Shown: piece after piece, positions 1-64,000 of the stretch
Layout of the letters: every line of letters begins with the position of its first letter
Position numbering within the stretch: position 1 is the stretch's first letter
NCBI GenBank assembly: GCA_013697785.1
Contig: JACCWE010000030.1
Location: 32,079-96,078, forward strand
DNA: 64,000 nt
Direction: 5' to 3'
DNA from: Gemmatimonadaceae bacterium
GTDB lineage: Bacteria > Gemmatimonadota > Gemmatimonadetes > Gemmatimonadales > Gemmatimonadaceae
Notes under the pieces: model-generated
Database searches by the model: none
Told to the model about the DNA's origin: nothing
The model's input: the letters and a program-made list of their open reading frames with translations, nothing else
Position numbers and translations under genes: made by a program

Positions 1-866
1 ATCAGAATGTAGAGGACGGTGCAGATTCCGAGCGAGAGCAAAATGCCGACCGGCATGTCCTTCTGCGGATTTTTCGCTTCCTGCGCGGCCGTGGATACCG
101 CATCGAAGCCGATGTATGCGAAGAACACCACGCCCGCGGCCCGCACGACGCCGGACCAGCCGAATGCACCGAACTCGCCGGTGTTCGGCGGAATGAAAGG
201 GTGCCAGTTCGCGGTGTTCACGTGCATGAAGCCGAATCCGATCACCAGGAGAACGATCGCGAGCTTCACGTACACGATCACGTTGTTGAACTTCGCCGAT
301 TCCTTGATCCCGATGACGAGAAGAGTCGTCATCGCGAGAATGAGGAACACGGCGGGAAGATTCACAATACCGCCCGGCACGCGGGTCAGCGTGTGCGTCC
401 CCTGCACGGCCAGCGGCGCCGACATGAAGCCCGCCGGCAGATCGATGCCGAGTCGGTGGAGAAACGCGCCGAAGTAGCCGGACCACCCTACCGCTACCGT
501 CGCCGCACCGAAGAGATATTCGAGAACGAGATCCCATCCGATGATCCAGGCGACGAACTCACCGAGCGTCGCGTAGCCATAGGTGTACGCGCTTCCCGCG
601 ATGGGGATCATCGACGCGAATTCCGCATAGCAGAGACCCGCGAAGAGGCATCCGACGCCTGCGATGATGAACGAGTTCATCACGCCAGGGCCGGCATACA
701 GCGCTGCCGCCGTCCCCGTCAACACGAAGATACCCGCGCCGATGATCGCGCCGATTCCCAGCAGCGTCAGGTTACTGGCGGAGAGCACGCGTTTGAGGGT
801 ATCCACGCCGGTCTCTCCCGCCTCGTCCTGAAGCACTGCGATGCTTTTTCTGGCTAACAAACCCAT
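1..866 (-). CDS. APC-family amino acid permease (cationic amino acid transporter-like), 3' end outside window
   Basis: Reverse-strand translation from ATG at 866: MGLLARKSIAVLQDEAGETGVDTLKRVLSASNLTLLGIGAIIGAGIFVLTGTAAALYAGPGV...; the GIGAIIGAGIFV motif is typical of APC permeases. Open to the window edge. Confidence 0.9.
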   Translation of the reverse strand, partial: MGLLARKSIAVLQDEAGETGVDTLKRVLSASNLTLLGIGAIIGAGIFVLTGTAAALYAGPGVMNSFIIAGVGCLFAGLCYAEFASMIPIAGSAYTYGYATLGEFVAWIIGWDLVLEYLFGAATVAVGWSGYFGAFLHRLGIDLPAGFMSAPLAVQGTHTLTRVPGGIVNLPAVFLILAMTTLLVIGIKESAKFNNVIVYVKLAIVLLVIGFGFMHVNTANWHPFIPPNTGEFGAFGWSGVVRAAGVVFFAYIGFDAVSTAAQEAKNPQKDMPVGILLSLGICTVLYIL

Positions 867-1150
867 GCAAATGTCTCCAGGCAATCGTGTGTGGGATATC
901 GACGCGAGCGGGCCGCCGGGGGCGTCAACCCGGGTCATCGAGCAACGTTCTACCGTGGCCGCTTGCCTGTCAAGCACTGCGGACTCACGGCGACGGCTGC
1001 GTAGCAGGCGTGCGACGCTTCCCTCATCGTGCTACCATATCTCCCTCGTACACCCTTCTGACGTGGCATCCGCGAGCCATTCCCGCGCGCGGTTATTGCA
1101 AATCCCCCCCGGCAACAGTTGCCGTCCCTTCATCTTCCCGCGACCGCTGA

Positions 1151-2452
1151 ATGGCTTCCCCCGCACTGCCCGGCATGGTCGAGAGCGTGAAGTCGAATGG
1201 CGTGGGCATCGCAGGAACGGGAACAGAGGCCGCGGGCGCACTCCGCATTCTTCTCCTCAACTACGAGTACCCGCCACTCGGCGGAGGTGCCGGCATCGCC
1301 TCGGCCGCGCTGGCCGAGCGGCTCGCGGCGCGCGGCGCGATCGTCGACGTCGTGACTTCGCGGCCGGATGGCGCGATCGATTCCGGCCGCCGCGACGGGC
1401 TCTCGTGCGTCGCGCTCGCGCCGACGCTCACGCTTTTCCGCGTGCGCAGCAAGCGACGAGGGATTCACCAAGCGGGCTTCTTCGGCGCGGGCAGCTACCT
1501 GATCTCCGCGGTGCCGGCGGCGCGACGCCTGCTTCGCACGCATCGCTACGATGTCGTTCACATTTTCTTCTCGCTTCCGACCGGTGCACTCATCCCCGCG
1601 CTGCCGCTCGGAAAGACTCCGGTCGTCGTCTCGCTCAGAGGCTCGGACGTTCCGGGATATGATGAGCGGAACGCAAAGCTCGTCTTCGCGCACAGCATGC
1701 TGAAGCCATTTACGCGCTGGATCTGGCGGCGCGCATCGCGCGTGGTTCCGGTGTGCGAGAGCCTCGGCGCGCTGGCGAGAGAGACGTCGCCGCGACTTGC
1801 GTACAGCGTGATCGGAAATGGTGTCGATCTCGATCTTTTTCGGCCCGATGACGTTGGTGCTGCGAAGATCGCATCGAAGGTTCGATGTCTCGCCGTGGGG
1901 CGGTTGATCGAGCGCAAGGGAATCGCCGATCTCTTGCGCGCATGGGCACTTCTGCCGCGCGATCGATATCAGCTCGAGATCGCGGGCGGCGGCCCGCAGG
2001 ACGCCGCGCTGCGCTCGCTCGCGAAGGAGCTCGGCGTCGACGGCGACGTGCGATTCGCGGGTCCGCTCAGCCGCGAAGAAGTCGCGCTCCGCTGTCGACG
2101 ATCCGACATGTTCGTGCTCACACCGTACGAGGAGGCCTTCGGAAATGTCTTTGCCGAAGCGATTGCGGCGGGGCTGCCGGTGATCGGGAGCAACATCGGC
2201 GCGATTCCGGAGCTTGTGGAGAATGGAGCGAACGGGATCCTGGTGCCGCCCGGCGATGCCAACGCGATCGCAGGCGCGATTCGCGAGCTTGGCGACGACG
2301 ACGCGCGTCGCACCTCGATCGTTGCGCGCAATCGCGCGCGCGCGGAGGCGATGCTCTCGTGGGACACGGCGGCCGATCGCTATCTCGCGCTGTACGCCGA
2401 GCTCCTTGGCCGCGTGCCGGCGGCGGCGGCGATGGCGGTGGCAGCTCGATGA
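1151..2452 (+). CDS. Glycosyltransferase family 4 (GT-B)
   Basis: 433 aa; N-terminal NYEYPPLGGGAG and C-terminal EAFGNVFAEAIAAGLPVIGSNIGAIPELVENGANGILVPPGD GT4 motifs. True start may be the internal MVESVK. Confidence 0.9.
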   Translation: MASPALPGMVESVKSNGVGIAGTGTEAAGALRILLLNYEYPPLGGGAGIASAALAERLAARGAIVDVVTSRPDGAIDSGRRDGLSCVALAPTLTLFRVRSKRRGIHQAGFFGAGSYLISAVPAARRLLRTHRYDVVHIFFSLPTGALIPALPLGKTPVVVSLRGSDVPGYDERNAKLVFAHSMLKPFTRWIWRRASRVVPVCESLGALARETSPRLAYSVIGNGVDLDLFRPDDVGAAKIASKVRCLAVGRLIERKGIADLLRAWALLPRDRYQLEIAGGGPQDAALRSLAKELGVDGDVRFAGPLSREEVALRCRRSDMFVLTPYEEAFGNVFAEAIAAGLPVIGSNIGAIPELVENGANGILVPPGDANAIAGAIRELGDDDARRTSIVARNRARAEAMLSWDTAADRYLALYAELLGRVPAAAAMAVAAR

Positions 2453-3777
2453 TGCCGGCGCACGCAGCGCTCGCGTATTGGCTCGCACGCGACGCACACG
2501 CGTCGGCCCGCGCGCTCGATCTCGGCGCCGAGTCGCTGCGTGCGCTCGCGGCCACGCGGATGCGCGCGCTGCTCGTCGATGCGCAGCATACGCCGTTCAA
2601 CGCCACGCGGATGCGCGACGCAGGACTCACTCGCCCCGGTGCGCTCCGCGACCTCGAGCTCCCGCTGGCGCTGCAGTCGCTCGCGCCGGTGTCGAAGCAG
2701 GAGCTCAGTACCGCCGGCGACGCGTCGCTGCGCCACGGTCGGGTCTCGGCGAGCTGGTTCTCGTCGCGATCGTCGGGATCGTCGGGCGAGCCCTTTCGCG
2801 TCTACTACGATGCGCGCGCGTGGTCGATGCTCAAGTACCTGGTCAAGATGCGCTCGAGGCGCGCCGCGGGAATGCGTCTCACTGATCGCGTCGCGATACT
2901 CGACGCGATCGATCCGCGCGTGGAAGGCAGCTCGCTGCTCGAGCGCCTGGGGCGGCTCAAGCGCATTAGTGTGTTCCGGCCTCCCGAGGAGATAGCTGCG
3001 CTACTCGCTGCCTATGCACCGGATGAGATCTATGCGCTCCCCTCGGCGCTGCTCGAGATCGCGCACGCCGCGGGCCAGGACACGCCCGAAGTTCGCGCGA
3101 AACGCATTTGCGCGAGCGGTGAGCTTTTGACCTCGCGCGCGAGCCGCGATATAACGGAAGCGTTCGGCGGACGGATCTTCGATGTCTACGGCACCTCCGA
3201 GACGAAGGAGATCGCCTGGGAGTGCTGGGCCGGATCGCGCCACATCAACGCCGACGTCGTGCACGTCGAAATACTCGGTGGGGACGGGGCCTGCGTCGAA
3301 GCCGGCGTAGAGGGAGAGGTCGTCGTGACGCTGCTCGTGAATCGTGCGATGCCGCTCATCCGCTACCGCACCGGCGATCGCGGCTCCCTGCTCTCAGCGC
3401 GATGCGAGTGCGGGCGCGCGTCGCCGCTGCTAGGCGTCGTGAGCGGCCGCGATGCCGACATGCTCGAGCTCCCGGATGGCTCAATACTTTCTCCCTATCT
3501 GCTGACGATGGCCCTCGAGCCGATTGCCGGCCTCGTGCAGTACCAGATCGCGCAGACCGAACGCGACCACCTGCGTGTGCGCGCGGTCGCAGGAAATGGC
3601 GTCGATGCCCGCGCCCTCGAAGCCGACATCGCGTGCGCGCTCGGCGCCGCACTCGCGGCCGCGGTTCGCGTGTCGACGGAGATCGTCGACCGCCTCGAGC
3701 ACGGCGCGCGCGCGAAGGTCCGCGTCGTCGAGCCGCTCCCTCGCTCGGCCGCGCGCGAGATGATGGCCGCCCGATGA
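2449..3777 (+). CDS. CapK/phenylacetate-CoA ligase-like adenylate-forming protein
   Basis: ATG at 2449 overlaps the upstream TGA; SSGSSGEPF loop, DVYGTSETKEIAWEC, MPLIRYRTGDRG, PaaK-like C-terminal region. Confidence 0.85.
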   Translation: MMPAHAALAYWLARDAHASARALDLGAESLRALAATRMRALLVDAQHTPFNATRMRDAGLTRPGALRDLELPLALQSLAPVSKQELSTAGDASLRHGRVSASWFSSRSSGSSGEPFRVYYDARAWSMLKYLVKMRSRRAAGMRLTDRVAILDAIDPRVEGSSLLERLGRLKRISVFRPPEEIAALLAAYAPDEIYALPSALLEIAHAAGQDTPEVRAKRICASGELLTSRASRDITEAFGGRIFDVYGTSETKEIAWECWAGSRHINADVVHVEILGGDGACVEAGVEGEVVVTLLVNRAMPLIRYRTGDRGSLLSARCECGRASPLLGVVSGRDADMLELPDGSILSPYLLTMALEPIAGLVQYQIAQTERDHLRVRAVAGNGVDARALEADIACALGAALAAAVRVSTEIVDRLEHGARAKVRVVEPLPRSAAREMMAAR

Positions 3778-5135
3778 GCCTCAACGTCGACGCCCTCCGC
3801 AGCGCGTACGCGATTCGCGGACACCCACACGCGAGCCGTGCCGAGATCGTGCGCTTCCGCGATCAGCAAATCCGGAAGCTCGTGCAGCACGCTTATCGCA
3901 ACGTGCCGTACTATCGTGCGCTCTGGGATGAGCAGGGCGTGCACCCCGACTGCATCCGCGGCGCCGGCGATATGTCGCTGCTGCCGACCGTCACGAAGAC
4001 ACACTTCCGGGCGACGCCCGAGATCGAGCGCGTAGCCTCGGGAATCGACCCCGAGATGCTCATCCCCGCGGCGAGCAGCGGGGCGAGCGGGCGCCCGTTC
4101 ATGATCCGGCGCAGCTGGATGGAGCACAACATCCTCTACCTGCCACGCATCCGGGCACTCCGCTCGTACGGTATCAAGCGCAGCGATCGCGCGCTCAACA
4201 TTCTCAATCCCAAGCACGTGCACGCGCGCGACAACAAGATCATCGGCCGCACCCTCGTCGCGCTCAAGCTCCTCCCGCGCCAGAAGCGCGTGAGCATCCA
4301 TCTCGACCCCGAGGCGATCGCGGCCGAGGTTCGCGCCTTTCGACCGGCGATGCTCAGCGGATATCCGAACATGCTCGCGCGCGCGTCGGAGGTGCTGAAA
4401 CGGGACCCGATTTCGCCGCCGAGCATTCGCGTCGCGCTCGTCGGCGCCGAAGCGCTCACTCCCGATCTCCGTCGCAGAATCGAGTCGCGGCTCGGCGTTC
4501 CCGTGCGCGATCAATACGGGAGCAACGAGTGCAACCTGATGGCGTGGGAGTGCGCCCACGGCGGCCCGCTGCACACGTGCGACGATACGGTGCTCGTCGA
4601 GGTCGTCGGGCCCGACGGCGCTTCTGTCGCGCCGGGTGAGACCGGCGAGGTCGTCGTCACCGCGCTCCATTCGTTCACGATGCCTCTCATCCGCTTCCGC
4701 ATCGGCGACGTCGCGGTGCAGGGCTCCGCGCAGTGCGAGTGCGGCGCACCCTTCGCGACGATTCAAAGCGTGCAGGGACGCATGCTCGACATGTTCCCGC
4801 TTCCGAGTGGACGAGTGATTCACCCGTACTACCTCAGCGAGACGCTGATCATGGACGATTCCGACTGGATCGAGAGCTTCCAGCTCACGCAGGAGCGCAT
4901 CGACAGCGTCACGATGCGTGTAGTCTCGCGCGCGGAGCCGACGGAGGCGCGACTCGCCAGGCTCCGCGCGCACGGGGCCGAGCTGCTGGGCCGTGACGTG
5001 CACTTCGAGCTTCTCGTAGTGAGCAGCATTCCATCGGAGCTGAGCGGCAAGTTCAGGCCGGCGCGCTCGCACGTCACCTCGAGTTACGATGAGGTGACTG
5101 TTCCCGCGCTTCCAGCCCCTGTGGCGTCGTCGTGA
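3774..5135 (+). CDS. Second CapK/phenylacetate-CoA ligase-like adenylate-forming protein
   Basis: ATGA overlap with the upstream stop; SSGASGRPF, YGSNECNLMAWEC, TMPLIRFRIGDVA motifs. Confidence 0.87.
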   Translation: MSLNVDALRSAYAIRGHPHASRAEIVRFRDQQIRKLVQHAYRNVPYYRALWDEQGVHPDCIRGAGDMSLLPTVTKTHFRATPEIERVASGIDPEMLIPAASSGASGRPFMIRRSWMEHNILYLPRIRALRSYGIKRSDRALNILNPKHVHARDNKIIGRTLVALKLLPRQKRVSIHLDPEAIAAEVRAFRPAMLSGYPNMLARASEVLKRDPISPPSIRVALVGAEALTPDLRRRIESRLGVPVRDQYGSNECNLMAWECAHGGPLHTCDDTVLVEVVGPDGASVAPGETGEVVVTALHSFTMPLIRFRIGDVAVQGSAQCECGAPFATIQSVQGRMLDMFPLPSGRVIHPYYLSETLIMDDSDWIESFQLTQERIDSVTMRVVSRAEPTEARLARLRAHGAELLGRDVHFELLVVSSIPSELSGKFRPARSHVTSSYDEVTVPALPAPVASS

Positions 5136-5830
5136 ACAAGTACGTGCGCGACGCAATCACCTTCCCGCACGACGCACGGCTCGCGTGGCGGCACTCGGGT
5201 GCGCGCGGCGCGTGGCGAGAGATGCGGCTTCGGACGCTCGATCGCATCTCGCGTGGCGGGCTCGCGCTCCTGTTCGAGCACGTCGTCGCCGACGTGCCGC
5301 GCCTTCCGCTGCCGGAAGGCGTGCGCATCGCGCCCTTCGCAGGCCCCGACTGGTCGCTCTTCCTCGCCCTCACCTCCGAGAAGAGAATCGAGAAATTCAA
5401 AGCGAGGATAGCGCGCGGACGCGAGTGTCTCGTGGCGTGGCGCGGCGAGCGTCCGGTCGGCTTCACCTGGGTCTCGACGCGCATGGACGCCGACATCGAG
5501 ACGTACGCGCTCCCCCTCCCCGCCGACGCGTGCTACCACTGGGACCTCTACGTCACCTCCGAGGAGCGCGGCAGCGGCGTCGGCACTGCGCTCGCTTGGG
5601 AGCGGCTGCACCATTCGCGCGAGAAATTCTATCGCATAAGCTGGCGGCTGATCGACATCGACAACCTCGCCTCGCAGCGCGGCGCCCAGAAGACGGCGAG
5701 CGCGAGCACTCGCGTGGTCGGCGAGCTGCGCTATAGAAATCTCTTCGGCCGCTCGTGGTATCGCTTCTCTCCGGGAGTGGTGAGCCCCGAGACCGCTCAG
5801 GCGCGCGCGGCGCTCATGCCCTCGACATGA
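5132..5830 (+). CDS. GNAT-like acyltransferase (paralog A)
   Basis: GTGA overlap; 232 aa; central LYVTSEERGSGVGTAL resembles the GNAT acyl-CoA-binding loop (R/QxxGxG/A). Confidence 0.65.
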   Translation: MNKYVRDAITFPHDARLAWRHSGARGAWREMRLRTLDRISRGGLALLFEHVVADVPRLPLPEGVRIAPFAGPDWSLFLALTSEKRIEKFKARIARGRECLVAWRGERPVGFTWVSTRMDADIETYALPLPADACYHWDLYVTSEERGSGVGTALAWERLHHSREKFYRISWRLIDIDNLASQRGAQKTASASTRVVGELRYRNLFGRSWYRFSPGVVSPETAQARAALMPST

Positions 5831-6978
5831 GAATCGCCGCGGCGCCGAAACCCACGACGCTCGTTCGCGTGCTTCGCAGCGCGAGCGCCGTTCCGCGCGA
5901 GCAGTGGGATGCGATTGCCCGGCGCGGCTACCATCGCCACGCGTGGTTCGTCGCTGCCGAGGCGTGCGGCGCCGAGGCGCGCCACATCGGCGTCTTCGAC
6001 AGGAAGACGCTCGTCGCCCTCATCCCGGCCTACATCGAGCGCGAGACGCTGCACGGAGATCTCCACGCGCGTTGGTTCGGGCCTGCGACTCGCGCGGCCG
6101 CGGCGATTGGCGCCGGCCTGCGTCCGTCGCTCGCGATCGGCGCGCCGATGAGCACCGGCTCTGATCCGCTCGGCAGCAGCACCGTTCTCACTGAGGAAAT
6201 CCTCGAGCACGCGCTCACCCTTCTCGAGGAGGAAGCTCGCGACGAGCATTTGACAGCGATTGTGTGGCCGTTCGTCGAGGAGAGCGACGTCGGCGTTCGC
6301 GAGGTCGCTCGCCGGCTCGGCTTTCGCGAGAGCTTCGCCAACTCTGAGGCAGTGATCGACGTAGAATGGAGCTCCCCCGAGGAGTATCTCGCCTCGCGCT
6401 CGAAGAATGTGCGGCGAACACTGCGCAACGAGCTCGCCTGGGTGCACGATCAGGGGATCCGCGTGTCCTGGGAGACGGATCTCCGCGAGCACGCCGCCAC
6501 CTTCGACGCGTTCTACCGAGCGTCCTACGTGTCGCGCAACGCGAAGGTCGCCGCGCTCGCGCCGAACTTCTTCGCGGAGCTCGCGGCGCAGCAGTCGCCA
6601 GGCATTCGCGTGCAGTGCGCGTGGCGCGGAAGCTCGCTCCTCGAGATGGCCGTCGCGCTCGACGGCGGCGGCGCGCTCGACCTATGCCTGAGCGCGCAGT
6701 CTGAGGAGACTCGCAACGGTCTCCTTTATCAGCACTGCCTCTGTTACGACCCGATCCGGGCGGCGATCGCGGGCGGGCTCGCGCGCATTCACCTGGGCCC
6801 GAGTGCGCTTCATCCCAAGGTTCTTCGCGGCGCGCGACTCACGACGCGCCTCACGCTCGCGCGCGGCATGACGCCGGTCGCGCGCGCCGCCATCGCCGTG
6901 CTCTCGCGCGCGACCGACCTGCGCAACCGCGCGAAGCAGCGTCGCCTCCTCGGCAAGCTCAGGGCAGCCGCATCGTGA
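5827..6978 (+). CDS. FemAB/BioF2-like GNAT-fold acyltransferase
   Basis: ATGA overlap; 383 aa; SRSKNVRRTLRNELAWVHDQGIRVSWE...FYRASY...LYQHCLCYDPIRAAIAGGLARIHLG resembles FemAB/peptidogalycan biosynthesis-type proteins. Confidence 0.65.
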   Translation: MRIAAAPKPTTLVRVLRSASAVPREQWDAIARRGYHRHAWFVAAEACGAEARHIGVFDRKTLVALIPAYIERETLHGDLHARWFGPATRAAAAIGAGLRPSLAIGAPMSTGSDPLGSSTVLTEEILEHALTLLEEEARDEHLTAIVWPFVEESDVGVREVARRLGFRESFANSEAVIDVEWSSPEEYLASRSKNVRRTLRNELAWVHDQGIRVSWETDLREHAATFDAFYRASYVSRNAKVAALAPNFFAELAAQQSPGIRVQCAWRGSSLLEMAVALDGGGALDLCLSAQSEETRNGLLYQHCLCYDPIRAAIAGGLARIHLGPSALHPKVLRGARLTTRLTLARGMTPVARAAIAVLSRATDLRNRAKQRRLLGKLRAAAS

Positions 6979-7628
6979 ACAAGTATCTCGTCGACGTCGC
7001 CACCTTTCCCGGCGACGCGCGCCATGCCTGGCGCACCGACGGCGCTCGCGGGCTCTGGACCGAGCTCGCCGAGCGAACGATCTTTCGCGTCGCTCGCTCG
7101 GCGCTCTACAACCTGTACGAGCGCGATCTCGCGACGATCAGGCACGTCGCTCCCCCCGACGGCGTCGAGATCCGGATGCTCGGCGCACACGAGCACGCCC
7201 TGCTCGGTGCCATCATGACGCGCCGCCGTCTCGCCCAGCTCGCGCGCGATCTTGCTAGTCGCACGATCTTCGCGGCGCTCCGCGATGGCGTCGTCGTCGG
7301 CTACTCGTGGTGGACGCCCTACTTCGACAGTGCGCTCAGCTTCGCGCCGCTCGAGCTTCCCCGGGATGCGACGTTTCACGGCTACGTCCACGTCGAGCGC
7401 GCGGAGCGAAAGCGCGGCACCGCGAGCGCACTGTTCAGCGCGGGAGAGCGCCACCTCCACGCGCAGGGCGCACGGGTGTGCTGGTTCCTCATCAAGTCGA
7501 CGAACGTCGCCGGCGCGCGCACGGCGCGCGGCCGTTGGGGCGGGCGCTCGCGGCACATAGCTGAGGTCAGCTATCGGAAGACTCTTTTTCGCACGAAGCG
7601 GCGATTGACGCTTGCGCCTTCTCAATGA
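6975..7628 (+). CDS. GNAT-like acyltransferase (paralog B)
   Basis: GTGA overlap; MNKYLVDVATFPGDARHAWRTDGARGLW matches the N-terminus of the 5132 gene (MNKYVRDAITFPHDARLAWRHSGARGAW). Confidence 0.65.
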   Translation: MNKYLVDVATFPGDARHAWRTDGARGLWTELAERTIFRVARSALYNLYERDLATIRHVAPPDGVEIRMLGAHEHALLGAIMTRRRLAQLARDLASRTIFAALRDGVVVGYSWWTPYFDSALSFAPLELPRDATFHGYVHVERAERKRGTASALFSAGERHLHAQGARVCWFLIKSTNVAGARTARGRWGGRSRHIAEVSYRKTLFRTKRRLTLAPSQ

Positions 7629-9106
7629 TCGCGCCGACGACACTTTCCGATATCACCGTGCAGCGCGATATGTCCGCGGCCCGTCCCGGACGCGGACGGC
7701 GAATCATGCTCTACGCCGCGACGCGAGGCACGACCGAGGGGATGCGCAGCATTCGCGGATTGCTGCTCGCAGTCGTCCTCGGGCCGCGCGCATTCGGCAT
7801 CTGGACGCTCTTCCGCATCTTCATGCGCTACACGCCGCTCTCCGGACTCGGCGTGCAGCGCGGGCTCGAGCTGGCGATCGTGCAGGAACACGCGCTCGGC
7901 GATGCGGAAGCGGTCGAGCGCTCGAACACGGCAGCGCGCACCACGCTAGGCTGGATCATCGCGACGGCGATCGCCACCTCACTCGTCGCGCTGATCGCTT
8001 CGTTCGTGGTCACCGACGAGCCGTGGCGACTGGCGCTCCGCGCCGTGTCGCTCGGCGTGGTTCTCGAGGAGCTGTGGGTCTACGCCACGACGTACCTCCG
8101 CGCGCTTCGCGAGCTCCGCCGCTACGCGCTCCTCGAGATCGCGAACGCGTCGCTGCATCTCGTCGCTGCGGTGGGGATGGCGAAGCTCTTCGGCCTTCGC
8201 GGCGCGATAGCGGGCTTCGTCGCAGGCGCGCTCGCGAGCCTGTGGACGGTGCGCAACTGCGCGCCCTTTCGTCCTCTGCTCCACAAGCCGGCGCTGAAAA
8301 GGCTCCTCGGCGTCGGGATACCGCTTGCGCTCTCCTCGGCTCTCACGGTCGCGCTCGGAACCGCAGATCGCCTCGTCGTCGCGGCGTATGGCGGCGCAAC
8401 GACCCTCGGGCTTTACGCCTTCGGCGTCTCGATCGCCGGCCTCGCGGCCTCGCTCGCATGGATCATCCGCACCGTGATCTTCCCGGATGTCTACGGCAGC
8501 GCGCGCGTGGCGGGAGCGGCGCCCGCGATGCGCGAGCATCTCGATCGCACCGTGCTTCCCTTCGCCTATCTCTTTCCGCCGATTCTCGGCGCGCTCGCAC
8601 TCGCGATGGAGCCAACAATGGCTCTCGCGCTCCCTCGCTATCTTCCCGCAGCATCGGCCGCGCGCATCTTCATTTTCTCGGCGGCCGCCGGGGGGATTAC
8701 CACGCTCGGCGCGATCGGCGTCGTCGCAACCGGCAAGCAGCGGGCGCTCCCGCTCCTCTCGGCATTCGCGCTCTGCATCAATCTCGCCTGCTCGATGCTC
8801 GCGCTGGAGAACGGCGGCGGGCTCGCGCTCGTGGCGGGCGGCGCGGTGCTCGCCCAGGCGACGATCGCGACCGGCGTGCTCGCGATTCTCGGCCGTCAGG
8901 CGACACTGTCGCGCGCGACGACTCTCGTGCTGAAGGGGATGCTGCCGCTCGCGTGGTGCATTGCGTGTGTCGCGCTCACGAGCCGGCTCTACGACCCGCG
9001 CAGCATCACGGGCGGAGCAGAGTCACTCGGAACGTACCTGTTGCTGCTGCTCCCGATCTCGCCGCTCATGGTGAGCGGCTTTCGCAGCGCGCGCGCGACG
9101 ATCTGA
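7625..9106 (+). CDS. Oligosaccharide flippase, Wzx/MATE-like (polysaccharide biosynthesis protein)
   Basis: 493 aa polytopic membrane protein; ATGA overlap; GTRGTTEGMRSIRGLLLAVVLGPRAFGIWTLF N-terminus and multiple hydrophobic helices. Confidence 0.8.
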   Translation: MIAPTTLSDITVQRDMSAARPGRGRRIMLYAATRGTTEGMRSIRGLLLAVVLGPRAFGIWTLFRIFMRYTPLSGLGVQRGLELAIVQEHALGDAEAVERSNTAARTTLGWIIATAIATSLVALIASFVVTDEPWRLALRAVSLGVVLEELWVYATTYLRALRELRRYALLEIANASLHLVAAVGMAKLFGLRGAIAGFVAGALASLWTVRNCAPFRPLLHKPALKRLLGVGIPLALSSALTVALGTADRLVVAAYGGATTLGLYAFGVSIAGLAASLAWIIRTVIFPDVYGSARVAGAAPAMREHLDRTVLPFAYLFPPILGALALAMEPTMALALPRYLPAASAARIFIFSAAAGGITTLGAIGVVATGKQRALPLLSAFALCINLACSMLALENGGGLALVAGGAVLAQATIATGVLAILGRQATLSRATTLVLKGMLPLAWCIACVALTSRLYDPRSITGGAESLGTYLLLLLPISPLMVSGFRSARATI

Positions 9107-9112
9107 CTACCA

Positions 9113-9129
9113 GCAGCGCGACTCGCTGC
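9113..9129. terminator. Short inverted repeat between convergent flippase and guaB genes
   Basis: GCAGCG-CGACT-CGCTGC, 6-bp arms, in the 31-bp convergent intergenic region. Confidence 0.35.
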
Positions 9130-9137
9130 GCGAAGCT

Positions 9138-10730
<1,593 letters not shown>

Positions 10731-11489
10731 CTAGCGCGGGGGCTCGTTGGAGGGCGAGCGGAGCAGCGCGCGCACGTCCGCGTGTGTCGATTCGGAGAGG
10801 ATATCGCGCGGCGACCCCTCCTCCACCACCACACCCTTCGCCAACACCGCCACCCTGTCCGCGAACGCCTCGGCGAAGTCCACATCGTGCGTCGAGATCA
10901 GCAGCGCGTGCCCCTCGGCCGCGAGTCCGCGCAGCACCTCGCCGAGGCTGCTGCGGCGCGCGGGATCGAGCGCGGAGGTTGGCTCGTCGAGCAGGAGAAG
11001 CGTAGGATCGGGGGCGAGCGCGCGCGCGATGGCGACGCGCTGCGCCTCTCCCCCCGACAGCTGGCGCGGAAAGGCGGCCATGCGGTGCGCGACACCAAGC
11101 GTCGTGAGCAGCGCCGTCGCCTCCGTTTCCGCTTTCTCGCGCGTCCAGCCGAGCGCGTGCACGAGCGCGAGCGTCACGTTGTCGAGCACCGAGAGATGCT
11201 CGAAGAGCGACTGCGACTGGAAGACCATCCCGACACTGCGGCGCAGCACCTTCAGCTTCGACTCCGGCGGCACGGGCCCCGGTGCGAGCGCAAAGCCGTC
11301 GACGACGATCGACCCCGAGTCGAACGATCCGAGTGCCGCGATCGCGCGCAGCATAGTCGTCTTCCCCGAGCCGGAGGTGCCCATGAGCATGCAGATCTCG
11401 CCCGGCGCGACATCGATCGTGACGCCGCGCAGCACTTCGACGGCGCCGCGTGATGCGTGAACGTCGCGAACATCCAGCGCCTGGGTCAT
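10731..11489 (-). CDS. Polar amino-acid ABC transporter ATP-binding protein (GlnQ-like)
   Basis: Walker A GTSGSGKTT, signature LSGGEAQRVAIARALA, Walker B LLLLDEPTSALDP. Confidence 0.93.
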   Translation of the reverse strand: MTQALDVRDVHASRGAVEVLRGVTIDVAPGEICMLMGTSGSGKTTMLRAIAALGSFDSGSIVVDGFALAPGPVPPESKLKVLRRSVGMVFQSQSLFEHLSVLDNVTLALVHALGWTREKAETEATALLTTLGVAHRMAAFPRQLSGGEAQRVAIARALAPDPTLLLLDEPTSALDPARRSSLGEVLRGLAAEGHALLISTHDVDFAEAFADRVAVLAKGVVVEEGSPRDILSESTHADVRALLRSPSNEPPR

Positions 11490-12955
11490 ACGGAGCTCCA
11501 CTTCTTCTCGAGCGCGCGTGCGAGACGCGACAGTGGAAGCGAGAGCGCGAGATAGATCAACGAGCAGAGAATTCCGGGCACCACCCAGCTGCCGACATTC
11601 GTCGCGTAGATCGCCGTCTGCTTCGTGAGCTCGACGACGGTGATGACGGACACTAGTGACGAATCCTTGAGCAGCGCGACGAAGTCGTTCGTCATCGGCG
11701 CGAGCGCGAGCCTGAGCGCCTGCGGTCCGCGAACGAGTCGAAGGATCTGCGCCTCGGAGAGTCCAAGCGTGCGCCCGGCCTCCAGCTGCGTGCGCGGGAT
11801 CGCCTGCAGCGCCGCGCGATAGATCTCCGATTCGTACGCCGCGTAGTTCAGCCCAAGACCGAGAACGGCCGCGACGAACGCCGGGAGTCGTACGAACCCG
11901 GACAGTCCGTAGTACAACACAAAGAGCTGCAGCAGCACCGGCGTCCCGCGAATGATCTCGACGTACACCGCGAGCGGCGCTCGCACGAGCGGCGATCCGT
12001 ACACGCGCCCCGCCGCGACCGCGATGCCTACGCCCACGGCGAGCACCATTGCGAGGCATGAAAGCAGGAGCGTGATCCCCGCGGCGCGCAGCAGCGCGGG
12101 GAGATACGAGCGCACGGTGCGCACGCTCGCGATCGCCCCCGCGGCGCGCGCGCGCGCGGAGTCGTCGAGCACACGCGCGAAGTACGCGGTTTGCGTCGTG
12201 TCCCATACGTGCCATGCGCGAAACGTCTTCTCGAGCGAGCCGTCGCGCATCCGTGCGCGCAGAATCGCGTTCACGGAATCGCGAAGTGCGGTGTCGCGAG
12301 CCGCGAGCACAGCCACGTAGGATCCCGTCTCGACGGGCACCCGCTGGATAAAGAAGCCGCCGGTACGGCGCAGCGAGCGGTCGGCGATGATGTTGTCGAG
12401 CAGCACCGCATCCACGCGGCCGGCAACGAGATCGCTGTAGGGATGCACATCGTCGTCGTACGAGATCGGGATCGGTCCACCATGCGGCTGCGCGTCGAGC
12501 AGCATCTGATACGCGCCGGTGCCGCCGAGCGTGGCGACGCGCTTGCCTGCGAGATCGGCGAGCGTGCGGTAGCGCGCGCTGTCGGCGAAGCGCACGGCGA
12601 GCACTTCGCGAAACTCGAAATACGGAATCGACACCGCATGCCGCGCGCGCAGCTCCGGCCTGTCCTCGACGCCGGACATCCCGATCGAGAAATCCGCGCG
12701 CTCCACCGACGCCTCGATCGATGCCCACGCCACCTGGACGAACAGCGGATCGCGATGCAGGTCGTGGCCGATCATCTGTGCGATCTCGACGTCGAAGCCG
12801 CGCACCTTCGCGGGGTCGGCGGGATCCGCCTCTACGAACGGCGCTCCGCCCTCGGCGTCACCGCCCCAGCGAAGCGGCGCGTGCGCACCATTCGCGGGCG
12901 AGCACGCGCCGAGCACGAACGACGACACCAACGCCGCAAGCGCGCGGCGGACCAG
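11486..12955 (-). CDS. Amino-acid ABC transporter, fused lipoprotein substrate-binding and permease domains (start approximate)
   Basis: Lipobox VLGAC; SBP segment GFDVEIAQMIGHDL...GKRVATLGGTGAYQ; permease segment EIIRGTPVLLQLFVLYYGL...AALQAIPRTQLEAGRTLGLS. No ATG near the expected start; a CTG at 12955 is in frame. Confidence 0.88.
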   Translation of the reverse strand: MVRRALAALVSSFVLGACSPANGAHAPLRWGGDAEGGAPFVEADPADPAKVRGFDVEIAQMIGHDLHRDPLFVQVAWASIEASVERADFSIGMSGVEDRPELRARHAVSIPYFEFREVLAVRFADSARYRTLADLAGKRVATLGGTGAYQMLLDAQPHGGPIPISYDDDVHPYSDLVAGRVDAVLLDNIIADRSLRRTGGFFIQRVPVETGSYVAVLAARDTALRDSVNAILRARMRDGSLEKTFRAWHVWDTTQTAYFARVLDDSARARAAGAIASVRTVRSYLPALLRAAGITLLLSCLAMVLAVGVGIAVAAGRVYGSPLVRAPLAVYVEIIRGTPVLLQLFVLYYGLSGFVRLPAFVAAVLGLGLNYAAYESEIYRAALQAIPRTQLEAGRTLGLSEAQILRLVRGPQALRLALAPMTNDFVALLKDSSLVSVITVVELTKQTAIYATNVGSWVVPGILCSLIYLALSLPLSRLARALEKKWSSV

Positions 12956-12981
12956 CCTCGTGCGAACCGCCGCGGTGGCGT

Positions 12982-13422
12982 CTATCGAGCGATCTTCCGG
13001 AGACGACGACGGATGCCGCGCGGCAGGAAGAACGCGGCGGCCACGATCACTTCCTGCAGCGCCGTGGGGTGCAAATCCTCGACCGCACCGTCCCAGTGAT
13101 CGCGCACCACACGCATGCCGGCGTTGGTGATCAGCCTGCGCACGGCGAGCACGAGCACGAACACATCGTCGACCTGTCCGAGAAACGGAATGAAGTCCGG
13201 AATCAGGTCGATCGGCGAGACGACATACGCGATGGCAACGCCCAGGAGCACCTTGTCGAGCGTCGGAACGCGCGGATCTGTGACGAGCCCCGCCATCAGC
13301 CGGAGATACGACGGGATCTGCGTGATCTTGCCGATCAACGTGCGCTTGGCGCCGGTGCGCGGAGCCGGTTCGCGGCTGCGGGGTTTCGAGCGGGCGCCGG
13401 CAGTGCTGGAAGTCGCGGTCAC
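12982..13422 (-). CDS. YkvA/DUF1232 family membrane protein
   Basis: DKVLLGVAIAYVVSPIDLIPDFIPFLGQVDDVFVLVLAVRRL is the DUF1232 signature. Confidence 0.9.
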   Translation of the reverse strand: MTATSSTAGARSKPRSREPAPRTGAKRTLIGKITQIPSYLRLMAGLVTDPRVPTLDKVLLGVAIAYVVSPIDLIPDFIPFLGQVDDVFVLVLAVRRLITNAGMRVVRDHWDGAVEDLHPTALQEVIVAAAFFLPRGIRRRLRKIAR

Positions 13423-13832
13423 GTCGTGGTGCCTCCGGAAGTGTCGGTCGGTGGTACCGCGGGCGCTGTCGCCGGCGGTGCTGCTGCCGGAGTGGCGGTG
13501 GGCCGCTCCGTCGTGGCGCGCGCAACGTTGCGCGACGCCGCATCGACCACATCACTTGCAACTGACTTGCCAGCCGCGGCGACGCCCGAGAGAACGCCCA
13601 TAGCCTTGTTCATGAGCCCCATTGTCTCCGAGATCGCCGACGCCGACACCCGGCCCGCGCGCAGCGTATCCTCGACCCCCTCGGCGAACCGCTGCATCGC
13701 GTTCGGCGACTGCGCCGTGCGCTCCGCGTACTTGGACTCGAGGAACTCGATGTAGTCGAGGAGCTGATACCCACGCTCGTCGGGGAGAACGTCGAGGGTG
13801 CGGACGATGCGATCGCGAAGACTCGTATTCAT
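13419..13832 (-). CDS. Hypothetical protein
   Basis: 137 aa, ATGA overlap with the downstream DUF1232 gene; charged N-terminus and A/P/T-rich tail. Confidence 0.65.
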   Translation of the reverse strand: MNTSLRDRIVRTLDVLPDERGYQLLDYIEFLESKYAERTAQSPNAMQRFAEGVEDTLRAGRVSASAISETMGLMNKAMGVLSGVAAAGKSVASDVVDAASRNVARATTERPTATPAAAPPATAPAVPPTDTSGGTTT

Positions 13833-13899
13833 GGCAGGCTGATCGTGGAAAGACTCGGGGCGCGGCTAGCTGTGATTTACCACGTATGCTCGGATGTAG

Positions 13900-13929
13900 C
13901 TACGCCCCTCGCAACGGCGAAGGGCGTAG
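13900..13929. terminator. Strong hairpin, probable terminator of the M15 peptidase transcript
   Basis: CTACGCCC-C-TCGC-AACG-GCGA-A-GGGCGTAG: 8 bp, one mismatch, 4 bp, tetraloop; lies between the 13958 stop and the 13832 start on the minus strand. Confidence 0.5.
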
Positions 13930-13957
13930 TAGAGAACCGGTGGTTCCGAAGCGAGCC

Positions 13958-14956
13958 TTATCCGCGACCCCAGCGAGCGCGGACACCGCGCGCGTCGACG
14001 TGAGCGAATGGGCCGTGCACTCCATTGCCGCGATAGATGCCGACGCCGCCCGCGAGCTCCGGGTGCGCGGTCTCGACGCGATCCACCGCGTCACGAATGA
14101 CCTTCGCGTCGGCCGCATTGACGCGCCCGTCGTGATTCAGATCTTCCATGCGCCCGGTACCATTGTTGTCGACGAAGACGTCGGCAGCGTCGCCGTACTG
14201 GTGGCGGCTGTCGCGAGCGCGGCCGCCTTCACCGACGCCCTGCACGTTGTACTCGGGCGTCCGGAAGCCGGACATGACCGCGAGGTGCTCGACGTGCACA
14301 CCGTGCACGTTGAGATCCTGGATGACGAGCTCGAGCTTGTCGATGAGCCGCTCATTGAGCACGAGATACTTGGGCCAGGTCTCCTGCTGGTCGTGCGTCA
14401 GGAAGTCGCTGAGCCGGAAGTGATCCGAGACGTAGGTGGTCTCGTTCGCCGCCGTGACCTCGATGAAGCCTTCCGGATTCGCGTAGCCCGAGGAGCGCGG
14501 CGCACGGCGCTCGGCCGGCCAGCTTCCCATGCGATACGAGCCGATCCGGCCGGCCTGCTTGGCTGAGAACGGGAGCATAGTGATGAGCGAGAACGAGCGC
14601 GATGCATCCATTAATGGATGAATGCCGGGGGTCTCGAGCGCGCTGTCGCCGAACAGCTGGGCGAGGATCGGAATGCCGAGCGTGGGGGTGCCACGGGCGA
14701 CGAAGCGGGCGCGGAGCTTCCCGCTGAGTCCGACGAGCGAATCGAGGAACGCGAACGCCATCGGTTTGGCGGGCGTGGCGATCGCACCGGCGGACACCGT
14801 AATGGCGATCGGAGGGACGGGTGGAGCTTTCGGGAGGTCGGGATGCTCGTCGAGTTCGAAGGACGCGCCTGCGGCGACGCCTACGAACGCGATGCTGGCA
14901 ATAACTCCGACTGCGCGTGCCTTGTACCGGCGTGCGCGGGGTGAGGATGTCTTCAC
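13958..14956 (-). CDS. Peptidase M15 family (D-Ala-D-Ala carboxypeptidase-like) with EF-hand/dockerin-like segment
   Basis: GTG start at 14956 preceded by purine-rich GGGAGGG; signal-like N-terminus; SRHQYGDAADV and HVDARG metal-ligand motifs; DLNHDGRVNAADAKVI insertion. ORF extends to 15028. Confidence 0.8.
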   Translation of the reverse strand: MKTSSPRARRYKARAVGVIASIAFVGVAAGASFELDEHPDLPKAPPVPPIAITVSAGAIATPAKPMAFAFLDSLVGLSGKLRARFVARGTPTLGIPILAQLFGDSALETPGIHPLMDASRSFSLITMLPFSAKQAGRIGSYRMGSWPAERRAPRSSGYANPEGFIEVTAANETTYVSDHFRLSDFLTHDQQETWPKYLVLNERLIDKLELVIQDLNVHGVHVEHLAVMSGFRTPEYNVQGVGEGGRARDSRHQYGDAADVFVDNNGTGRMEDLNHDGRVNAADAKVIRDAVDRVETAHPELAGGVGIYRGNGVHGPFAHVDARGVRARWGRG

Positions 14957-15157
14957 GGGATGCCCTCCCTGGCAACCAGACGGACCGCCTGAGGCAGTCT
15001 CTTGGTTTTGCGTGTTGGCCGAAGCCAACGTGCCCTTTTACAAGGAGTCCTCGACCTCAGGAGAGGCGAGGCGTCAACACGGTTCTATGTTACAATAGAC
15101 GCCGGTGGCGTGATACTGCAACCCATTAGTAGATCTCTACGTTGACTGGCCAGGCGG

Positions 15158-16081
15158 TCAATAGATGAACACCGCGGTTCCGACCGGGACGATGCTGTAG
15201 AGGTACGCAATGTCCTCATTACGCAGGCGGACACAGCCGTGGCTGACCGCTTTGCCTATCGACAGCGGCTCATCCGTACCGTGGAGCGCATAACCGTCGC
15301 CCATGTTCAAGCGGTGGCCGCCCAGCGTTCCTTTGTACTTCCGCTGGTTTGTCCCGTAGGGCGGAACGATGATGTTCCCACCTGCGGTGATCTCGTGGCC
15401 ATCTTTGGCCTCGAGTGGAATCTCCAGGCCGTCCGCCCCTCGCTTCACCACATCGTTGCCGTCGACCTCGATCATCGTGCCATCCCCGCCCGGGATCGCC
15501 TTCTTGCGATCGAGCGCCATGATTCCCAACCCCTTTTTCTTCGCCTGCTCCACGTAGTGCCAGTCCGGCGGCACCCACACAGGATCCATCTCCTTGCTTT
15601 GCACCACCAGACGGCCGCGCGGAGTGTCGAACTTGAACTCCTGCCGGCTGCCCTGCTTCTGAACTAGGGTCTTTCCGCTCCCCACGGCCACCTGCGTCGT
15701 ATAGAGCGTCGTGTCGCCAACCTTGTACCAGAGTCGACGGTCCTCGAGGCTCACCACGAGATACGGCTTCGTCTCCGTGCTGTCGGGCTCGGTCGCCAGC
15801 ATCGACTGCAGCGAGTCGGTTACCGTTCCCGCCTTCCGGCTCACATCGTCGAGCAGCTCCCAATTCCGATTGAACACAATTCGGTTGATGTCGCGCTGAA
15901 AACGCACGCGCAGCGTCGAATAGACGAGCACCCCGCTCACGATTCCCAGGAGAACGGTGGTACCGATGGCGCCCGCCATGAACTTCCAGCCGTCGCGCGC
16001 CTCGGGCGTTGTCGTGAACGCCGGGCGCGGGCGGATCGGGCGTGGCTCAGGAGACGGAATGCTGCCGCTGGGTATGCTCAT
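15158..16081 (-). CDS. L,D-transpeptidase (YkuD family)
   Basis: N-terminal TM; HGTDEPLSIGKAVSHGCVRL catalytic motif. Confidence 0.93.
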   Translation of the reverse strand: MSIPSGSIPSPEPRPIRPRPAFTTTPEARDGWKFMAGAIGTTVLLGIVSGVLVYSTLRVRFQRDINRIVFNRNWELLDDVSRKAGTVTDSLQSMLATEPDSTETKPYLVVSLEDRRLWYKVGDTTLYTTQVAVGSGKTLVQKQGSRQEFKFDTPRGRLVVQSKEMDPVWVPPDWHYVEQAKKKGLGIMALDRKKAIPGGDGTMIEVDGNDVVKRGADGLEIPLEAKDGHEITAGGNIIVPPYGTNQRKYKGTLGGHRLNMGDGYALHGTDEPLSIGKAVSHGCVRLRNEDIAYLYSIVPVGTAVFIY

Positions 16082-16114
16082 GTCCCTCGTAAATAAATCA
16101 GATCTTCCACTACT

Positions 16115-16795
16115 TCAATAAAAATAAACGACTGTTCCACGCTGCAGGTCCGGCGTGACCGCCCGCAAATCCTCGGCGCTCACCCTGATACTCCCCGGCA
16201 GCACGTACGACGAATCATTCAACGGCCCCACGCTCGGCAACGAATAGATGACGGTGCCACCATTTAGGACGACCGCCACCGGCCCGAGAGCACCGACGAG
16301 CCCCAGCGTCGCCGGCTGGGGGACCCCGCGATCCGCGTACACCCACGCCGGGACCTCCCACGCGTCCTTCGGACCCATCACGCGCTCGACCGTGCGGGTG
16401 CCGCGCGGAGCGGCCATGTGAAGCGTGTCCTTGCCGCTTCCAAGCCGCTTCCCGGCCGCCACCTCGACACTCATTTCGCGCAGCAGCGCTCCGTCCCGCT
16501 CGAGATACATCTTGCTGCTGTCGACCGCGACCGCCAGATGGATCTCCTTGTCGATCTTCGCCTGCCGCCGCAGCAGCTCCATCATCATCGCGAGCCGCTT
16601 CTCGTTCGTATTCGTCACCGCGTCGCTTCGCCGCCGCTCGAAGTCGCTCATCCCGGAGCGGAGGCGAGCGATCTCGTTCTGGTAGGCGACGCGCTTGTAG
16701 AGCACCCATCCGTCAATCGCGAGGAGGCCGACGATGATGACGGCAACCGCCGCGGTGAACGCCGGATGCTTCCGGCGAAAATCGGAGAAGGGCAT
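16115..16795 (-). CDS. L,D-transpeptidase-like protein lacking catalytic motif (putative pseudoenzyme)
   Basis: N-terminal TM; KMYLERDGALLREMSVEVAAGKRL..APRGTRTVE..DAWEVPAWVYADRG parallels the adjacent Ldt, but SHGCVRL is replaced by LPGSIRV and the upstream His is absent. Confidence 0.7.
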   Translation of the reverse strand: MPFSDFRRKHPAFTAAVAVIIVGLLAIDGWVLYKRVAYQNEIARLRSGMSDFERRRSDAVTNTNEKRLAMMMELLRRQAKIDKEIHLAVAVDSSKMYLERDGALLREMSVEVAAGKRLGSGKDTLHMAAPRGTRTVERVMGPKDAWEVPAWVYADRGVPQPATLGLVGALGPVAVVLNGGTVIYSLPSVGPLNDSSYVLPGSIRVSAEDLRAVTPDLQRGTVVYFY

Positions 16796-16840
16796 CAGTG
16801 TATGTGAGAGTGGACGGCGCTGCGTGGCCGCCGAACGATG

Positions 16841-17908
16841 CTAGCGCGGAACGATGCGCAGGACATCGAGAATGGGTACCCCGGAAGGGTCGCTTCGTCC
16901 CGCCCGCACCCTCGCGAGCACCATGATGTAGCTCAGCGGTGGAAGCGCCTTCGCGCTCGCGACCAGCGCCGTCGGCAGCGCCAGATACAGGAGCGAGCTT
17001 TCACTCCCCGGTCCGCGGGCGAGCAGATATGGCTCGTCGGGCGCGAGCCCCTTCCGCAGCGGATCCGCCGCCTGCACCGCGATCGCCTGCACGACCCATC
17101 GCACCGTCGATCCCTTGTAGTGCTCCGGGTCCGAGCGCAGGTCCGCGGCGCTCACCGCGCTCACCGACGAGCTGTCCACCGGAATCAGCTCGCTCTCGCG
17201 CACCCACCCCTCGCTCTGCACGCGCGCCCATCCGTGATCCCGCGCCACGATGCGCAGGCGCGCCGCCGAGTCCGCGGTGCCACTCGGCTTTCCGTCCGGC
17301 GCGGCGCGCAGCACCAACGGATGCGCGGCCGCAAAGTCTCCCGACGCGATCGATGGATCGGGTGCGCTGGCCGACGGACCTGCGGGCGTGGTGCGCGGCG
17401 GAAGGGCCGCAACGCGCTGTGGCGCTCCCTGCGATGCACGCGGCGGTGCGACCGGCGCGGCGGGCGTGCGCACCGGCGCGCCACCGACGAGCGGCGGCGC
17501 TCTCGCGACGGTCGTCTTCAGCTCGCGCGTCTGCACCCACGCATCCCGCTTCACGCGAAACCAGTCGCCGCTCGCCGAGAGCTTATCCACCGCCATCCCA
17601 TCCTCGATCACGGCGACGATCGCACCTGATGGATCGGCGGTCCCCCGCAGTGCAGCGCCGCTCGATGCGTGCACGGTGAGCGCATCCTTCTTCGCCGTCA
17701 CCACGCTCTTGTGAAGAAATCCTTCCATCGTGACCGCGGTCCAATCCGCCTTCGTCACGCCGGCCTTGAGCGCAGCGCCAACGCGCAGCGTCGCCACGAG
17801 GCGGCCGTCGGGCGCGACGCGCGCGGCAGCCGCGGTGGTCGCAGTGGTCTGCGCACGAGCCGACGATGCCACGAGCGCGCACACGAGCACGATCGAATTA
17901 CAGCGCAT
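16841..17908 (-). CDS. Secreted SH3-domain-like protein
   Basis: Signal peptide MRCNSIVLVCALVASSARA; repeated segments ending DWFRVKRDAWVQTREL and GWARVQSEGWVRESEL resemble bacterial SH3 domains. Confidence 0.65.
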   Translation of the reverse strand: MRCNSIVLVCALVASSARAQTTATTAAAARVAPDGRLVATLRVGAALKAGVTKADWTAVTMEGFLHKSVVTAKKDALTVHASSGAALRGTADPSGAIVAVIEDGMAVDKLSASGDWFRVKRDAWVQTRELKTTVARAPPLVGGAPVRTPAAPVAPPRASQGAPQRVAALPPRTTPAGPSASAPDPSIASGDFAAAHPLVLRAAPDGKPSGTADSAARLRIVARDHGWARVQSEGWVRESELIPVDSSSVSAVSAADLRSDPEHYKGSTVRWVVQAIAVQAADPLRKGLAPDEPYLLARGPGSESSLLYLALPTALVASAKALPPLSYIMVLARVRAGRSDPSGVPILDVLRIVPR

Positions 17909-17992
17909 CGCTGGAAGGAGAATGAGAGGGCGCGTACATTTCCGAGGCTGGGGTCGCGCCGCAGTATACGTTCGAACTCTCACTGAGCAAAG

Positions 17993-19543
17993 ATGTCGAC
18001 TTCGCGGAAGCGCCCAGTCGTTTTGTTGGTGCTCGACGGTTGGGGCTATCGTGCGGAACGTGATGGCAACGCGATCGCGATGTCGCGCACGCCGACGTGG
18101 GACGCACTCTGGAGCGGCACCTCGCGAACGCTGCTGCACGCGTCAGGGCTGCCAGTCGGTCTCCCCGAAGGACAGATGGGGAACAGCGAAGTCGGGCATC
18201 TCAATCTCGGCGCCGGGCGCGTCGTCCCCCAGGATCTCGTCCGCATCAACGGCGCGATCGACGACGGCTCCTTCTTCCGCAACGACACCCTGGTCGAGAC
18301 GTGCGCCGCGGTGCGTGCGAGTGGCGGCACGCTCCATCTCGCGGGGCTGATCGGCAACGGTGGCGTCCACGCATTCGACAAGCACCTCTTCGCCCTCGTG
18401 GACCTGGCCGAGCGAGAGAAAGTGCCGCACGTGGCGATTCACGCCCTCCTCGATGGCCGCGACACGCTTCCCCGCTCCGCGCTCGGCTTCATGGAGCAGA
18501 CACTCGAGCGCGTGAAGGGACGTGCGGAGCTCGCCTCGGTCGGCGGTCGCTATCACGGGATGGACCGCGATCGCCGATGGACGCGCACGGAGCTCTGGTA
18601 CCGCGCGATGATGCAGGGTGTCGGCCCCCGCGCTCCGGACCCGATCTCGGCGATTCGCGCCGCCTACGAGCGCGGCGAGAGCGACGAGTTCATGAAGCCG
18701 GTGGTGATCGAACGGAACGACGAGCCCGTCGCGACGGTACGAGATGGCGATGCGATCATCCTTTTCAACTACCGCTCGGACCGGATGCGCCAGATCACGC
18801 GCGCGCTCACCGAGGATCCGTTCGACGGCTTCGATGTGCGCGGACGCCCGTCGATCAAGGTCGTCACGATGACGCAGTACGACGAGACGTACGAGATTCC
18901 CGTCGTCTTTCCGCCGTTCACACTCGCTCGCGTCGTCGCCGAGGTCATCTCGGCGCACGGCGGCACGCAGTTTCGAACGGCCGAGACGGAGAAGTACGCG
19001 CACGTCACGTATTTCTTCAACGCGGGACACGAGACGGCGTACAAGGGCGAAGTTCGCGAGCTGGTGCCGAGTCAAAAGGTGGCGACGTACGATCTCGCGC
19101 CCGAGATGAGCGCGTACGGCGTGACGGACGTGTTGTGCAAGGCGATCAGCGCGCGCAACTACGACTTCATCCTCTGCAACTATGCAAACGGCGACATGGT
19201 CGGGCACACCGGCGTCATTCCCGCGGCGATCAAGGCAGTGGAAACGGTTGATGAGTGTCTTGCCCGCGTGATCGCCGCCGCGGCGCGCGCCGATGCGCGC
19301 GTGCTGGTCACTGCGGACCATGGCAATTGCGAGATGATGATCGATCCCGCCACCGGCGGGCCGCACACGGCACACACCACGAACCCGGTTCCGCTCGTGA
19401 TCGTCGATCCGGACGGTGATCGTCCGCTCCGCGCGGGAGGCGCGCTGCGAGATGTTGGACCAACGGTGCTGGCGATGCTCGGCGTGGAGAAGCCCACCGA
19501 GATGACCGGCATCGACCTCAGAGAGATGGGAGCCGCAACGTGA
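17993..19543 (+). CDS. gpmI: 2,3-bisphosphoglycerate-independent phosphoglycerate mutase
   Basis: VLLVLDGWGYR, MGNSEVGHLNLGAGR, VTADHGNCEMM motifs. Confidence 0.97.
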   Translation: MSTSRKRPVVLLVLDGWGYRAERDGNAIAMSRTPTWDALWSGTSRTLLHASGLPVGLPEGQMGNSEVGHLNLGAGRVVPQDLVRINGAIDDGSFFRNDTLVETCAAVRASGGTLHLAGLIGNGGVHAFDKHLFALVDLAEREKVPHVAIHALLDGRDTLPRSALGFMEQTLERVKGRAELASVGGRYHGMDRDRRWTRTELWYRAMMQGVGPRAPDPISAIRAAYERGESDEFMKPVVIERNDEPVATVRDGDAIILFNYRSDRMRQITRALTEDPFDGFDVRGRPSIKVVTMTQYDETYEIPVVFPPFTLARVVAEVISAHGGTQFRTAETEKYAHVTYFFNAGHETAYKGEVRELVPSQKVATYDLAPEMSAYGVTDVLCKAISARNYDFILCNYANGDMVGHTGVIPAAIKAVETVDECLARVIAAAARADARVLVTADHGNCEMMIDPATGGPHTAHTTNPVPLVIVDPDGDRPLRAGGALRDVGPTVLAMLGVEKPTEMTGIDLREMGAAT

Positions 19544-20226
19544 AGCTCGTATTTACCGCCGCACTTCTTTGCATCGGCGTTGCACCACTCGCCGCGCAGG
19601 TGGGGAGCGAGCCTGAGCAGAGCCCCTATCGAGATTACGACTACCATCAGGACTTCACGGTTTGGGCCGGCTACTTCGGCGGCAACAAGGGCGAGGTCGG
19701 CATCGGTCCGCAATCGAGCTCGATAGCGGGTATCCGCTACGACCTGCACATCGGCGGCCCTGCGGAATTCGACGTGCGCATCGGGCGCGCCTTCTCCAAG
19801 CGTCTGGTGCTCGATCCGCTCAAGTCCGGCGACGCGCGCACGGTGGGCACGATGTCCGACGCCCTCTGGATCGCGGATGCGGGGATCAACCTCGCCCTCA
19901 CCGGAAAGAAGAGCTATCACCACGTGATTCCGATCGTCGGCTTCGGTGTTGGCCTCGCCTCCAGCCGGGCCAGCCAGGACGTCGGCGGCTATTCATTCGG
20001 CACCGGCTTTGCACTTCATGGGGGCCTGGGACTGAAGTTCGTGTCGCACGGCCCCTGGGGCGCCAGACTCGACCTGACGGACTATTACTGGCAGCTTTCG
20101 TATCCCGGCGGCTATTTCCTTGCACCGACCGGCGGCACGCCGATTCTCTCAACCGGCCAGGTTCAGAATCAGTGGGTCTCCAATCCGGTTCTCACCTTCG
20201 GCATTTCATACATCTTCTCGCGCTAG
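19540..20226 (+). CDS. Secreted / outer-membrane beta-barrel-like protein
   Basis: ATG overlaps the gpmI stop; signal peptide ending APLAAQ; aromatic/Gly-rich alternating segments and C-terminal ...FGISYIFSR. Confidence 0.65.
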   Translation: MKLVFTAALLCIGVAPLAAQVGSEPEQSPYRDYDYHQDFTVWAGYFGGNKGEVGIGPQSSSIAGIRYDLHIGGPAEFDVRIGRAFSKRLVLDPLKSGDARTVGTMSDALWIADAGINLALTGKKSYHHVIPIVGFGVGLASSRASQDVGGYSFGTGFALHGGLGLKFVSHGPWGARLDLTDYYWQLSYPGGYFLAPTGGTPILSTGQVQNQWVSNPVLTFGISYIFSR

Positions 20227-20239
20227 ACGAGGTCCGCAA

Positions 20240-20728
20240 ATGGCACAGGATTTTGAGAACGTATTCGACCTCGATGATCTGAGCGATTCCGAGCTTCGCG
20301 GGCTCGTTCGCGATCAGCTCGCGCAGGATGATCAGATCGACGTCGACGAAATTCTGGTGCACGTGAAGGACGGCTACGTCACGCTCTCCGGACGTGTAGG
20401 CACGGAAGGCGAGAAGCAGATTGCCGATCACGTGCTCAGCGACGTCGTCGGTCTCGAGACGTACACCAACGACATCTTCGTCGACGCGATTCGGCGCGAC
20501 GAAGAGCCCGAGGCAGCCGATGAGGCAGTGGCGCGCGCCGCCGCTAGCGAAGACGACTCCCTGCTTGGCGGCAGCGATCTATCCGACACCGACGACGAGG
20601 CTCAGCGCGCCGCCGACAATGACGACGCGTCGCTTTTCGGCACGCGAGACATCGAGAGCGTGATGGAGAACGGCGTGCCGTGGATTCCGCCCGACCAGCC
20701 GACGCCCGAAGGCCGCGACGCGACCTGA
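20240..20728 (+). CDS. BON-domain protein with acidic tail
   Basis: LVRDQLAQDDQIDVDEILVHVKDGYVTLSGRVGTEGEKQIADHVLSDVVGL is a BON domain. Confidence 0.8.
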   Translation: MAQDFENVFDLDDLSDSELRGLVRDQLAQDDQIDVDEILVHVKDGYVTLSGRVGTEGEKQIADHVLSDVVGLETYTNDIFVDAIRRDEEPEAADEAVARAAASEDDSLLGGSDLSDTDDEAQRAADNDDASLFGTRDIESVMENGVPWIPPDQPTPEGRDAT

Positions 20729-20769
20729 TCGGAAGTCGCAAGCGCACGCCGCGCGCGTGAGTCGCTGAC

Positions 20770-21183
20770 GTGTTCGCGCTCACACGCCGCGTGTCGTTCA
20801 CCGCGTCGCATCGCTACTGGCGCTCCGACTGGAGCGGCCTGCGCAACGAGCAGCGCTTCGGCGCAGCCTCTGCCACGCACTCGCACGACTATTCCTGCGA
20901 CGTGACAGTGAGCGGACCGCTCGACGAGGAGACGGGGATGGTCGTCGATCTCGGGCATCTCGACAAGGTACTCGACCGCGAGGTGCGCGTTCGCTTTCAT
21001 GGCATGGACATCACGACGCAAGTGCCCGAGTTCGCTGACGGCAAGCTGATTCCAACCAGCGAAAATCTCGCGCGCTTCATCTACTTGAAGGTGAGCGGCG
21101 CGCTCACCGGCTCGGCGCTCGTCACGAGCGTGGTCGTGCGCGAGGATGCGACCATCGCGTCGGAGTTCACCGTCGACGGCTGA
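20770..21183 (+). CDS. 6-pyruvoyl-tetrahydropterin synthase / QueD family protein
   Basis: SFTASHRY, THSHDY, GMVVDLGHL and PTSENLARFIY match the PTPS fold; the usual catalytic Cys is not present. Confidence 0.85.
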   Translation: MFALTRRVSFTASHRYWRSDWSGLRNEQRFGAASATHSHDYSCDVTVSGPLDEETGMVVDLGHLDKVLDREVRVRFHGMDITTQVPEFADGKLIPTSENLARFIYLKVSGALTGSALVTSVVVREDATIASEFTVDG

Positions 21184-21234
21184 CACCCCGCCCCACGACC
21201 GGCCAGCCACACGGGAACGCGGTATATTTCGCGG

Positions 21235-21957
21235 ATGACGAATCCGGCCGTCGCCCTCGACGCGGTGGAAGAAGCGCCCGTGTGGCTCGAGGTAAATGGC
21301 GCGCCCGCGGTCACCTGGATGTGCACCCCTGAGCGGCTCGACGAGCTCGTGGTCGGATGGCTGCACGGCGAGGGCTACATCGACACGCAGGCGGACATCC
21401 TCAGGATGCGCCCATGTGCGCAGGAGCTCGGCTTCTGGGTCGATGTGCCGGCCGAGCGCTTCCAAACGGTGGAGGCGAGCGATCGCAGGCGCGTTCTCGC
21501 ATCGGGATGCGGCGCGGTGACGACGATCCTCGGGTCGCTCAGCTCACTTCCGCGCCGCAAGTCCGCGCTGCCGCCGATCGATCTGCAGAAAATGCGCGCG
21601 CTCTTCAAGGAGCTCTTCGCGCGCGGAACACACTACAAGGAAACCGGTGGCATCCACGCCGCGGCGATCACCGATGGCGAAACGCTGCTGTATCATGCCG
21701 AGGATATCGGCAGGCACAATGCGGTGGACAAGGTGATCGGCGCGGCGATCCTCGATGGGACGAGCCCCCAGGATCTGATCCTCCTCGTGACGGGGCGAAT
21801 CTCCGGCGAGCTCGCATTCAAGGCTGCGCGTGCGCGCATGGGGCTGGTCGCGACGCCGTCGGTGCCGAGCACGATGGCGGTGGATATAGCGAAGGCGACG
21901 GGAATGGGGATCGTCGGGCGCGCGGTCAGCGGAACGCCGCAGCTGCATCAGACGTGA
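21235..21957 (+). CDS. fdhD: Formate dehydrogenase accessory sulfurtransferase FdhD
   Basis: ASGCGAV, ETGGIHAAAITDGETLLYHAEDIGRHNAVDKVIG, LVTGRISGELAFKAARA motifs. Confidence 0.95.
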   Translation: MTNPAVALDAVEEAPVWLEVNGAPAVTWMCTPERLDELVVGWLHGEGYIDTQADILRMRPCAQELGFWVDVPAERFQTVEASDRRRVLASGCGAVTTILGSLSSLPRRKSALPPIDLQKMRALFKELFARGTHYKETGGIHAAAITDGETLLYHAEDIGRHNAVDKVIGAAILDGTSPQDLILLVTGRISGELAFKAARARMGLVATPSVPSTMAVDIAKATGMGIVGRAVSGTPQLHQT

Positions 21958-22580
21958 GGGCATGTACGGGAGTGATCCTGGCCGGCGGTCATTCCTCGCG
22001 CTATGGAGGGAAGCCAAAGGGGCTCGAGCGCGTGGACGGCGAGCGGGTGATCGATCGCGTCGCGAAGGCGCTCGGCGGCGCGACCGACTCGCTGCTTCTG
22101 ATCGCAAACGATCCGGCGGCATCATCCTGGCTTCCTAACGTTCGCGTGGCCGGCGACGTCCGGTCCGACATCGGGAGTCTCGGCGGCATTCACGCGGCGC
22201 TCGTGCATGCGGGGACGGCAGTGATCGTCGTCGCCTGGGACATGCCGTTCGTCCCCGAAGGGCTGCTCGCCGAGTTGCGCGAGATGGGGAAGGATGCCGA
22301 TGTCGTGGCGCCGGAAAGCGGATCGTCGCGGCGCGGGCTCGAGCCGCTGTGCGCGTACTATTCGCAGGCGTGCGTCGCGCCGATCGAGCGCTCGATCGAC
22401 GCCGACGACCGTCGCGTCATCGGCTTCTTCGATCAGGTGCGCCTGGCCCGCCTCGGCGTCGATGCCGTGCGGAAGTACGGAGATCCGGACCAGCTGTTCA
22501 TGAATGTCAATTCACCGGACGAGCTCGCGCTCGCGGAGCAATATGCGGCGACCGCCGATCGTGACGATCATCGGAACTAA
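21954..22580 (+). CDS. mobA: Molybdenum cofactor guanylyltransferase
   Basis: GTGA overlap with fdhD; GVILAGGHSSRYGGKPKGL; VVAWDMPFV; NVNSPDELA. Confidence 0.93.
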   Translation: MRACTGVILAGGHSSRYGGKPKGLERVDGERVIDRVAKALGGATDSLLLIANDPAASSWLPNVRVAGDVRSDIGSLGGIHAALVHAGTAVIVVAWDMPFVPEGLLAELREMGKDADVVAPESGSSRRGLEPLCAYYSQACVAPIERSIDADDRRVIGFFDQVRLARLGVDAVRKYGDPDQLFMNVNSPDELALAEQYAATADRDDHRN

Positions 22581-23070
22581 GAAGCAGGGGAAGACGACGC
22601 TCACCGTGAAGCTCGCGGCCGAGATGGCGAGGCGCGGACATCGCGTGATGACGATGAAGCACGGGTCGCACACCTTCAACATCGACCCGAGCACGACGGA
22701 CACGTACAAGCACTATCACGAAGGGCACGCCGAGCGTGTGGCGATGGTGAGCCCGGACAAGTTCGCGCTGGTGGAGCGGTGGACGGAGGAGAAAACACCG
22801 GAGCAGATCGCGGAGCAGTACCTGTCGGACGCGGACATCGTGATCGCCGAGGGGTTCAAGGCGGCGGCGCTGCCGAAGATCGAGATCTTCAGGCGCGAAA
22901 CCGGGAAGATTCAGCTGTACGATTCCGGCTCGGAGATGAGCGCGCACTATATCGCAATCGTGACGGACGATCCGGCGATCGAAGCGAACGTGCCGCTGCT
23001 GCTGTTCTCGGATCCGGAGTGGCTAACGACGTTGGCGAACCTCGTTGAGGAAAAGGTGATGCGCATATGA
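22543..23070 (+). CDS. mobB: Molybdopterin-guanine dinucleotide biosynthesis protein B
   Basis: VTIIGTKKQGKTTLTVKLAAEMARRGHRVMTMKHGSHTF; IVIAEGFKAAALPKIEIFR. Confidence 0.93.
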   Translation: MRRPPIVTIIGTKKQGKTTLTVKLAAEMARRGHRVMTMKHGSHTFNIDPSTTDTYKHYHEGHAERVAMVSPDKFALVERWTEEKTPEQIAEQYLSDADIVIAEGFKAAALPKIEIFRRETGKIQLYDSGSEMSAHYIAIVTDDPAIEANVPLLLFSDPEWLTTLANLVEEKVMRI

Positions 23071-24590
23071 AGAGTTTGCGGCTGTTGGTTCCGATGGTGG
23101 CGGTTGGTGCGGCGTGCGCGTCGGGCGGAGTGCAGGGCGCGCCGGCGGGTGCTCCCGGCACGCCGGCGAGCATGCCGCGTGCGGCGACCGTTACGCGCGA
23201 GCAGCTCAAGCGCGAGATCGACTCGATGGTCGCGCAGCGCGGGTTTCGCGATGCGCATTTCGGCGTGCTGGTGGTGGATCCGGAGAAGGGCGACACGCTG
23301 TACTCGCTCAATGCGGGGAAGCTCTTCATGCCGGCATCGAACATGAAGATCGTGACGGGTGCGGCATCGCTCGCGCTGCTCGGCGCGGACTACAGGTATC
23401 GAACGGACTTCGAGGCGGCTGGATACATGAGGCACGACACGCTCGAAGGCGCGCTGATAGTAACGGGGCGCGGCGATCCAACGATCAGTGACCACATCCG
23501 CGGCAATGCGATGAACCCGCTTTACGACATCGCGGACTCGCTTCGCGCGCACGGGATCACGGTAATCACCGATGGCATCCGCGCGGCGCCGGATGTCTTT
23601 CCCGATACGACGATCGGATTCGGATGGTCGTGGGACGATCTCGGAGAGGACTACGGTGCCGGAGTCGATGCTCTCTACTTCAATGAGGGATTCGGAACGC
23701 TGATCGCGTACGGGAAGCCGGGTAAGACACCCGATAGCGTCGTGACGAGCCCTTCTCGCGTGTATCCGTTCGTGCTCAACGGCGCGAAGAGCGCGCCGTC
23801 CGACACCGGCAACATTCGTCTCGACTTCAACCAGCTTCGGAACGCGTTCATTCTGCGTGGAAAGCTGAAAACGTCCACGGATACGGTGATATACGTGTAT
23901 CCGGACTCTCGCCGCGCGTATCTCGCCGCGCTGACCGAAGCGCTCCGGTCGCGTGGGATCGGGATGGGAAGCGGTCACTGGGGCACGAGCGGCACCGACG
24001 CGATCCCGTACGAACACGCGAAGATGCGTGCGCTGTTCGTGGTGCGCTCCCCGCCCCTTCGCGAGATCCTCGCCGCGCTCGAGAAGCCCTCGCAAAACCA
24101 GATCGCCGAGATTCTCTACAAGACGCTCGGCCTCGAGAAAACAGGCACCGGCTCCGCCGACAGCGGCCGCGCGGTCGTCGAGCGCCAGCTCCAATCGTGG
24201 GGTGCGGAGTCCGACGGATATCTCATTCGCGATGGCAGTGGGCTTTCGCGCTACGACTATCTGAGCCCCGAGACGCTCGTGCGCGTCCTCGACAAGATCC
24301 GCGCCGACACCGCGTTCCACGTGTTCTACGACGCGCTCCCGATCGCAGGTGTGGACGGATCGCTCGAGCGTCGCATGCTCGGCACCGCTGCCGTCGGAAG
24401 AGTGCACGCGAAGACGGGCTCCGTCGCCAACGCGCGCTCGCTCTCCGGGTACGCGATCACCGCCGACGATCATACCGTCATTTTCAGCCTGCTCGCGAAC
24501 AACTGGATCACAAAGCAGTCAGCGGTCGACAGCGTGCAGAATCGCATCGTCGTGATGCTCGCGTCGCTCAAGCTTCGTAACGCGCCGTAG
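23067..24590 (+). CDS. dacB: D-alanyl-D-alanine carboxypeptidase/endopeptidase, PBP4/S13 family
   Basis: Signal/lipobox-like N-terminus; ASNMKIVTGAASL (SxxK), RDGSGLSRYDYLSPE, HAKTGSVANARSLSGY. Confidence 0.93.
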   Translation: MKSLRLLVPMVAVGAACASGGVQGAPAGAPGTPASMPRAATVTREQLKREIDSMVAQRGFRDAHFGVLVVDPEKGDTLYSLNAGKLFMPASNMKIVTGAASLALLGADYRYRTDFEAAGYMRHDTLEGALIVTGRGDPTISDHIRGNAMNPLYDIADSLRAHGITVITDGIRAAPDVFPDTTIGFGWSWDDLGEDYGAGVDALYFNEGFGTLIAYGKPGKTPDSVVTSPSRVYPFVLNGAKSAPSDTGNIRLDFNQLRNAFILRGKLKTSTDTVIYVYPDSRRAYLAALTEALRSRGIGMGSGHWGTSGTDAIPYEHAKMRALFVVRSPPLREILAALEKPSQNQIAEILYKTLGLEKTGTGSADSGRAVVERQLQSWGAESDGYLIRDGSGLSRYDYLSPETLVRVLDKIRADTAFHVFYDALPIAGVDGSLERRMLGTAAVGRVHAKTGSVANARSLSGYAITADDHTVIFSLLANNWITKQSAVDSVQNRIVVMLASLKLRNAP

Positions 24591-25840
24591 TGTTCACCGT
24601 ATCGGACGCTGTCGCGCGAATAGTCGCCGGCATCCAGCCACTCTCCGTCGAGCGTGTCGCGCTGCTCGAGGCGCTGGGCCGGGTGCTCGCGACCCCCGTC
24701 GTCTCACCGCTCACGCTCCCGGCGTGGGACAACTCCGCGATGGATGGCTATGCCTTGCGCGCGAGCGACGTCGATGGCGCGACCGCCGAAAAGCCCGTCT
24801 CGCTCACCGTGCTCGAGACCGTCGCCGCCGGCGCCTTCCCCTCGCGCGTAGTGGAAGCAGGCAGCTGCACTCGCATCATGACCGGCGCTCCGCTCCCCGA
24901 GGGCGTAGACACCGTCATCCGCCTCGAGGACACCGATGGCGGCATTGAACGCGTCTCCATTCGCAGCGATCGCGACGCGGGCCGCAACGTGCGCCACCGC
25001 GGCGAGGACATCACCACCGGCACACAGGTCATCGACCGCGGCCAGCCGATTGGCGCCGCGCAGATCGGCGTCCTCGCCTCCGTCGGCGCATCCTCGGTCG
25101 ACGTATATCGCCAGCCGCGCGTCGCCTTCTTCGGTTCCGGCGACGAGATCGTCGACCTCGACCGCTTCACCGAAGCACTCGACGGAAAGAAGATCGTCAC
25201 GTCGAACAGCTACACCCTCCACTCGCTCATTCGGCTGAACGGCGGCATCCCCGTCAACCTCGGCGTCGCGCGCGATGATCCGAAGGACATTCGCGCGCGC
25301 ATCGATCGCGCCGCCGGCTGCGATCTCCTCATCACCTCGGCTGGCATCTCCGCGGGCGAGTTCGACTATCTCCGCCCGGTGCTCGCCGAGGCGGGCGTCA
25401 CGCTCGATGTGTGGAAGGTGCGCATGCGCCCCGGCGCACCGCTCGGCTTTGGATGGCTCGGCAAAATGCCATGGATTGGGCTACCGGGAAATCCGGTGTC
25501 GACGATGGTGACCTTCGAGCTCTTCGTGCGCCCCGTTCTGCGCCGCATGCTCGGCCACACGAGGCTCTTCCGCCGCCCGCTCCCGGTGACACTCGAGGAG
25601 CCGGTGAAGATCGGCGCCGCGCTCACGCACTTTCTGCGCGCGATCGTGTCCGTGAAGCCCGACGGCACGCTCAGCGCGCGACTCACCGGCCCACAGGGCT
25701 CCGGCATACTCACATCGATGTCGGTTGCCAACGCGCTGCTCGTGATTCCGCAGGAGCGCCCGCGCATCGAGGCCGGCGAAATCGTCAACGCTATTCTACT
25801 CTCCGACGACGCGCAGCTCGCGACGCACTTCTCGTTGTGA
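24590..25840 (+). CDS. moeA: Molybdopterin molybdenumtransferase
   Basis: GTG start sharing one nt with the dacB stop; WDNSAMDGYALR, MTGAPLPEGVDTVIRLED, LPGNPVSTMVTFELFVRPVL. Confidence 0.95.
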   Translation: MFTVSDAVARIVAGIQPLSVERVALLEALGRVLATPVVSPLTLPAWDNSAMDGYALRASDVDGATAEKPVSLTVLETVAAGAFPSRVVEAGSCTRIMTGAPLPEGVDTVIRLEDTDGGIERVSIRSDRDAGRNVRHRGEDITTGTQVIDRGQPIGAAQIGVLASVGASSVDVYRQPRVAFFGSGDEIVDLDRFTEALDGKKIVTSNSYTLHSLIRLNGGIPVNLGVARDDPKDIRARIDRAAGCDLLITSAGISAGEFDYLRPVLAEAGVTLDVWKVRMRPGAPLGFGWLGKMPWIGLPGNPVSTMVTFELFVRPVLRRMLGHTRLFRRPLPVTLEEPVKIGAALTHFLRAIVSVKPDGTLSARLTGPQGSGILTSMSVANALLVIPQERPRIEAGEIVNAILLSDDAQLATHFSL

Positions 25841-25844
25841 CGCG

Positions 25845-26528
25845 ATGACCGTGCTGCGCGGGCGGCCGCTCGTGAAGGAGCTCGAGCGCCGCTTCGTGAT
25901 AGCGCACTCGCAGGTCGATCTTCCCGGCGGCACCGTCGATCTGATGCATCCGGAGAACACCGACGCGCTGATCAGCGAAGAAGACATGGTCCGCGACGAC
26001 CGCCTTCCGTACTGGGCGGATATCTGGCCGTCGTCGCGCGTTCTCGCGCGCGCGCTCGCGGTGGAGAGCGGCGCGGGACGTACGATGCTCGAGCTCGGAG
26101 CGGGGCTTGGCCTCGCGACCATCGGTGCGATGCGCGCGGGCTACGATGTGCTCGCGAGCGACTACTATGACGATGCGCTCCTCTTCACGAGCGCGAACGC
26201 CTGGCGAACGCTCGAGCGCGAGCCGCGCACGCGCATGATAGACTGGCGCGATCTCCCCGCCGACCTGGGCATCTTCGATCGCGTCGTCGCAGCGGATGTG
26301 ATCTACGAGGATCGCTATCCGCCGCTCGTCGCGAACGTCATCGCGCGTGCGCTCGCGCCCGGCGGCGTCGCCACCATTGCAGATCCGGGGCGTCCGATGG
26401 TCGAGCAGTTCTTCGAGCTGCTTCCTGGACTCGGGCTGCGACTTCGCAATACCGAGCTCATCGAGTACGACGAGGCCCCCGCGAAGCAGACCATCCGGCT
26501 ACATCATATCGTGCTATTGATTGCATAG
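25845..26528 (+). CDS. Class I SAM methyltransferase (METTL/lysine methyltransferase-like)
   Basis: LPYWADIWPSSRVLA, MLELGAGLGLATIGA. Confidence 0.85.
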   Translation: MTVLRGRPLVKELERRFVIAHSQVDLPGGTVDLMHPENTDALISEEDMVRDDRLPYWADIWPSSRVLARALAVESGAGRTMLELGAGLGLATIGAMRAGYDVLASDYYDDALLFTSANAWRTLEREPRTRMIDWRDLPADLGIFDRVVAADVIYEDRYPPLVANVIARALAPGGVATIADPGRPMVEQFFELLPGLGLRLRNTELIEYDEAPAKQTIRLHHIVLLIA

Positions 26529-26657
26529 AATCCAATTTCCATAGTGCACTGGCAGCAGTTCTTCGGAGATCCCCGATGCTGTCGTGAAATGATGGAGTCT
26601 CGCAGCCTGTGCCACGAGCTCGACTCCACGAGCCGAGCGCATTTCGAGAGGTCCCAC

Positions 26658-27671
26658 ATGCGGTCGATCGGGTTACAACTCGCCCTCGCTGCGCTGGTTT
26701 TCGCCGCCGCCTGCAGCGGTGATCGCGCTCTTGCGCCGACTACGGGACACGCGGACCAGCTCTCCGACCTTCCCCCGGAACTGTTCGCCGCCTATACCCG
26801 GACGAATCTCCCGGGAAGCGAAACGGTGGTCGCGCTGAACGACAGCGGCGATGTAGTCGGCGCCACCGCATCCGGTGGAATTCTCTGGCATGGAGCCGCC
26901 CACGAAAGAACGACACTCCCGATCGTTCCCGCGGCGATCGCGAACGACGGGACGGTGGCGGGGAGCATTGACGGGCATGCGGCGACCTGGAAGCGCGGCC
27001 ACGTAACGATCCTCGACACGGCGGCCAGCATGGCGTCGGCGATCTGTCGTTGTGAGTCCGCTACCGTCGTCGGAAGCGTTCAGGTGAATGGAATTACTCA
27101 CGCAGCGATCTGGGTCGACGGAATCCGCATCGACGCGGGCGTGCCGCCGAACAGCAAGCACGCCGAGTTTTCGGCGATCGGGGGCGGCTTCATCGTGGGC
27201 AATGCGATCGTGCGCGCGCCCGACCCGCAGTTTGGCGATTCCTCGGACTTCCAGCAGCCCTTCTCGTGGACTCCTGCGGGAGGATGGCTTCCCTTTAGTA
27301 CCTACCCGTCATCGATAGCCCGGATCGTGTCGTTGAATGCACGCGGCATGGCCGTCGGATGGGGCTTTTGTTTTTGCAACCACGTCAACTCCGAGGAGAT
27401 CTTCTATAACGTTGCTGCCCGCACCGCAGAAGCTGAGCCCTCCTCTCCGCCTATTCTCGACATCTCCCCGACCGGCATCAACGACTCTGCTCAAATTTCC
27501 GAAGACGCGTTCTTCGCTCCCGACAACGGACCCCTGGAGCCGATCGCACTAGCGAATGAACGGGTATTGCCTCCTGGAGTCCCCGGCGATCGAACCGCCG
27601 GTATCAACAGCGCGGGGATCATCGCCGGCAATTCGGACGGCTCGGCGGTGCTCTGGACACCGAATCCGTGA
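26658..27671 (+). CDS. Lipoprotein with HAF-like repeats
   Basis: Lipobox FAAAC; repeats VALNDSGDVVG, AIANDGTVAGS, SLNARGMAVGW, GINDSAQISE, GINSAGIIAGN. Confidence 0.65.
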   Translation: MRSIGLQLALAALVFAAACSGDRALAPTTGHADQLSDLPPELFAAYTRTNLPGSETVVALNDSGDVVGATASGGILWHGAAHERTTLPIVPAAIANDGTVAGSIDGHAATWKRGHVTILDTAASMASAICRCESATVVGSVQVNGITHAAIWVDGIRIDAGVPPNSKHAEFSAIGGGFIVGNAIVRAPDPQFGDSSDFQQPFSWTPAGGWLPFSTYPSSIARIVSLNARGMAVGWGFCFCNHVNSEEIFYNVAARTAEAEPSSPPILDISPTGINDSAQISEDAFFAPDNGPLEPIALANERVLPPGVPGDRTAGINSAGIIAGNSDGSAVLWTPNP

Positions 27672-27716
27672 CGCAAAGGTCATCCCGCCGAGCGGCCCCT
27701 CCCGTGCTCTTGGGTA

Positions 27717-29786
27717 CTACGCGCGCAACCTCGAAGCCACGACCTCCGAGATATCGAACACCGGGACCTCGCTGTCCTTCGCCTTCACGCCATCGCTGAT
27801 CATCGTCATGCAGAACGGGCAGGCGACCGCGAGCATGTCCGCGCCCGTCGCTAACAGCTGCTCCGCGCGCTCGACGTTGATGCGCTTCCCCTGCGTCTCC
27901 TCCATGAACATCCGCCCGCCGCCCGCGCCGCAACACATGCCGCGATCGCGCGTGCGCTCGGGCTCGACCATCGTCACGATCGGGAGCGCGCGGCGAAGAG
28001 TCTCGCGCGGCGCGTCGTACACATCGTTGTAGCGGCCGAGGTAGCAGCTGTCGTGGTACGCCATCGTGAGCGTCTTGCCCGCATCGGTGTCGAACGGAAC
28101 GCGGCCTGCCTCGAGCAGCCGCTCGATGTACGTCGAGTGATGGATCACCTCGTAATTGCCGCCGAGCTGTGGATACTCATTGCCGATCTGATGGAAGCAG
28201 TGCGGGCAGAAGGTGACGATCGTCTTCACATCGTAGCGCGTGAGCGTCTCGATGTTCTGCTTCGCCAGCGTCTGATAGAGATATTCGTTCCCCATGCGGC
28301 GCGCGGGATCGCCGTTGCACGTCTCCTCCTGCCCGAGAATCGCGAAGGGCACGCCCGCGGCCTGGAGGATGCGCGCGAAAGCGACGCTGATCTTCTTCGA
28401 GCGATCGTCGAAAGAGCCCATGCACCCCACCCAGAAGAGAATCTCCGGGCTCTCGCCGCGTTCGACCAGCTCCGCCATCGTCGGGATGTCCATCCCCTCG
28501 GCCCACTTCGCGCGATCGTCGGGGCGGAATGCCCACGGCGATCCGTTCCGCTCCATCGACTCGAAGGTGGGCAGCACCTCGGGCGGAAAGCGCGACTCCA
28601 TGAGCACCAGGTTGCGCCGCATGTCGACGATGTGGTCGAGATGCTCGATGCCGACGGGGCACTCCTGGATGCACGCGCGGCACGTCGTACACTGCCAGAG
28701 CTCTTCCTCGGTGATGAAGTTGTCGAGCAGGCGATGCTCGAGGATCGCCGTCGCGCTCGTGCTTCCTTCGTCGCCCTCGCCGTGCACGAGCGCGTGATGC
28801 GCGAGCTCGGAATAGTCGCCGAGCAGGAGCGGCGCCTTCTCCATGAGACGCCGGCGGGTGTCGATGATGATCTTGCGGGGACTCAGCACCTTCCCCGTGA
28901 GATGCGCAGGGCATACCGAGGTGCAGCGGCCACACTCCGTGCACGTGTAGCCGTCGAGCAGGTCCTTCCACGTCATCTGATCGACATCGGCCGCGCCGAA
29001 CTGTTCGACATTCTCCGCCTCGAGATCGAGGAAGCGGATCACGCCCTTCGGCCCCGGGCCCTGCGAATTCGAGAAGTAGACGTTCGGAATCGACGAAACG
29101 ATGTGCAGATGCTTGGAGTACGGCAGGAAGTTCAGGAAGGCGAGCACGAGGAGCGCGTGTGCCCACCAGAAGACGGCGTGCGCGCCGTTCAGAAGCCCGA
29201 TGGGCAGACCGCGAAGCGGCATCGAGAGCGCGAATGACAGCGGCTTCGCACGCGTGATCGACTCGGGGTCGAGCGCGAGCTCGATCGCATTCACGCCGAA
29301 CATCGTCACCATCAGGCCGGCGATGGCGCCAAGGATGATGAGCGCGTCGCTGTGCTCGAGATTGTCGCCCTCGAGGCGCTCGGGATGAAGCACGAGGCGC
29401 CGGTAGAAGGCGAACGCGACCGCGCCGAGGACGAGCGCGCCGAAGAGGTCCTGCGAGATCGAATAAAACTGGTAGAGCGACGTCGGCAGGAAGTCGTACG
29501 AGAATGCAGGGAAGCTGCCGTGGAGCAGCAACTCGATCGTGCCGGCGGTGAGCACGCAGAAGCCCCAGAAGATGAGCGCGTGCATCGGGCCGGCCACCGG
29601 ATCGCGCAGAATCTTCTTCTGCAGGAAGGCCACGGTTATGACGTTCTTGAGGCGAACGAGCGGATGCCCGCCGCGATCATCCGGGAGCGCTATCGAGAGA
29701 TAGCTGAGCAGCCGCTGAACGTTATAGGAGAAAAATCCGGCGGCGAGCAGCAGGACGATCAGGAAAACGGCATTCTCGATTCGCAT
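27717..29786 (-). CDS. Membrane Fe-S oxidoreductase (HdrD/GlpC-like; EtfAB:menaquinone oxidoreductase-like)
   Basis: N-terminal TM helices, CTECGRCTSVCP and CTTCRACIQECP ferredoxin motifs, two CCG-type domains (TFCPHCFH, GMCCGAGGGRMFMEE); adjacent to etfA/etfB. Confidence 0.85.
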   Translation of the reverse strand: MRIENAVFLIVLLLAAGFFSYNVQRLLSYLSIALPDDRGGHPLVRLKNVITVAFLQKKILRDPVAGPMHALIFWGFCVLTAGTIELLLHGSFPAFSYDFLPTSLYQFYSISQDLFGALVLGAVAFAFYRRLVLHPERLEGDNLEHSDALIILGAIAGLMVTMFGVNAIELALDPESITRAKPLSFALSMPLRGLPIGLLNGAHAVFWWAHALLVLAFLNFLPYSKHLHIVSSIPNVYFSNSQGPGPKGVIRFLDLEAENVEQFGAADVDQMTWKDLLDGYTCTECGRCTSVCPAHLTGKVLSPRKIIIDTRRRLMEKAPLLLGDYSELAHHALVHGEGDEGSTSATAILEHRLLDNFITEEELWQCTTCRACIQECPVGIEHLDHIVDMRRNLVLMESRFPPEVLPTFESMERNGSPWAFRPDDRAKWAEGMDIPTMAELVERGESPEILFWVGCMGSFDDRSKKISVAFARILQAAGVPFAILGQEETCNGDPARRMGNEYLYQTLAKQNIETLTRYDVKTIVTFCPHCFHQIGNEYPQLGGNYEVIHHSTYIERLLEAGRVPFDTDAGKTLTMAYHDSCYLGRYNDVYDAPRETLRRALPIVTMVEPERTRDRGMCCGAGGGRMFMEETQGKRINVERAEQLLATGADMLAVACPFCMTMISDGVKAKDSEVPVFDISEVVASRLRA

Positions 29787-29832
29787 GGAACCGAAGCTAT
29801 GGCGCGTCGAGGGCCGAAACAACCGGCGAAGC

Positions 29833-30825
29833 TCAGCCCTTCGCGCGCGCCTCTTTCACCGCAGCGGTAAGCACGGGCAGAATCTCGATCACATCGCCGA
29901 CGATGCCGTAATCGGCGACCTTGAAGATCGGCGCTTCCTTGTCCTTGTTGATCGCGACGATCGTGCGCGAGTTGCGCATGCCGGCGATGTGCTGGATCGC
30001 ACCGGAGATGCCGAGCGCGACATAGAGCTCCGGCGAGACCTGGCGTCCAGTCTGCCCGATCTGATCGCTGTGCGGACGCCAGCCGTCGTCGGTCACCGCG
30101 CGCGTCGCGCCCACCGCCGCGTTGCCGAACGCCGCAGCGAGATCCTCGACGAGCTTGAAGTTCTCCGCGCTCTTGAGCCCGCGCCCGCCGCTCACGATCA
30201 CCGGCGCATCGCCGATGTCGAGCTTGGCGCCCCCGCCTACCACCATCTCTTTCACGACGAGCTTCGATGCCGCCGGATCCACCGCCGGCTGCACGGTCTC
30301 GATGCGCGCGTCCTTCGCCGCCTCGACCGCTGCCCGCGCGCCCGGCCGCAGCGTCACGATCGCCGGCGAGCCCGTGAGCTTGAGCGTCGCGATCACCTTC
30401 CCCGCGTACGCCGGATGCTTGACGACGATTGCATCACCTGCGAGCTCGAGCGACGTGACATCCGCCGCCATGCTCACACCCAGCTGCGCGGCCACGCGCG
30501 GCGCGAGATCACGCCCCTGGGCGCTCGCGGAGAAAATCGCGGCGCGATAGCCGCCGGCCTTGATGCGCGCCGACGCCGTCGCAGCCAACGCTTCGACGTT
30601 CGTATTCGCGAGCCCCGCATGCTCCACCACGAGCACCACGTCGGCGCCGTACTTCCCGAGCTCCGCCGCGAGCGACGCAACACCCGGCGCGCCCGCGAGC
30701 ATCGCGTGCACCTCGCCGCCGCCGCTCGCGTCGGCCAGCGCACGCGCAGCGCTCACCGTTTCGAACGCCACACGCCTGAGCGCACCACCGCGCGACTCCG
30801 CAAATGCAAACGTATTCGCCATCAC
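29833..30825 (-). CDS. etfA: Electron transfer flavoprotein alpha subunit
   Basis: [55 protein letters not shown]. Confidence 0.96.
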
Positions 30826-31574
30826 AACACCTTTGCTTCGGTGTGAAGCAGCCGCACCAGTTCGGCCACCGCGCCCGGCCCCTCGCCCACGATCCGGCCT
30901 GCCGCGCGCTCCGGCGGCAGCTCCATCTTCTCGAGCGTCAGGCTCTCATCTCCGAGTTGCGCGGCCCTCACCTCGAGCGGCTTCTTCTTCGCCGCCATGA
31001 TCCCCTTGAGCGATGGATAGCGCGCCCTCGGCATCCCTTCATCGATGGTGACCACGGCCGGAAGCGCGAAGTCCACGATCTCAGCCGCCCCCTCGAGATC
31101 GCGGCGCGCCGTCCCCCGGCCGCTCGAGATATCGAGGGAAGACACAGCCGTCGCGCATGGTAGGCCGAGCATCTCCGCGACCATCGGGCCGACGGTCGCA
31201 TTGGCGGAGTCCACGGCCTGCCGACCGAAGAAAATGAGATCGTAGCCGCCATCCTTGAGCTCGGCGGCGAGCGCGCGCGCGATCGACAGCCCATCGGTCG
31301 GCACACGATCGGCCTTGAGCTGTACCGCGCGCTCGGCTCCCATCGACAGCGCCTTCCGCAGCTGCTCCTGCACGACGTCGGGTCCGAGCGAGATCACGAC
31401 CGTCTCGCCGGGTCCCTGCTTCTCGTTGAGCTGAAGCGCAGTCTCCACCGCGTAGCCATCGAAGTCGCTCAGGTCGTACTTGAGCCCCGCCTCATCGACC
31501 GCCGTGCCGCTCGCCGCAATCCTGAATCGCGTCTCCATGTCGGGAACGCGCTTGATGCACACCGCGATTTTCAC
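30822..31574 (-). CDS. etfB: Electron transfer flavoprotein beta subunit
   Basis: MKIAVCIKRVPD; GYDLIFFGRQAVDSANATVGPMVAEMLGLP. Confidence 0.96.
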   Translation of the reverse strand: MKIAVCIKRVPDMETRFRIAASGTAVDEAGLKYDLSDFDGYAVETALQLNEKQGPGETVVISLGPDVVQEQLRKALSMGAERAVQLKADRVPTDGLSIARALAAELKDGGYDLIFFGRQAVDSANATVGPMVAEMLGLPCATAVSSLDISSGRGTARRDLEGAAEIVDFALPAVVTIDEGMPRARYPSLKGIMAAKKKPLEVRAAQLGDESLTLEKMELPPERAAGRIVGEGPGAVAELVRLLHTEAKVL

Positions 31575-31586
31575 ACGAGACCAGAG

Positions 31587-32759
31587 TTAAGTGAAAGCGC
31601 TCAACCCGGTCACGGTCTGACCGAGAATCAGCGTGTGGATGTCGTGCGTCCCTTCGTACGTATACACGCTTTCGAGATTTGCCATGTGGCGCATCGCGCT
31701 GTACTCGGCCAGGATGCCGTTGGCGCCGAGGAGCCGGCGCGCTTCGCGGGCGATATCCGTGGCTATATCGCAGTTGTTGCGCTTGGCGAACGAGACCTGC
31801 TGCGGCGTGAACGTCCCCGCATCCTTCAGACGGCCGAGGTGGAGTGACACGAGCTGCGCCTTCACGATCTCGGTGAGCATCACCGCGAGCCGCTGCTGCT
31901 GCAGCTGGAATCCACCGATCGCCTTGCCGAACATCACGCGGCTCGTCGAGTACGCGAGCGCCTCTTCGTAGCAGGCCATCGCTGCGCCGATGACACCCCA
32001 CGAGATGCCGTAGCGCGCCTGTGTGAGGCACATGAGCGGGGACTTGATACCGCCGCTCTTCGGAAGGATCGCGTCCTTCGGCAGGCGCACATCCTGAAAG
32101 ACGAGCTCACTCGTGTCCGACGCGCGGAGCGAAAGCTTCCCCTTCTGATCCTTCGCGGTGAATCCCGGCGTGTCCGTCGGCACTACGAAGCCGCGAATGG
32201 ACTTGTCGCTCTTTTCGCCGTTCGTCTTCGCCCAGACGATCGCGATCTTTGCCTGCGATCCGTTCGTGATCCACATCTTGGCGCCATTCAGGATCCACGA
32301 GCCGTCGGGCTGCTCGTTCGCCATCGTGATCATCCCGCTCGGATTCGAGCCGAAATCCGGCTCGGTGAGCCCGAAGCAGCCAATGATCTCGCCCGCTGCC
32401 ATCTTCGGCAGATAATGCTTTTTCTGCTCCTCGCTGCCGAACGCGAAGATGGGATACATCACGAGCGCGCCCTGGACCGACGCGAAGGACCGGATCCCGG
32501 AGTCTCCTCGCTCGAGCTCCTGCATGATCAGCCCGTACGCGACGTTGTTCAGCCCCGCGCAGCCGTATTCCTCCGGCAGGTTGGCGCCGAACACACCAAG
32601 CTCGGCGAGGCCGGGAATGATCTCTCTGGGGAAGCGGCCCTCGACGTAGCAGTCGCCAATGATTGGAAGAATGCGCTCGTCGACGAACTGCCGAACGCTA
32701 TCGCGAACAGCGCGCTCCTCTTCGGAGAGGACACTGTCGATGTCGAAGAAGTCTTGCAT
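31587..32759 (-). CDS. Acyl-CoA dehydrogenase family protein (glutaryl-CoA dehydrogenase-like)
   Basis: CFGLTEPDFGSNPSGM, NGAKMWITNGSQA, YEGTHDIHTLILGQTVTGLSAF. Confidence 0.93.
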   Translation of the reverse strand: MQDFFDIDSVLSEEERAVRDSVRQFVDERILPIIGDCYVEGRFPREIIPGLAELGVFGANLPEEYGCAGLNNVAYGLIMQELERGDSGIRSFASVQGALVMYPIFAFGSEEQKKHYLPKMAAGEIIGCFGLTEPDFGSNPSGMITMANEQPDGSWILNGAKMWITNGSQAKIAIVWAKTNGEKSDKSIRGFVVPTDTPGFTAKDQKGKLSLRASDTSELVFQDVRLPKDAILPKSGGIKSPLMCLTQARYGISWGVIGAAMACYEEALAYSTSRVMFGKAIGGFQLQQQRLAVMLTEIVKAQLVSLHLGRLKDAGTFTPQQVSFAKRNNCDIATDIAREARRLLGANGILAEYSAMRHMANLESVYTYEGTHDIHTLILGQTVTGLSAFT

Positions 32760-32770
32760 GAAATAAAGCT

Positions 32771-32790
32771 ACGCCGGCGTACTTCGGCGT
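32771..32790 (-). terminator. Putative Rho-independent terminator for the SprT/phosphoesterase/IDH unit
   Basis: ACGCCG-N8-CGGCGT followed on the minus strand by AGCTTTATTT. Confidence 0.45.
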
Positions 32791-32813
32791 CAAAGTGGGC
32801 TACGCCCCTTGCG

Positions 32814-33578
32814 TCAGCTCCTTCTGGCCGCCCGCAAACCGAGCTCCTGCTGCGCCACGATGAGCGCCTTCGGCGCCGGTGCGCGGAGCTCGCGACGCGC
32901 CTGGGCCGCGATCCCGACGGCCGTGGCCTTCGTCCGGAACATGGTCCCGTGATCGATCGGAAGCCCCGTCTCCGCCTGCCACTGATGCACCATTTCGTGC
33001 AGGAGGGTATGCAGCGCCTCCGCCCATCCGTGCTTTCGGATGTGGTTGCGGCTGATCGTTATCTCGGCCGGCTCACCGTACGGCGTCGCCGTTGTGTACT
33101 GTCCCAGACGCGACTTCATCCGCCCCGACAGCTTGATCTGTATCTCGGCGAGCGTCCCTCCGAAGTGGCGTCGATTGTACTCCTGATGCCAGTGCGCGAG
33201 CTCGCGAAGCGTCGTCGCATCCTCGGGACGCGCTCGTCCCGGTCGCCGAACGGGCGCGCGATGCGCCGCGGCGACGGGATGCGTGAGGATCGTCTGCTGC
33301 GCGCCGTGCCGCTCCGCACGCGTGCGCCCCTGCACGAACTGCACGATCGCGCGGTGCACGTTCTCCGGCGCATCGAGATATCCATTGTTCACGCGGAGTT
33401 CGGAGCCGCTGAAGCTCACCATCACGGCGCGGTTCGACGTCAGCTTGAGCTTCGTGATCCCCTTGAGCCCGAACACGCGCAGCCGGTGCAGCAGCTGCTC
33501 CGCATTGCTCGGCGGCGCATCGAACTCCAGGAACAGCTGCAGCAGCTGGTTGATGCGTGCGGCTGCGAACTTCTTCAT
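32814..33578 (-). CDS. SprT-like zinc metalloprotease-fold protein
   Basis: TLLHEMVHQWQAETGLPIDHGTMFRTKA (HExxH). Confidence 0.85.
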   Translation of the reverse strand: MKKFAAARINQLLQLFLEFDAPPSNAEQLLHRLRVFGLKGITKLKLTSNRAVMVSFSGSELRVNNGYLDAPENVHRAIVQFVQGRTRAERHGAQQTILTHPVAAAHRAPVRRPGRARPEDATTLRELAHWHQEYNRRHFGGTLAEIQIKLSGRMKSRLGQYTTATPYGEPAEITISRNHIRKHGWAEALHTLLHEMVHQWQAETGLPIDHGTMFRTKATAVGIAAQARRELRAPAPKALIVAQQELGLRAARRS

Positions 33579-34396
33579 CGGGCGAAGCGCTTCGTCGGCC
33601 CGGGGAGGAAGTTCTGTGCGCGCTCCGACCAGATCTGAGGCTCGACCTCGATCCCCTGCGGAGTGATCGTGACGACATTCATAGCCGACGGCCGTTGCCC
33701 GCGCGTGCGATTCGACACGGTGCCCGCCGTGCATACCACGGTGCCGTAGGTCGTGTGCTCGACGTGATGCACCGCTTCCTGATGATCGTGTCCGCACAGC
33801 ACGAGGTCGATGCCGAGATCGACGAACGCCTTCGCGGCGCGCGCGGGGTATGAAAGCCCGTAGCGATTGGAGAGCTCTCCGCGGAGCGGATTGTGGTGCA
33901 TGATGAGGACGCGCTGGTTCCCCTTCGGCGACGCCTCGAACTTCGCCCGCGCCTCCTCGATCTGCTCGCTGCTCATGTTGCCGACAACGCCGACATCGCG
34001 CGGATTCCACGTCAGCGTGCCGGGCACCACACCCTGCGCCGTGTTGATCCCGACGAAGGTCACGCCCGGCACGGTGAGCACCGGCTCGAAGTCCTTCGAG
34101 ATGTAGCGCGCGTAGTTCGCGATCGCCGATGCGCGCGAACCGACGCCGAGGGGGGCGCGCCACCACTTCACATCGTGATTGCCGGGGATGACGATCGTGC
34201 GGCTCACCTTCGCCGCGTCGCGCAGGAATTGCCGGGCCGCCTGGAACTCGCCCGGCCGCGCGCGCTGCGAAAGATCGCCCGAGATCGCGACGACGTCGAA
34301 GCGGCGTCCACTGATCATCTCGCCAATCGCATCGAGCTGCGCCGGTACCGCGGGTGGGCCGAAGTGCAGATCCGAAGCGTGAAGAACTCTCGTCAA
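33575..34396 (-). CDS. Metallophosphoesterase
   Basis: LHASDLHFG, SGDLSQ, IPGNHDVKW, MHHNPLR, LCGHDHQE; TTG start at 34396 overlapping the upstream stop. Confidence 0.9.
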   Translation of the reverse strand: MTRVLHASDLHFGPPAVPAQLDAIGEMISGRRFDVVAISGDLSQRARPGEFQAARQFLRDAAKVSRTIVIPGNHDVKWWRAPLGVGSRASAIANYARYISKDFEPVLTVPGVTFVGINTAQGVVPGTLTWNPRDVGVVGNMSSEQIEEARAKFEASPKGNQRVLIMHHNPLRGELSNRYGLSYPARAAKAFVDLGIDLVLCGHDHQEAVHHVEHTTYGTVVCTAGTVSNRTRGQRPSAMNVVTITPQGIEVEPQIWSERAQNFLPGPTKRFAR

Positions 34397-35415
34397 GCCA
34401 GTCTCGCGATGATGGCGTCGGCAAAGCCGGTGGTCGTCGCGTTGCCACCGAGGTCGGAGGTGAGCGACTTGCCGGAGTGAAGGACATCGTTCATCGCCGT
34501 CCTGATTCTGGTGGCGGTGGCCGCGTCTCCGACGTGGTCGAGCATCAGGCATGCCGCGAGGATGACTGCCCCCGGGTTCGCGATTCCCCTTCCCGCGATG
34601 TCGGGCGCCGTGCCGTGGACGGCCTCGAAGATCGCGGCCTTCTCGCCGATGTTCGCGCCGGGCGCGAGGCCCAGCCCGCCGACCAGCCCCGAGATCTCAT
34701 CCGAGAGAATGTCGCCGAACATGTTCGTCGTCACGATGACGTCGTACTTCTCGGGAGTGAGCACCAGATGCATCGCCATCGCGTCGATGATCCGTTCCTC
34801 GAAGATGATCCGGCCCTCGTAGTCCTTGGCGATCTTCCGCCCGGTCTCGAGGAAGAGCCCCTGCGAGAGCTTGAGGATGTTCGCCTTGTGCACGAGCGTC
34901 AACTTCTTCCGTCCGCGCGATACCGCATGCTCGAAGGCGAAGCGGATCACACGGTCAGCTCCCGCGCGGGTAATGATTGCAACGGATTCCGCCGCCGCAT
35001 GATCGTCGTTCCCGATCTTCACGTAATGCTCGACGCCGCTGTAGAGCCCCTCCGTGTTTTCACGCACGAGAATGATGTCGACCCCGGTGTAGCGGCCGTT
35101 CGGCATCAGCGTGCGCGCCGGGCGCACGTTGGCGAAGAGGTCGAAGCGCATGCGGAGCGCGACGTTCACACTGCGGTAGCCGCTGCCCAGCTGGGTCTCG
35201 AGCGGGCCCTTCAGCGCGACGCCCGTGCGCGCGATGGACTCGAGCGTGGCGACGGGCATCGGATCGCCCACGGCGTTGAGCGCCGCCATCCCCGCGAGCT
35301 GCCGATCCCACTCGATCTTCGCTCCCGACGCCTCTACGATCTTGACCGTGGCGCCGACGATCTCCGGACCGATCCCATCACCGGGAATCAGCGTGACGGG
35401 AATAGCTTCACTCAT
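34393..35415 (-). CDS. Isocitrate/isopropylmalate dehydrogenase family (probably NAD-dependent isocitrate dehydrogenase)
   Basis: LIPGDGIGPEI, VRENTEGLYSGVEH, NMFGDILSDEISGLVGGLGLAPGANIG, FEAVHGTAPDIAG. Confidence 0.93.
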   Translation of the reverse strand: MSEAIPVTLIPGDGIGPEIVGATVKIVEASGAKIEWDRQLAGMAALNAVGDPMPVATLESIARTGVALKGPLETQLGSGYRSVNVALRMRFDLFANVRPARTLMPNGRYTGVDIILVRENTEGLYSGVEHYVKIGNDDHAAAESVAIITRAGADRVIRFAFEHAVSRGRKKLTLVHKANILKLSQGLFLETGRKIAKDYEGRIIFEERIIDAMAMHLVLTPEKYDVIVTTNMFGDILSDEISGLVGGLGLAPGANIGEKAAIFEAVHGTAPDIAGRGIANPGAVILAACLMLDHVGDAATATRIRTAMNDVLHSGKSLTSDLGGNATTTGFADAIIARLA

Positions 35416-36086
35416 TGAATCGGGGGTCCGAGTTGGTCGGCGAGGTGATTGGCGAGGCTCGCGGCGAGCGCAGGGCCGAACGACGTCTGTGGATCGCTCG
35501 CGATGTCCGCCATGTAGATGATCTTCGCGCGAACGGCATCGAAGATCACGAAGCGAAGAACCGCAGACTCCTTCCCGCCCGGAACCGGCTCGAAGCGAAG
35601 CTCCACCGGAAGCAGCACCAGCTGCCCGCCATCCTGGAGCGCGACGAGCGTGCGCAGCTGCGACGCGATCGGATCCGGCACCTGCTGCGGCAACTTTCTC
35701 GGACCGGGGAAGCGCAACCACTGCGCGGCCATCGCGTGCGGATCAGGCGCGTACGGCTCGTTGCGCTTGACCATGGCATCGATCGCCGCCGGAAAAACCC
35801 AGACCTTCTTCACGCCTCGATCGGCGAGGGCGAACGCGATCTCGTCGTCGAGCGCCGAAAGGTATGCAGTCTGGTCGCTGACCTGGCCCGCCCAGTTGAG
35901 CGAGTCGCCCATGCGCAGATAGTGCGTGGGGAGAATCATTAGGCGGCGTGTCGAGAAGGCCGCGAGCACGTGCTGATGCGCGGGCTTCGGTTTGTCCTGC
36001 GCAGCCGCGCGCGCCGGCAATCCGGCAAACGCGGAAGTCGCGAACAGGGCGGCGCCGACTGCGGCGGAGATCTTCACTGAGCTCAT
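35412..36086 (-). CDS. Secreted hypothetical protein
   Basis: Signal peptide MSSVKISAAVGAALFATSAFAGLPARAAA; ATGA overlap with the IDH gene. Confidence 0.7.
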   Translation of the reverse strand: MSSVKISAAVGAALFATSAFAGLPARAAAQDKPKPAHQHVLAAFSTRRLMILPTHYLRMGDSLNWAGQVSDQTAYLSALDDEIAFALADRGVKKVWVFPAAIDAMVKRNEPYAPDPHAMAAQWLRFPGPRKLPQQVPDPIASQLRTLVALQDGGQLVLLPVELRFEPVPGGKESAVLRFVIFDAVRAKIIYMADIASDPQTSFGPALAASLANHLADQLGPPIQ

Positions 36087-36226
36087 CCTTGAGTCGAGAA
36101 AGCTATAAGAAGGGCGTGGCGAGTGATACCTGGAGAAAGACGCGCACCTGGTGCTCGCCGGCACGCAACCAATACACCGGCGGCATCTGGCCGTTCGCGC
36201 ACACCGTCGTACATATTCGCCCGCCT

Positions 36227-38299
<2,073 letters not shown>

Positions 38300-38391
38300 A
38301 TACCGGGACGGCATCGACTTTGCTAAAATGCGTTCACGAGCTCTTTTTCGTCCGAGCTCATGGTTGAAGGGCCCTCCTGAATCGGAGCAGC

Positions 38392-39978
38392 ATGGACCGA
38401 ATCCTGGTCACCGGCGGAACCAGCTTTTCCGGTCTGCATCTCGTTCGAAGTCTCGTACGCGAAGGTCATGCGGTCCGCGTCATGACGCGATCACTCGAGC
38501 GCGCCCGCGCGCTCCTTCCCGCCGAAGCGGAGATCATCGCCGGCGAGATAACGGAGCGCCTCGATGTCGTCCGCGCGATGGAGGGGCGCGAGATCGTCTA
38601 CCATCTCGCCGACAGCTCGGGCGCCGGCCGCATCACCGATGCCCGCGACCACTGGCGCATCAACGTGCAGGGCACGCGGCTCGTCATGCAGGCCGCGATG
38701 GAAGCCGGCGTCCGGCGCATCGTCCACTGCGGGACGGCGCGCGTACACGGCGATACCGGCCCCGGCTCCGCAAACGAGGAGTCCGCGTTCCGCCCCACCA
38801 ACGCGTACGAGCTCACGAAGATGCAGGCCGAGCGTCTGGCGTTGCTGTTCGTGAGCGAGTGCGATCTTCCGATCGTCGTCGCGCGACCCACGTGGACCTA
38901 TGGCGCCGACGATCGCCGCTTCCGTGGCATGATGGCGTCGGTGCGCCGAGGCCACGTGGTAATTCCAGGAACGCGCACGGCGCGCGTGCACCCGATCCAC
39001 GTCGAGGATCTCGTGCGCGGGCTCAAGCTTCTCGCCACGCGCGATGCCGCGATCGGCGAGTCGTTCATCCTCGGCGGCCCCGAGCATCTCTCGCTCGATG
39101 AGCTGATCACCGTTCTCGCGCGCGCGGTGGGAGTGAAGCGCCCGCAGGTGCACATTCCCGAGCTGTCGACGCGCGCACTCGTGTGGGCGTCGGAGCGATT
39201 CGGAACTTTCGGCGGCGCAATGCGCGGTCGACTCGAATTCTTCACGAAGAGCCATGTCTTCGACATCGGCAAGGCAGCGCGTGTGCTCGGCTTCACGCCG
39301 CGGGTCTCCGTGTCGGAGGGAGTCGGACGCACCGTACTCTGGGAGGAGCGCGTCGCGCTCGTCTCGCGCGAGAAGAGCGTCGCACGCCGCCGCTCGTTGG
39401 AGATCGCGCGGCCATCCGGCGAGCTTCGCCGCCGCTACGGGCTCACCGATGATGCGCTGATCGTCGGAGCCGTCTCGCGATTCTTCCCGCTCTCCGGCAC
39501 GCGCCATCTGCTCGACGCGTTCCCTCGCGTGCACACGGCTGTGCCCTCAGCGCGGCTGCTCGTGGTGGGCGAGGGCGCGCAGCGCGAACTGCTCGAGGCT
39601 CAGGCCACCCGCCTCGGAATAGCTCCCTTCGTGATCTTCGCAGGGATGGGCGAGGATCTTCCCGCGCATCTGCGCCTGTGCGACGTCGCCGTCGTTTCTT
39701 CGACCGACGATGGACTCTCGCTCGCGGCGATGGAAGCGCTGAGCGCCGGCGTGCCGCTGATCGCCACGCGTGCGAAGGGACTCTCGTCCATCGTGCGCGA
39801 CGGCGAGAATGGACTGCTGGTTCCGCCGGGCGACGCTGATGCGCTCGCTTCCGCGATCATCCGGGTGCTGCGAAATCCGGTGCTGCGGGGAGAGCTCGCA
39901 GCGCGGATCAGCGCTGCCGGACGGGTCGGAGCATTCGACCATTTGGCCGACGCTTCGACCCGGGCCGCGAGCGGCTGA
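38392..39978 (+). CDS. Fusion: extended SDR (NAD-dependent epimerase) + GT4-type C-terminal glycosyltransferase domain
   Basis: N-term ILVTGGTSFSGLHLVRSL and YELTKMQAE; C-term VGAVSRFFPLSGTRHLLDAF...VVSSTDDGLSLAAMEALSAGVPLIATRAKGLSSIVRDGENGLLVPPGD. Confidence 0.88.
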   Translation: MDRILVTGGTSFSGLHLVRSLVREGHAVRVMTRSLERARALLPAEAEIIAGEITERLDVVRAMEGREIVYHLADSSGAGRITDARDHWRINVQGTRLVMQAAMEAGVRRIVHCGTARVHGDTGPGSANEESAFRPTNAYELTKMQAERLALLFVSECDLPIVVARPTWTYGADDRRFRGMMASVRRGHVVIPGTRTARVHPIHVEDLVRGLKLLATRDAAIGESFILGGPEHLSLDELITVLARAVGVKRPQVHIPELSTRALVWASERFGTFGGAMRGRLEFFTKSHVFDIGKAARVLGFTPRVSVSEGVGRTVLWEERVALVSREKSVARRRSLEIARPSGELRRRYGLTDDALIVGAVSRFFPLSGTRHLLDAFPRVHTAVPSARLLVVGEGAQRELLEAQATRLGIAPFVIFAGMGEDLPAHLRLCDVAVVSSTDDGLSLAAMEALSAGVPLIATRAKGLSSIVRDGENGLLVPPGDADALASAIIRVLRNPVLRGELAARISAAGRVGAFDHLADASTRAASG

Positions 39979-40067
39979 GGCTTGCGAGAGGCGCATCTTC
40001 GTGCTTGTCTAGGATTGTCCCACGCGTAGCAGCTCCGCGCCAATCCGTACGCCCTCAACAAGGTTCA

Positions 40068-42458
40068 ATGCGTCTTCAGCTCATTGCCGCTGCCCTCGTG
40101 GGCGGCGTCGCCTCGCTCGCCGCCCAGCAGCCGTCCGCTTCCACTGCATCACCCGCCCCCGCATCGCGTGGAAGCTTCGACTTCACAATCAAGGGAATCA
40201 TGCGCGGCCACGATCTCGTTGGCCGATCGCCGCAGGACGTGCGCTGGTCCGCCGACAATCGCTGGATTTATTTTGCGTGGAATCCGCCGGGCACCGATGC
40301 GCTGGAGCCGCTGCACGCCTATCGCGTGCGCGCGGAGGCGGGCGCGGTCCCGGAGTCGCTCACGGTCGCGCAGATGGACAGCGCGGGCCCGCTTGCGGCG
40401 AATGGCGTGCTGTCCGCCGACAGGAGCTCGCGCGCGGTGGAGTGGGGCGGCGACATCTACGTCGCAAACATCAAAACGGGTGCGCTGCGCCGCCTGACGA
40501 ACACCGTCGCGCACGAGACCGATCCGCACTTCGATCGTGGCTCGCGCCATGTGTTCTTCGTGCGCGACAACAATGCCTTTTCCTTTGATCTGGCGACCGG
40601 CGAGGAGAAGCAGCTCTCGGACATTCGCACCGGCCCGAAGCCGAAGGAGAAGGAGGACGAGAAGCTGACACCGCAGCGCGCCGATCTCGAGGCGCAGCAG
40701 CGCGAGCTCCTCGGCGCCGTGCGCGATGAATGGCACATCGACTCGCTCAGGAAGAGCCTCAAGGCGCAGCGCGATTCGCTCGAGCCCACGACCCTCTGGC
40801 TGAAGCAGGATGAGACGGTGAGCTCGATCTCCGTCTCGCCTGCGGCGAACGCGCTCCTCCTCGTGACGACCATTCCGGCGGGCGACAAACAGCGTGTCAC
40901 CGACATTCCGCATTACGTGTCGAAGAGTGGCTACACCGAGGAGCAGAAGTCGCGCGAGAAGGTCGGCGACGTCCAGGATGGCGGGCGCGTCGCGTACATC
41001 CCCCTCACGCGCGGCGATGTGTCGTGGCTCTCGCTGATTCCGGGAGATACGACGAACGCTCCGGGGCTCGCGATCGTGAACGGCTGGAGCGACGACGGCG
41101 CGACGGCGCTCGTCTTCGCGGTGAGCTTCGACTGGAAGACACGCTTCCTCTACACCGTGGGCGCGAAGGGCGCGCTCTCGGCGCTCGACACGCTGCGCGA
41201 CAGTGCGTGGGTCGATGGACCGGCGTTCGGCCAGGCGGGATTCTTCGACGGCGGCAAGCGCATTTGGTTCATCTCGGAGGCCGACGGCTACGCGCATCTC
41301 TACTCGATGGCGGCGAACGGAAGCGACAAGCGCCAGCTGACGAAGGGCAAATGGGAGGTCGTGGACGTCGCGCTTTCGAACGACCGGCGGTCATTCTATT
41401 TGCACACGAGCGAGCTCTCGCCGTTCGAACAGCAGTTCTATCGGATGGCGACCACGGGCGGCGCCCGCACGCAGATCACGAAGACGAGCGGCGGGCATCA
41501 GGTCGTCGTCTCGCCGAACGAGCAGCTTCTCGCCGATGTCTATTCGACGTCGAACCGGCCGCCCGAGCTGTACGTCATGCGCAATCAGGCCGGCGCGGCG
41601 GAGACGCGACTCACGCTCTCGCCGACGACGGAATGGCTCAGCTTCCCGTGGCTCGTTCCGGAGATCGTGATGGTGCCGGCATCCGACGGCGTGCAGGTTC
41701 CGGCGCGCATCTACCATCCGAGCGACATGAGCGCACGACCGAACGGTGCGGCTGTGATCTTCGTGCACGGCGCCGGCTATCTACACAACGTCAATCACTA
41801 TTGGTCGTACTACTTCCGCGAGTACATGTTCAATCACTACCTCGCGTCGAAGGGCTACACCGTCATCGATATCGACTATCGCGGCTCGGCGGGCTACGGA
41901 CGCGATTGGCGCGCGGCGATCTACCGTCACATGGGCGGCCGCGATCTGCAGGACGAGGTCGACGGATCGAAGTACCTGCACGACAAGTACGGGATCGATC
42001 CCAAGCGCATTGGCATCTACGGCGGCAGCTACGGCGGCTTCATGACGCTCATGGCGTTGCTCACCGAGTCGCCACACTTCGGCGCCGGCGCTGCGGTGCG
42101 TTCGGTAACGGACTGGGCGCACTACAACCACGGCTACACTTCGCGGATTCTCAACACCCCGGAGAAGGACAGCATGGCGTATCGCCAGTCCTCGCCGATC
42201 TACTTCGCGGAGGGACTCAAGGATCCCCTTCTGATGCTGCACGGCATGGTCGATGACAACGTGCACTTCCAGGACATCGTTCGGCTCACCGAGCGCTTCA
42301 TCGAGCTCGGAAAAACGAATTGGGATCTCGCGGTATATCCGGTGGAACGCCACGAATTCGTGCGCACGGCCAGCTGGCAGGACGAATACCGCCGGATCTA
42401 CGAGCTCTTCGATCGCACGATCGCGCATCCGAAGGAACCGGCGCCGCGTGCACACTGA
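40068..42458 (+). CDS. S9 family peptidase (DPP IV-like)
   Basis: Signal peptide ending SLAAQQ; GIYGGSYGGFMTLMAL nucleophile elbow; HGMVDDNVHFQD; VERHEF. Confidence 0.93.
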   Translation: MRLQLIAAALVGGVASLAAQQPSASTASPAPASRGSFDFTIKGIMRGHDLVGRSPQDVRWSADNRWIYFAWNPPGTDALEPLHAYRVRAEAGAVPESLTVAQMDSAGPLAANGVLSADRSSRAVEWGGDIYVANIKTGALRRLTNTVAHETDPHFDRGSRHVFFVRDNNAFSFDLATGEEKQLSDIRTGPKPKEKEDEKLTPQRADLEAQQRELLGAVRDEWHIDSLRKSLKAQRDSLEPTTLWLKQDETVSSISVSPAANALLLVTTIPAGDKQRVTDIPHYVSKSGYTEEQKSREKVGDVQDGGRVAYIPLTRGDVSWLSLIPGDTTNAPGLAIVNGWSDDGATALVFAVSFDWKTRFLYTVGAKGALSALDTLRDSAWVDGPAFGQAGFFDGGKRIWFISEADGYAHLYSMAANGSDKRQLTKGKWEVVDVALSNDRRSFYLHTSELSPFEQQFYRMATTGGARTQITKTSGGHQVVVSPNEQLLADVYSTSNRPPELYVMRNQAGAAETRLTLSPTTEWLSFPWLVPEIVMVPASDGVQVPARIYHPSDMSARPNGAAVIFVHGAGYLHNVNHYWSYYFREYMFNHYLASKGYTVIDIDYRGSAGYGRDWRAAIYRHMGGRDLQDEVDGSKYLHDKYGIDPKRIGIYGGSYGGFMTLMALLTESPHFGAGAAVRSVTDWAHYNHGYTSRILNTPEKDSMAYRQSSPIYFAEGLKDPLLMLHGMVDDNVHFQDIVRLTERFIELGKTNWDLAVYPVERHEFVRTASWQDEYRRIYELFDRTIAHPKEPAPRAH

Positions 42459-42663
42459 CGCGGCGAATGAGTCTCGCTCCATTGCCGCACGACTCGCTCG
42501 TGCCGTAGCGGCCGTGCGCACGATGATCGGCGCGCCGGACTACGCGCGCTACCTCGCGCATCAGCGCACCAGACACCCCGATGCGACACCGCTCTCGCGC
42601 GAAGAGTTCGCGCGAGAGCGGGAGCGAGCCAGGTACGAGGGAACGGGCAGCCGCTGCTGCTAG
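42448..42663 (+). CDS. YbdD/YjiX family small protein
   Basis: GTG start; MIGAPDYARYLAHQRTRHPDATPLSREEFARERERARYEGTGSRCC matches the YbdD/YjiX C-terminal signature (FxRERxxARYxG...RCC). Confidence 0.88.
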   Translation: MHTDAANESRSIAARLARAVAAVRTMIGAPDYARYLAHQRTRHPDATPLSREEFARERERARYEGTGSRCC

Positions 42664-42685
42664 CTGCCGGTTCTCAGCGCAATAG

Positions 42686-43768
42686 TTACTTCGAGATCGC
42701 GATTCCCCACGGTGACTTCCCGCCGGGGATGTGCTTCACCACCTGATTCGTGCTCGCGTCGATCACCGAGATGTCGTTCGACGGACCGTTCGCGGTGTAG
42801 ACCCACTTTCCATCCGCGCTCACCGCTATTCCCCACGGGCGCTTGCCCACCTGGAACGGCGTCCCCACCGAATCGTTCTTCGTGTCGATGACCGCCGCCG
42901 TGCCGCCGCGCCCAGTCGTGATGTAGAGATGCTCGCCGTCGGGCGCCATCGCGGTGCCCATCGGCTTCGCGCCCTCGCCCGGGATCGTCAGATTCTTGAT
43001 CACCTTGTACTTCTTCGCATCGACGACTGTCACCGTTCCGCCGACTTCGTTGGTGATGTACGCCCTCTTTCCGTCCGGTGTGAACGCGATACCGCGCGGA
43101 CGCTTCCCGGTTGGGAAGGTCGCTACGATCTTCTTCGTCGCGAGGTCGAGCACCGACACCGTACCGCTCCCCTCGTTCGTCGCGTAGAGCACCTTGTTGT
43201 CGGGATGGATCTGCACACCCTCAGGCTCCGATCCGATCGGCACCGTGCCGATGATCTTCCGCGAGTCGACGTCGATCAGCGTGAGCGTCCCGCCATCCTC
43301 GTTGGACACGTAGATCGTCTTGCCATCGCTCGAGATCGCGAATGCCTCGGGATCGAGACCGCCGGGGAGGTTCGCCACCTTCTTCCCGGTGGAGAGATCG
43401 ATCAGCGCGATCCCGTCCTTCGTGCGATCGGCCGGCGGTAGCGTCTTCTCGTCGACGCCCGGTCCCGCCTTCGGTGATCCACTCACCGCGACGATGAGCA
43501 GTTTTCCGTCCGGACTCACGCGCAAGCCGCGCGGGCGTTGACCCGGATCGAGCGTGGCGACGACGCTGTCCGTCTTCGCGCTGATGACGGTGATGTCGTT
43601 GCCGTCCTCATTGGAAACGAACAGGTACGGGCCGCCGCTCGTGAAATCCATCTGCGTCGGCTTCGGCGCCGCAGCTACAGTCGTATCCGCCGCCGGCGGC
43701 TTGTTCTCTCCCTTGCATCCGATCGCCACCACCGCAGCGACCGTCCCCACTATCGCTCGACGCCACAT
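42686..43768 (-). CDS. YVTN-type beta-propeller lipoprotein
   Basis: Lipobox VAIGC; repeats YVSNEDGGTLTLIDVDSRKIIGTVPIGSEPEGV, YATNEGSGTVSVLDLATKKIVATFPTGKRPRGI and similar. Confidence 0.9.
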   Translation of the reverse strand: MWRRAIVGTVAAVVAIGCKGENKPPAADTTVAAAPKPTQMDFTSGGPYLFVSNEDGNDITVISAKTDSVVATLDPGQRPRGLRVSPDGKLLIVAVSGSPKAGPGVDEKTLPPADRTKDGIALIDLSTGKKVANLPGGLDPEAFAISSDGKTIYVSNEDGGTLTLIDVDSRKIIGTVPIGSEPEGVQIHPDNKVLYATNEGSGTVSVLDLATKKIVATFPTGKRPRGIAFTPDGKRAYITNEVGGTVTVVDAKKYKVIKNLTIPGEGAKPMGTAMAPDGEHLYITTGRGGTAAVIDTKNDSVGTPFQVGKRPWGIAVSADGKWVYTANGPSNDISVIDASTNQVVKHIPGGKSPWGIAISK

Positions 43769-43812
43769 ATGCGCTCTCCATTGGATGTTCGAACCACCAC
43801 TTCGATGCACCA

Positions 43813-45414
43813 TCATGATGCCGCCAATCCCATTCCCCATCGCGCCAGCGCCGTCGGCAGCGCGCCGTACTGCAACAGCTCCTCGTGAAAGGTTCCGAGT
43901 GTGAACTCCTCGGCGCGTGCCTTCCTCAGATCCTGTCGCAGCGCGAGAATGTCGCGCCGCCCAACTGCGTAGCAGAGCTGGTACGTCGGATACGCGCAGT
44001 AGCGCTTCGCCTCGGCATCGGCGATGCTGGCGTCCAGCCCGAGCTCGCTCTGCAGCCGCTCCGACGCCTCCTCCATTCGCATCCCCTTCGTGTGCAGCGA
44101 CACGTCGAGGATCACGCGCACGGCGCGCCACAATAAATTGTGCGCCTGGAAGAACCGCTCCTCAGCGGAGTCGAGGAAGCCCATCTCGGCCATCAGCGAC
44201 TCGCAGTAGAGCGCCCACCCTTCGCGCGACGCCGGCGTCGACAGTACACGCCGCGGCACGCTCGAGAGTGTGTTGCCGATCGACATCTGCAGATGATGAC
44301 CCGGAATTCCTTCATGCAGCGCCGTGCTCGGAAGCTCGGCCCGGCACTGCGGTCGCCACGACTGCCCCTCGTCCGGCAGCGTCACGAGAAAAAGTCCGCG
44401 CTGCACCGGATCGAATGCGCCCGGCCCCTGATACGCCGCGAGCGGAATCAGCGGCCTGAGAAAGTCGGGAGTCGGCATGACTTCCAGCACCGCATCCGTC
44501 GCCGGCATGAGCTGTTGGGTGATCGTGAAGTGCCGCGCTGCATCCATCGCCTCCCGATACTCATCGAGTACGCTCTCGGGACTCGGAACGTCGCTCCTGA
44601 GCCGCTCGGCGATCTCCTGCCAGGACGCGCCCGGATCGATCTCTGCCGCGATCTCCTCGAGCTCCGCGATCGCGCTCGCGCGCAGATCCTCGCCGAAGCG
44701 AAGCAGCTCGTCCGCATTCTCCGCGATCATGTGCGCCGTGTGCAGCTTTCGGTCGAAGAGCTCGCGACCGATCGCGAAGTGGTCGCCCGCGCGCCCCGTC
44801 ATCTCGCTGAGTGCCTCGCCGAACGCATCGAGCGACTCGACCGCGAGCACCCGCGCGCGCTCGAGCTCGAGGGGATCGAGCATCGAGAGATCGAGCGACG
44901 GGGCATCGAGCCCATCCTGTATCAGCGCGATCGCGCCGGGGATCATCGAAGCCGCTACGCCCACGAAGATCGAGTCCGGCTCCGTGAGCACCGACACCGC
45001 CGCCTCGAGAAACGCAGGCAGCGCATCGAGGCGCGCGAGCAGCGCCGCCGCTCGCGCCGACGGATCCGCTGGAACTCGTGCGAGCAGCAGGAAGATCCCG
45101 TTCACCGCGTGCATCAGGTGGTACGACGGATCGTGAACGAACTGACGCTCCTTGCCGAGCAGCAGCATGTCGTGCCGCAGCGAATGCAGCACGGCCGTGC
45201 GATCGATTTCCTCGTCGAGCGTGTCCGCCTCCGCCTCCTCGATCGCATTCTCGTACGCGACCAGCGCCGCGAGTTGCTCGCGCACGGAATCCGCGTCGTA
45301 CGCCGCGAAGAGGCCATCGAACTCTGAAAGTCCGTGGAACGTCGCCTCGACGGGATTGAGGCGCCATCGCAGGTCCAGGTAGCCGCCCATCACGGCGGAG
45401 AACGGCGCGCTCAT
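43813..45414 (-). CDS. DUF885 family protein (putative metallo-hydrolase)
   Basis: LHEGIPGHHLQ motif and GMGLAAS C-terminus. Confidence 0.9.
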   Translation of the reverse strand: MSAPFSAVMGGYLDLRWRLNPVEATFHGLSEFDGLFAAYDADSVREQLAALVAYENAIEEAEADTLDEEIDRTAVLHSLRHDMLLLGKERQFVHDPSYHLMHAVNGIFLLLARVPADPSARAAALLARLDALPAFLEAAVSVLTEPDSIFVGVAASMIPGAIALIQDGLDAPSLDLSMLDPLELERARVLAVESLDAFGEALSEMTGRAGDHFAIGRELFDRKLHTAHMIAENADELLRFGEDLRASAIAELEEIAAEIDPGASWQEIAERLRSDVPSPESVLDEYREAMDAARHFTITQQLMPATDAVLEVMPTPDFLRPLIPLAAYQGPGAFDPVQRGLFLVTLPDEGQSWRPQCRAELPSTALHEGIPGHHLQMSIGNTLSSVPRRVLSTPASREGWALYCESLMAEMGFLDSAEERFFQAHNLLWRAVRVILDVSLHTKGMRMEEASERLQSELGLDASIADAEAKRYCAYPTYQLCYAVGRRDILALRQDLRKARAEEFTLGTFHEELLQYGALPTALARWGMGLAAS

Positions 45415-46661
45415 GCGGTGACCGCAATCCGCTTGTGCTCCGCGACGAGCGCCGAGAGCTCATCGTCGCGCAACGTGCGCGTCGCACTCTTCGCCGCGTC
45501 GAGGATGTAGCGGCAGAGCGGCTCGTCGCTCGAATCATGGCCGTGCGCCTCGAGCCACGAACGCACGTTCGATATTCCCGACACGTGGCCCACGTCGATG
45601 CGCTGCGACAGCCCGTAGTCCCCCGCAGGAACTCCCGAGTAGATCCGATCCGCGAGCCACGCGTCGCCCTTCTTCTGCGCCTTCGCGATCGCCGCGGCGT
45701 GCACACCCGTCGCCGTGCGGAACGCATCTTCGCCCACCACCGGATAGGTCGGCGGAATCGGGATGCCGAGCGCGCGCGAGGCGAGCGCCGTGTACTCCGG
45801 GAGCTTCGAGAGATCGTGCCGATGCGCGCCGAGCAGGCGGAGATTGACGAGGAGCAGATCCATCTCGGCATTGCCCACCCGCTCGCCAATGCCGAGCGCG
45901 GTCCCGTGCACGCGGTCCGCGCCGGCCTCGATCGCGGCGAAGCAGTTCGCGAGCCCGTTGCCGCGGTCGCGGTGGCCGTGCCAGTCGATCTTCACATCGA
46001 TCCCGGTGGGGGCGACGATCTCGTCGCGGGCGAATCGCACGAGCGCGCGCACGCCATCGGGCGTCGCGTGGCCGACGGTGTCCGCCAGGCAGATGCGGCG
46101 CGCGCCACACGCGATCGCGGCGCCGTAGAGCGCGCGAAGCGTCTCCGGCGCTGCACGAGTCGTGTCTTCGGTGACGAACATCAGCGAGAGTCCTTCGCTC
46201 ACCGCGAACTTCACGGCGTCCTCGCTCACTTTCACCATCTTCTCGAGTGTCCAGTCCTCGGCGTACTGCCGTATCGGCGACGAGCCAATGAACGTCGCCG
46301 CCTCGATCGCCAGCCCCGATTCCTGCGCGATGCGAGCGATTGGCTCGATGTCGCTCGCGAGGGTCCGAGCGGCGCAGTTGGCCGCGATCGGGAGCTTCGC
46401 GCCCACGATCTCCTTCGCGAGCGCGAGCGTGTCCGCGCGTGTGCGCGGGCCCGCGCCCGGAAGGCCGATGTTCGCGGCGGCGATGCCCAGGTCGGCCATC
46501 AGATGCAGCAGCGCCTTCTTGTCCTCGATCGATGGATCGAGCACCGATGGCGACTGCAGCCCGTCGCGCAGCGTTTCGTCGAGGAGCTCCACGCGAGACT
46601 GCCCCCACTGAAAGCCCGGGGAGCGTGTGTTCCAATCGTAAATGAGCTCGTGTTCCTGCAT
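45411..46661 (-). CDS. LeuA/homocitrate synthase-family enzyme (DRE-TIM)
   Basis: VELLDETLRDGLQSPSV; ADTVGHATPDGVRALV; DWHGHRDRGNGLANCFAAIEAGADRVHGTALGIGERVGNAEMD. No LeuA C-terminal regulatory domain visible. Confidence 0.85.
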   Translation of the reverse strand: MQEHELIYDWNTRSPGFQWGQSRVELLDETLRDGLQSPSVLDPSIEDKKALLHLMADLGIAAANIGLPGAGPRTRADTLALAKEIVGAKLPIAANCAARTLASDIEPIARIAQESGLAIEAATFIGSSPIRQYAEDWTLEKMVKVSEDAVKFAVSEGLSLMFVTEDTTRAAPETLRALYGAAIACGARRICLADTVGHATPDGVRALVRFARDEIVAPTGIDVKIDWHGHRDRGNGLANCFAAIEAGADRVHGTALGIGERVGNAEMDLLLVNLRLLGAHRHDLSKLPEYTALASRALGIPIPPTYPVVGEDAFRTATGVHAAAIAKAQKKGDAWLADRIYSGVPAGDYGLSQRIDVGHVSGISNVRSWLEAHGHDSSDEPLCRYILDAAKSATRTLRDDELSALVAEHKRIAVTA

Positions 46662-46809
46662 GTCTGACCAGGGTAAACAGGGGCGTATTCTGTGGCTCGT
46701 TCCGAGACAGCCAGCCTGTGAAAGTGACGGTGGCGGGGCCAGGCTGACAATGGCCATCAGGCAGAGTGCGCTACTTGCGCGAGGCTGCAACTCCGCGCAA
46801 TTCAAAGGC

Positions 46810-48012
46810 ATGGACTCGAGCTCCCGAATTCGCGCGCTCTGGGACGCGCCAGCGCTCGCGGGCGCGCGCGCCGTAATCGAGCAGCGGGACGCGGCGACCA
46901 TTGGCGCGCAGATCGCCGTCTCCGAGATCGCGGCGCCGACCGGCGAGGAGGGACAGCGCGGCGACTGGATCGCGTCGCGCTTCCGGGCGCTCGGTCTCAC
47001 GGGCGTTCAGAGCGACGCCGCCGGCAACGTCCTCGGCACGCGCGCCGGCACCGAGGCGAGCGCGCCGGTGGTAATCTGCGCGCATCTCGACACTGTATTC
47101 CCGCGCGACGTGCCCCTCCGCGTAAAGCACGACGGCCCGCGCCTGATCGGCCCCGGCATCGGTGACAACGGCCGCGGCCTCGCGGCGATGCTCACGCTCG
47201 CAGCTGCTCTCGACGGGCAAAATCTCCGCACGCGCGCGCCTGTGATCTTCGCGGCGACGGTGGGCGAAGAAGGCGCGGGCGATTTGCGCGGCGCGAAGGA
47301 GCTCTTCGCGAACACGCTCAGCGACGCCGCCGCGGCGATCGCTCTCGACGGCGCCGGCGACGAGCGCATCGTCCACCGCGCGCTCGGCTCGCGGCGCTTT
47401 CGCATTCACTATCGTGGCGCGGGTGGCCACAGCTGGACGGCCTTCGGAGTGCCGAATGCCGTGCACGCCGCGGCAATTGCCGGTGCGCTGCTCGCGCGCA
47501 TCTCGCTTCCATCTCCGCCCCGTACCACGTTGTCGGTGGGGCGCATCGGCGGCGGCATCTCGGTGAACACGATCCCAGACGACGCGTGGCTCGAAATCGA
47601 TCTGCGCTCGACGTCGGAGAGCGCGCTTCGAACCTTCGAGAGCGAGATCCGCGCGGCGGCGACGGCAGCGCTGCACGAGGAAAATCTGCGCGGCACTCGC
47701 GGAGCGCCGCCGCTGGCGCTCGAAGTCACGGTAATCGGAGACAGGCCGAGCGGTGAGACCGATCGGTCTCTTCCGCTGGTGGCGGCGGCAATCGGGGCGA
47801 CTCGCCTGATAGGGCGCGATGCTGATCTCGCGACGGCCAGCACCGATGCCAACGTCCCGATCAGCCTCGGCATCCCCGCAATCGCGATCGGCGCCGGCGG
47901 CCGCGGCGGTGAGGCGCATACGGTGGCCGAGTGGTTCGAGAACAGCGCGGGCCACCTGGGTGTGGTGCGCGCGCTCGCGATCGTGGTTGCGAGCGCGGGG
48001 CTGGCACTGTAG
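46810..48012 (+). CDS. M20 family metallopeptidase
   Basis: VICAHLDTVFP; GPGIGDNGRGLAAML; ATVGEEGAGDLRGAKELF. Confidence 0.92.
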   Translation: MDSSSRIRALWDAPALAGARAVIEQRDAATIGAQIAVSEIAAPTGEEGQRGDWIASRFRALGLTGVQSDAAGNVLGTRAGTEASAPVVICAHLDTVFPRDVPLRVKHDGPRLIGPGIGDNGRGLAAMLTLAAALDGQNLRTRAPVIFAATVGEEGAGDLRGAKELFANTLSDAAAAIALDGAGDERIVHRALGSRRFRIHYRGAGGHSWTAFGVPNAVHAAAIAGALLARISLPSPPRTTLSVGRIGGGISVNTIPDDAWLEIDLRSTSESALRTFESEIRAAATAALHEENLRGTRGAPPLALEVTVIGDRPSGETDRSLPLVAAAIGATRLIGRDADLATASTDANVPISLGIPAIAIGAGGRGGEAHTVAEWFENSAGHLGVVRALAIVVASAGLAL

Positions 48013-48096
48013 ATGCGGAATTATGGTTTCGCGGAGAGTCCTTCGGCGGTCGACTGAGTAGAAGCCAAAGGTAGGTCTGCGCTTCGCAACAGCGAA

Positions 48097-50025
48097 TCAA
48101 AGCGCGGGTCCACGCGCAGCGGATCGAACATGGGATCGCCGGGAAAGGTAATCAAAAAGCAGTGATCCGCCGCTTCGCACGCTGTTCTGAAACGCAAGAA
48201 AGGCCCGGTCGCGGTCCCGAAGCCCAAGCCACACGAATCCCTTCGCTGCTGAATCGACGTACTCGTGCCGGGCGAGCGAATCGAGCGTGTTAAGGATCGC
48301 CAATGCCAGACGACGTTTTCCGCCAATTCCGTACACGTATCCGAGAATGCCGAGGTCACCGGCGAACGGATGCAATCCTTCGAGTCGGATGCTTCGCTCC
48401 ATGCTGGCGATCGCCTCGTCATTCCGCCCTTCCTTTAAAAGCACCAGCGCCAGCTCCTGATACCCGGCAGAGTATGTGGAATCCAGGAGGAGCGAGCGCC
48501 GGATCTGCTTGTCGGCCTCCGCATTGCGGCCTACGCCGAAGAAGGCAGCTGCCAGGTTCGCCGCGATTGGATTGGAGGTCGGGTCGAGCTCGAAGGCGCG
48601 CTTGGCTTCTGCCAGTGACTCCGATGCGCGATCCTCGTTTCCCATCACGCAGCTCAGAAAAAAGTGCGCGAACGCATCTCCCTGGTCGAGTGCAATCGCA
48701 TGGCGCAGCTCCTGCTCTGCGGATCGCCAACGATGTTCACTAATGTCCACGACGCCACGAGCCACGAATGCCTGCGCCGATCCCGTGTCGATGGTGACCG
48801 CCCGTGATGCCTCGAGCTTCGAATCCGCATGCATCATCGCTGGGAGGCGATTCGAAAATGACGGCAAAATTGCGTAGGCCAGTGCGAGGCCGGCATGGGC
48901 GGGCGCAAACTTCGGTTCCCTGGCCACCGCCTCCCGATACAGCTCGATCGCGTGCTCAATCGATGGTCGTGTGCGCCGCGCCAGAAATATCTGTCCTTCC
49001 CGGTAAAGCACTACGGCGTTCGCGTGGTCAGTGGCCATCGATCCTGATGCCTCCTCCCCGTGGCCGGCGTTGCTTTCGCTCTCCGAGTGCGATGGAGCGG
49101 TCGGCGATGCGACGAGTGCGGTCGGCGGCGTGCGAGCGAACCAGAGCAGCAGCATCGCGGCAAGAGTTGCTGGCGCAAGCCACTTCACCTTCCCGCGAGT
49201 CGATGCAGCTCGAAAGACTGGACCCTCCTTCGGGTTGACCATGTCGCCGGGCGCGATGGAGAACGGGATGGCTGCAGCCGGAAAAAGTTGCGCGACAGGC
49301 GCATGCGCCTGCTGTTCGTCGGCTCGGATGGACCGTAGTAGCTGGGCGAATCTGTCATCGACCGCGAGGTGATAATTCTGTTCGAGCAGAGCTTGATAGG
49401 AGCGGCCGAAACTGATGGCCTCCGCACGCTCTCCTGAATCCGAGAGACATTTGAGCAGGCCGTAGGCCGCGCGCGACTGCAGGGGCTCGATCGATAGCGA
49501 CCGCCTCCACCACGCCGCCTGCTGAGATGCCTGCTGGCCACTTTCCTCGGCCAACACTGCCAACGCGCCGATGCAGCCATCCTTGAGCCGACGTCTCTCG
49601 AGCGACGCCCATTCCTCGAAGTGGGACCCTGCCCCCACGTGCGCTCCATCAAGAAAGTCGCCCGTGTAAAGCTCAACGGCACGTCGTAGTGCGCCAGCTG
49701 CGATCGCGGATTCGAATTCACCGACGTCGGTGACTAGCACTTCCTCGTTCGCGGTAAGGGTCGACTGTGCCTCGAAGAAGGCATCATCGCCCAATGCGCG
49801 CCGGGCGGCATGTAATCCCTGCCGCAAGAGACCGCGTGCGCTTTCGAGCGGGCGCTCGCCCCAGAAATACAGAAGGAGCTTGTCCCTGCTTATTCCATTG
49901 TGGCCGGCCATCGCAAGTCTTGCGATCATGGCGAGCTGCCGGCGTTGAATCGAATCCACGCGCAGCCCGTCGTCGTGCCTGTGCAATGCGAGGCTGCCTA
50001 ACAGGACCAACCGGAATCGAGGCAT
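48097..50025 (-). CDS. BTAD/SARP-like transcriptional activator with C-terminal TPR repeats
   Basis: N-term RRQLAMIARLAMAGHNGISRDKLLLYFWGERPLESARGLLRQGLHAARRALG; BTAD-like RAVELYTGDFLDG...FEEWASLERRRL; TPRs. Confidence 0.85.
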   Translation of the reverse strand: MPRFRLVLLGSLALHRHDDGLRVDSIQRRQLAMIARLAMAGHNGISRDKLLLYFWGERPLESARGLLRQGLHAARRALGDDAFFEAQSTLTANEEVLVTDVGEFESAIAAGALRRAVELYTGDFLDGAHVGAGSHFEEWASLERRRLKDGCIGALAVLAEESGQQASQQAAWWRRSLSIEPLQSRAAYGLLKCLSDSGERAEAISFGRSYQALLEQNYHLAVDDRFAQLLRSIRADEQQAHAPVAQLFPAAAIPFSIAPGDMVNPKEGPVFRAASTRGKVKWLAPATLAAMLLLWFARTPPTALVASPTAPSHSESESNAGHGEEASGSMATDHANAVVLYREGQIFLARRTRPSIEHAIELYREAVAREPKFAPAHAGLALAYAILPSFSNRLPAMMHADSKLEASRAVTIDTGSAQAFVARGVVDISEHRWRSAEQELRHAIALDQGDAFAHFFLSCVMGNEDRASESLAEAKRAFELDPTSNPIAANLAAAFFGVGRNAEADKQIRRSLLLDSTYSAGYQELALVLLKEGRNDEAIASMERSIRLEGLHPFAGDLGILGYVYGIGGKRRLALAILNTLDSLARHEYVDSAAKGFVWLGLRDRDRAFLAFQNSVRSGGSLLFDYLSRRSHVRSAARGPAL

Positions 50026-50192
50026 GGCGATTCACGTTCAATAAACGATCGGATAACGCGAGTTCCATACGCTGCTCGTGTAAGGGAACGCACGCGGCGC
50101 AGGTTGGCGAGGACACGAAGCCGTAAGGCTGTCACGCCTCCTTTTTTCCAACCTCCTGAGTCGATTGACGAATTTGTAAACAGGAGCGCTCC

Positions 50193-50807
50193 ATGAATGT
50201 GGATCGTGAGCCCACCCCGGGATCAGTGGATTGCGGTTCGCTTGAGGACCACCAAGCGATGTCGCCACTCCTCTGTATGCTGGAGGCCCTCCATGAAGGC
50301 GTCATCTTGGTCAAGACGCACGGAGTTCTCGGATTCAGGAACAGTGCCATGCTAGAGTTGCTGGATTCCGATCCAGAGTCCGAGCTTCTGTTGCGAGCAG
50401 TCAGAGACCATGGCCAGCGATGGCTACGCAGACGGGCGCTCGGTGAGCGGGGATTCACGTCAACGCAAGAGGGCACCGACATTCGCGTGCTGACCAGGGG
50501 CGCGAGCTATCTCCTGCGCGGCACATCTCTCGAGCCGAGCGACGCGGGCAGGGCCACAATGGTCGTTCTCGTCGATCGGTCGGGAGTAAAAATGCCGACG
50601 ACGGCGCGGCTGCGCGGGCGTTTCCGCCTGACGTCTCGTGAGGCGGAAGTCGCGCTACTGTTGGCTGAAGGTGCGAGCGATGCGCAAATCGCTGCAGCGC
50701 TCTGCGTCAGTGTTCACACCGCACGTCATCACGGCGAACATGTTTTCATCAAGGTCGGAATTCATTCCCGGAAGGCACTCGCCATCCACTTGGCGAGTGT
50801 CTGCTAG
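50193..50807 (+). CDS. LuxR-type HTH regulator with PAS-like N-terminus
   Basis: RLTSREAEVALLLAEGASDAQIAAALCVSVHTARHHGEHVFIKVGIHSRKAL. Confidence 0.87.
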   Translation: MNVDREPTPGSVDCGSLEDHQAMSPLLCMLEALHEGVILVKTHGVLGFRNSAMLELLDSDPESELLLRAVRDHGQRWLRRRALGERGFTSTQEGTDIRVLTRGASYLLRGTSLEPSDAGRATMVVLVDRSGVKMPTTARLRGRFRLTSREAEVALLLAEGASDAQIAAALCVSVHTARHHGEHVFIKVGIHSRKALAIHLASVC

Positions 50808-51317
50808 CGGGTGGTCTTCGACGTCGCGTGCAACGACGGCCAGGCAGAGCATGCCTCCGAGCACCAGCCACGCGGAGTCGAAGAGCGCGCACACCGCTCC
50901 CATGCATTGCGCCCGCAGCAGGCCATCCGCTGCACCCGGTACGATGCAGATACCCGTCGGGAAGTAGTGTTGTGCGGCACCTGTAGCTTTGGCGGTTGCT
51001 TCCTTGAGCGCCCATCCAAGTGCGGGGCGAAGTCGCGCCGGCGCCACGTCGAGTGCGCTCCAGTCGTCGCGTGTAAGGATTTTTTCCGCGTGCCTCTGGG
51101 TTACGCGACTCACCAGAACGAGATCGACGCCGATCAGTCGCTTGCCTCGACATAAAAGGACTGCTGCAGAGCCTTCGGTGTGCGACGTGGACATGGTGAA
51201 GTCACGCGCATGTGTCGGATCCGACATCACGAGCGTACGTGCGACTCTCGCTGCGCGTTGATCAGCCAAGCGGCGCGGGCGGCCCACCAACGCCGGCAAG
51301 AGTGGATGGCGAAGCAC
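50655..51317 (-). CDS. 4'-phosphopantetheinyl transferase-like protein (start approximate)
   Basis: MSTSHTEGSAAVLLCRGKRLIGVDLVLV and LGWALKEATAKATG match PPTase GVD and WxxKEAxxKA motifs; adjacent to an ACP gene. Start not certain; an in-frame GTG lies at 51317. Confidence 0.75.
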   Translation of the reverse strand: MLRHPLLPALVGRPRRLADQRAARVARTLVMSDPTHARDFTMSTSHTEGSAAVLLCRGKRLIGVDLVLVSRVTQRHAEKILTRDDWSALDVAPARLRPALGWALKEATAKATGAAQHYFPTGICIVPGAADGLLRAQCMGAVCALFDSAWLVLGGMLCLAVVARDVEDHPLADTRQVDGECLPGMNSDLDENMFAVMTCGVNTDAERCSDLRIARTFSQQ

Positions 51318-51352
51318 TATTGCGAGCCGACCAGCGACTGTAGTCCGGCGCG

Positions 51353-51661
51353 CTACGCCCGGCACGCTTCGCGCTCGGCGAACTCCCGTACGATCTCCGC
51401 CGTGATCGTAGTAGCGTGATTTCCGGCGGGGAGGCGCTCTTCCACATAACGTTCCCACGTCCCGACGGGAATACGGCGGCCGATAATGTCCTCGATGCGA
51501 AAAACAAGGTCGAGAAAATCGATTGATTCGGCGCCAAGATCTCGCATGAGCGCGGACTCCGAACGAATGAGATCGTGAGGGACTGTCAGTACTTCGGCAA
51601 TGAGATCCCGCACGACATCGATGGGAAAATTTGCGGTCACCACCGGCGTATCAGGGCACAT
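51353..51661 (-). CDS. Acyl carrier protein
   Basis: 102 aa; DLGAESIDFLDLVFRIEDIIG phosphopantetheine attachment motif. Confidence 0.92.
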   Translation of the reverse strand: MCPDTPVVTANFPIDVVRDLIAEVLTVPHDLIRSESALMRDLGAESIDFLDLVFRIEDIIGRRIPVGTWERYVEERLPAGNHATTITAEIVREFAEREACRA

Positions 51662-52941
51662 GCGTTTTGACCTCCAAATCCGAAGGAGTTGGTGAGTGCC
51701 ACGTCGAAGCGCTTACCGCGTGCGTAATTTGGCACGTAATCGAGATCGCACTCCGGATCCAGATGCTCGTAGTTGATCGTCGGAGGAAGAAAGTCATCCA
51801 TCATCGCCAGCGTAGTAGCGACGTATTCCACCGCGCCCGCTCCTGCGAGCAGATGTCCGATCATGGATTTGGTCGAGCTTACGGGAACTTGAAATGCGTG
51901 GATACCCAGAGCGACCTTGATAGCACGCGTTTCGACGCGGTCATTCATGAGTGTGCCCGTACCATGCGCGTTGATGTACTGCACATCGGCGACGCTGGCG
52001 TCGGCGTCAGCCAACGCGAGCGCGATTGCTCGCGCACCGCCAGAGGCGTCGGGCCGCTCGTCGGTGATACGGTACGCATCGCATGTCACTGCGCATCCAG
52101 CGGCCTCCGCAAGAATGGTCGCGCGGCGCGCCATGGCCATGCTTTCGCGCTCGAGCACCACGATGCCCGCACCCTCTCCGATGACGAACCCATCGCGGTC
52201 CCGATCAAAAGGGCGGCTGGCTGCTGCCGGTGCATCGTTCGCGCGGGAGAGTGTGCCTAGCATTGAGAAGCCGAGCACCCCCACCGGATTTACCATTGCG
52301 TCGGTGCCTCCGGCAAAAACGACGTCGGCATCGCCCTGCTGTATCATGCGCATGCCCTGTGCGATTGCCTGTGTCCCCGACGTGCAGGCCGTAGTGATGG
52401 TGGAGTTTGGGCCGCGCGCGCCCTGCTGGATCGCCACGTGAGCGGCGGCGAGGTTCGGCAAGCCACGCAGGCTCACGATCGGATTTACCCGTCTTCCATA
52501 TGCGCGGGCGAATGCGGGTATGTCGAACTCGGACGTGTCATCCAGCCTGGCGGCCTCGATAATCGCCTTGGCCTGCGACGAGATCATATCCATGTCCACC
52601 GGCCCCATGCCGCCCGCGCCGATACACACGCCGATTCGCTCGGAATCCACATCGCGCGCATCCAGTCCCGAGTGGCGACGTGCGAGCGCGGCGGCGACGA
52701 CCGCGAATTGCGTCGCGCGGCTCATGTGTTTCACCATTTTTCGTGGAACGACGAAATCACCGACGCACAGTCGCGACGATGCAATCTCGGCTGCGATTCG
52801 CGTGTCGAAACCTTCACAACAGAAGGCGCTGATCGGCCCCACGCCGGATCGACCCTCGCGCAACGCAGCGGAGAAGGCCAGCGCGCCGATTGCGGTGGGC
52901 GCGACCACGCCCAGGCCCGTGATCGCGACGCGTTCACGCAT
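51637..52941 (-). CDS. Beta-ketoacyl-ACP synthase (KAS/FabF-like)
   Basis: TTACTSGTQAIAQG (Cys), NAHGTGTLMNDRVE (His), STKSMIGHLLAGAGAVE (His). ORF extends to 52962. Confidence 0.93.
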   Translation of the reverse strand: MRERVAITGLGVVAPTAIGALAFSAALREGRSGVGPISAFCCEGFDTRIAAEIASSRLCVGDFVVPRKMVKHMSRATQFAVVAAALARRHSGLDARDVDSERIGVCIGAGGMGPVDMDMISSQAKAIIEAARLDDTSEFDIPAFARAYGRRVNPIVSLRGLPNLAAAHVAIQQGARGPNSTITTACTSGTQAIAQGMRMIQQGDADVVFAGGTDAMVNPVGVLGFSMLGTLSRANDAPAAASRPFDRDRDGFVIGEGAGIVVLERESMAMARRATILAEAAGCAVTCDAYRITDERPDASGGARAIALALADADASVADVQYINAHGTGTLMNDRVETRAIKVALGIHAFQVPVSSTKSMIGHLLAGAGAVEYVATTLAMMDDFLPPTINYEHLDPECDLDYVPNYARGKRFDVALTNSFGFGGQNACALIRRW

Positions 52942-53404
52942 GGGCGATCGCCGGGTATTCACCGAGCCACGTCGCCATCATCTGCCGAAAAGCCATATCG
53001 TACGAGGGCGCCATCAGCGAGCACGGCTCCACTAGCCGAAACGTCATGCGCGCGAGGGCGACGTCGTCTCCCGCACGTGATGCGCGCGCGCGCACTCGCG
53101 CCACGTCGACTGCGAGTTCTTCGATCTCAATGTCGAGGATCAGGCTGTCGCCGGGGCGCGCAAAGGAGACAAAACGCGCGCGCTCGATGGAGGCCATGAC
53201 GGCCATTCGACGCTCGTTCGCGCTCTTCCAGAGGAGAACGCCAGCCGTCTGCGCGAGTGCTTCCAGGAGAAACACTCCCGGCAGCACGGGGTTCCCCGGA
53301 AAGTGCTCGCCCAGTGCCTCATCGCGCAGGGAGACGCACTTGATCGCGCTGGCGCATCGGCCCGGTTCGAGCGACACGATGCGGTCCACGTGTGCGTGGT
53401 GCAT
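52934..53404 (-). CDS. 3-hydroxyacyl-ACP dehydratase (FabZ-like)
   Basis: HFPGNPVLPGVFLLEALAQTAGVLLW hot-dog active-site motif. Confidence 0.9.
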   Translation of the reverse strand: MHHAHVDRIVSLEPGRCASAIKCVSLRDEALGEHFPGNPVLPGVFLLEALAQTAGVLLWKSANERRMAVMASIERARFVSFARPGDSLILDIEIEELAVDVARVRARASRAGDDVALARMTFRLVEPCSLMAPSYDMAFRQMMATWLGEYPAIAHA

Positions 53405-53414
53405 TGGCGGGTCC

Positions 53415-54947
53415 TCAGTGCGCGGCCGCGGACCGCGGACGCGTGGCAGTGTACCTGTCTGCGGCGAAGGTCGCGGCCGCGTCGGGCACTTTGACGAAGC
53501 GCGCAAGCATGACAGAGTCGGGCGCGTCGACGGGGTCAAGGTGCAAACGATAGAAGCCTCTTGCGTGGACGAACACTGTGCGTGTCTTCCCTGCAGCAAG
53601 CGCCGGAGCCGGGAAAGTGATTGTAGCGTAGTCAGCGGTACTCGGCATTCCATAGTACCGCTCATCGCTTGCGGCGAGATCCGGGAGGATGTCCGCTCCC
53701 GTGTTGGTTCGAGCTACTCGCGCCTCGACTTCGCGGACGCGAATGCCTGGAGCGGTATCGTAGGCGATCGCGAACGAATTGAGCGCCCAGAAACCGTACG
53801 GTGGGCGGATGCGAATGCGAAGCGAGTCCCCTTGAACACGGCGAAGGTCGAGCTTCACGACCCGGTCCGTGGCGAGAAACGGCCCGCCGCCGGGAAGAAC
53901 GCCTCGGTCGACCCATCCCTGAGGCTCCTCCACGAAGAGCTTGAGCGCGTACAGTTCCTCTCGAAGGTTCCATTGGTGCAGGGCGGCTGCTGCTGCCACG
54001 TTCGTGTCGATGGCGGCGTACCAGTCGCGCAGCGCGGTCCCTCGCAGCTGGGAGAATTGACGAATCATTTGCGATCCCCACAGACCGGTCGACACTCGCG
54101 CGACAAGATATGCGCTCGTCGCTGCCCCCGGCCTTGCGAACGTCAGCGTGATTTCTTGTCGCGCGCCATGATTTCGCGTCGGCGGCACAACCGGTTCCCA
54201 CACTGCGTGGTCAGTCGCTGCGAGCCACGGAAGCAGATCGTGCCCATCCACGTCGTGCGCAGCGGTCGGGGCGCGAAGCGTTGTGAATCCGTAAAAGTGC
54301 CCGAACTCATTGGCCTTCACGGCGACGCCCGCTTCGTGATCGATCACGAGCAGTTGGAGCCGATTCGTATATTGAGTTTCATTCACCTCGTTAGTGACGA
54401 GTAAGCGGTACAGTCCATGATCGTTCGCGAGGGAGGAAAGCTCGCTGTAGTCGTCGCGCTCGAGGCCGCGTGTGATGGCGCCGCCGTATGGCTCTGCATC
54501 GAAGACGTAACGCGAGCCATCCCACGAGTAGATGAACGGACACGACTGTTTGGTGGCGATCGCGACAGCGCTAATCACGCCGGCGATACCAACCACCGTG
54601 CCGATGACCGCGAGAGTGGTACGGACTGGATCGATGGTTCGCAGCCACACGCGCTGCACGGAGTCTGCGGGAATGGCAATTGAGATCTTGTGTACTTCGC
54701 CGCGGATCGTGTCGTTGCGAAGTAGCGGACGCGAGTCACCGTCGAATTTGATTTCTCGACCGTCGATCAACGTGAGCTCGGCGATGTGATCCTTGCCAGG
54801 ATCGCTCTCGTTTCGAATGCTGGCCATGTCAACCGCATGGTTGTTGTGGCACGAGAGAGCCACCGTGAGCGGTACCGACACGGCGAGGACGAAGGCGAAG
54901 CGGCCGGGGATCTTCATTGCACGCTGTCCGTTAGAGTGGCGCATCAC
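53415..54947 (-). CDS. Lipoprotein of unknown function (start could be ATG at 54917)
   Basis: Lipobox LTVALSC; SCPFIYSWDGSRYVFDAEPYGGAITRGLERDDY segment; 10 bp upstream of the FabZ-like gene on the same strand. Confidence 0.75.
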   Translation of the reverse strand: MMRHSNGQRAMKIPGRFAFVLAVSVPLTVALSCHNNHAVDMASIRNESDPGKDHIAELTLIDGREIKFDGDSRPLLRNDTIRGEVHKISIAIPADSVQRVWLRTIDPVRTTLAVIGTVVGIAGVISAVAIATKQSCPFIYSWDGSRYVFDAEPYGGAITRGLERDDYSELSSLANDHGLYRLLVTNEVNETQYTNRLQLLVIDHEAGVAVKANEFGHFYGFTTLRAPTAAHDVDGHDLLPWLAATDHAVWEPVVPPTRNHGARQEITLTFARPGAATSAYLVARVSTGLWGSQMIRQFSQLRGTALRDWYAAIDTNVAAAAALHQWNLREELYALKLFVEEPQGWVDRGVLPGGGPFLATDRVVKLDLRRVQGDSLRIRIRPPYGFWALNSFAIAYDTAPGIRVREVEARVARTNTGADILPDLAASDERYYGMPSTADYATITFPAPALAAGKTRTVFVHARGFYRLHLDPVDAPDSVMLARFVKVPDAAATFAADRYTATRPRSAAAH

Positions 54948-55020
54948 GCTTGCAGTCAGCGTCTGCTGCTGTCGTCTGCGCGAGTGAAATACAGCGTAGT
55001 CGAGACGTGAGAAACCCGCA

Positions 55021-55036
55021 TGGGAGCTTCATCCCA
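55021..55036. promoter_or_regulatory. Palindromic operator-like site 1 (TGGGA-N6-TCCCA)
   Basis: TGGGAGCTTCATCCCA. Confidence 0.55.
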
Positions 55037-55103
55037 CTCCCCGATGAGTCCACCACGGTGCTATTGCGGGACCAATGGGCGAGTGCAACCCGTCACAGAT
55101 GGA

Positions 55104-55119
55104 TGGGAGAAAGCTCCCA
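55104..55119. promoter_or_regulatory. Palindromic operator-like site 2 (TGGGA-N6-TCCCA)
   Basis: TGGGAGAAAGCTCCCA; with flanks it forms a 12-bp perfect inverted repeat with site 1 (GCATGGGAGCTT 55018-55029 / AAGCTCCCATGC 55111-55122). Confidence 0.55.
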
Positions 55120-55193
55120 TGCGCGAGTGAACGGCGAGCCCGATTGTCGATGGCAGAGAGCAGTTCATCCTAATCCCTCTGTCACGGAATCAC

Positions 55194-55685
55194 ATGCCGC
55201 ACCTTCGCACGGTCGCAATACTCATCGTATCCATGGTCTCGACCGCGTGTGCCACCATCATGCACGGCTCTTCCCAGGAGGTCGGCATCACATCCAACCC
55301 CACTAGCGCCATCGTTGCGATCGACAACCAGAATGCGGGCCACACGCCCTTCGTTGCGAGACTCTCACGGCGAGACAGTCACGTGGTGCGCATCTCGGCC
55401 GATGGATATGAGCCGGCCGAGCTCACGCTCACTCGGCATACATCGAACTGGGTATGGGGGAACATCATTTTCGGTGGGCTCGTCGGTGTCGCCGTTGATG
55501 CGATCTCCGGCGGTCTATATAAGCTCAGCCCCGACCAACTCGCTGCCTCGCTGACGACGCCGTCGGCATCCGTCACTCCGAAGAGAAATGGATTCTACGT
55601 CGTGCTCGTGCCACACGCCGACGCGAGCTGGATGAAGATCGGGCAGCTGCGTCGCGCCGAAGCGACGGATGGCAACGGGCGATGA
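55194..55685 (+). CDS. PEGA-domain lipoprotein
   Basis: Lipobox STACA; SNPTSAIVAIDNQNAGHTPFVARLSRRDSHVVRISADGYEPAELTL. Confidence 0.8.
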   Translation: MPHLRTVAILIVSMVSTACATIMHGSSQEVGITSNPTSAIVAIDNQNAGHTPFVARLSRRDSHVVRISADGYEPAELTLTRHTSNWVWGNIIFGGLVGVAVDAISGGLYKLSPDQLAASLTTPSASVTPKRNGFYVVLVPHADASWMKIGQLRRAEATDGNGR

Positions 55686-55741
55686 CGAACGCGGCGGTCA
55701 GCAAGAATGTTGATCCCGACTATCGAAAGGAGAGTCCCGCA

Positions 55742-57061
55742 ATGCGAGTAATGCGCAATCGCCCTCCGGCAGCCATGCGCCTGGCGTCATTGGTTTCACT
55801 CTCTGCTATTCTTTCGCTGGCCGCCTGCGGTGGCGATGCGTCGGGGCCGCATCCGCCACCGCCGCCGCCTCCTCCGCCGCCACCGGTCACGCATCGGATC
55901 GCTGTGAGAACCGCCGGCGGCCGCGGCGAGTTTTACGATCACACGACGAATGCCCTGTTCGTACCTCGCGGTGCGAACTACACCACACTAGCCACGCAGA
56001 TCGGCTGGACTGGCAACTCGTTCGTCTATCACTCGACGTTCAACGTCGGAGCCTACGATGCAACGGCCGTCGAGGCAATGCTAGCGCTGCTGTCGCGCGA
56101 CGGCTTCAATGTCGTGCGCGTCTTTCTGAATGGCTGTTGCGAGATCAACACGATCGCGAATCCCGCCGGTGGATTGTCGCGTCCCTATCTCGCCAACGTC
56201 GCGAACTTTATTGCGCGCGCGAAGGCGCACGGCGTCTGGGTGATGTTGACGACCGACGACATTCCCATGTTCGGCGGCTACGAGGAAGTCCTCTATCAGA
56301 CGTGCTGCGCGAGCTTCGACGACGGCAACATGAACCTGTTGACGCGCCAGGGTCTCACGGTACACGCGAAGATGTGGCACGACATCATCGCGGGATTGAA
56401 GTCGCTCGACGCCCCGCTGGACGCGATCTTCGCGTACGAGCTGGTAAACGAACAATCGTTCGACGTACGATACCCTCCCCTTTCGCTGACGTCGGGAACC
56501 GTCTTGACAGGCAACGGCCAGTCGTACGACATGTCTGACGCGCTATCCCGCCAGGCGATGATGGACGACAACCTCGTGTACTGGAGCTCGCACGTGCGTG
56601 ACACCATCGTCGCGCTGGATCCGGGCGCTCTCGTCACGATGGGCTTCTTCGTACCTCAGGGGCCGATCCCGACGCGTATCGGAGACTATCGTCTAACTCG
56701 CCCCTATCCCGCGGTCGCGCGCTCAAGCATCGATTTCGTGGATCTCCACGCATATCTCGGCGATCCTCTTTCCATGGATGAGTATGCGGAGAACTTCGGC
56801 GAGGATGCATATCCGGCGAAGCCGGTCATTATGGGTGAGTTCGGCGCACCGACCGCGGTTTACGGCAGCGCGAGTTCCGCGGCGGACGCGCTCGTGGCAT
56901 GGCAGGTGGCGTCGTGCCGGCACGACTTTGCTGGTTGGCTGATGTGGACGTGGGATACGTACAACACGGTGGACGCGTCGCTGTGGACGATGACGAGCGG
57001 GGATTCGTCTATCGAGAGGCGTCTCGCTCCATCGCATCGGCCGAGCGCGTGCGCGAGATGA
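55742..57061 (+). CDS. Lipoprotein glycoside hydrolase, GH5-like
   Basis: Lipobox SLAAC; poly-Pro linker; FVPRGANYTTL, GFNVVRVFL, FAYELVNEQSF (acid/base NE), VIMGEFGAP (nucleophile). Confidence 0.8.
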   Translation: MRVMRNRPPAAMRLASLVSLSAILSLAACGGDASGPHPPPPPPPPPPPVTHRIAVRTAGGRGEFYDHTTNALFVPRGANYTTLATQIGWTGNSFVYHSTFNVGAYDATAVEAMLALLSRDGFNVVRVFLNGCCEINTIANPAGGLSRPYLANVANFIARAKAHGVWVMLTTDDIPMFGGYEEVLYQTCCASFDDGNMNLLTRQGLTVHAKMWHDIIAGLKSLDAPLDAIFAYELVNEQSFDVRYPPLSLTSGTVLTGNGQSYDMSDALSRQAMMDDNLVYWSSHVRDTIVALDPGALVTMGFFVPQGPIPTRIGDYRLTRPYPAVARSSIDFVDLHAYLGDPLSMDEYAENFGEDAYPAKPVIMGEFGAPTAVYGSASSAADALVAWQVASCRHDFAGWLMWTWDTYNTVDASLWTMTSGDSSIERRLAPSHRPSACAR

Positions 57062-57239
57062 GCACGCGATTGGTGCGACGGCTGTGTCGAATGCCGCGGC
57101 CCTCCGTGTCGCGAGCTCGCTTTATTGAAGCGATGTCATCCCGGTGCCCGCAAAATCGGGCTAAGTCCACTGCAGATCCTTCCAATTCACGTTCATCCGT
57201 TCAATTCGCTTTTTAGCGACCGTGCATGTCCGCGCCCGC

Positions 57240-58232
57240 TCACCCCTCGCCCGCGTGGATCTCCGAGTCATCGCCCACCGTCACCTGCCCCCTCACGCCC
57301 TCGAGCACTACCCCATCACCCACGAGTGAGCCCGTGAGCTCGCAATCCGAGATCTGCGACTTGCTCCCTATGATCGAGTCGCGTAAAACAGACCGCTCGA
57401 TCACCGTGCCGGCGAGAATGGAGACATTCGGCCCAACCGTCGCATCGGTGAGCGTCACGCCTTCTTCGATGTAGACCGGATCGATGATCTTCGATCCCGC
57501 GGCCACCGCCGCCGGCTTCCGCGCGCGGCCGCGCTCGAGCATCGCGCGATTGGTCTCGAGCAGTGTGTCGAGCTTCCCCGCGTCGTACCACCCCTCCACG
57601 TCCACGACCTTTATCCTCGCGCCGTGGTCGATCATGTACTGGAAGGCATCGGTGAGATAGTACTCACCCTTGTTCGCCGGTTGCTTCATCACGTACGAAA
57701 TCCCCTCGTACAGCAGCTTCCAGTTCTTGATGTAGTAGAGCCCGATGTTCGCGCGCTTCGAGATCGGCGTCGACGGCTTCTCGACGATCTTCGTCATGAA
57801 GCCGTTCGCATCCGTAAGCACCACGCCGAAGCGCTGATAGTCCTCGACCTCCTTCACCCAGATGATGCCGTCGGCATCAGTCGTGTGAACGAGCGAGAGA
57901 TCCGCATCGAAGATCGTGTCGACGAAGATGATGAGCACCGGCTGATCGACGTACGGCCGCGCGAGATCCACCGCCGTCGCCGTGCCGTTTTGCACCGTCT
58001 GCTCGACGAACACCGCGGGAAAATCGTATTCCTTGCGCGCGTATTCCTCGACCTTCTCCTTCAGATGCCCGGTGATGTAGACGATCTGCTCGATGCCGCC
58101 GAGCGACTTGAGGTCGTCGAGGAGATACGAGATGACCGGCTTGCCGGCGACCTTGAGCATCGGCTTCGGCGTGAGATGCGTGTGCGGACGGAGACGCGTC
58201 CCCTTCCCCGCGAGTGGAATGATCACCTTCAT
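57240..58232 (-). CDS. Sugar nucleotidyltransferase (glucose-1-phosphate thymidylyl/uridylyltransferase-like, GlmU-like)
   Basis: IIPLAGKGTRLRPHTHLTPKPMLKVAGKPVISYLL; left-handed-beta-helix-type C-term IEEGVTLTDATVGPNVSILAGTVIERSVLRDSIIGSKSQI. Confidence 0.93.
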   Translation of the reverse strand: MKVIIPLAGKGTRLRPHTHLTPKPMLKVAGKPVISYLLDDLKSLGGIEQIVYITGHLKEKVEEYARKEYDFPAVFVEQTVQNGTATAVDLARPYVDQPVLIIFVDTIFDADLSLVHTTDADGIIWVKEVEDYQRFGVVLTDANGFMTKIVEKPSTPISKRANIGLYYIKNWKLLYEGISYVMKQPANKGEYYLTDAFQYMIDHGARIKVVDVEGWYDAGKLDTLLETNRAMLERGRARKPAAVAAGSKIIDPVYIEEGVTLTDATVGPNVSILAGTVIERSVLRDSIIGSKSQISDCELTGSLVGDGVVLEGVRGQVTVGDDSEIHAGEG

Positions 58233-58621
58233 GGCTTGCTCGTTCCTTCGCGACCGTAGCGGTCCGTCAGCCGGACCACGTCATCGAGTTCGGGGGTCGA
58301 TGCCTCGAGAACATCGCAGTCCGTCACGGCTTCCATGTAATGAATGGTGTGGGGAGTAATTCGAAATGCATCGCCGACTCCAAGGTGCATGTCCGTCATC
58401 GTCTCTCCGGTCTTGACCCAGTACTTGAGCTGCCCCGACAACAGATACACCGTCTCATCCTTCCGCTCGTGATACTGCACGGAGAGTGCGTGCCCGGCGT
58501 TGATGTGCAGGATCTTTCCCACGTAGCGGTCGGTCCGCGCCCAGATGATTTCGTGTCCCCACGGTTTGGCGACGCGTGTCACCTCGGTTGGTCCCGACTT
58601 CGGTGGCGGCGTCGTGGTCAT
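58229..58621 (-). CDS. Cupin (mannose-6-phosphate isomerase type II-like)
   Basis: RVAKPWGHEIIWA, VQYHERKDETVYLLSGQ, ITPHTIHYMEAVTD. ORF extends to 58657. Confidence 0.88.
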   Translation of the reverse strand: MTTTPPPKSGPTEVTRVAKPWGHEIIWARTDRYVGKILHINAGHALSVQYHERKDETVYLLSGQLKYWVKTGETMTDMHLGVGDAFRITPHTIHYMEAVTDCDVLEASTPELDDVVRLTDRYGREGTSKP

Positions 58622-58685
58622 CGTGGGTGAAATCCGAAAGTGAGTTGAGTACGACATCCGCTGACTGGTAGAGCGTAAGAGACTC

Positions 58686-61600
58686 TCACCACAGGTCAGC
58701 GAACGAGAAAGTCCAGCGCAGCTTCACGCGATCGTCGCTCGGCTTGCCACCGGCTGCGAGCTCGGGATCGCGAACGTACAACGGCACATCGAAGCGAAAG
58801 GTGAACGGCTTGTCCCACAGCTGGTCGCGCGCGAGAAGCCCGATGCCCGCATCGGCAAAGGTATGCTGTTGGCGCTCTCCGGCCTGCCGCGCGAGCGCCG
58901 CATCCGCGAAGCCGACCAGCTGCACCGACGGCAGCATGTTCCGTGGCTTCGCGCGCAACAACGTCGCCCCGAGCTCGCCGTTCAGCGCTCCCACCCTATC
59001 GACGATTGCCAGCGGCGAGTAGCCACGAAGGCCGGCCCCGCCGGGCACCAGGAAGTGTACGTCCTGTCGCTCGAATAGGGCGTCGCGCCCGCGTACGAAG
59101 TCGTTCGAGTACGTGTCGGTCGCATCGAGTGACGCGAGTCCGATCGACCGCTGCAGCGGCGCGTCGTGGCTCGCCCCGGCGAAAACTCTCAACCTGTGCG
59201 ACCATCGCTCGCCCGTGCCGAAGCTCCCCGCGTGCGCGATCTCGACCTCGCCGCGCTCGAAGGCGTGCGTGGTGCCGCCGCCGATCTCACGGTCGAGCCC
59301 CGCAAATCCCTTCACCCGCGCGCGAATCGCCAGCGGCATCCTCGACCGCCACGTGAATTCCGCATTCGCATCGTAGACGTTCTCCGGCTGCCATCTCGAG
59401 TCGTCAACCCATCGATAGTCGTACGGGAGCGTCGCGTCGAAGCCCAGTTTCAGATGCTGCTGCGGCCCATTCGCGAAGAGATAGGGGCTCAGATTCCAGT
59501 CTTTCCTGAGCTCGACTTTCGTGATCCCGTCGAGCACCCACACGCCGGCGCTCACACCAACGAGCGGCCGATCCCGAAATGGCACCGTCGGATTCGAGAA
59601 CGTGAGCCATCCCATTACATGCTCGACCCCATTCGCCCCGCTCGGCACGCGCGACGACACCGCGATCCCGAGCTCGCGCTTGTCCCACGCCGCATCGCCA
59701 ACGGATGCGTAGTTCGAGCGAAAGCGCACGCCTCCGGTGAGGCCGCCGGGCCCCGTGTACCACGCCTCGGGTCCGATCGCCACGAGCTGCCGGTCGCGAT
59801 CGCTCTGCGCGAGAAAGGGCCAGTCCGGTACGTACATCGTCGCGCGCCCATCGAGCACGCCGCGAGACACGTTGTTGCGCCGGTCCCAATCCTCGGTGGA
59901 ATTCAGTGGGTCGACGCGAACATCCGTCGGCTTCTCCGTGGTGTGTATCTCCACCCACTGTTGATCGCGCGCGGCGTCCGCGCGCACGATCACCCATCCG
60001 CTGTCCGTGCGGGCGCCGACGGGCATCGCGTGGCGATACTCACCGCGCCTCGTGAGCTTCGCGCGCGTGAGCCATCCGCCACCATCGCGCGTGCTCTCGA
60101 GATCCGCGAGCGCATAGTCCACGAGCCCCGTGCGATGCACCCACTGCGCGAAGAACCAGCCGAGATCGAGACCGGACACGCGCTCCGCGCTCGCGCGCAT
60201 CGCGAGCTCGTCGACGTGCTTGAACTTCCAGCGCGCATAATAGTCGTGCAGAAACGCGGTGAACACGCTGTCGCCGAGCATGTCGCGGAGCATCCCGTAC
60301 ATCATGTCGCCGCGCGAGTACACCGCCGCCTGATAGAGGGTGAACTCGTTGAACTTGCCCGCAGGCGGCTCCGGCGCCTCCGCGCGGCCGAGCAGATCCA
60401 TGTTCAGCAGCTGCATCTTTCCGCGATCGTCGGCGCGCATCACATGCGCATGCGCGCGATATCCGGTCGCAGGTGCAGGCCCCGCCTGCTTCGCGCCCTC
60501 CGCCACATCCTGCGGCGTCGACCCGATGCGCCACTCGCTCTGGTAGCTGGTGAGCCCCTCATCGAGCCATCCCTCGCGCCACTCGTTGTTGGCGAGCATC
60601 CCGTAGCTGTAGATGTGCCCCACCTCGTGCGACACCGTCCCTTCGCTGAATCGTTCTCCGTACATCACGAGCATCGGGAATTCCGTCGCGCCTGGATCGA
60701 GCCTGATGAGCCCGAGCAGCGACGGATACGCGTACGGTCCGTAGATCTTCTCGAGAAACTCGAGCGAGTGCTCGTTCCACTTCACGAACGTCCCCTTGCC
60801 GACGCGCGCGAGTTGAGCGGGCGTGATGAGCACGTGAATGGGAATCGCCCCGCGATACAGCCCGCCCTCGTACTTGAAGTCGGGATCCGTCGCCCAGCCG
60901 AAGTGGTGCACATTCCGCGCGACGAATCGCACGGCCTTCATTCCCGCCGCGACCTTCGGCAGGGCCGTATCCACCGCGCCGTACGCATCGCGCGCGAGAT
61001 GCACCTCGCCCCACACCTTCGCCTTCTCCCAACCGGGGTCGCCGGCGACCGGCACTCCGGTCGCACCCACCACCTGATCGTTCGCGAGAATCAGCGTGAC
61101 GTCGAACGCTCCGAACTCGCCGTACATCTCGCCGTTGGGAATGAAGGGCTGCGCCTCCCATCCACCGCGATCGTACACCGCGACCTTCGGATACCACTGT
61201 GAGAAGTCGTATTTCCTCCCCTTCCTCCCCTGCCGCCGGTAGATGGTCGCCGATGGGCGCGCATCCCACGCGAACGTCACGATCGCCGAGTCGCCGGGCA
61301 CCAGCGGCGTCGCGAGCTCGAAGCGCGCGATCGTGCTGTCCGGCGCGAACGGATACGTCACGGCCACCGCGGCCCCATTCACCGTCGGCGCCGTCGTGAA
61401 GCGCTCGTACCCATAGTTGGGATTCTTCAGCGCCTGAAAGCGCACGCGCCCCTCGCGCTCGTCCGCCGCGCTCCATCGCGATCCCGGGCGGAACGCGTTG
61501 AGCAGCTGCTGCACGCGCATCTCGCGCAGCGTGTCCGGCGAGTGGTTCACGTAGGTGAGCGTCGCCTTCCCGTGCAGCAGCTGCGCCGCCTCGTCCAGCT

Positions 61601-61721
61601 CCGCCGTGATCCTGTAATCCGCGCGCTGTTGCCAATACCCAACCGTATCTCCGCTCGGCGGCGACACGGTCTGGGTCACACCCTGCTGGAGGGCGAGGAT
61701 CAGCGGAAGGAGCGCGATCAT
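58686..61721 (-). CDS. M1 family metallopeptidase
   Basis: VSHEVGHIYSYGMLANNEWREGWLDEGLTSYQSEW (HExxH-18-E). ORF extends to a GTG at 61739. Confidence 0.92.
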   Translation of the reverse strand: MIALLPLILALQQGVTQTVSPPSGDTVGYWQQRADYRITAELDEAAQLLHGKATLTYVNHSPDTLREMRVQQLLNAFRPGSRWSAADEREGRVRFQALKNPNYGYERFTTAPTVNGAAVAVTYPFAPDSTIARFELATPLVPGDSAIVTFAWDARPSATIYRRQGRKGRKYDFSQWYPKVAVYDRGGWEAQPFIPNGEMYGEFGAFDVTLILANDQVVGATGVPVAGDPGWEKAKVWGEVHLARDAYGAVDTALPKVAAGMKAVRFVARNVHHFGWATDPDFKYEGGLYRGAIPIHVLITPAQLARVGKGTFVKWNEHSLEFLEKIYGPYAYPSLLGLIRLDPGATEFPMLVMYGERFSEGTVSHEVGHIYSYGMLANNEWREGWLDEGLTSYQSEWRIGSTPQDVAEGAKQAGPAPATGYRAHAHVMRADDRGKMQLLNMDLLGRAEAPEPPAGKFNEFTLYQAAVYSRGDMMYGMLRDMLGDSVFTAFLHDYYARWKFKHVDELAMRASAERVSGLDLGWFFAQWVHRTGLVDYALADLESTRDGGGWLTRAKLTRRGEYRHAMPVGARTDSGWVIVRADAARDQQWVEIHTTEKPTDVRVDPLNSTEDWDRRNNVSRGVLDGRATMYVPDWPFLAQSDRDRQLVAIGPEAWYTGPGGLTGGVRFRSNYASVGDAAWDKRELGIAVSSRVPSGANGVEHVMGWLTFSNPTVPFRDRPLVGVSAGVWVLDGITKVELRKDWNLSPYLFANGPQQHLKLGFDATLPYDYRWVDDSRWQPENVYDANAEFTWRSRMPLAIRARVKGFAGLDREIGGGTTHAFERGEVEIAHAGSFGTGERWSHRLRVFAGASHDAPLQRSIGLASLDATDTYSNDFVRGRDALFERQDVHFLVPGGAGLRGYSPLAIVDRVGALNGELGATLLRAKPRNMLPSVQLVGFADAALARQAGERQQHTFADAGIGLLARDQLWDKPFTFRFDVPLYVRDPELAAGGKPSDDRVKLRWTFSFADLW

Positions 61722-61741
61722 ATCATGGGATGAAAACACGA

Positions 61742-61769
61742 GCGCGGCGCCCGTGAAAGAGCGCCGCGC
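61742..61769 (-). terminator. Rho-independent-like terminator downstream of atpH
   Basis: GCGCGGCGC-N10-GCGCCGCGC perfect 9-bp stem, followed on the minus strand by TCGTGTTTTC. Confidence 0.65.
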
Positions 61770-61799
61770 AGTAAATCACGATCTTTGTGGCGAAAGTGA

Positions 61800-62345
61800 T
61801 CAGCTCGCGCGGCCCAGCATCTGCCCGCGAAGATTCTCGAGGCGGCGCACGAGCGATCCATCCATCACATTGTCGCCCACGCGCGCTACGATGCCACCGA
61901 GGATCTCCGGCTTCACCACAAAATGCGGAACGACACGCTTGCCCGTGATCGTGCCGAGCTGCTTCTCGACGCTCGCTCGCATCGCATCGGTGGGCTCGCT
62001 CGCGACGGTGACGCGCGCATTCACGCGCCCCTGAATCTCGTCGACCAGGAGCGTATACTCGCTCGCGATCTGCGGGATGAGGTGTTGGCGGCGGTTCGCG
62101 ATCACCGCACCGAGGAAGCGCACGAAGAGCCTCGGAAGGCGGTCCTGGAACGCCTTGGTGATGATCTCGACCTTCCCCTTCACACTCACCTTCGGCGAGG
62201 CGAGGAAGTTCGCGACGCGCGAATCGCCGATGATCGAATCGGAGATTTCGGTGAGCGTCGCTCCCCACCCATCGAGATCGCCCGCGCGCTGCGCGAGCGA
62301 GACCAGCGTCTCGGCGTAGTTCTTCGCGATCGTCGGCTCGCGCAT
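61800..62345 (-). CDS. atpH: F-type ATP synthase delta subunit
   Basis: IAKNYAETLVSLAQRAGDL...PKVSVKGKVEIITKAF; gene order. Confidence 0.93.
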   Translation of the reverse strand: MREPTIAKNYAETLVSLAQRAGDLDGWGATLTEISDSIIGDSRVANFLASPKVSVKGKVEIITKAFQDRLPRLFVRFLGAVIANRRQHLIPQIASEYTLLVDEIQGRVNARVTVASEPTDAMRASVEKQLGTITGKRVVPHFVVKPEILGGIVARVGDNVMDGSLVRRLENLRGQMLGRAS

Positions 62346-62929
62346 TACTTGACAGCTCCGGTAGGTGCGATCGACGCGAGGAAATGCTCGACCACGGCGC
62401 GGTTGGTCTCGACGTCGAGGTTGCGCTCGATCACCTTGCCGGCGGCGCGAACCGCGAGCTCCACCGTCTGCTTGCGCAGCTCGACCATGGCCTTCTCCTT
62501 CTCCTGCTCGATCTCGGTGCGTGCGCGCTCGAGGAGCGCCTGCTGCTCCTTGTGCGCCTGCTCGACGATGTCCGCACGGACCTTCTCGGCCGTCGCGCGC
62601 GCATCGGTCATGATCTTCTGAACCTCATCGCGCGTGGCGGCGAGATTCTTCTGATGCTCGGCGAGGAGCGCCGCGGCTTCTTCGCGATCCTTCTTCGCGG
62701 CGGCGATAGCGTCGGAGAGCGTCTTTTCGCGCGCTTCGACGGCCTCGAGGATCTTCGGATACGCGAACTTTCCGAGGATGACGAGTACGGCGACGAAGAT
62801 TACGAGCGTCCAGATCATCAACCCGCCGCTCGGCGTGAGGAGCCCACCCTTCGGCGCGTCCGCTTCCTGCGCGGCGAGCGGAAGCGCCGTGACGATCGAG
62901 GCGGAGAGAACAGTCAGCAGCTTGCGCAT
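62345..62929 (-). CDS. atpF: F-type ATP synthase b subunit with signal-peptide-like N-terminus
   Basis: MIWTLVIFVAVLVILGKFAYPKILEAVEAREKTLSDAIAAAKKDREEA; preceded by MRKLLTVLSASIVTALPLAAQE. Confidence 0.92.
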   Translation of the reverse strand: MRKLLTVLSASIVTALPLAAQEADAPKGGLLTPSGGLMIWTLVIFVAVLVILGKFAYPKILEAVEAREKTLSDAIAAAKKDREEAAALLAEHQKNLAATRDEVQKIMTDARATAEKVRADIVEQAHKEQQALLERARTEIEQEKEKAMVELRKQTVELAVRAAGKVIERNLDVETNRAVVEHFLASIAPTGAVK

Positions 62930-62992
62930 GGAGATTCTGGAAAAATGGTGACGATGGCGCGCCGCACCCCGGGGCACGACGGCCGACCGATA

Positions 62993-63277
62993 CTAGAAGT
63001 TGAACTTGCTCTGAATCAGGAACGTGACGACGATGGCGAACAGCGCCGCGCCTTCGATCAGCGCCGCGAGGATAAGTCCGGCGGTCTGAATCTGACCAGC
63101 GCGCTCCGGCTGACGAGCCATCGCTTCGGCGGCCTGGCCACCGATGCGGCCGATGCCGAGACCGGCACCGATAACGGCAACGCCCGCGCCGAGACCGGCA
63201 CCGAACATTGCCCACGCGCCCGTATACTCCTTCGTGTAGCCGGCAGCTGCCTGAAGCATTGGAAGAATAGCGTGCAT
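62993..63277 (-). CDS. atpE: F-type ATP synthase c subunit
   Basis: GAGLGIGRIGGQAAEAMARQPERAGQIQTAGLILAALIEGAALFAIVVTFLI. Confidence 0.96.
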   Translation of the reverse strand: MHAILPMLQAAAGYTKEYTGAWAMFGAGLGAGVAVIGAGLGIGRIGGQAAEAMARQPERAGQIQTAGLILAALIEGAALFAIVVTFLIQSKFNF

Positions 63278-63334
63278 TGTCTTGCTCCGAATGAACGTGA
63301 ACTTCTGCTGCTCGCGCCCGAAAGCTGGAGCGCT

Positions 63335-63386
63335 GCTCGTCAACGAGACCCGGGTCTCAACGAGCTTCCCCGGTCGCTCGACCGGG
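63335..63386 (-). promoter_or_regulatory. Structured atpB-atpE intergenic element (two stem-loops)
   Basis: GAGACCCGGGTCTC perfect palindrome (63345-63358) with outer arms GCTCGT/ACGAGC, then CCCGGTCG-CT-CGACCGGG (63369-63386). Confidence 0.6.
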
Positions 63387-63439
63387 TACGAAATCCCATG
63401 CGCTGAGCAGTGCGCGCGGGGCGAAAACACGAGGGAGCG

Positions 63440-64000
63440 CTAGTGCGCACCCTCGCGGATAAGACCGATGAACACGCTGGCGAGCAGCGTGAAGATGAAC
63501 GCCTGGAGAAACGCAACGAAGAGCTCGAGCATGCTGATCGCCACGCCCATCGTGATCGGGGCCAGTGCGATGAAGAAGCTGCCGAAGGTGAAGATCAGGC
63601 TGATGAGCGCGAGAAGCACGACGTGTCCGGCCGTCATGTTCGCGAAGAGACGGATCGCAAGCGCAAACGGCTTCGTGAACTTTCCGATGATTTCCACGGG
63701 CGTCATGATCAGCGTCATCGGAAGCTTCATGATGAGCGGCTGGTCGGAAGGCCAGTAGACGATCGTCTTGATGTATCCTGCGCCCTGCGCTTTGATGCCG
63801 GCCGCTTCGACGACGACGAAGGTGATGAGCGCGAGCGTTGCCGTGACCGAGATATTCCCCGTCGCCGTCGAGCCGTAGGGGACGAGCCCGAGGAGATTCG
63901 CGAAGAGAATGAAGAAGAACAGTGTCAGGCCAAAGGGCACGTACGCATTGCCGTGATGCCCCACATTCGGGAGAATGACCTCATTCCGGATATAGAGGAC
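63440..64000 (-). CDS. atpB: F-type ATP synthase a subunit, 5' end outside window
   Basis: LFANMTAGHVVLLALISLIF and LELFVAFLQAFIFTLLASVFIGLI motifs; open to the window edge. Confidence 0.95.
   Translation of the reverse strand, partial: VLYIRNEVILPNVGHHGNAYVPFGLTLFFFILFANLLGLVPYGSTATGNISVTATLALITFVVVEAAGIKAQGAGYIKTIVYWPSDQPLIMKLPMTLIMTPVEIIGKFTKPFALAIRLFANMTAGHVVLLALISLIFTFGSFFIALAPITMGVAISMLELFVAFLQAFIFTLLASVFIGLIREGAH

Follow-up and report, generated by a model that had tools for sequence, protein, structure and literature searches.

A tightly packed seven-gene operon beside guaB in a Gemmatimonadota genus, predicted to make a decorated lipid-linked glycan

Organization of the operon and domain composition of its proteins

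The window, by which we mean the whole stretch of 64,000 nucleotides that was analyzed, contains a run of seven overlapping open reading frames bordered by guaB and by part of a permease gene (Table 1). Every one of the six junctions is a 4-nt overlap, ATGA at 2449, 3774, 5827 and 7625 and GTGA at 5132 and 6975. These positions and the seven frames agree with a preliminary description of this DNA, and all seven frames lie on the plus strand. Overlaps of this length are not rare in the source genome (found in 17 of 51 closely spaced codirectional gene pairs outside the operon); at that rate, six consecutive ones out of six would still be unusual, with an estimated chance of about 0.001. A scan for promoters and terminators gave no signal above chance. 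The permease gene has no clean translated frame in the window, and its identity was established through the L019 orthologue.

Table 1. Genes of the operon and its two borders in the window.
Feature	Position	Strand	Evidence
APC amino-acid permease gene (part), left-hand border, outside the system	1-857 (approximate extent)	-	L019 orthologue matches AA_permease_2, 4.1e-56
GT4	1151-2452	+	Pfam Glycos_transf_1 1.8e-35, Glyco_transf_4 1.4e-19
CapK1, PaaK-like adenylate-forming ligase	2449-3777	+	NCBIfam NF045666 2.9e-31 (below cut-off); PDB PaaK-type matches
CapK2, PaaK-like adenylate-forming ligase	3774-5135	+	Pfam AMP-binding 9.3e-11; PDB 4r1l 9.4e-31
GNAT A, N-acyltransferase	5132-5830	+	Pfam Acetyltransf_1 3.4e-8; AlphaFold model
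FemAB_like protein with a predicted tandem-GNAT Fem fold, aminoacyl or acyl transferase	5827-6978	+	Pfam PF04339 6e-17; model
GNAT B, paralogue of GNAT A	6975-7628	+	Pfam Acetyltransf_1 4.8e-5; alignment; tblastn with GNAT A
Wzx-type (MOP superfamily) flippase	7625-9106	+	Pfam Polysacc_synt_3 1.4e-14, Polysacc_synt 8.9e-10; hydropathy
guaB (IMP dehydrogenase, IMPDH), right-hand border, outside the system	9138-10682	-	Open frame, 514 aa

GT4 carries the EX7E motif at residue 328, and nine of the ten examined genomes bearing cluster genes have one strong orthologue each, the exception being G200. Both CapK proteins are members of the adenylate-forming family that includes the PaaK phenylacetate-CoA ligases, with a conserved Cys/His set and a C-terminal lysine, but they score far below the cut-off of the PaaK equivalog TIGR02155 (58.8 and 120.1 bits against 646.3). 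The SSGSSG (P-loop-like), YG..E, R..GD and C-terminal Lys motifs of ANL/PaaK-type enzymes are present in their alignment, the lysine being missing solely from the L017 CapK1. In the PDB, CapK2 matches a phenylacetate-CoA ligase (4r1l), and CapK1 matches PaaK-type ligases (9s3l, 1.2e-17; 6siw, 4.1e-16). Four residues conserved in the CapK1 alignment, C259, H265, C319 and C321, likely form a metal site, and K423 near the C-terminus is conserved as well.

GNAT A has a long N-terminal helix (residues 3-39), and its AlphaFold model adopts a GNAT fold (pLDDT 87); R146, G149 and A153 of the acyl-CoA loop are invariant in the alignment. GNAT B is 33% identical to it. An amphipathic membrane-anchor helix at the N-terminus was rejected for both proteins, as the signal was no better than in shuffled sequences (p 0.62 and 0.15). 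The model of the FemAB protein (pLDDT 78) is matched by Foldseek to FemX (2.5e-10, probability 1.00, TM 0.54-0.60) and to Sbb17, an aminoacyl-tRNA-dependent peptide synthase (6.7e-10); its nearest folds are FemX, Sbb17/Sba18 and MprF, all of them aminoacyl transferases. The protein is thus predicted to have the tandem-GNAT Fem fold in common with FemX, MprF and Sbb17, at an identity of just ~12-15%. At least 11 membrane spans are predicted from the hydropathy of Wzx. Profile and structure searches show the families assigned in the preliminary description to be broadly right, with two qualifications: CapK1 has no Pfam match, and the FemAB protein has no match to PF02388 in Pfam, where it matches PF04339 (FemAB_like) only. 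The absence of priming transferase, Wzy, Wzz, Wza and ligase genes also stands, no such family being present among the seven proteins in Pfam or NCBIfam.

Insertion site, conservation and loss

In the genus relatives guaB is 93-97% identical and adjoins the block. In 24 of 28 other genomes of the family, all without the block, guaB and the permease gene are directly adjacent; therefore, the seven genes constitute an inserted block. A separate and complete Wza/Wzc/priming/Wzx/Wzy locus is found on another contig of the same genome (C161), and since it has its own Wzx, the Wzx of the operon is an additional flippase. Given the empty site and the full capsule-type locus elsewhere, we reject the view that the operon is a piece of some larger capsule locus; it is a free-standing block. 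We conclude that the seven genes make up a genuine, tightly packed operon, inserted beside guaB in one Gemmatimonadota genus.

Three relatives from the genus (L006, L007, L008) keep the gene order, and all 16 of their readable junctions are 4-nt overlaps. Pairwise dN/dS of the seven genes is 0.15-0.40, which shows that they are under purifying selection, and their order has been held across the genus despite a synonymous divergence of ~0.6-1.0. Conservation of order holds within the genus. Relatives from other families retain GT4, CapK1, GNAT A and Wzx but vary the middle genes. These include a pheganomycin-type ATP-grasp ligase, a Mur ligase, a beta-keto-acid cleavage enzyme (BKACE) and extra BioF2-type GNATs. 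The order is GT4, CapK1, BKACE, FemAB, CapK2, PGM1-type ATP-grasp, BioF2-type GNAT, GNAT A, Wzx in G036; GT4, CapK1, ATP-grasp, CapK2, PGM1-type, GNAT A, Wzx in G355; and GT4, CapK1, BKACE, PGM1-type, Mur ligase, BioF2-type, FemAB in G265. The ATP-grasp ligase, absent from the block in the window, was identified by Pfam in L017 and L057 and by similarity to the L017 protein in L047, L085 and L088. GT4 and CapK1 are adjacent and codirectional in eight loci from three families; a fourth family has both genes, divergently transcribed.

Losses are also seen. G200, a member of the genus and the closest relative of one of the full carriers, has lost six genes and retains FemAB alone, intact and with a pairwise dN/dS of 0.17-0.33; relocation of the lost genes was rejected, as no GT4, CapK1 or Wzx orthologue was found in this genome at the thresholds used. 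Another genus has partial gene sets, down to a lone GT4. GT4 stands alone in G262 and G012; in G158, G108 and G395 it occurs together with ligase or BKACE genes, but CapK1 and Wzx are missing. Because six genes have been lost in G200, middle genes vary in relatives from other families and partial sets occur, the stoichiometric coupling of one module that was originally proposed is not supported in a strict sense. A search for plasmid-borne relatives found none for GNAT A and returned only distant PaaK-like proteins for CapK1. Phyla beyond Gemmatimonadota were covered by a contig scan with a single FemAB sequence, which detects close relatives only. All records of named relatives in this analysis are MAGs.

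Proposed function and relation to known systems

Judging from the protein families, the operon most likely builds a lipid-carried sugar, attaches acyl or amino-acid groups to it and flips the product across the membrane. GT4 would add a sugar onto a lipid-linked acceptor that housekeeping or other priming enzymes supply, and CapK1 and CapK2 would convert two carboxylic acids into adenylates or CoA thioesters. The two GNATs could transfer such acyl groups to an amine of the sugar or of an attached amino acid, the Fem-fold protein may join an aminoacyl (or acyl) unit through an amide bond, and Wzx would flip the finished unit outward. The initial suggestion of acid activation, transfer and flipping agrees with the protein families and gains strength from the amide-forming enzymes encoded in related loci, but the lipid-linked glycan itself is presumed from family knowledge. 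A polymer is an unlikely product because the block has one glycosyltransferase and no priming enzyme. Overall, we find it fairly probable that the product of this compact operon, which has a patchy distribution, is a lipid-linked glycan decorated with acyl and/or aminoacyl groups. More tentatively, and leaning somewhat against it, we suggest that GT4, CapK1, GNAT A and Wzx might represent an undescribed, horizontally spread cassette for a family of glycolipids with peptidyl or acyl amides. Its middle genes, which would build the amides (FemAB, PGM1-type ATP-grasp, Mur ligase, BKACE, BioF2-type GNATs), would be exchanged from lineage to lineage in the manner of an O-antigen variable region.

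It is unlikely that the product is instead a soluble specialized metabolite (an acylated amino-sugar or pseudopeptide glycoside) exported by the Wzx-like protein. The ATP-grasp and Mur-type ligases and BKACE of the relatives would suit such a pathway, the models of GNAT A and FemAB show similarity to mycothiol synthase, a clavulanic-pathway GNAT and streptothricin peptide synthases as well, and metabolite clusters typically have a patchy distribution and are inserted as stand-alone units. However, the block encodes no regulator, resistance gene, NRPS or carrier protein, the gene order in the genus is stable and under selection, and flippases of the Polysacc_synt type are known for lipid-linked glycans.

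Somewhat less probable still is an accessory set decorating the repeat unit of the Wzx/Wzy polysaccharides of contig C161 or C153, where the priming (Bac_transf) transferases are located; the product would then be a conventional capsule or exopolysaccharide carrying a modification. All six genomes tested encode priming transferases and Wzy_C proteins elsewhere in the genome, and a Fem-like GNAT, HfsK of Caulobacter, is a proposed modifier of holdfast polysaccharide (PMC5362036), but the C161 locus has its own Wzx, to which the block adds a second, and G200 retains priming and Wzy genes with six of the seven operon genes gone. That glycan-modifying genes with separate substrates were merely gathered by transfer is very improbable: the lone intact FemAB, the lone GT4 genes and the partial sets would fit, but the all-overlapping operon, its order kept at such synonymous divergence, and the recurrent GT4-CapK1 pair argue against it.

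Gemmatimonadota are common soil bacteria, and to our knowledge almost nothing is known of their surface-glycan biochemistry; a literature search for exopolysaccharide with Wzx in this phylum found nothing. The operon offers a tractable starting point in the search for glycolipids that bear amino acids or peptides: it is short, its empty site is clear, close relatives have it in full or in eroded form, and its amide-forming enzymes are swappable. It is also a source of transferases for making such amides.

A Wzx-type flippase, GT4 and acyl-modifying genes are common to the operon and to Wzx/Wzy-dependent capsule and O-antigen loci; in contrast to these, the block has no priming transferase, polymerase, chain-length or export proteins (Wzy, Wzz/Wzc, Wza). 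An exosortase (XrtA/PEP-CTERM) locus was rejected, as no corresponding NCBIfam family was matched at cut-off: GT4 reaches 118 of the 409 bits needed for the exosortase-linked stp2, FemAB has no NCBIfam match, and no exosortase-associated ligase family is among the matches of the seven proteins. Neighborhoods of the CA_C2195 type, for which peptide transfer onto an amino sugar has been proposed, combine an ATP-grasp aminoacyl ligase with glycosyltransferases in a single operon, which in several cases also encodes an O-antigen-type exporter; they differ in having sugar-nucleotide genes and DUF4910, and the portion of their description considered here mentions no CapK or FemAB (PMC4000134). The Caulobacter holdfast N-acyltransferase HfsK, proposed to acylate an exopolysaccharide precursor, lies outside any CapK/GNAT/Wzx operon of this type and binds c-di-GMP through its C-terminus (PMC5362036). 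In the C. difficile type B flagellin peptidylamido-glycan locus (CDR20291_0241-0247), an ATP-grasp mutant loses the terminal peptidylamido-sugar; a FemAB-superfamily protein lies there beside an ATP-grasp ligase and glycosyltransferases. The operon in the window has no ATP-grasp, though relatives carry one, and the C. difficile locus has GT2-type transferases, is linked to fliC and has no CapK or flippase described (PMC5207246). The operon had been called a candidate undescribed system, which is only partly right: FemAB and ATP-grasp aminoacyl- or peptidyl-glycan loci (PMC5207246, PMC4000134) and a Fem-like exopolysaccharide modifier (PMC5362036) are known, and by analogy the operon resembles such systems, in particular the C. 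difficile type B flagellin locus and Caulobacter HfsK.

Structure and conservation of the seven-gene operon

Re-reading the window reproduced exactly the seven open reading frames and six 4-nt overlaps of the preliminary description: a GT4 glycosyltransferase, two CapK-like proteins (CapK1 and CapK2), GNAT A, a FemAB-like protein, GNAT B and, as the seventh gene, a Wzx-type flippase. Third-position GC is 0.77-0.86 in every one of them. Overlaps of this type are ordinary in the host genome, because 17 of 51 other close same-strand gene pairs show one; a run of six is out of the ordinary. Three congeneric relatives (L006, L007, L008) keep the described gene order, and all 16 of their readable junctions are 4-nt overlaps; the L008 sequence stops within FemAB at a contig end. 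Order and overlaps persist despite protein identities of 62-86% and a synonymous divergence of about 0.6-1.0. Pairwise dN/dS of the operon genes is 0.15-0.40, and therefore they are under selection.

The GT4 protein matches Glycos_transf_1/Glyco_transf_4 and has the EX7E motif. CapK1 and CapK2 are PaaK-like adenylate-forming enzymes that score far under the PaaK equivalog cut-off; a joint alignment of the two (12 sequences, several families) shows Cys259, His265, Cys319 and Cys321 in every sequence and a C-terminal Lys in almost every one. The paralogs GNAT A and GNAT B (33% identity) retain the acyl-CoA loop, and the model of GNAT A (pLDDT 87) has the GNAT fold and, at its N terminus, a long helix. 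The FemAB protein matches PF04339; a sequence search found no PDB relative, and the folds nearest to its model (pLDDT 78) are FemX, the aminoacyl-tRNA-dependent peptide synthases Sbb17/Sba18, and MprF.

Insertion site and genomic surroundings

The operon is flanked by guaB and an APC permease gene. The guaB locus was retrieved from 28 further genomes of the family, and in 24 of these the two genes directly adjoin each other; the block is therefore an insertion in this genus. FemAB was found in all five genus members, at the guaB site wherever the contig extends that far. In one genome (G200, L009/L019) it is the only gene separating guaB from the permease gene, and that whole genome yielded no ortholog of GT4, CapK1 or Wzx at the thresholds used. 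The lone gene is intact and closest to FemAB of the full carrier L007 (79% identity, pairwise dN/dS 0.17), and it looks as though six genes were lost around a middle gene that stayed, an assembly error being the less likely cause.

Another contig of the host genome (C161) encodes Wza, Wzc, a priming transferase, glycosyltransferases, Wzy and its own Wzx, so the Wzx of the operon is an additional one; a related locus is present in G198 (L070). We rejected the operon as a missing part of the C161 locus, which already holds Wza, Wzc, a priming transferase, Wzx and Wzy. Within the window, an acyl carrier protein/beta-ketoacyl synthase pair possibly represents a small polyketide or fatty-acid cluster.

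Features and gene content of the loci discussed
Feature	Location	Strand	Remark
Lone intact FemAB-like gene	G200, C128, L019:9695-10885		Genus relatives have seven genes at the same place
Complete Wza/Wzc/priming/Wzx/Wzy polysaccharide locus	Host genome G000, C161, L066:3292-16558
NAD-dependent epimerase and GT4 glycosyltransferase domain	window 38392-39978	+	Fused in one ORF
Acyl carrier protein and beta-ketoacyl synthase genes	window 51353-52962	-	4-nt-type junction; ~42 kb from operon
Sugar-1-phosphate nucleotidyltransferase gene	window 57240-58657	-	Adjoins mannose-6-phosphate-isomerase-like cupin gene
Truncated CapK1	G036, L017:11673-12872
GT4, CapK1, BKACE, FemAB, CapK2, PGM1-type ATP-grasp, BioF2-type GNAT, GNAT A, Wzx	G036, L017
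GT4, CapK1, BKACE, PGM1-type ATP-grasp, Mur ligase, BioF2-type GNAT, FemAB	G265, L057		Contig end
GT4, CapK1, second ATP-grasp, CapK2, PGM1-type ATP-grasp, GNAT A, Wzx	G355, L047		Contig end
CapK1, GT4, Wzx, BioF2-type GNAT, GNAT A	G028, L034	mixed	DegT-type protein nearby
GT4, CapK1, start of Wzx	G011		At one contig end; two GNATs on separate contig
GT4-PGM1-Mur	G158 (genus g19)
GT4-BKACE	G395 (genus g19)
GT4-PGM1	G108 (genus g19)
GT4 alone	G262, G012 (genus g19)
GNAT A-Wzx	G251 (genus g19)

Related loci in other families

Among 395 genomes drawn from the phylum Gemmatimonadota, orthologs of GT4 (E <= 1e-60), CapK1 (E <= 1e-40) and Wzx (E <= 1e-20) occur in 12, 8 and 7, respectively; some of the weaker CapK1 matches, among them those in G302, are CapK2-like and not true CapK1. 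The loci of other families and genera show that GT4, CapK1, GNAT A and Wzx recur while the middle is exchanged (Table), and the exchanged genes encode enzymes forming amide or peptide bonds. We take the PGM1_C and Pre-ATP-grasp domains found there to mark pheganomycin-type peptide ligases. In G036, CapK1 is missing the C-terminal segment with the conserved Lys, which looks like a frame change, whether from assembly or real.

Partial sets in genus g19 (L045, L085-L089) lie near one chromosomal site. Most have the same rhodanese-like gene as a neighbor, and most lie on the downstream side of a gene for a large outer-membrane-type protein; the series looks like a stepwise erosion down to GT4 alone. 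Because such eroded loci hold partial gene sets, the proposal of a single stoichiometric module that builds, decorates and flips a lipid-linked sugar was overstated. To our knowledge, a GT4-CapK1-GNAT-Wzx framework with exchangeable amide ligases has not been described, a statement that covers open-access papers and a survey almost confined to Gemmatimonadota.

Proposed function and comparison with known systems

The most economical reading, in which every chemical step is drawn from family membership, is that GT4 would lengthen a lipid-linked acceptor, CapK1 and CapK2 would activate acids, the GNATs and the Fem-fold protein would attach acyl or aminoacyl groups through an amide (or ester) linkage, and Wzx would export the product. 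Comparable arrangements are on record. In the type B flagellin locus of C. difficile, glycosyltransferases adjoin an ATP-grasp ligase and a protein of the FemAB superfamily, and the ATP-grasp mutant makes a glycan without its peptidylamido end (PMC5207246). HfsK is a Fem-like GNAT whose proposed target is the Caulobacter holdfast polysaccharide (PMC5362036), and peptide transfer to amino sugars has been proposed for neighborhoods that combine an ATP-grasp aminoacyl ligase with an O-antigen-type exporter (PMC4000134). We conclude that the operon is real and coherent, and that it is kindred to these already known aminoacyl- and peptidyl-glycan systems.
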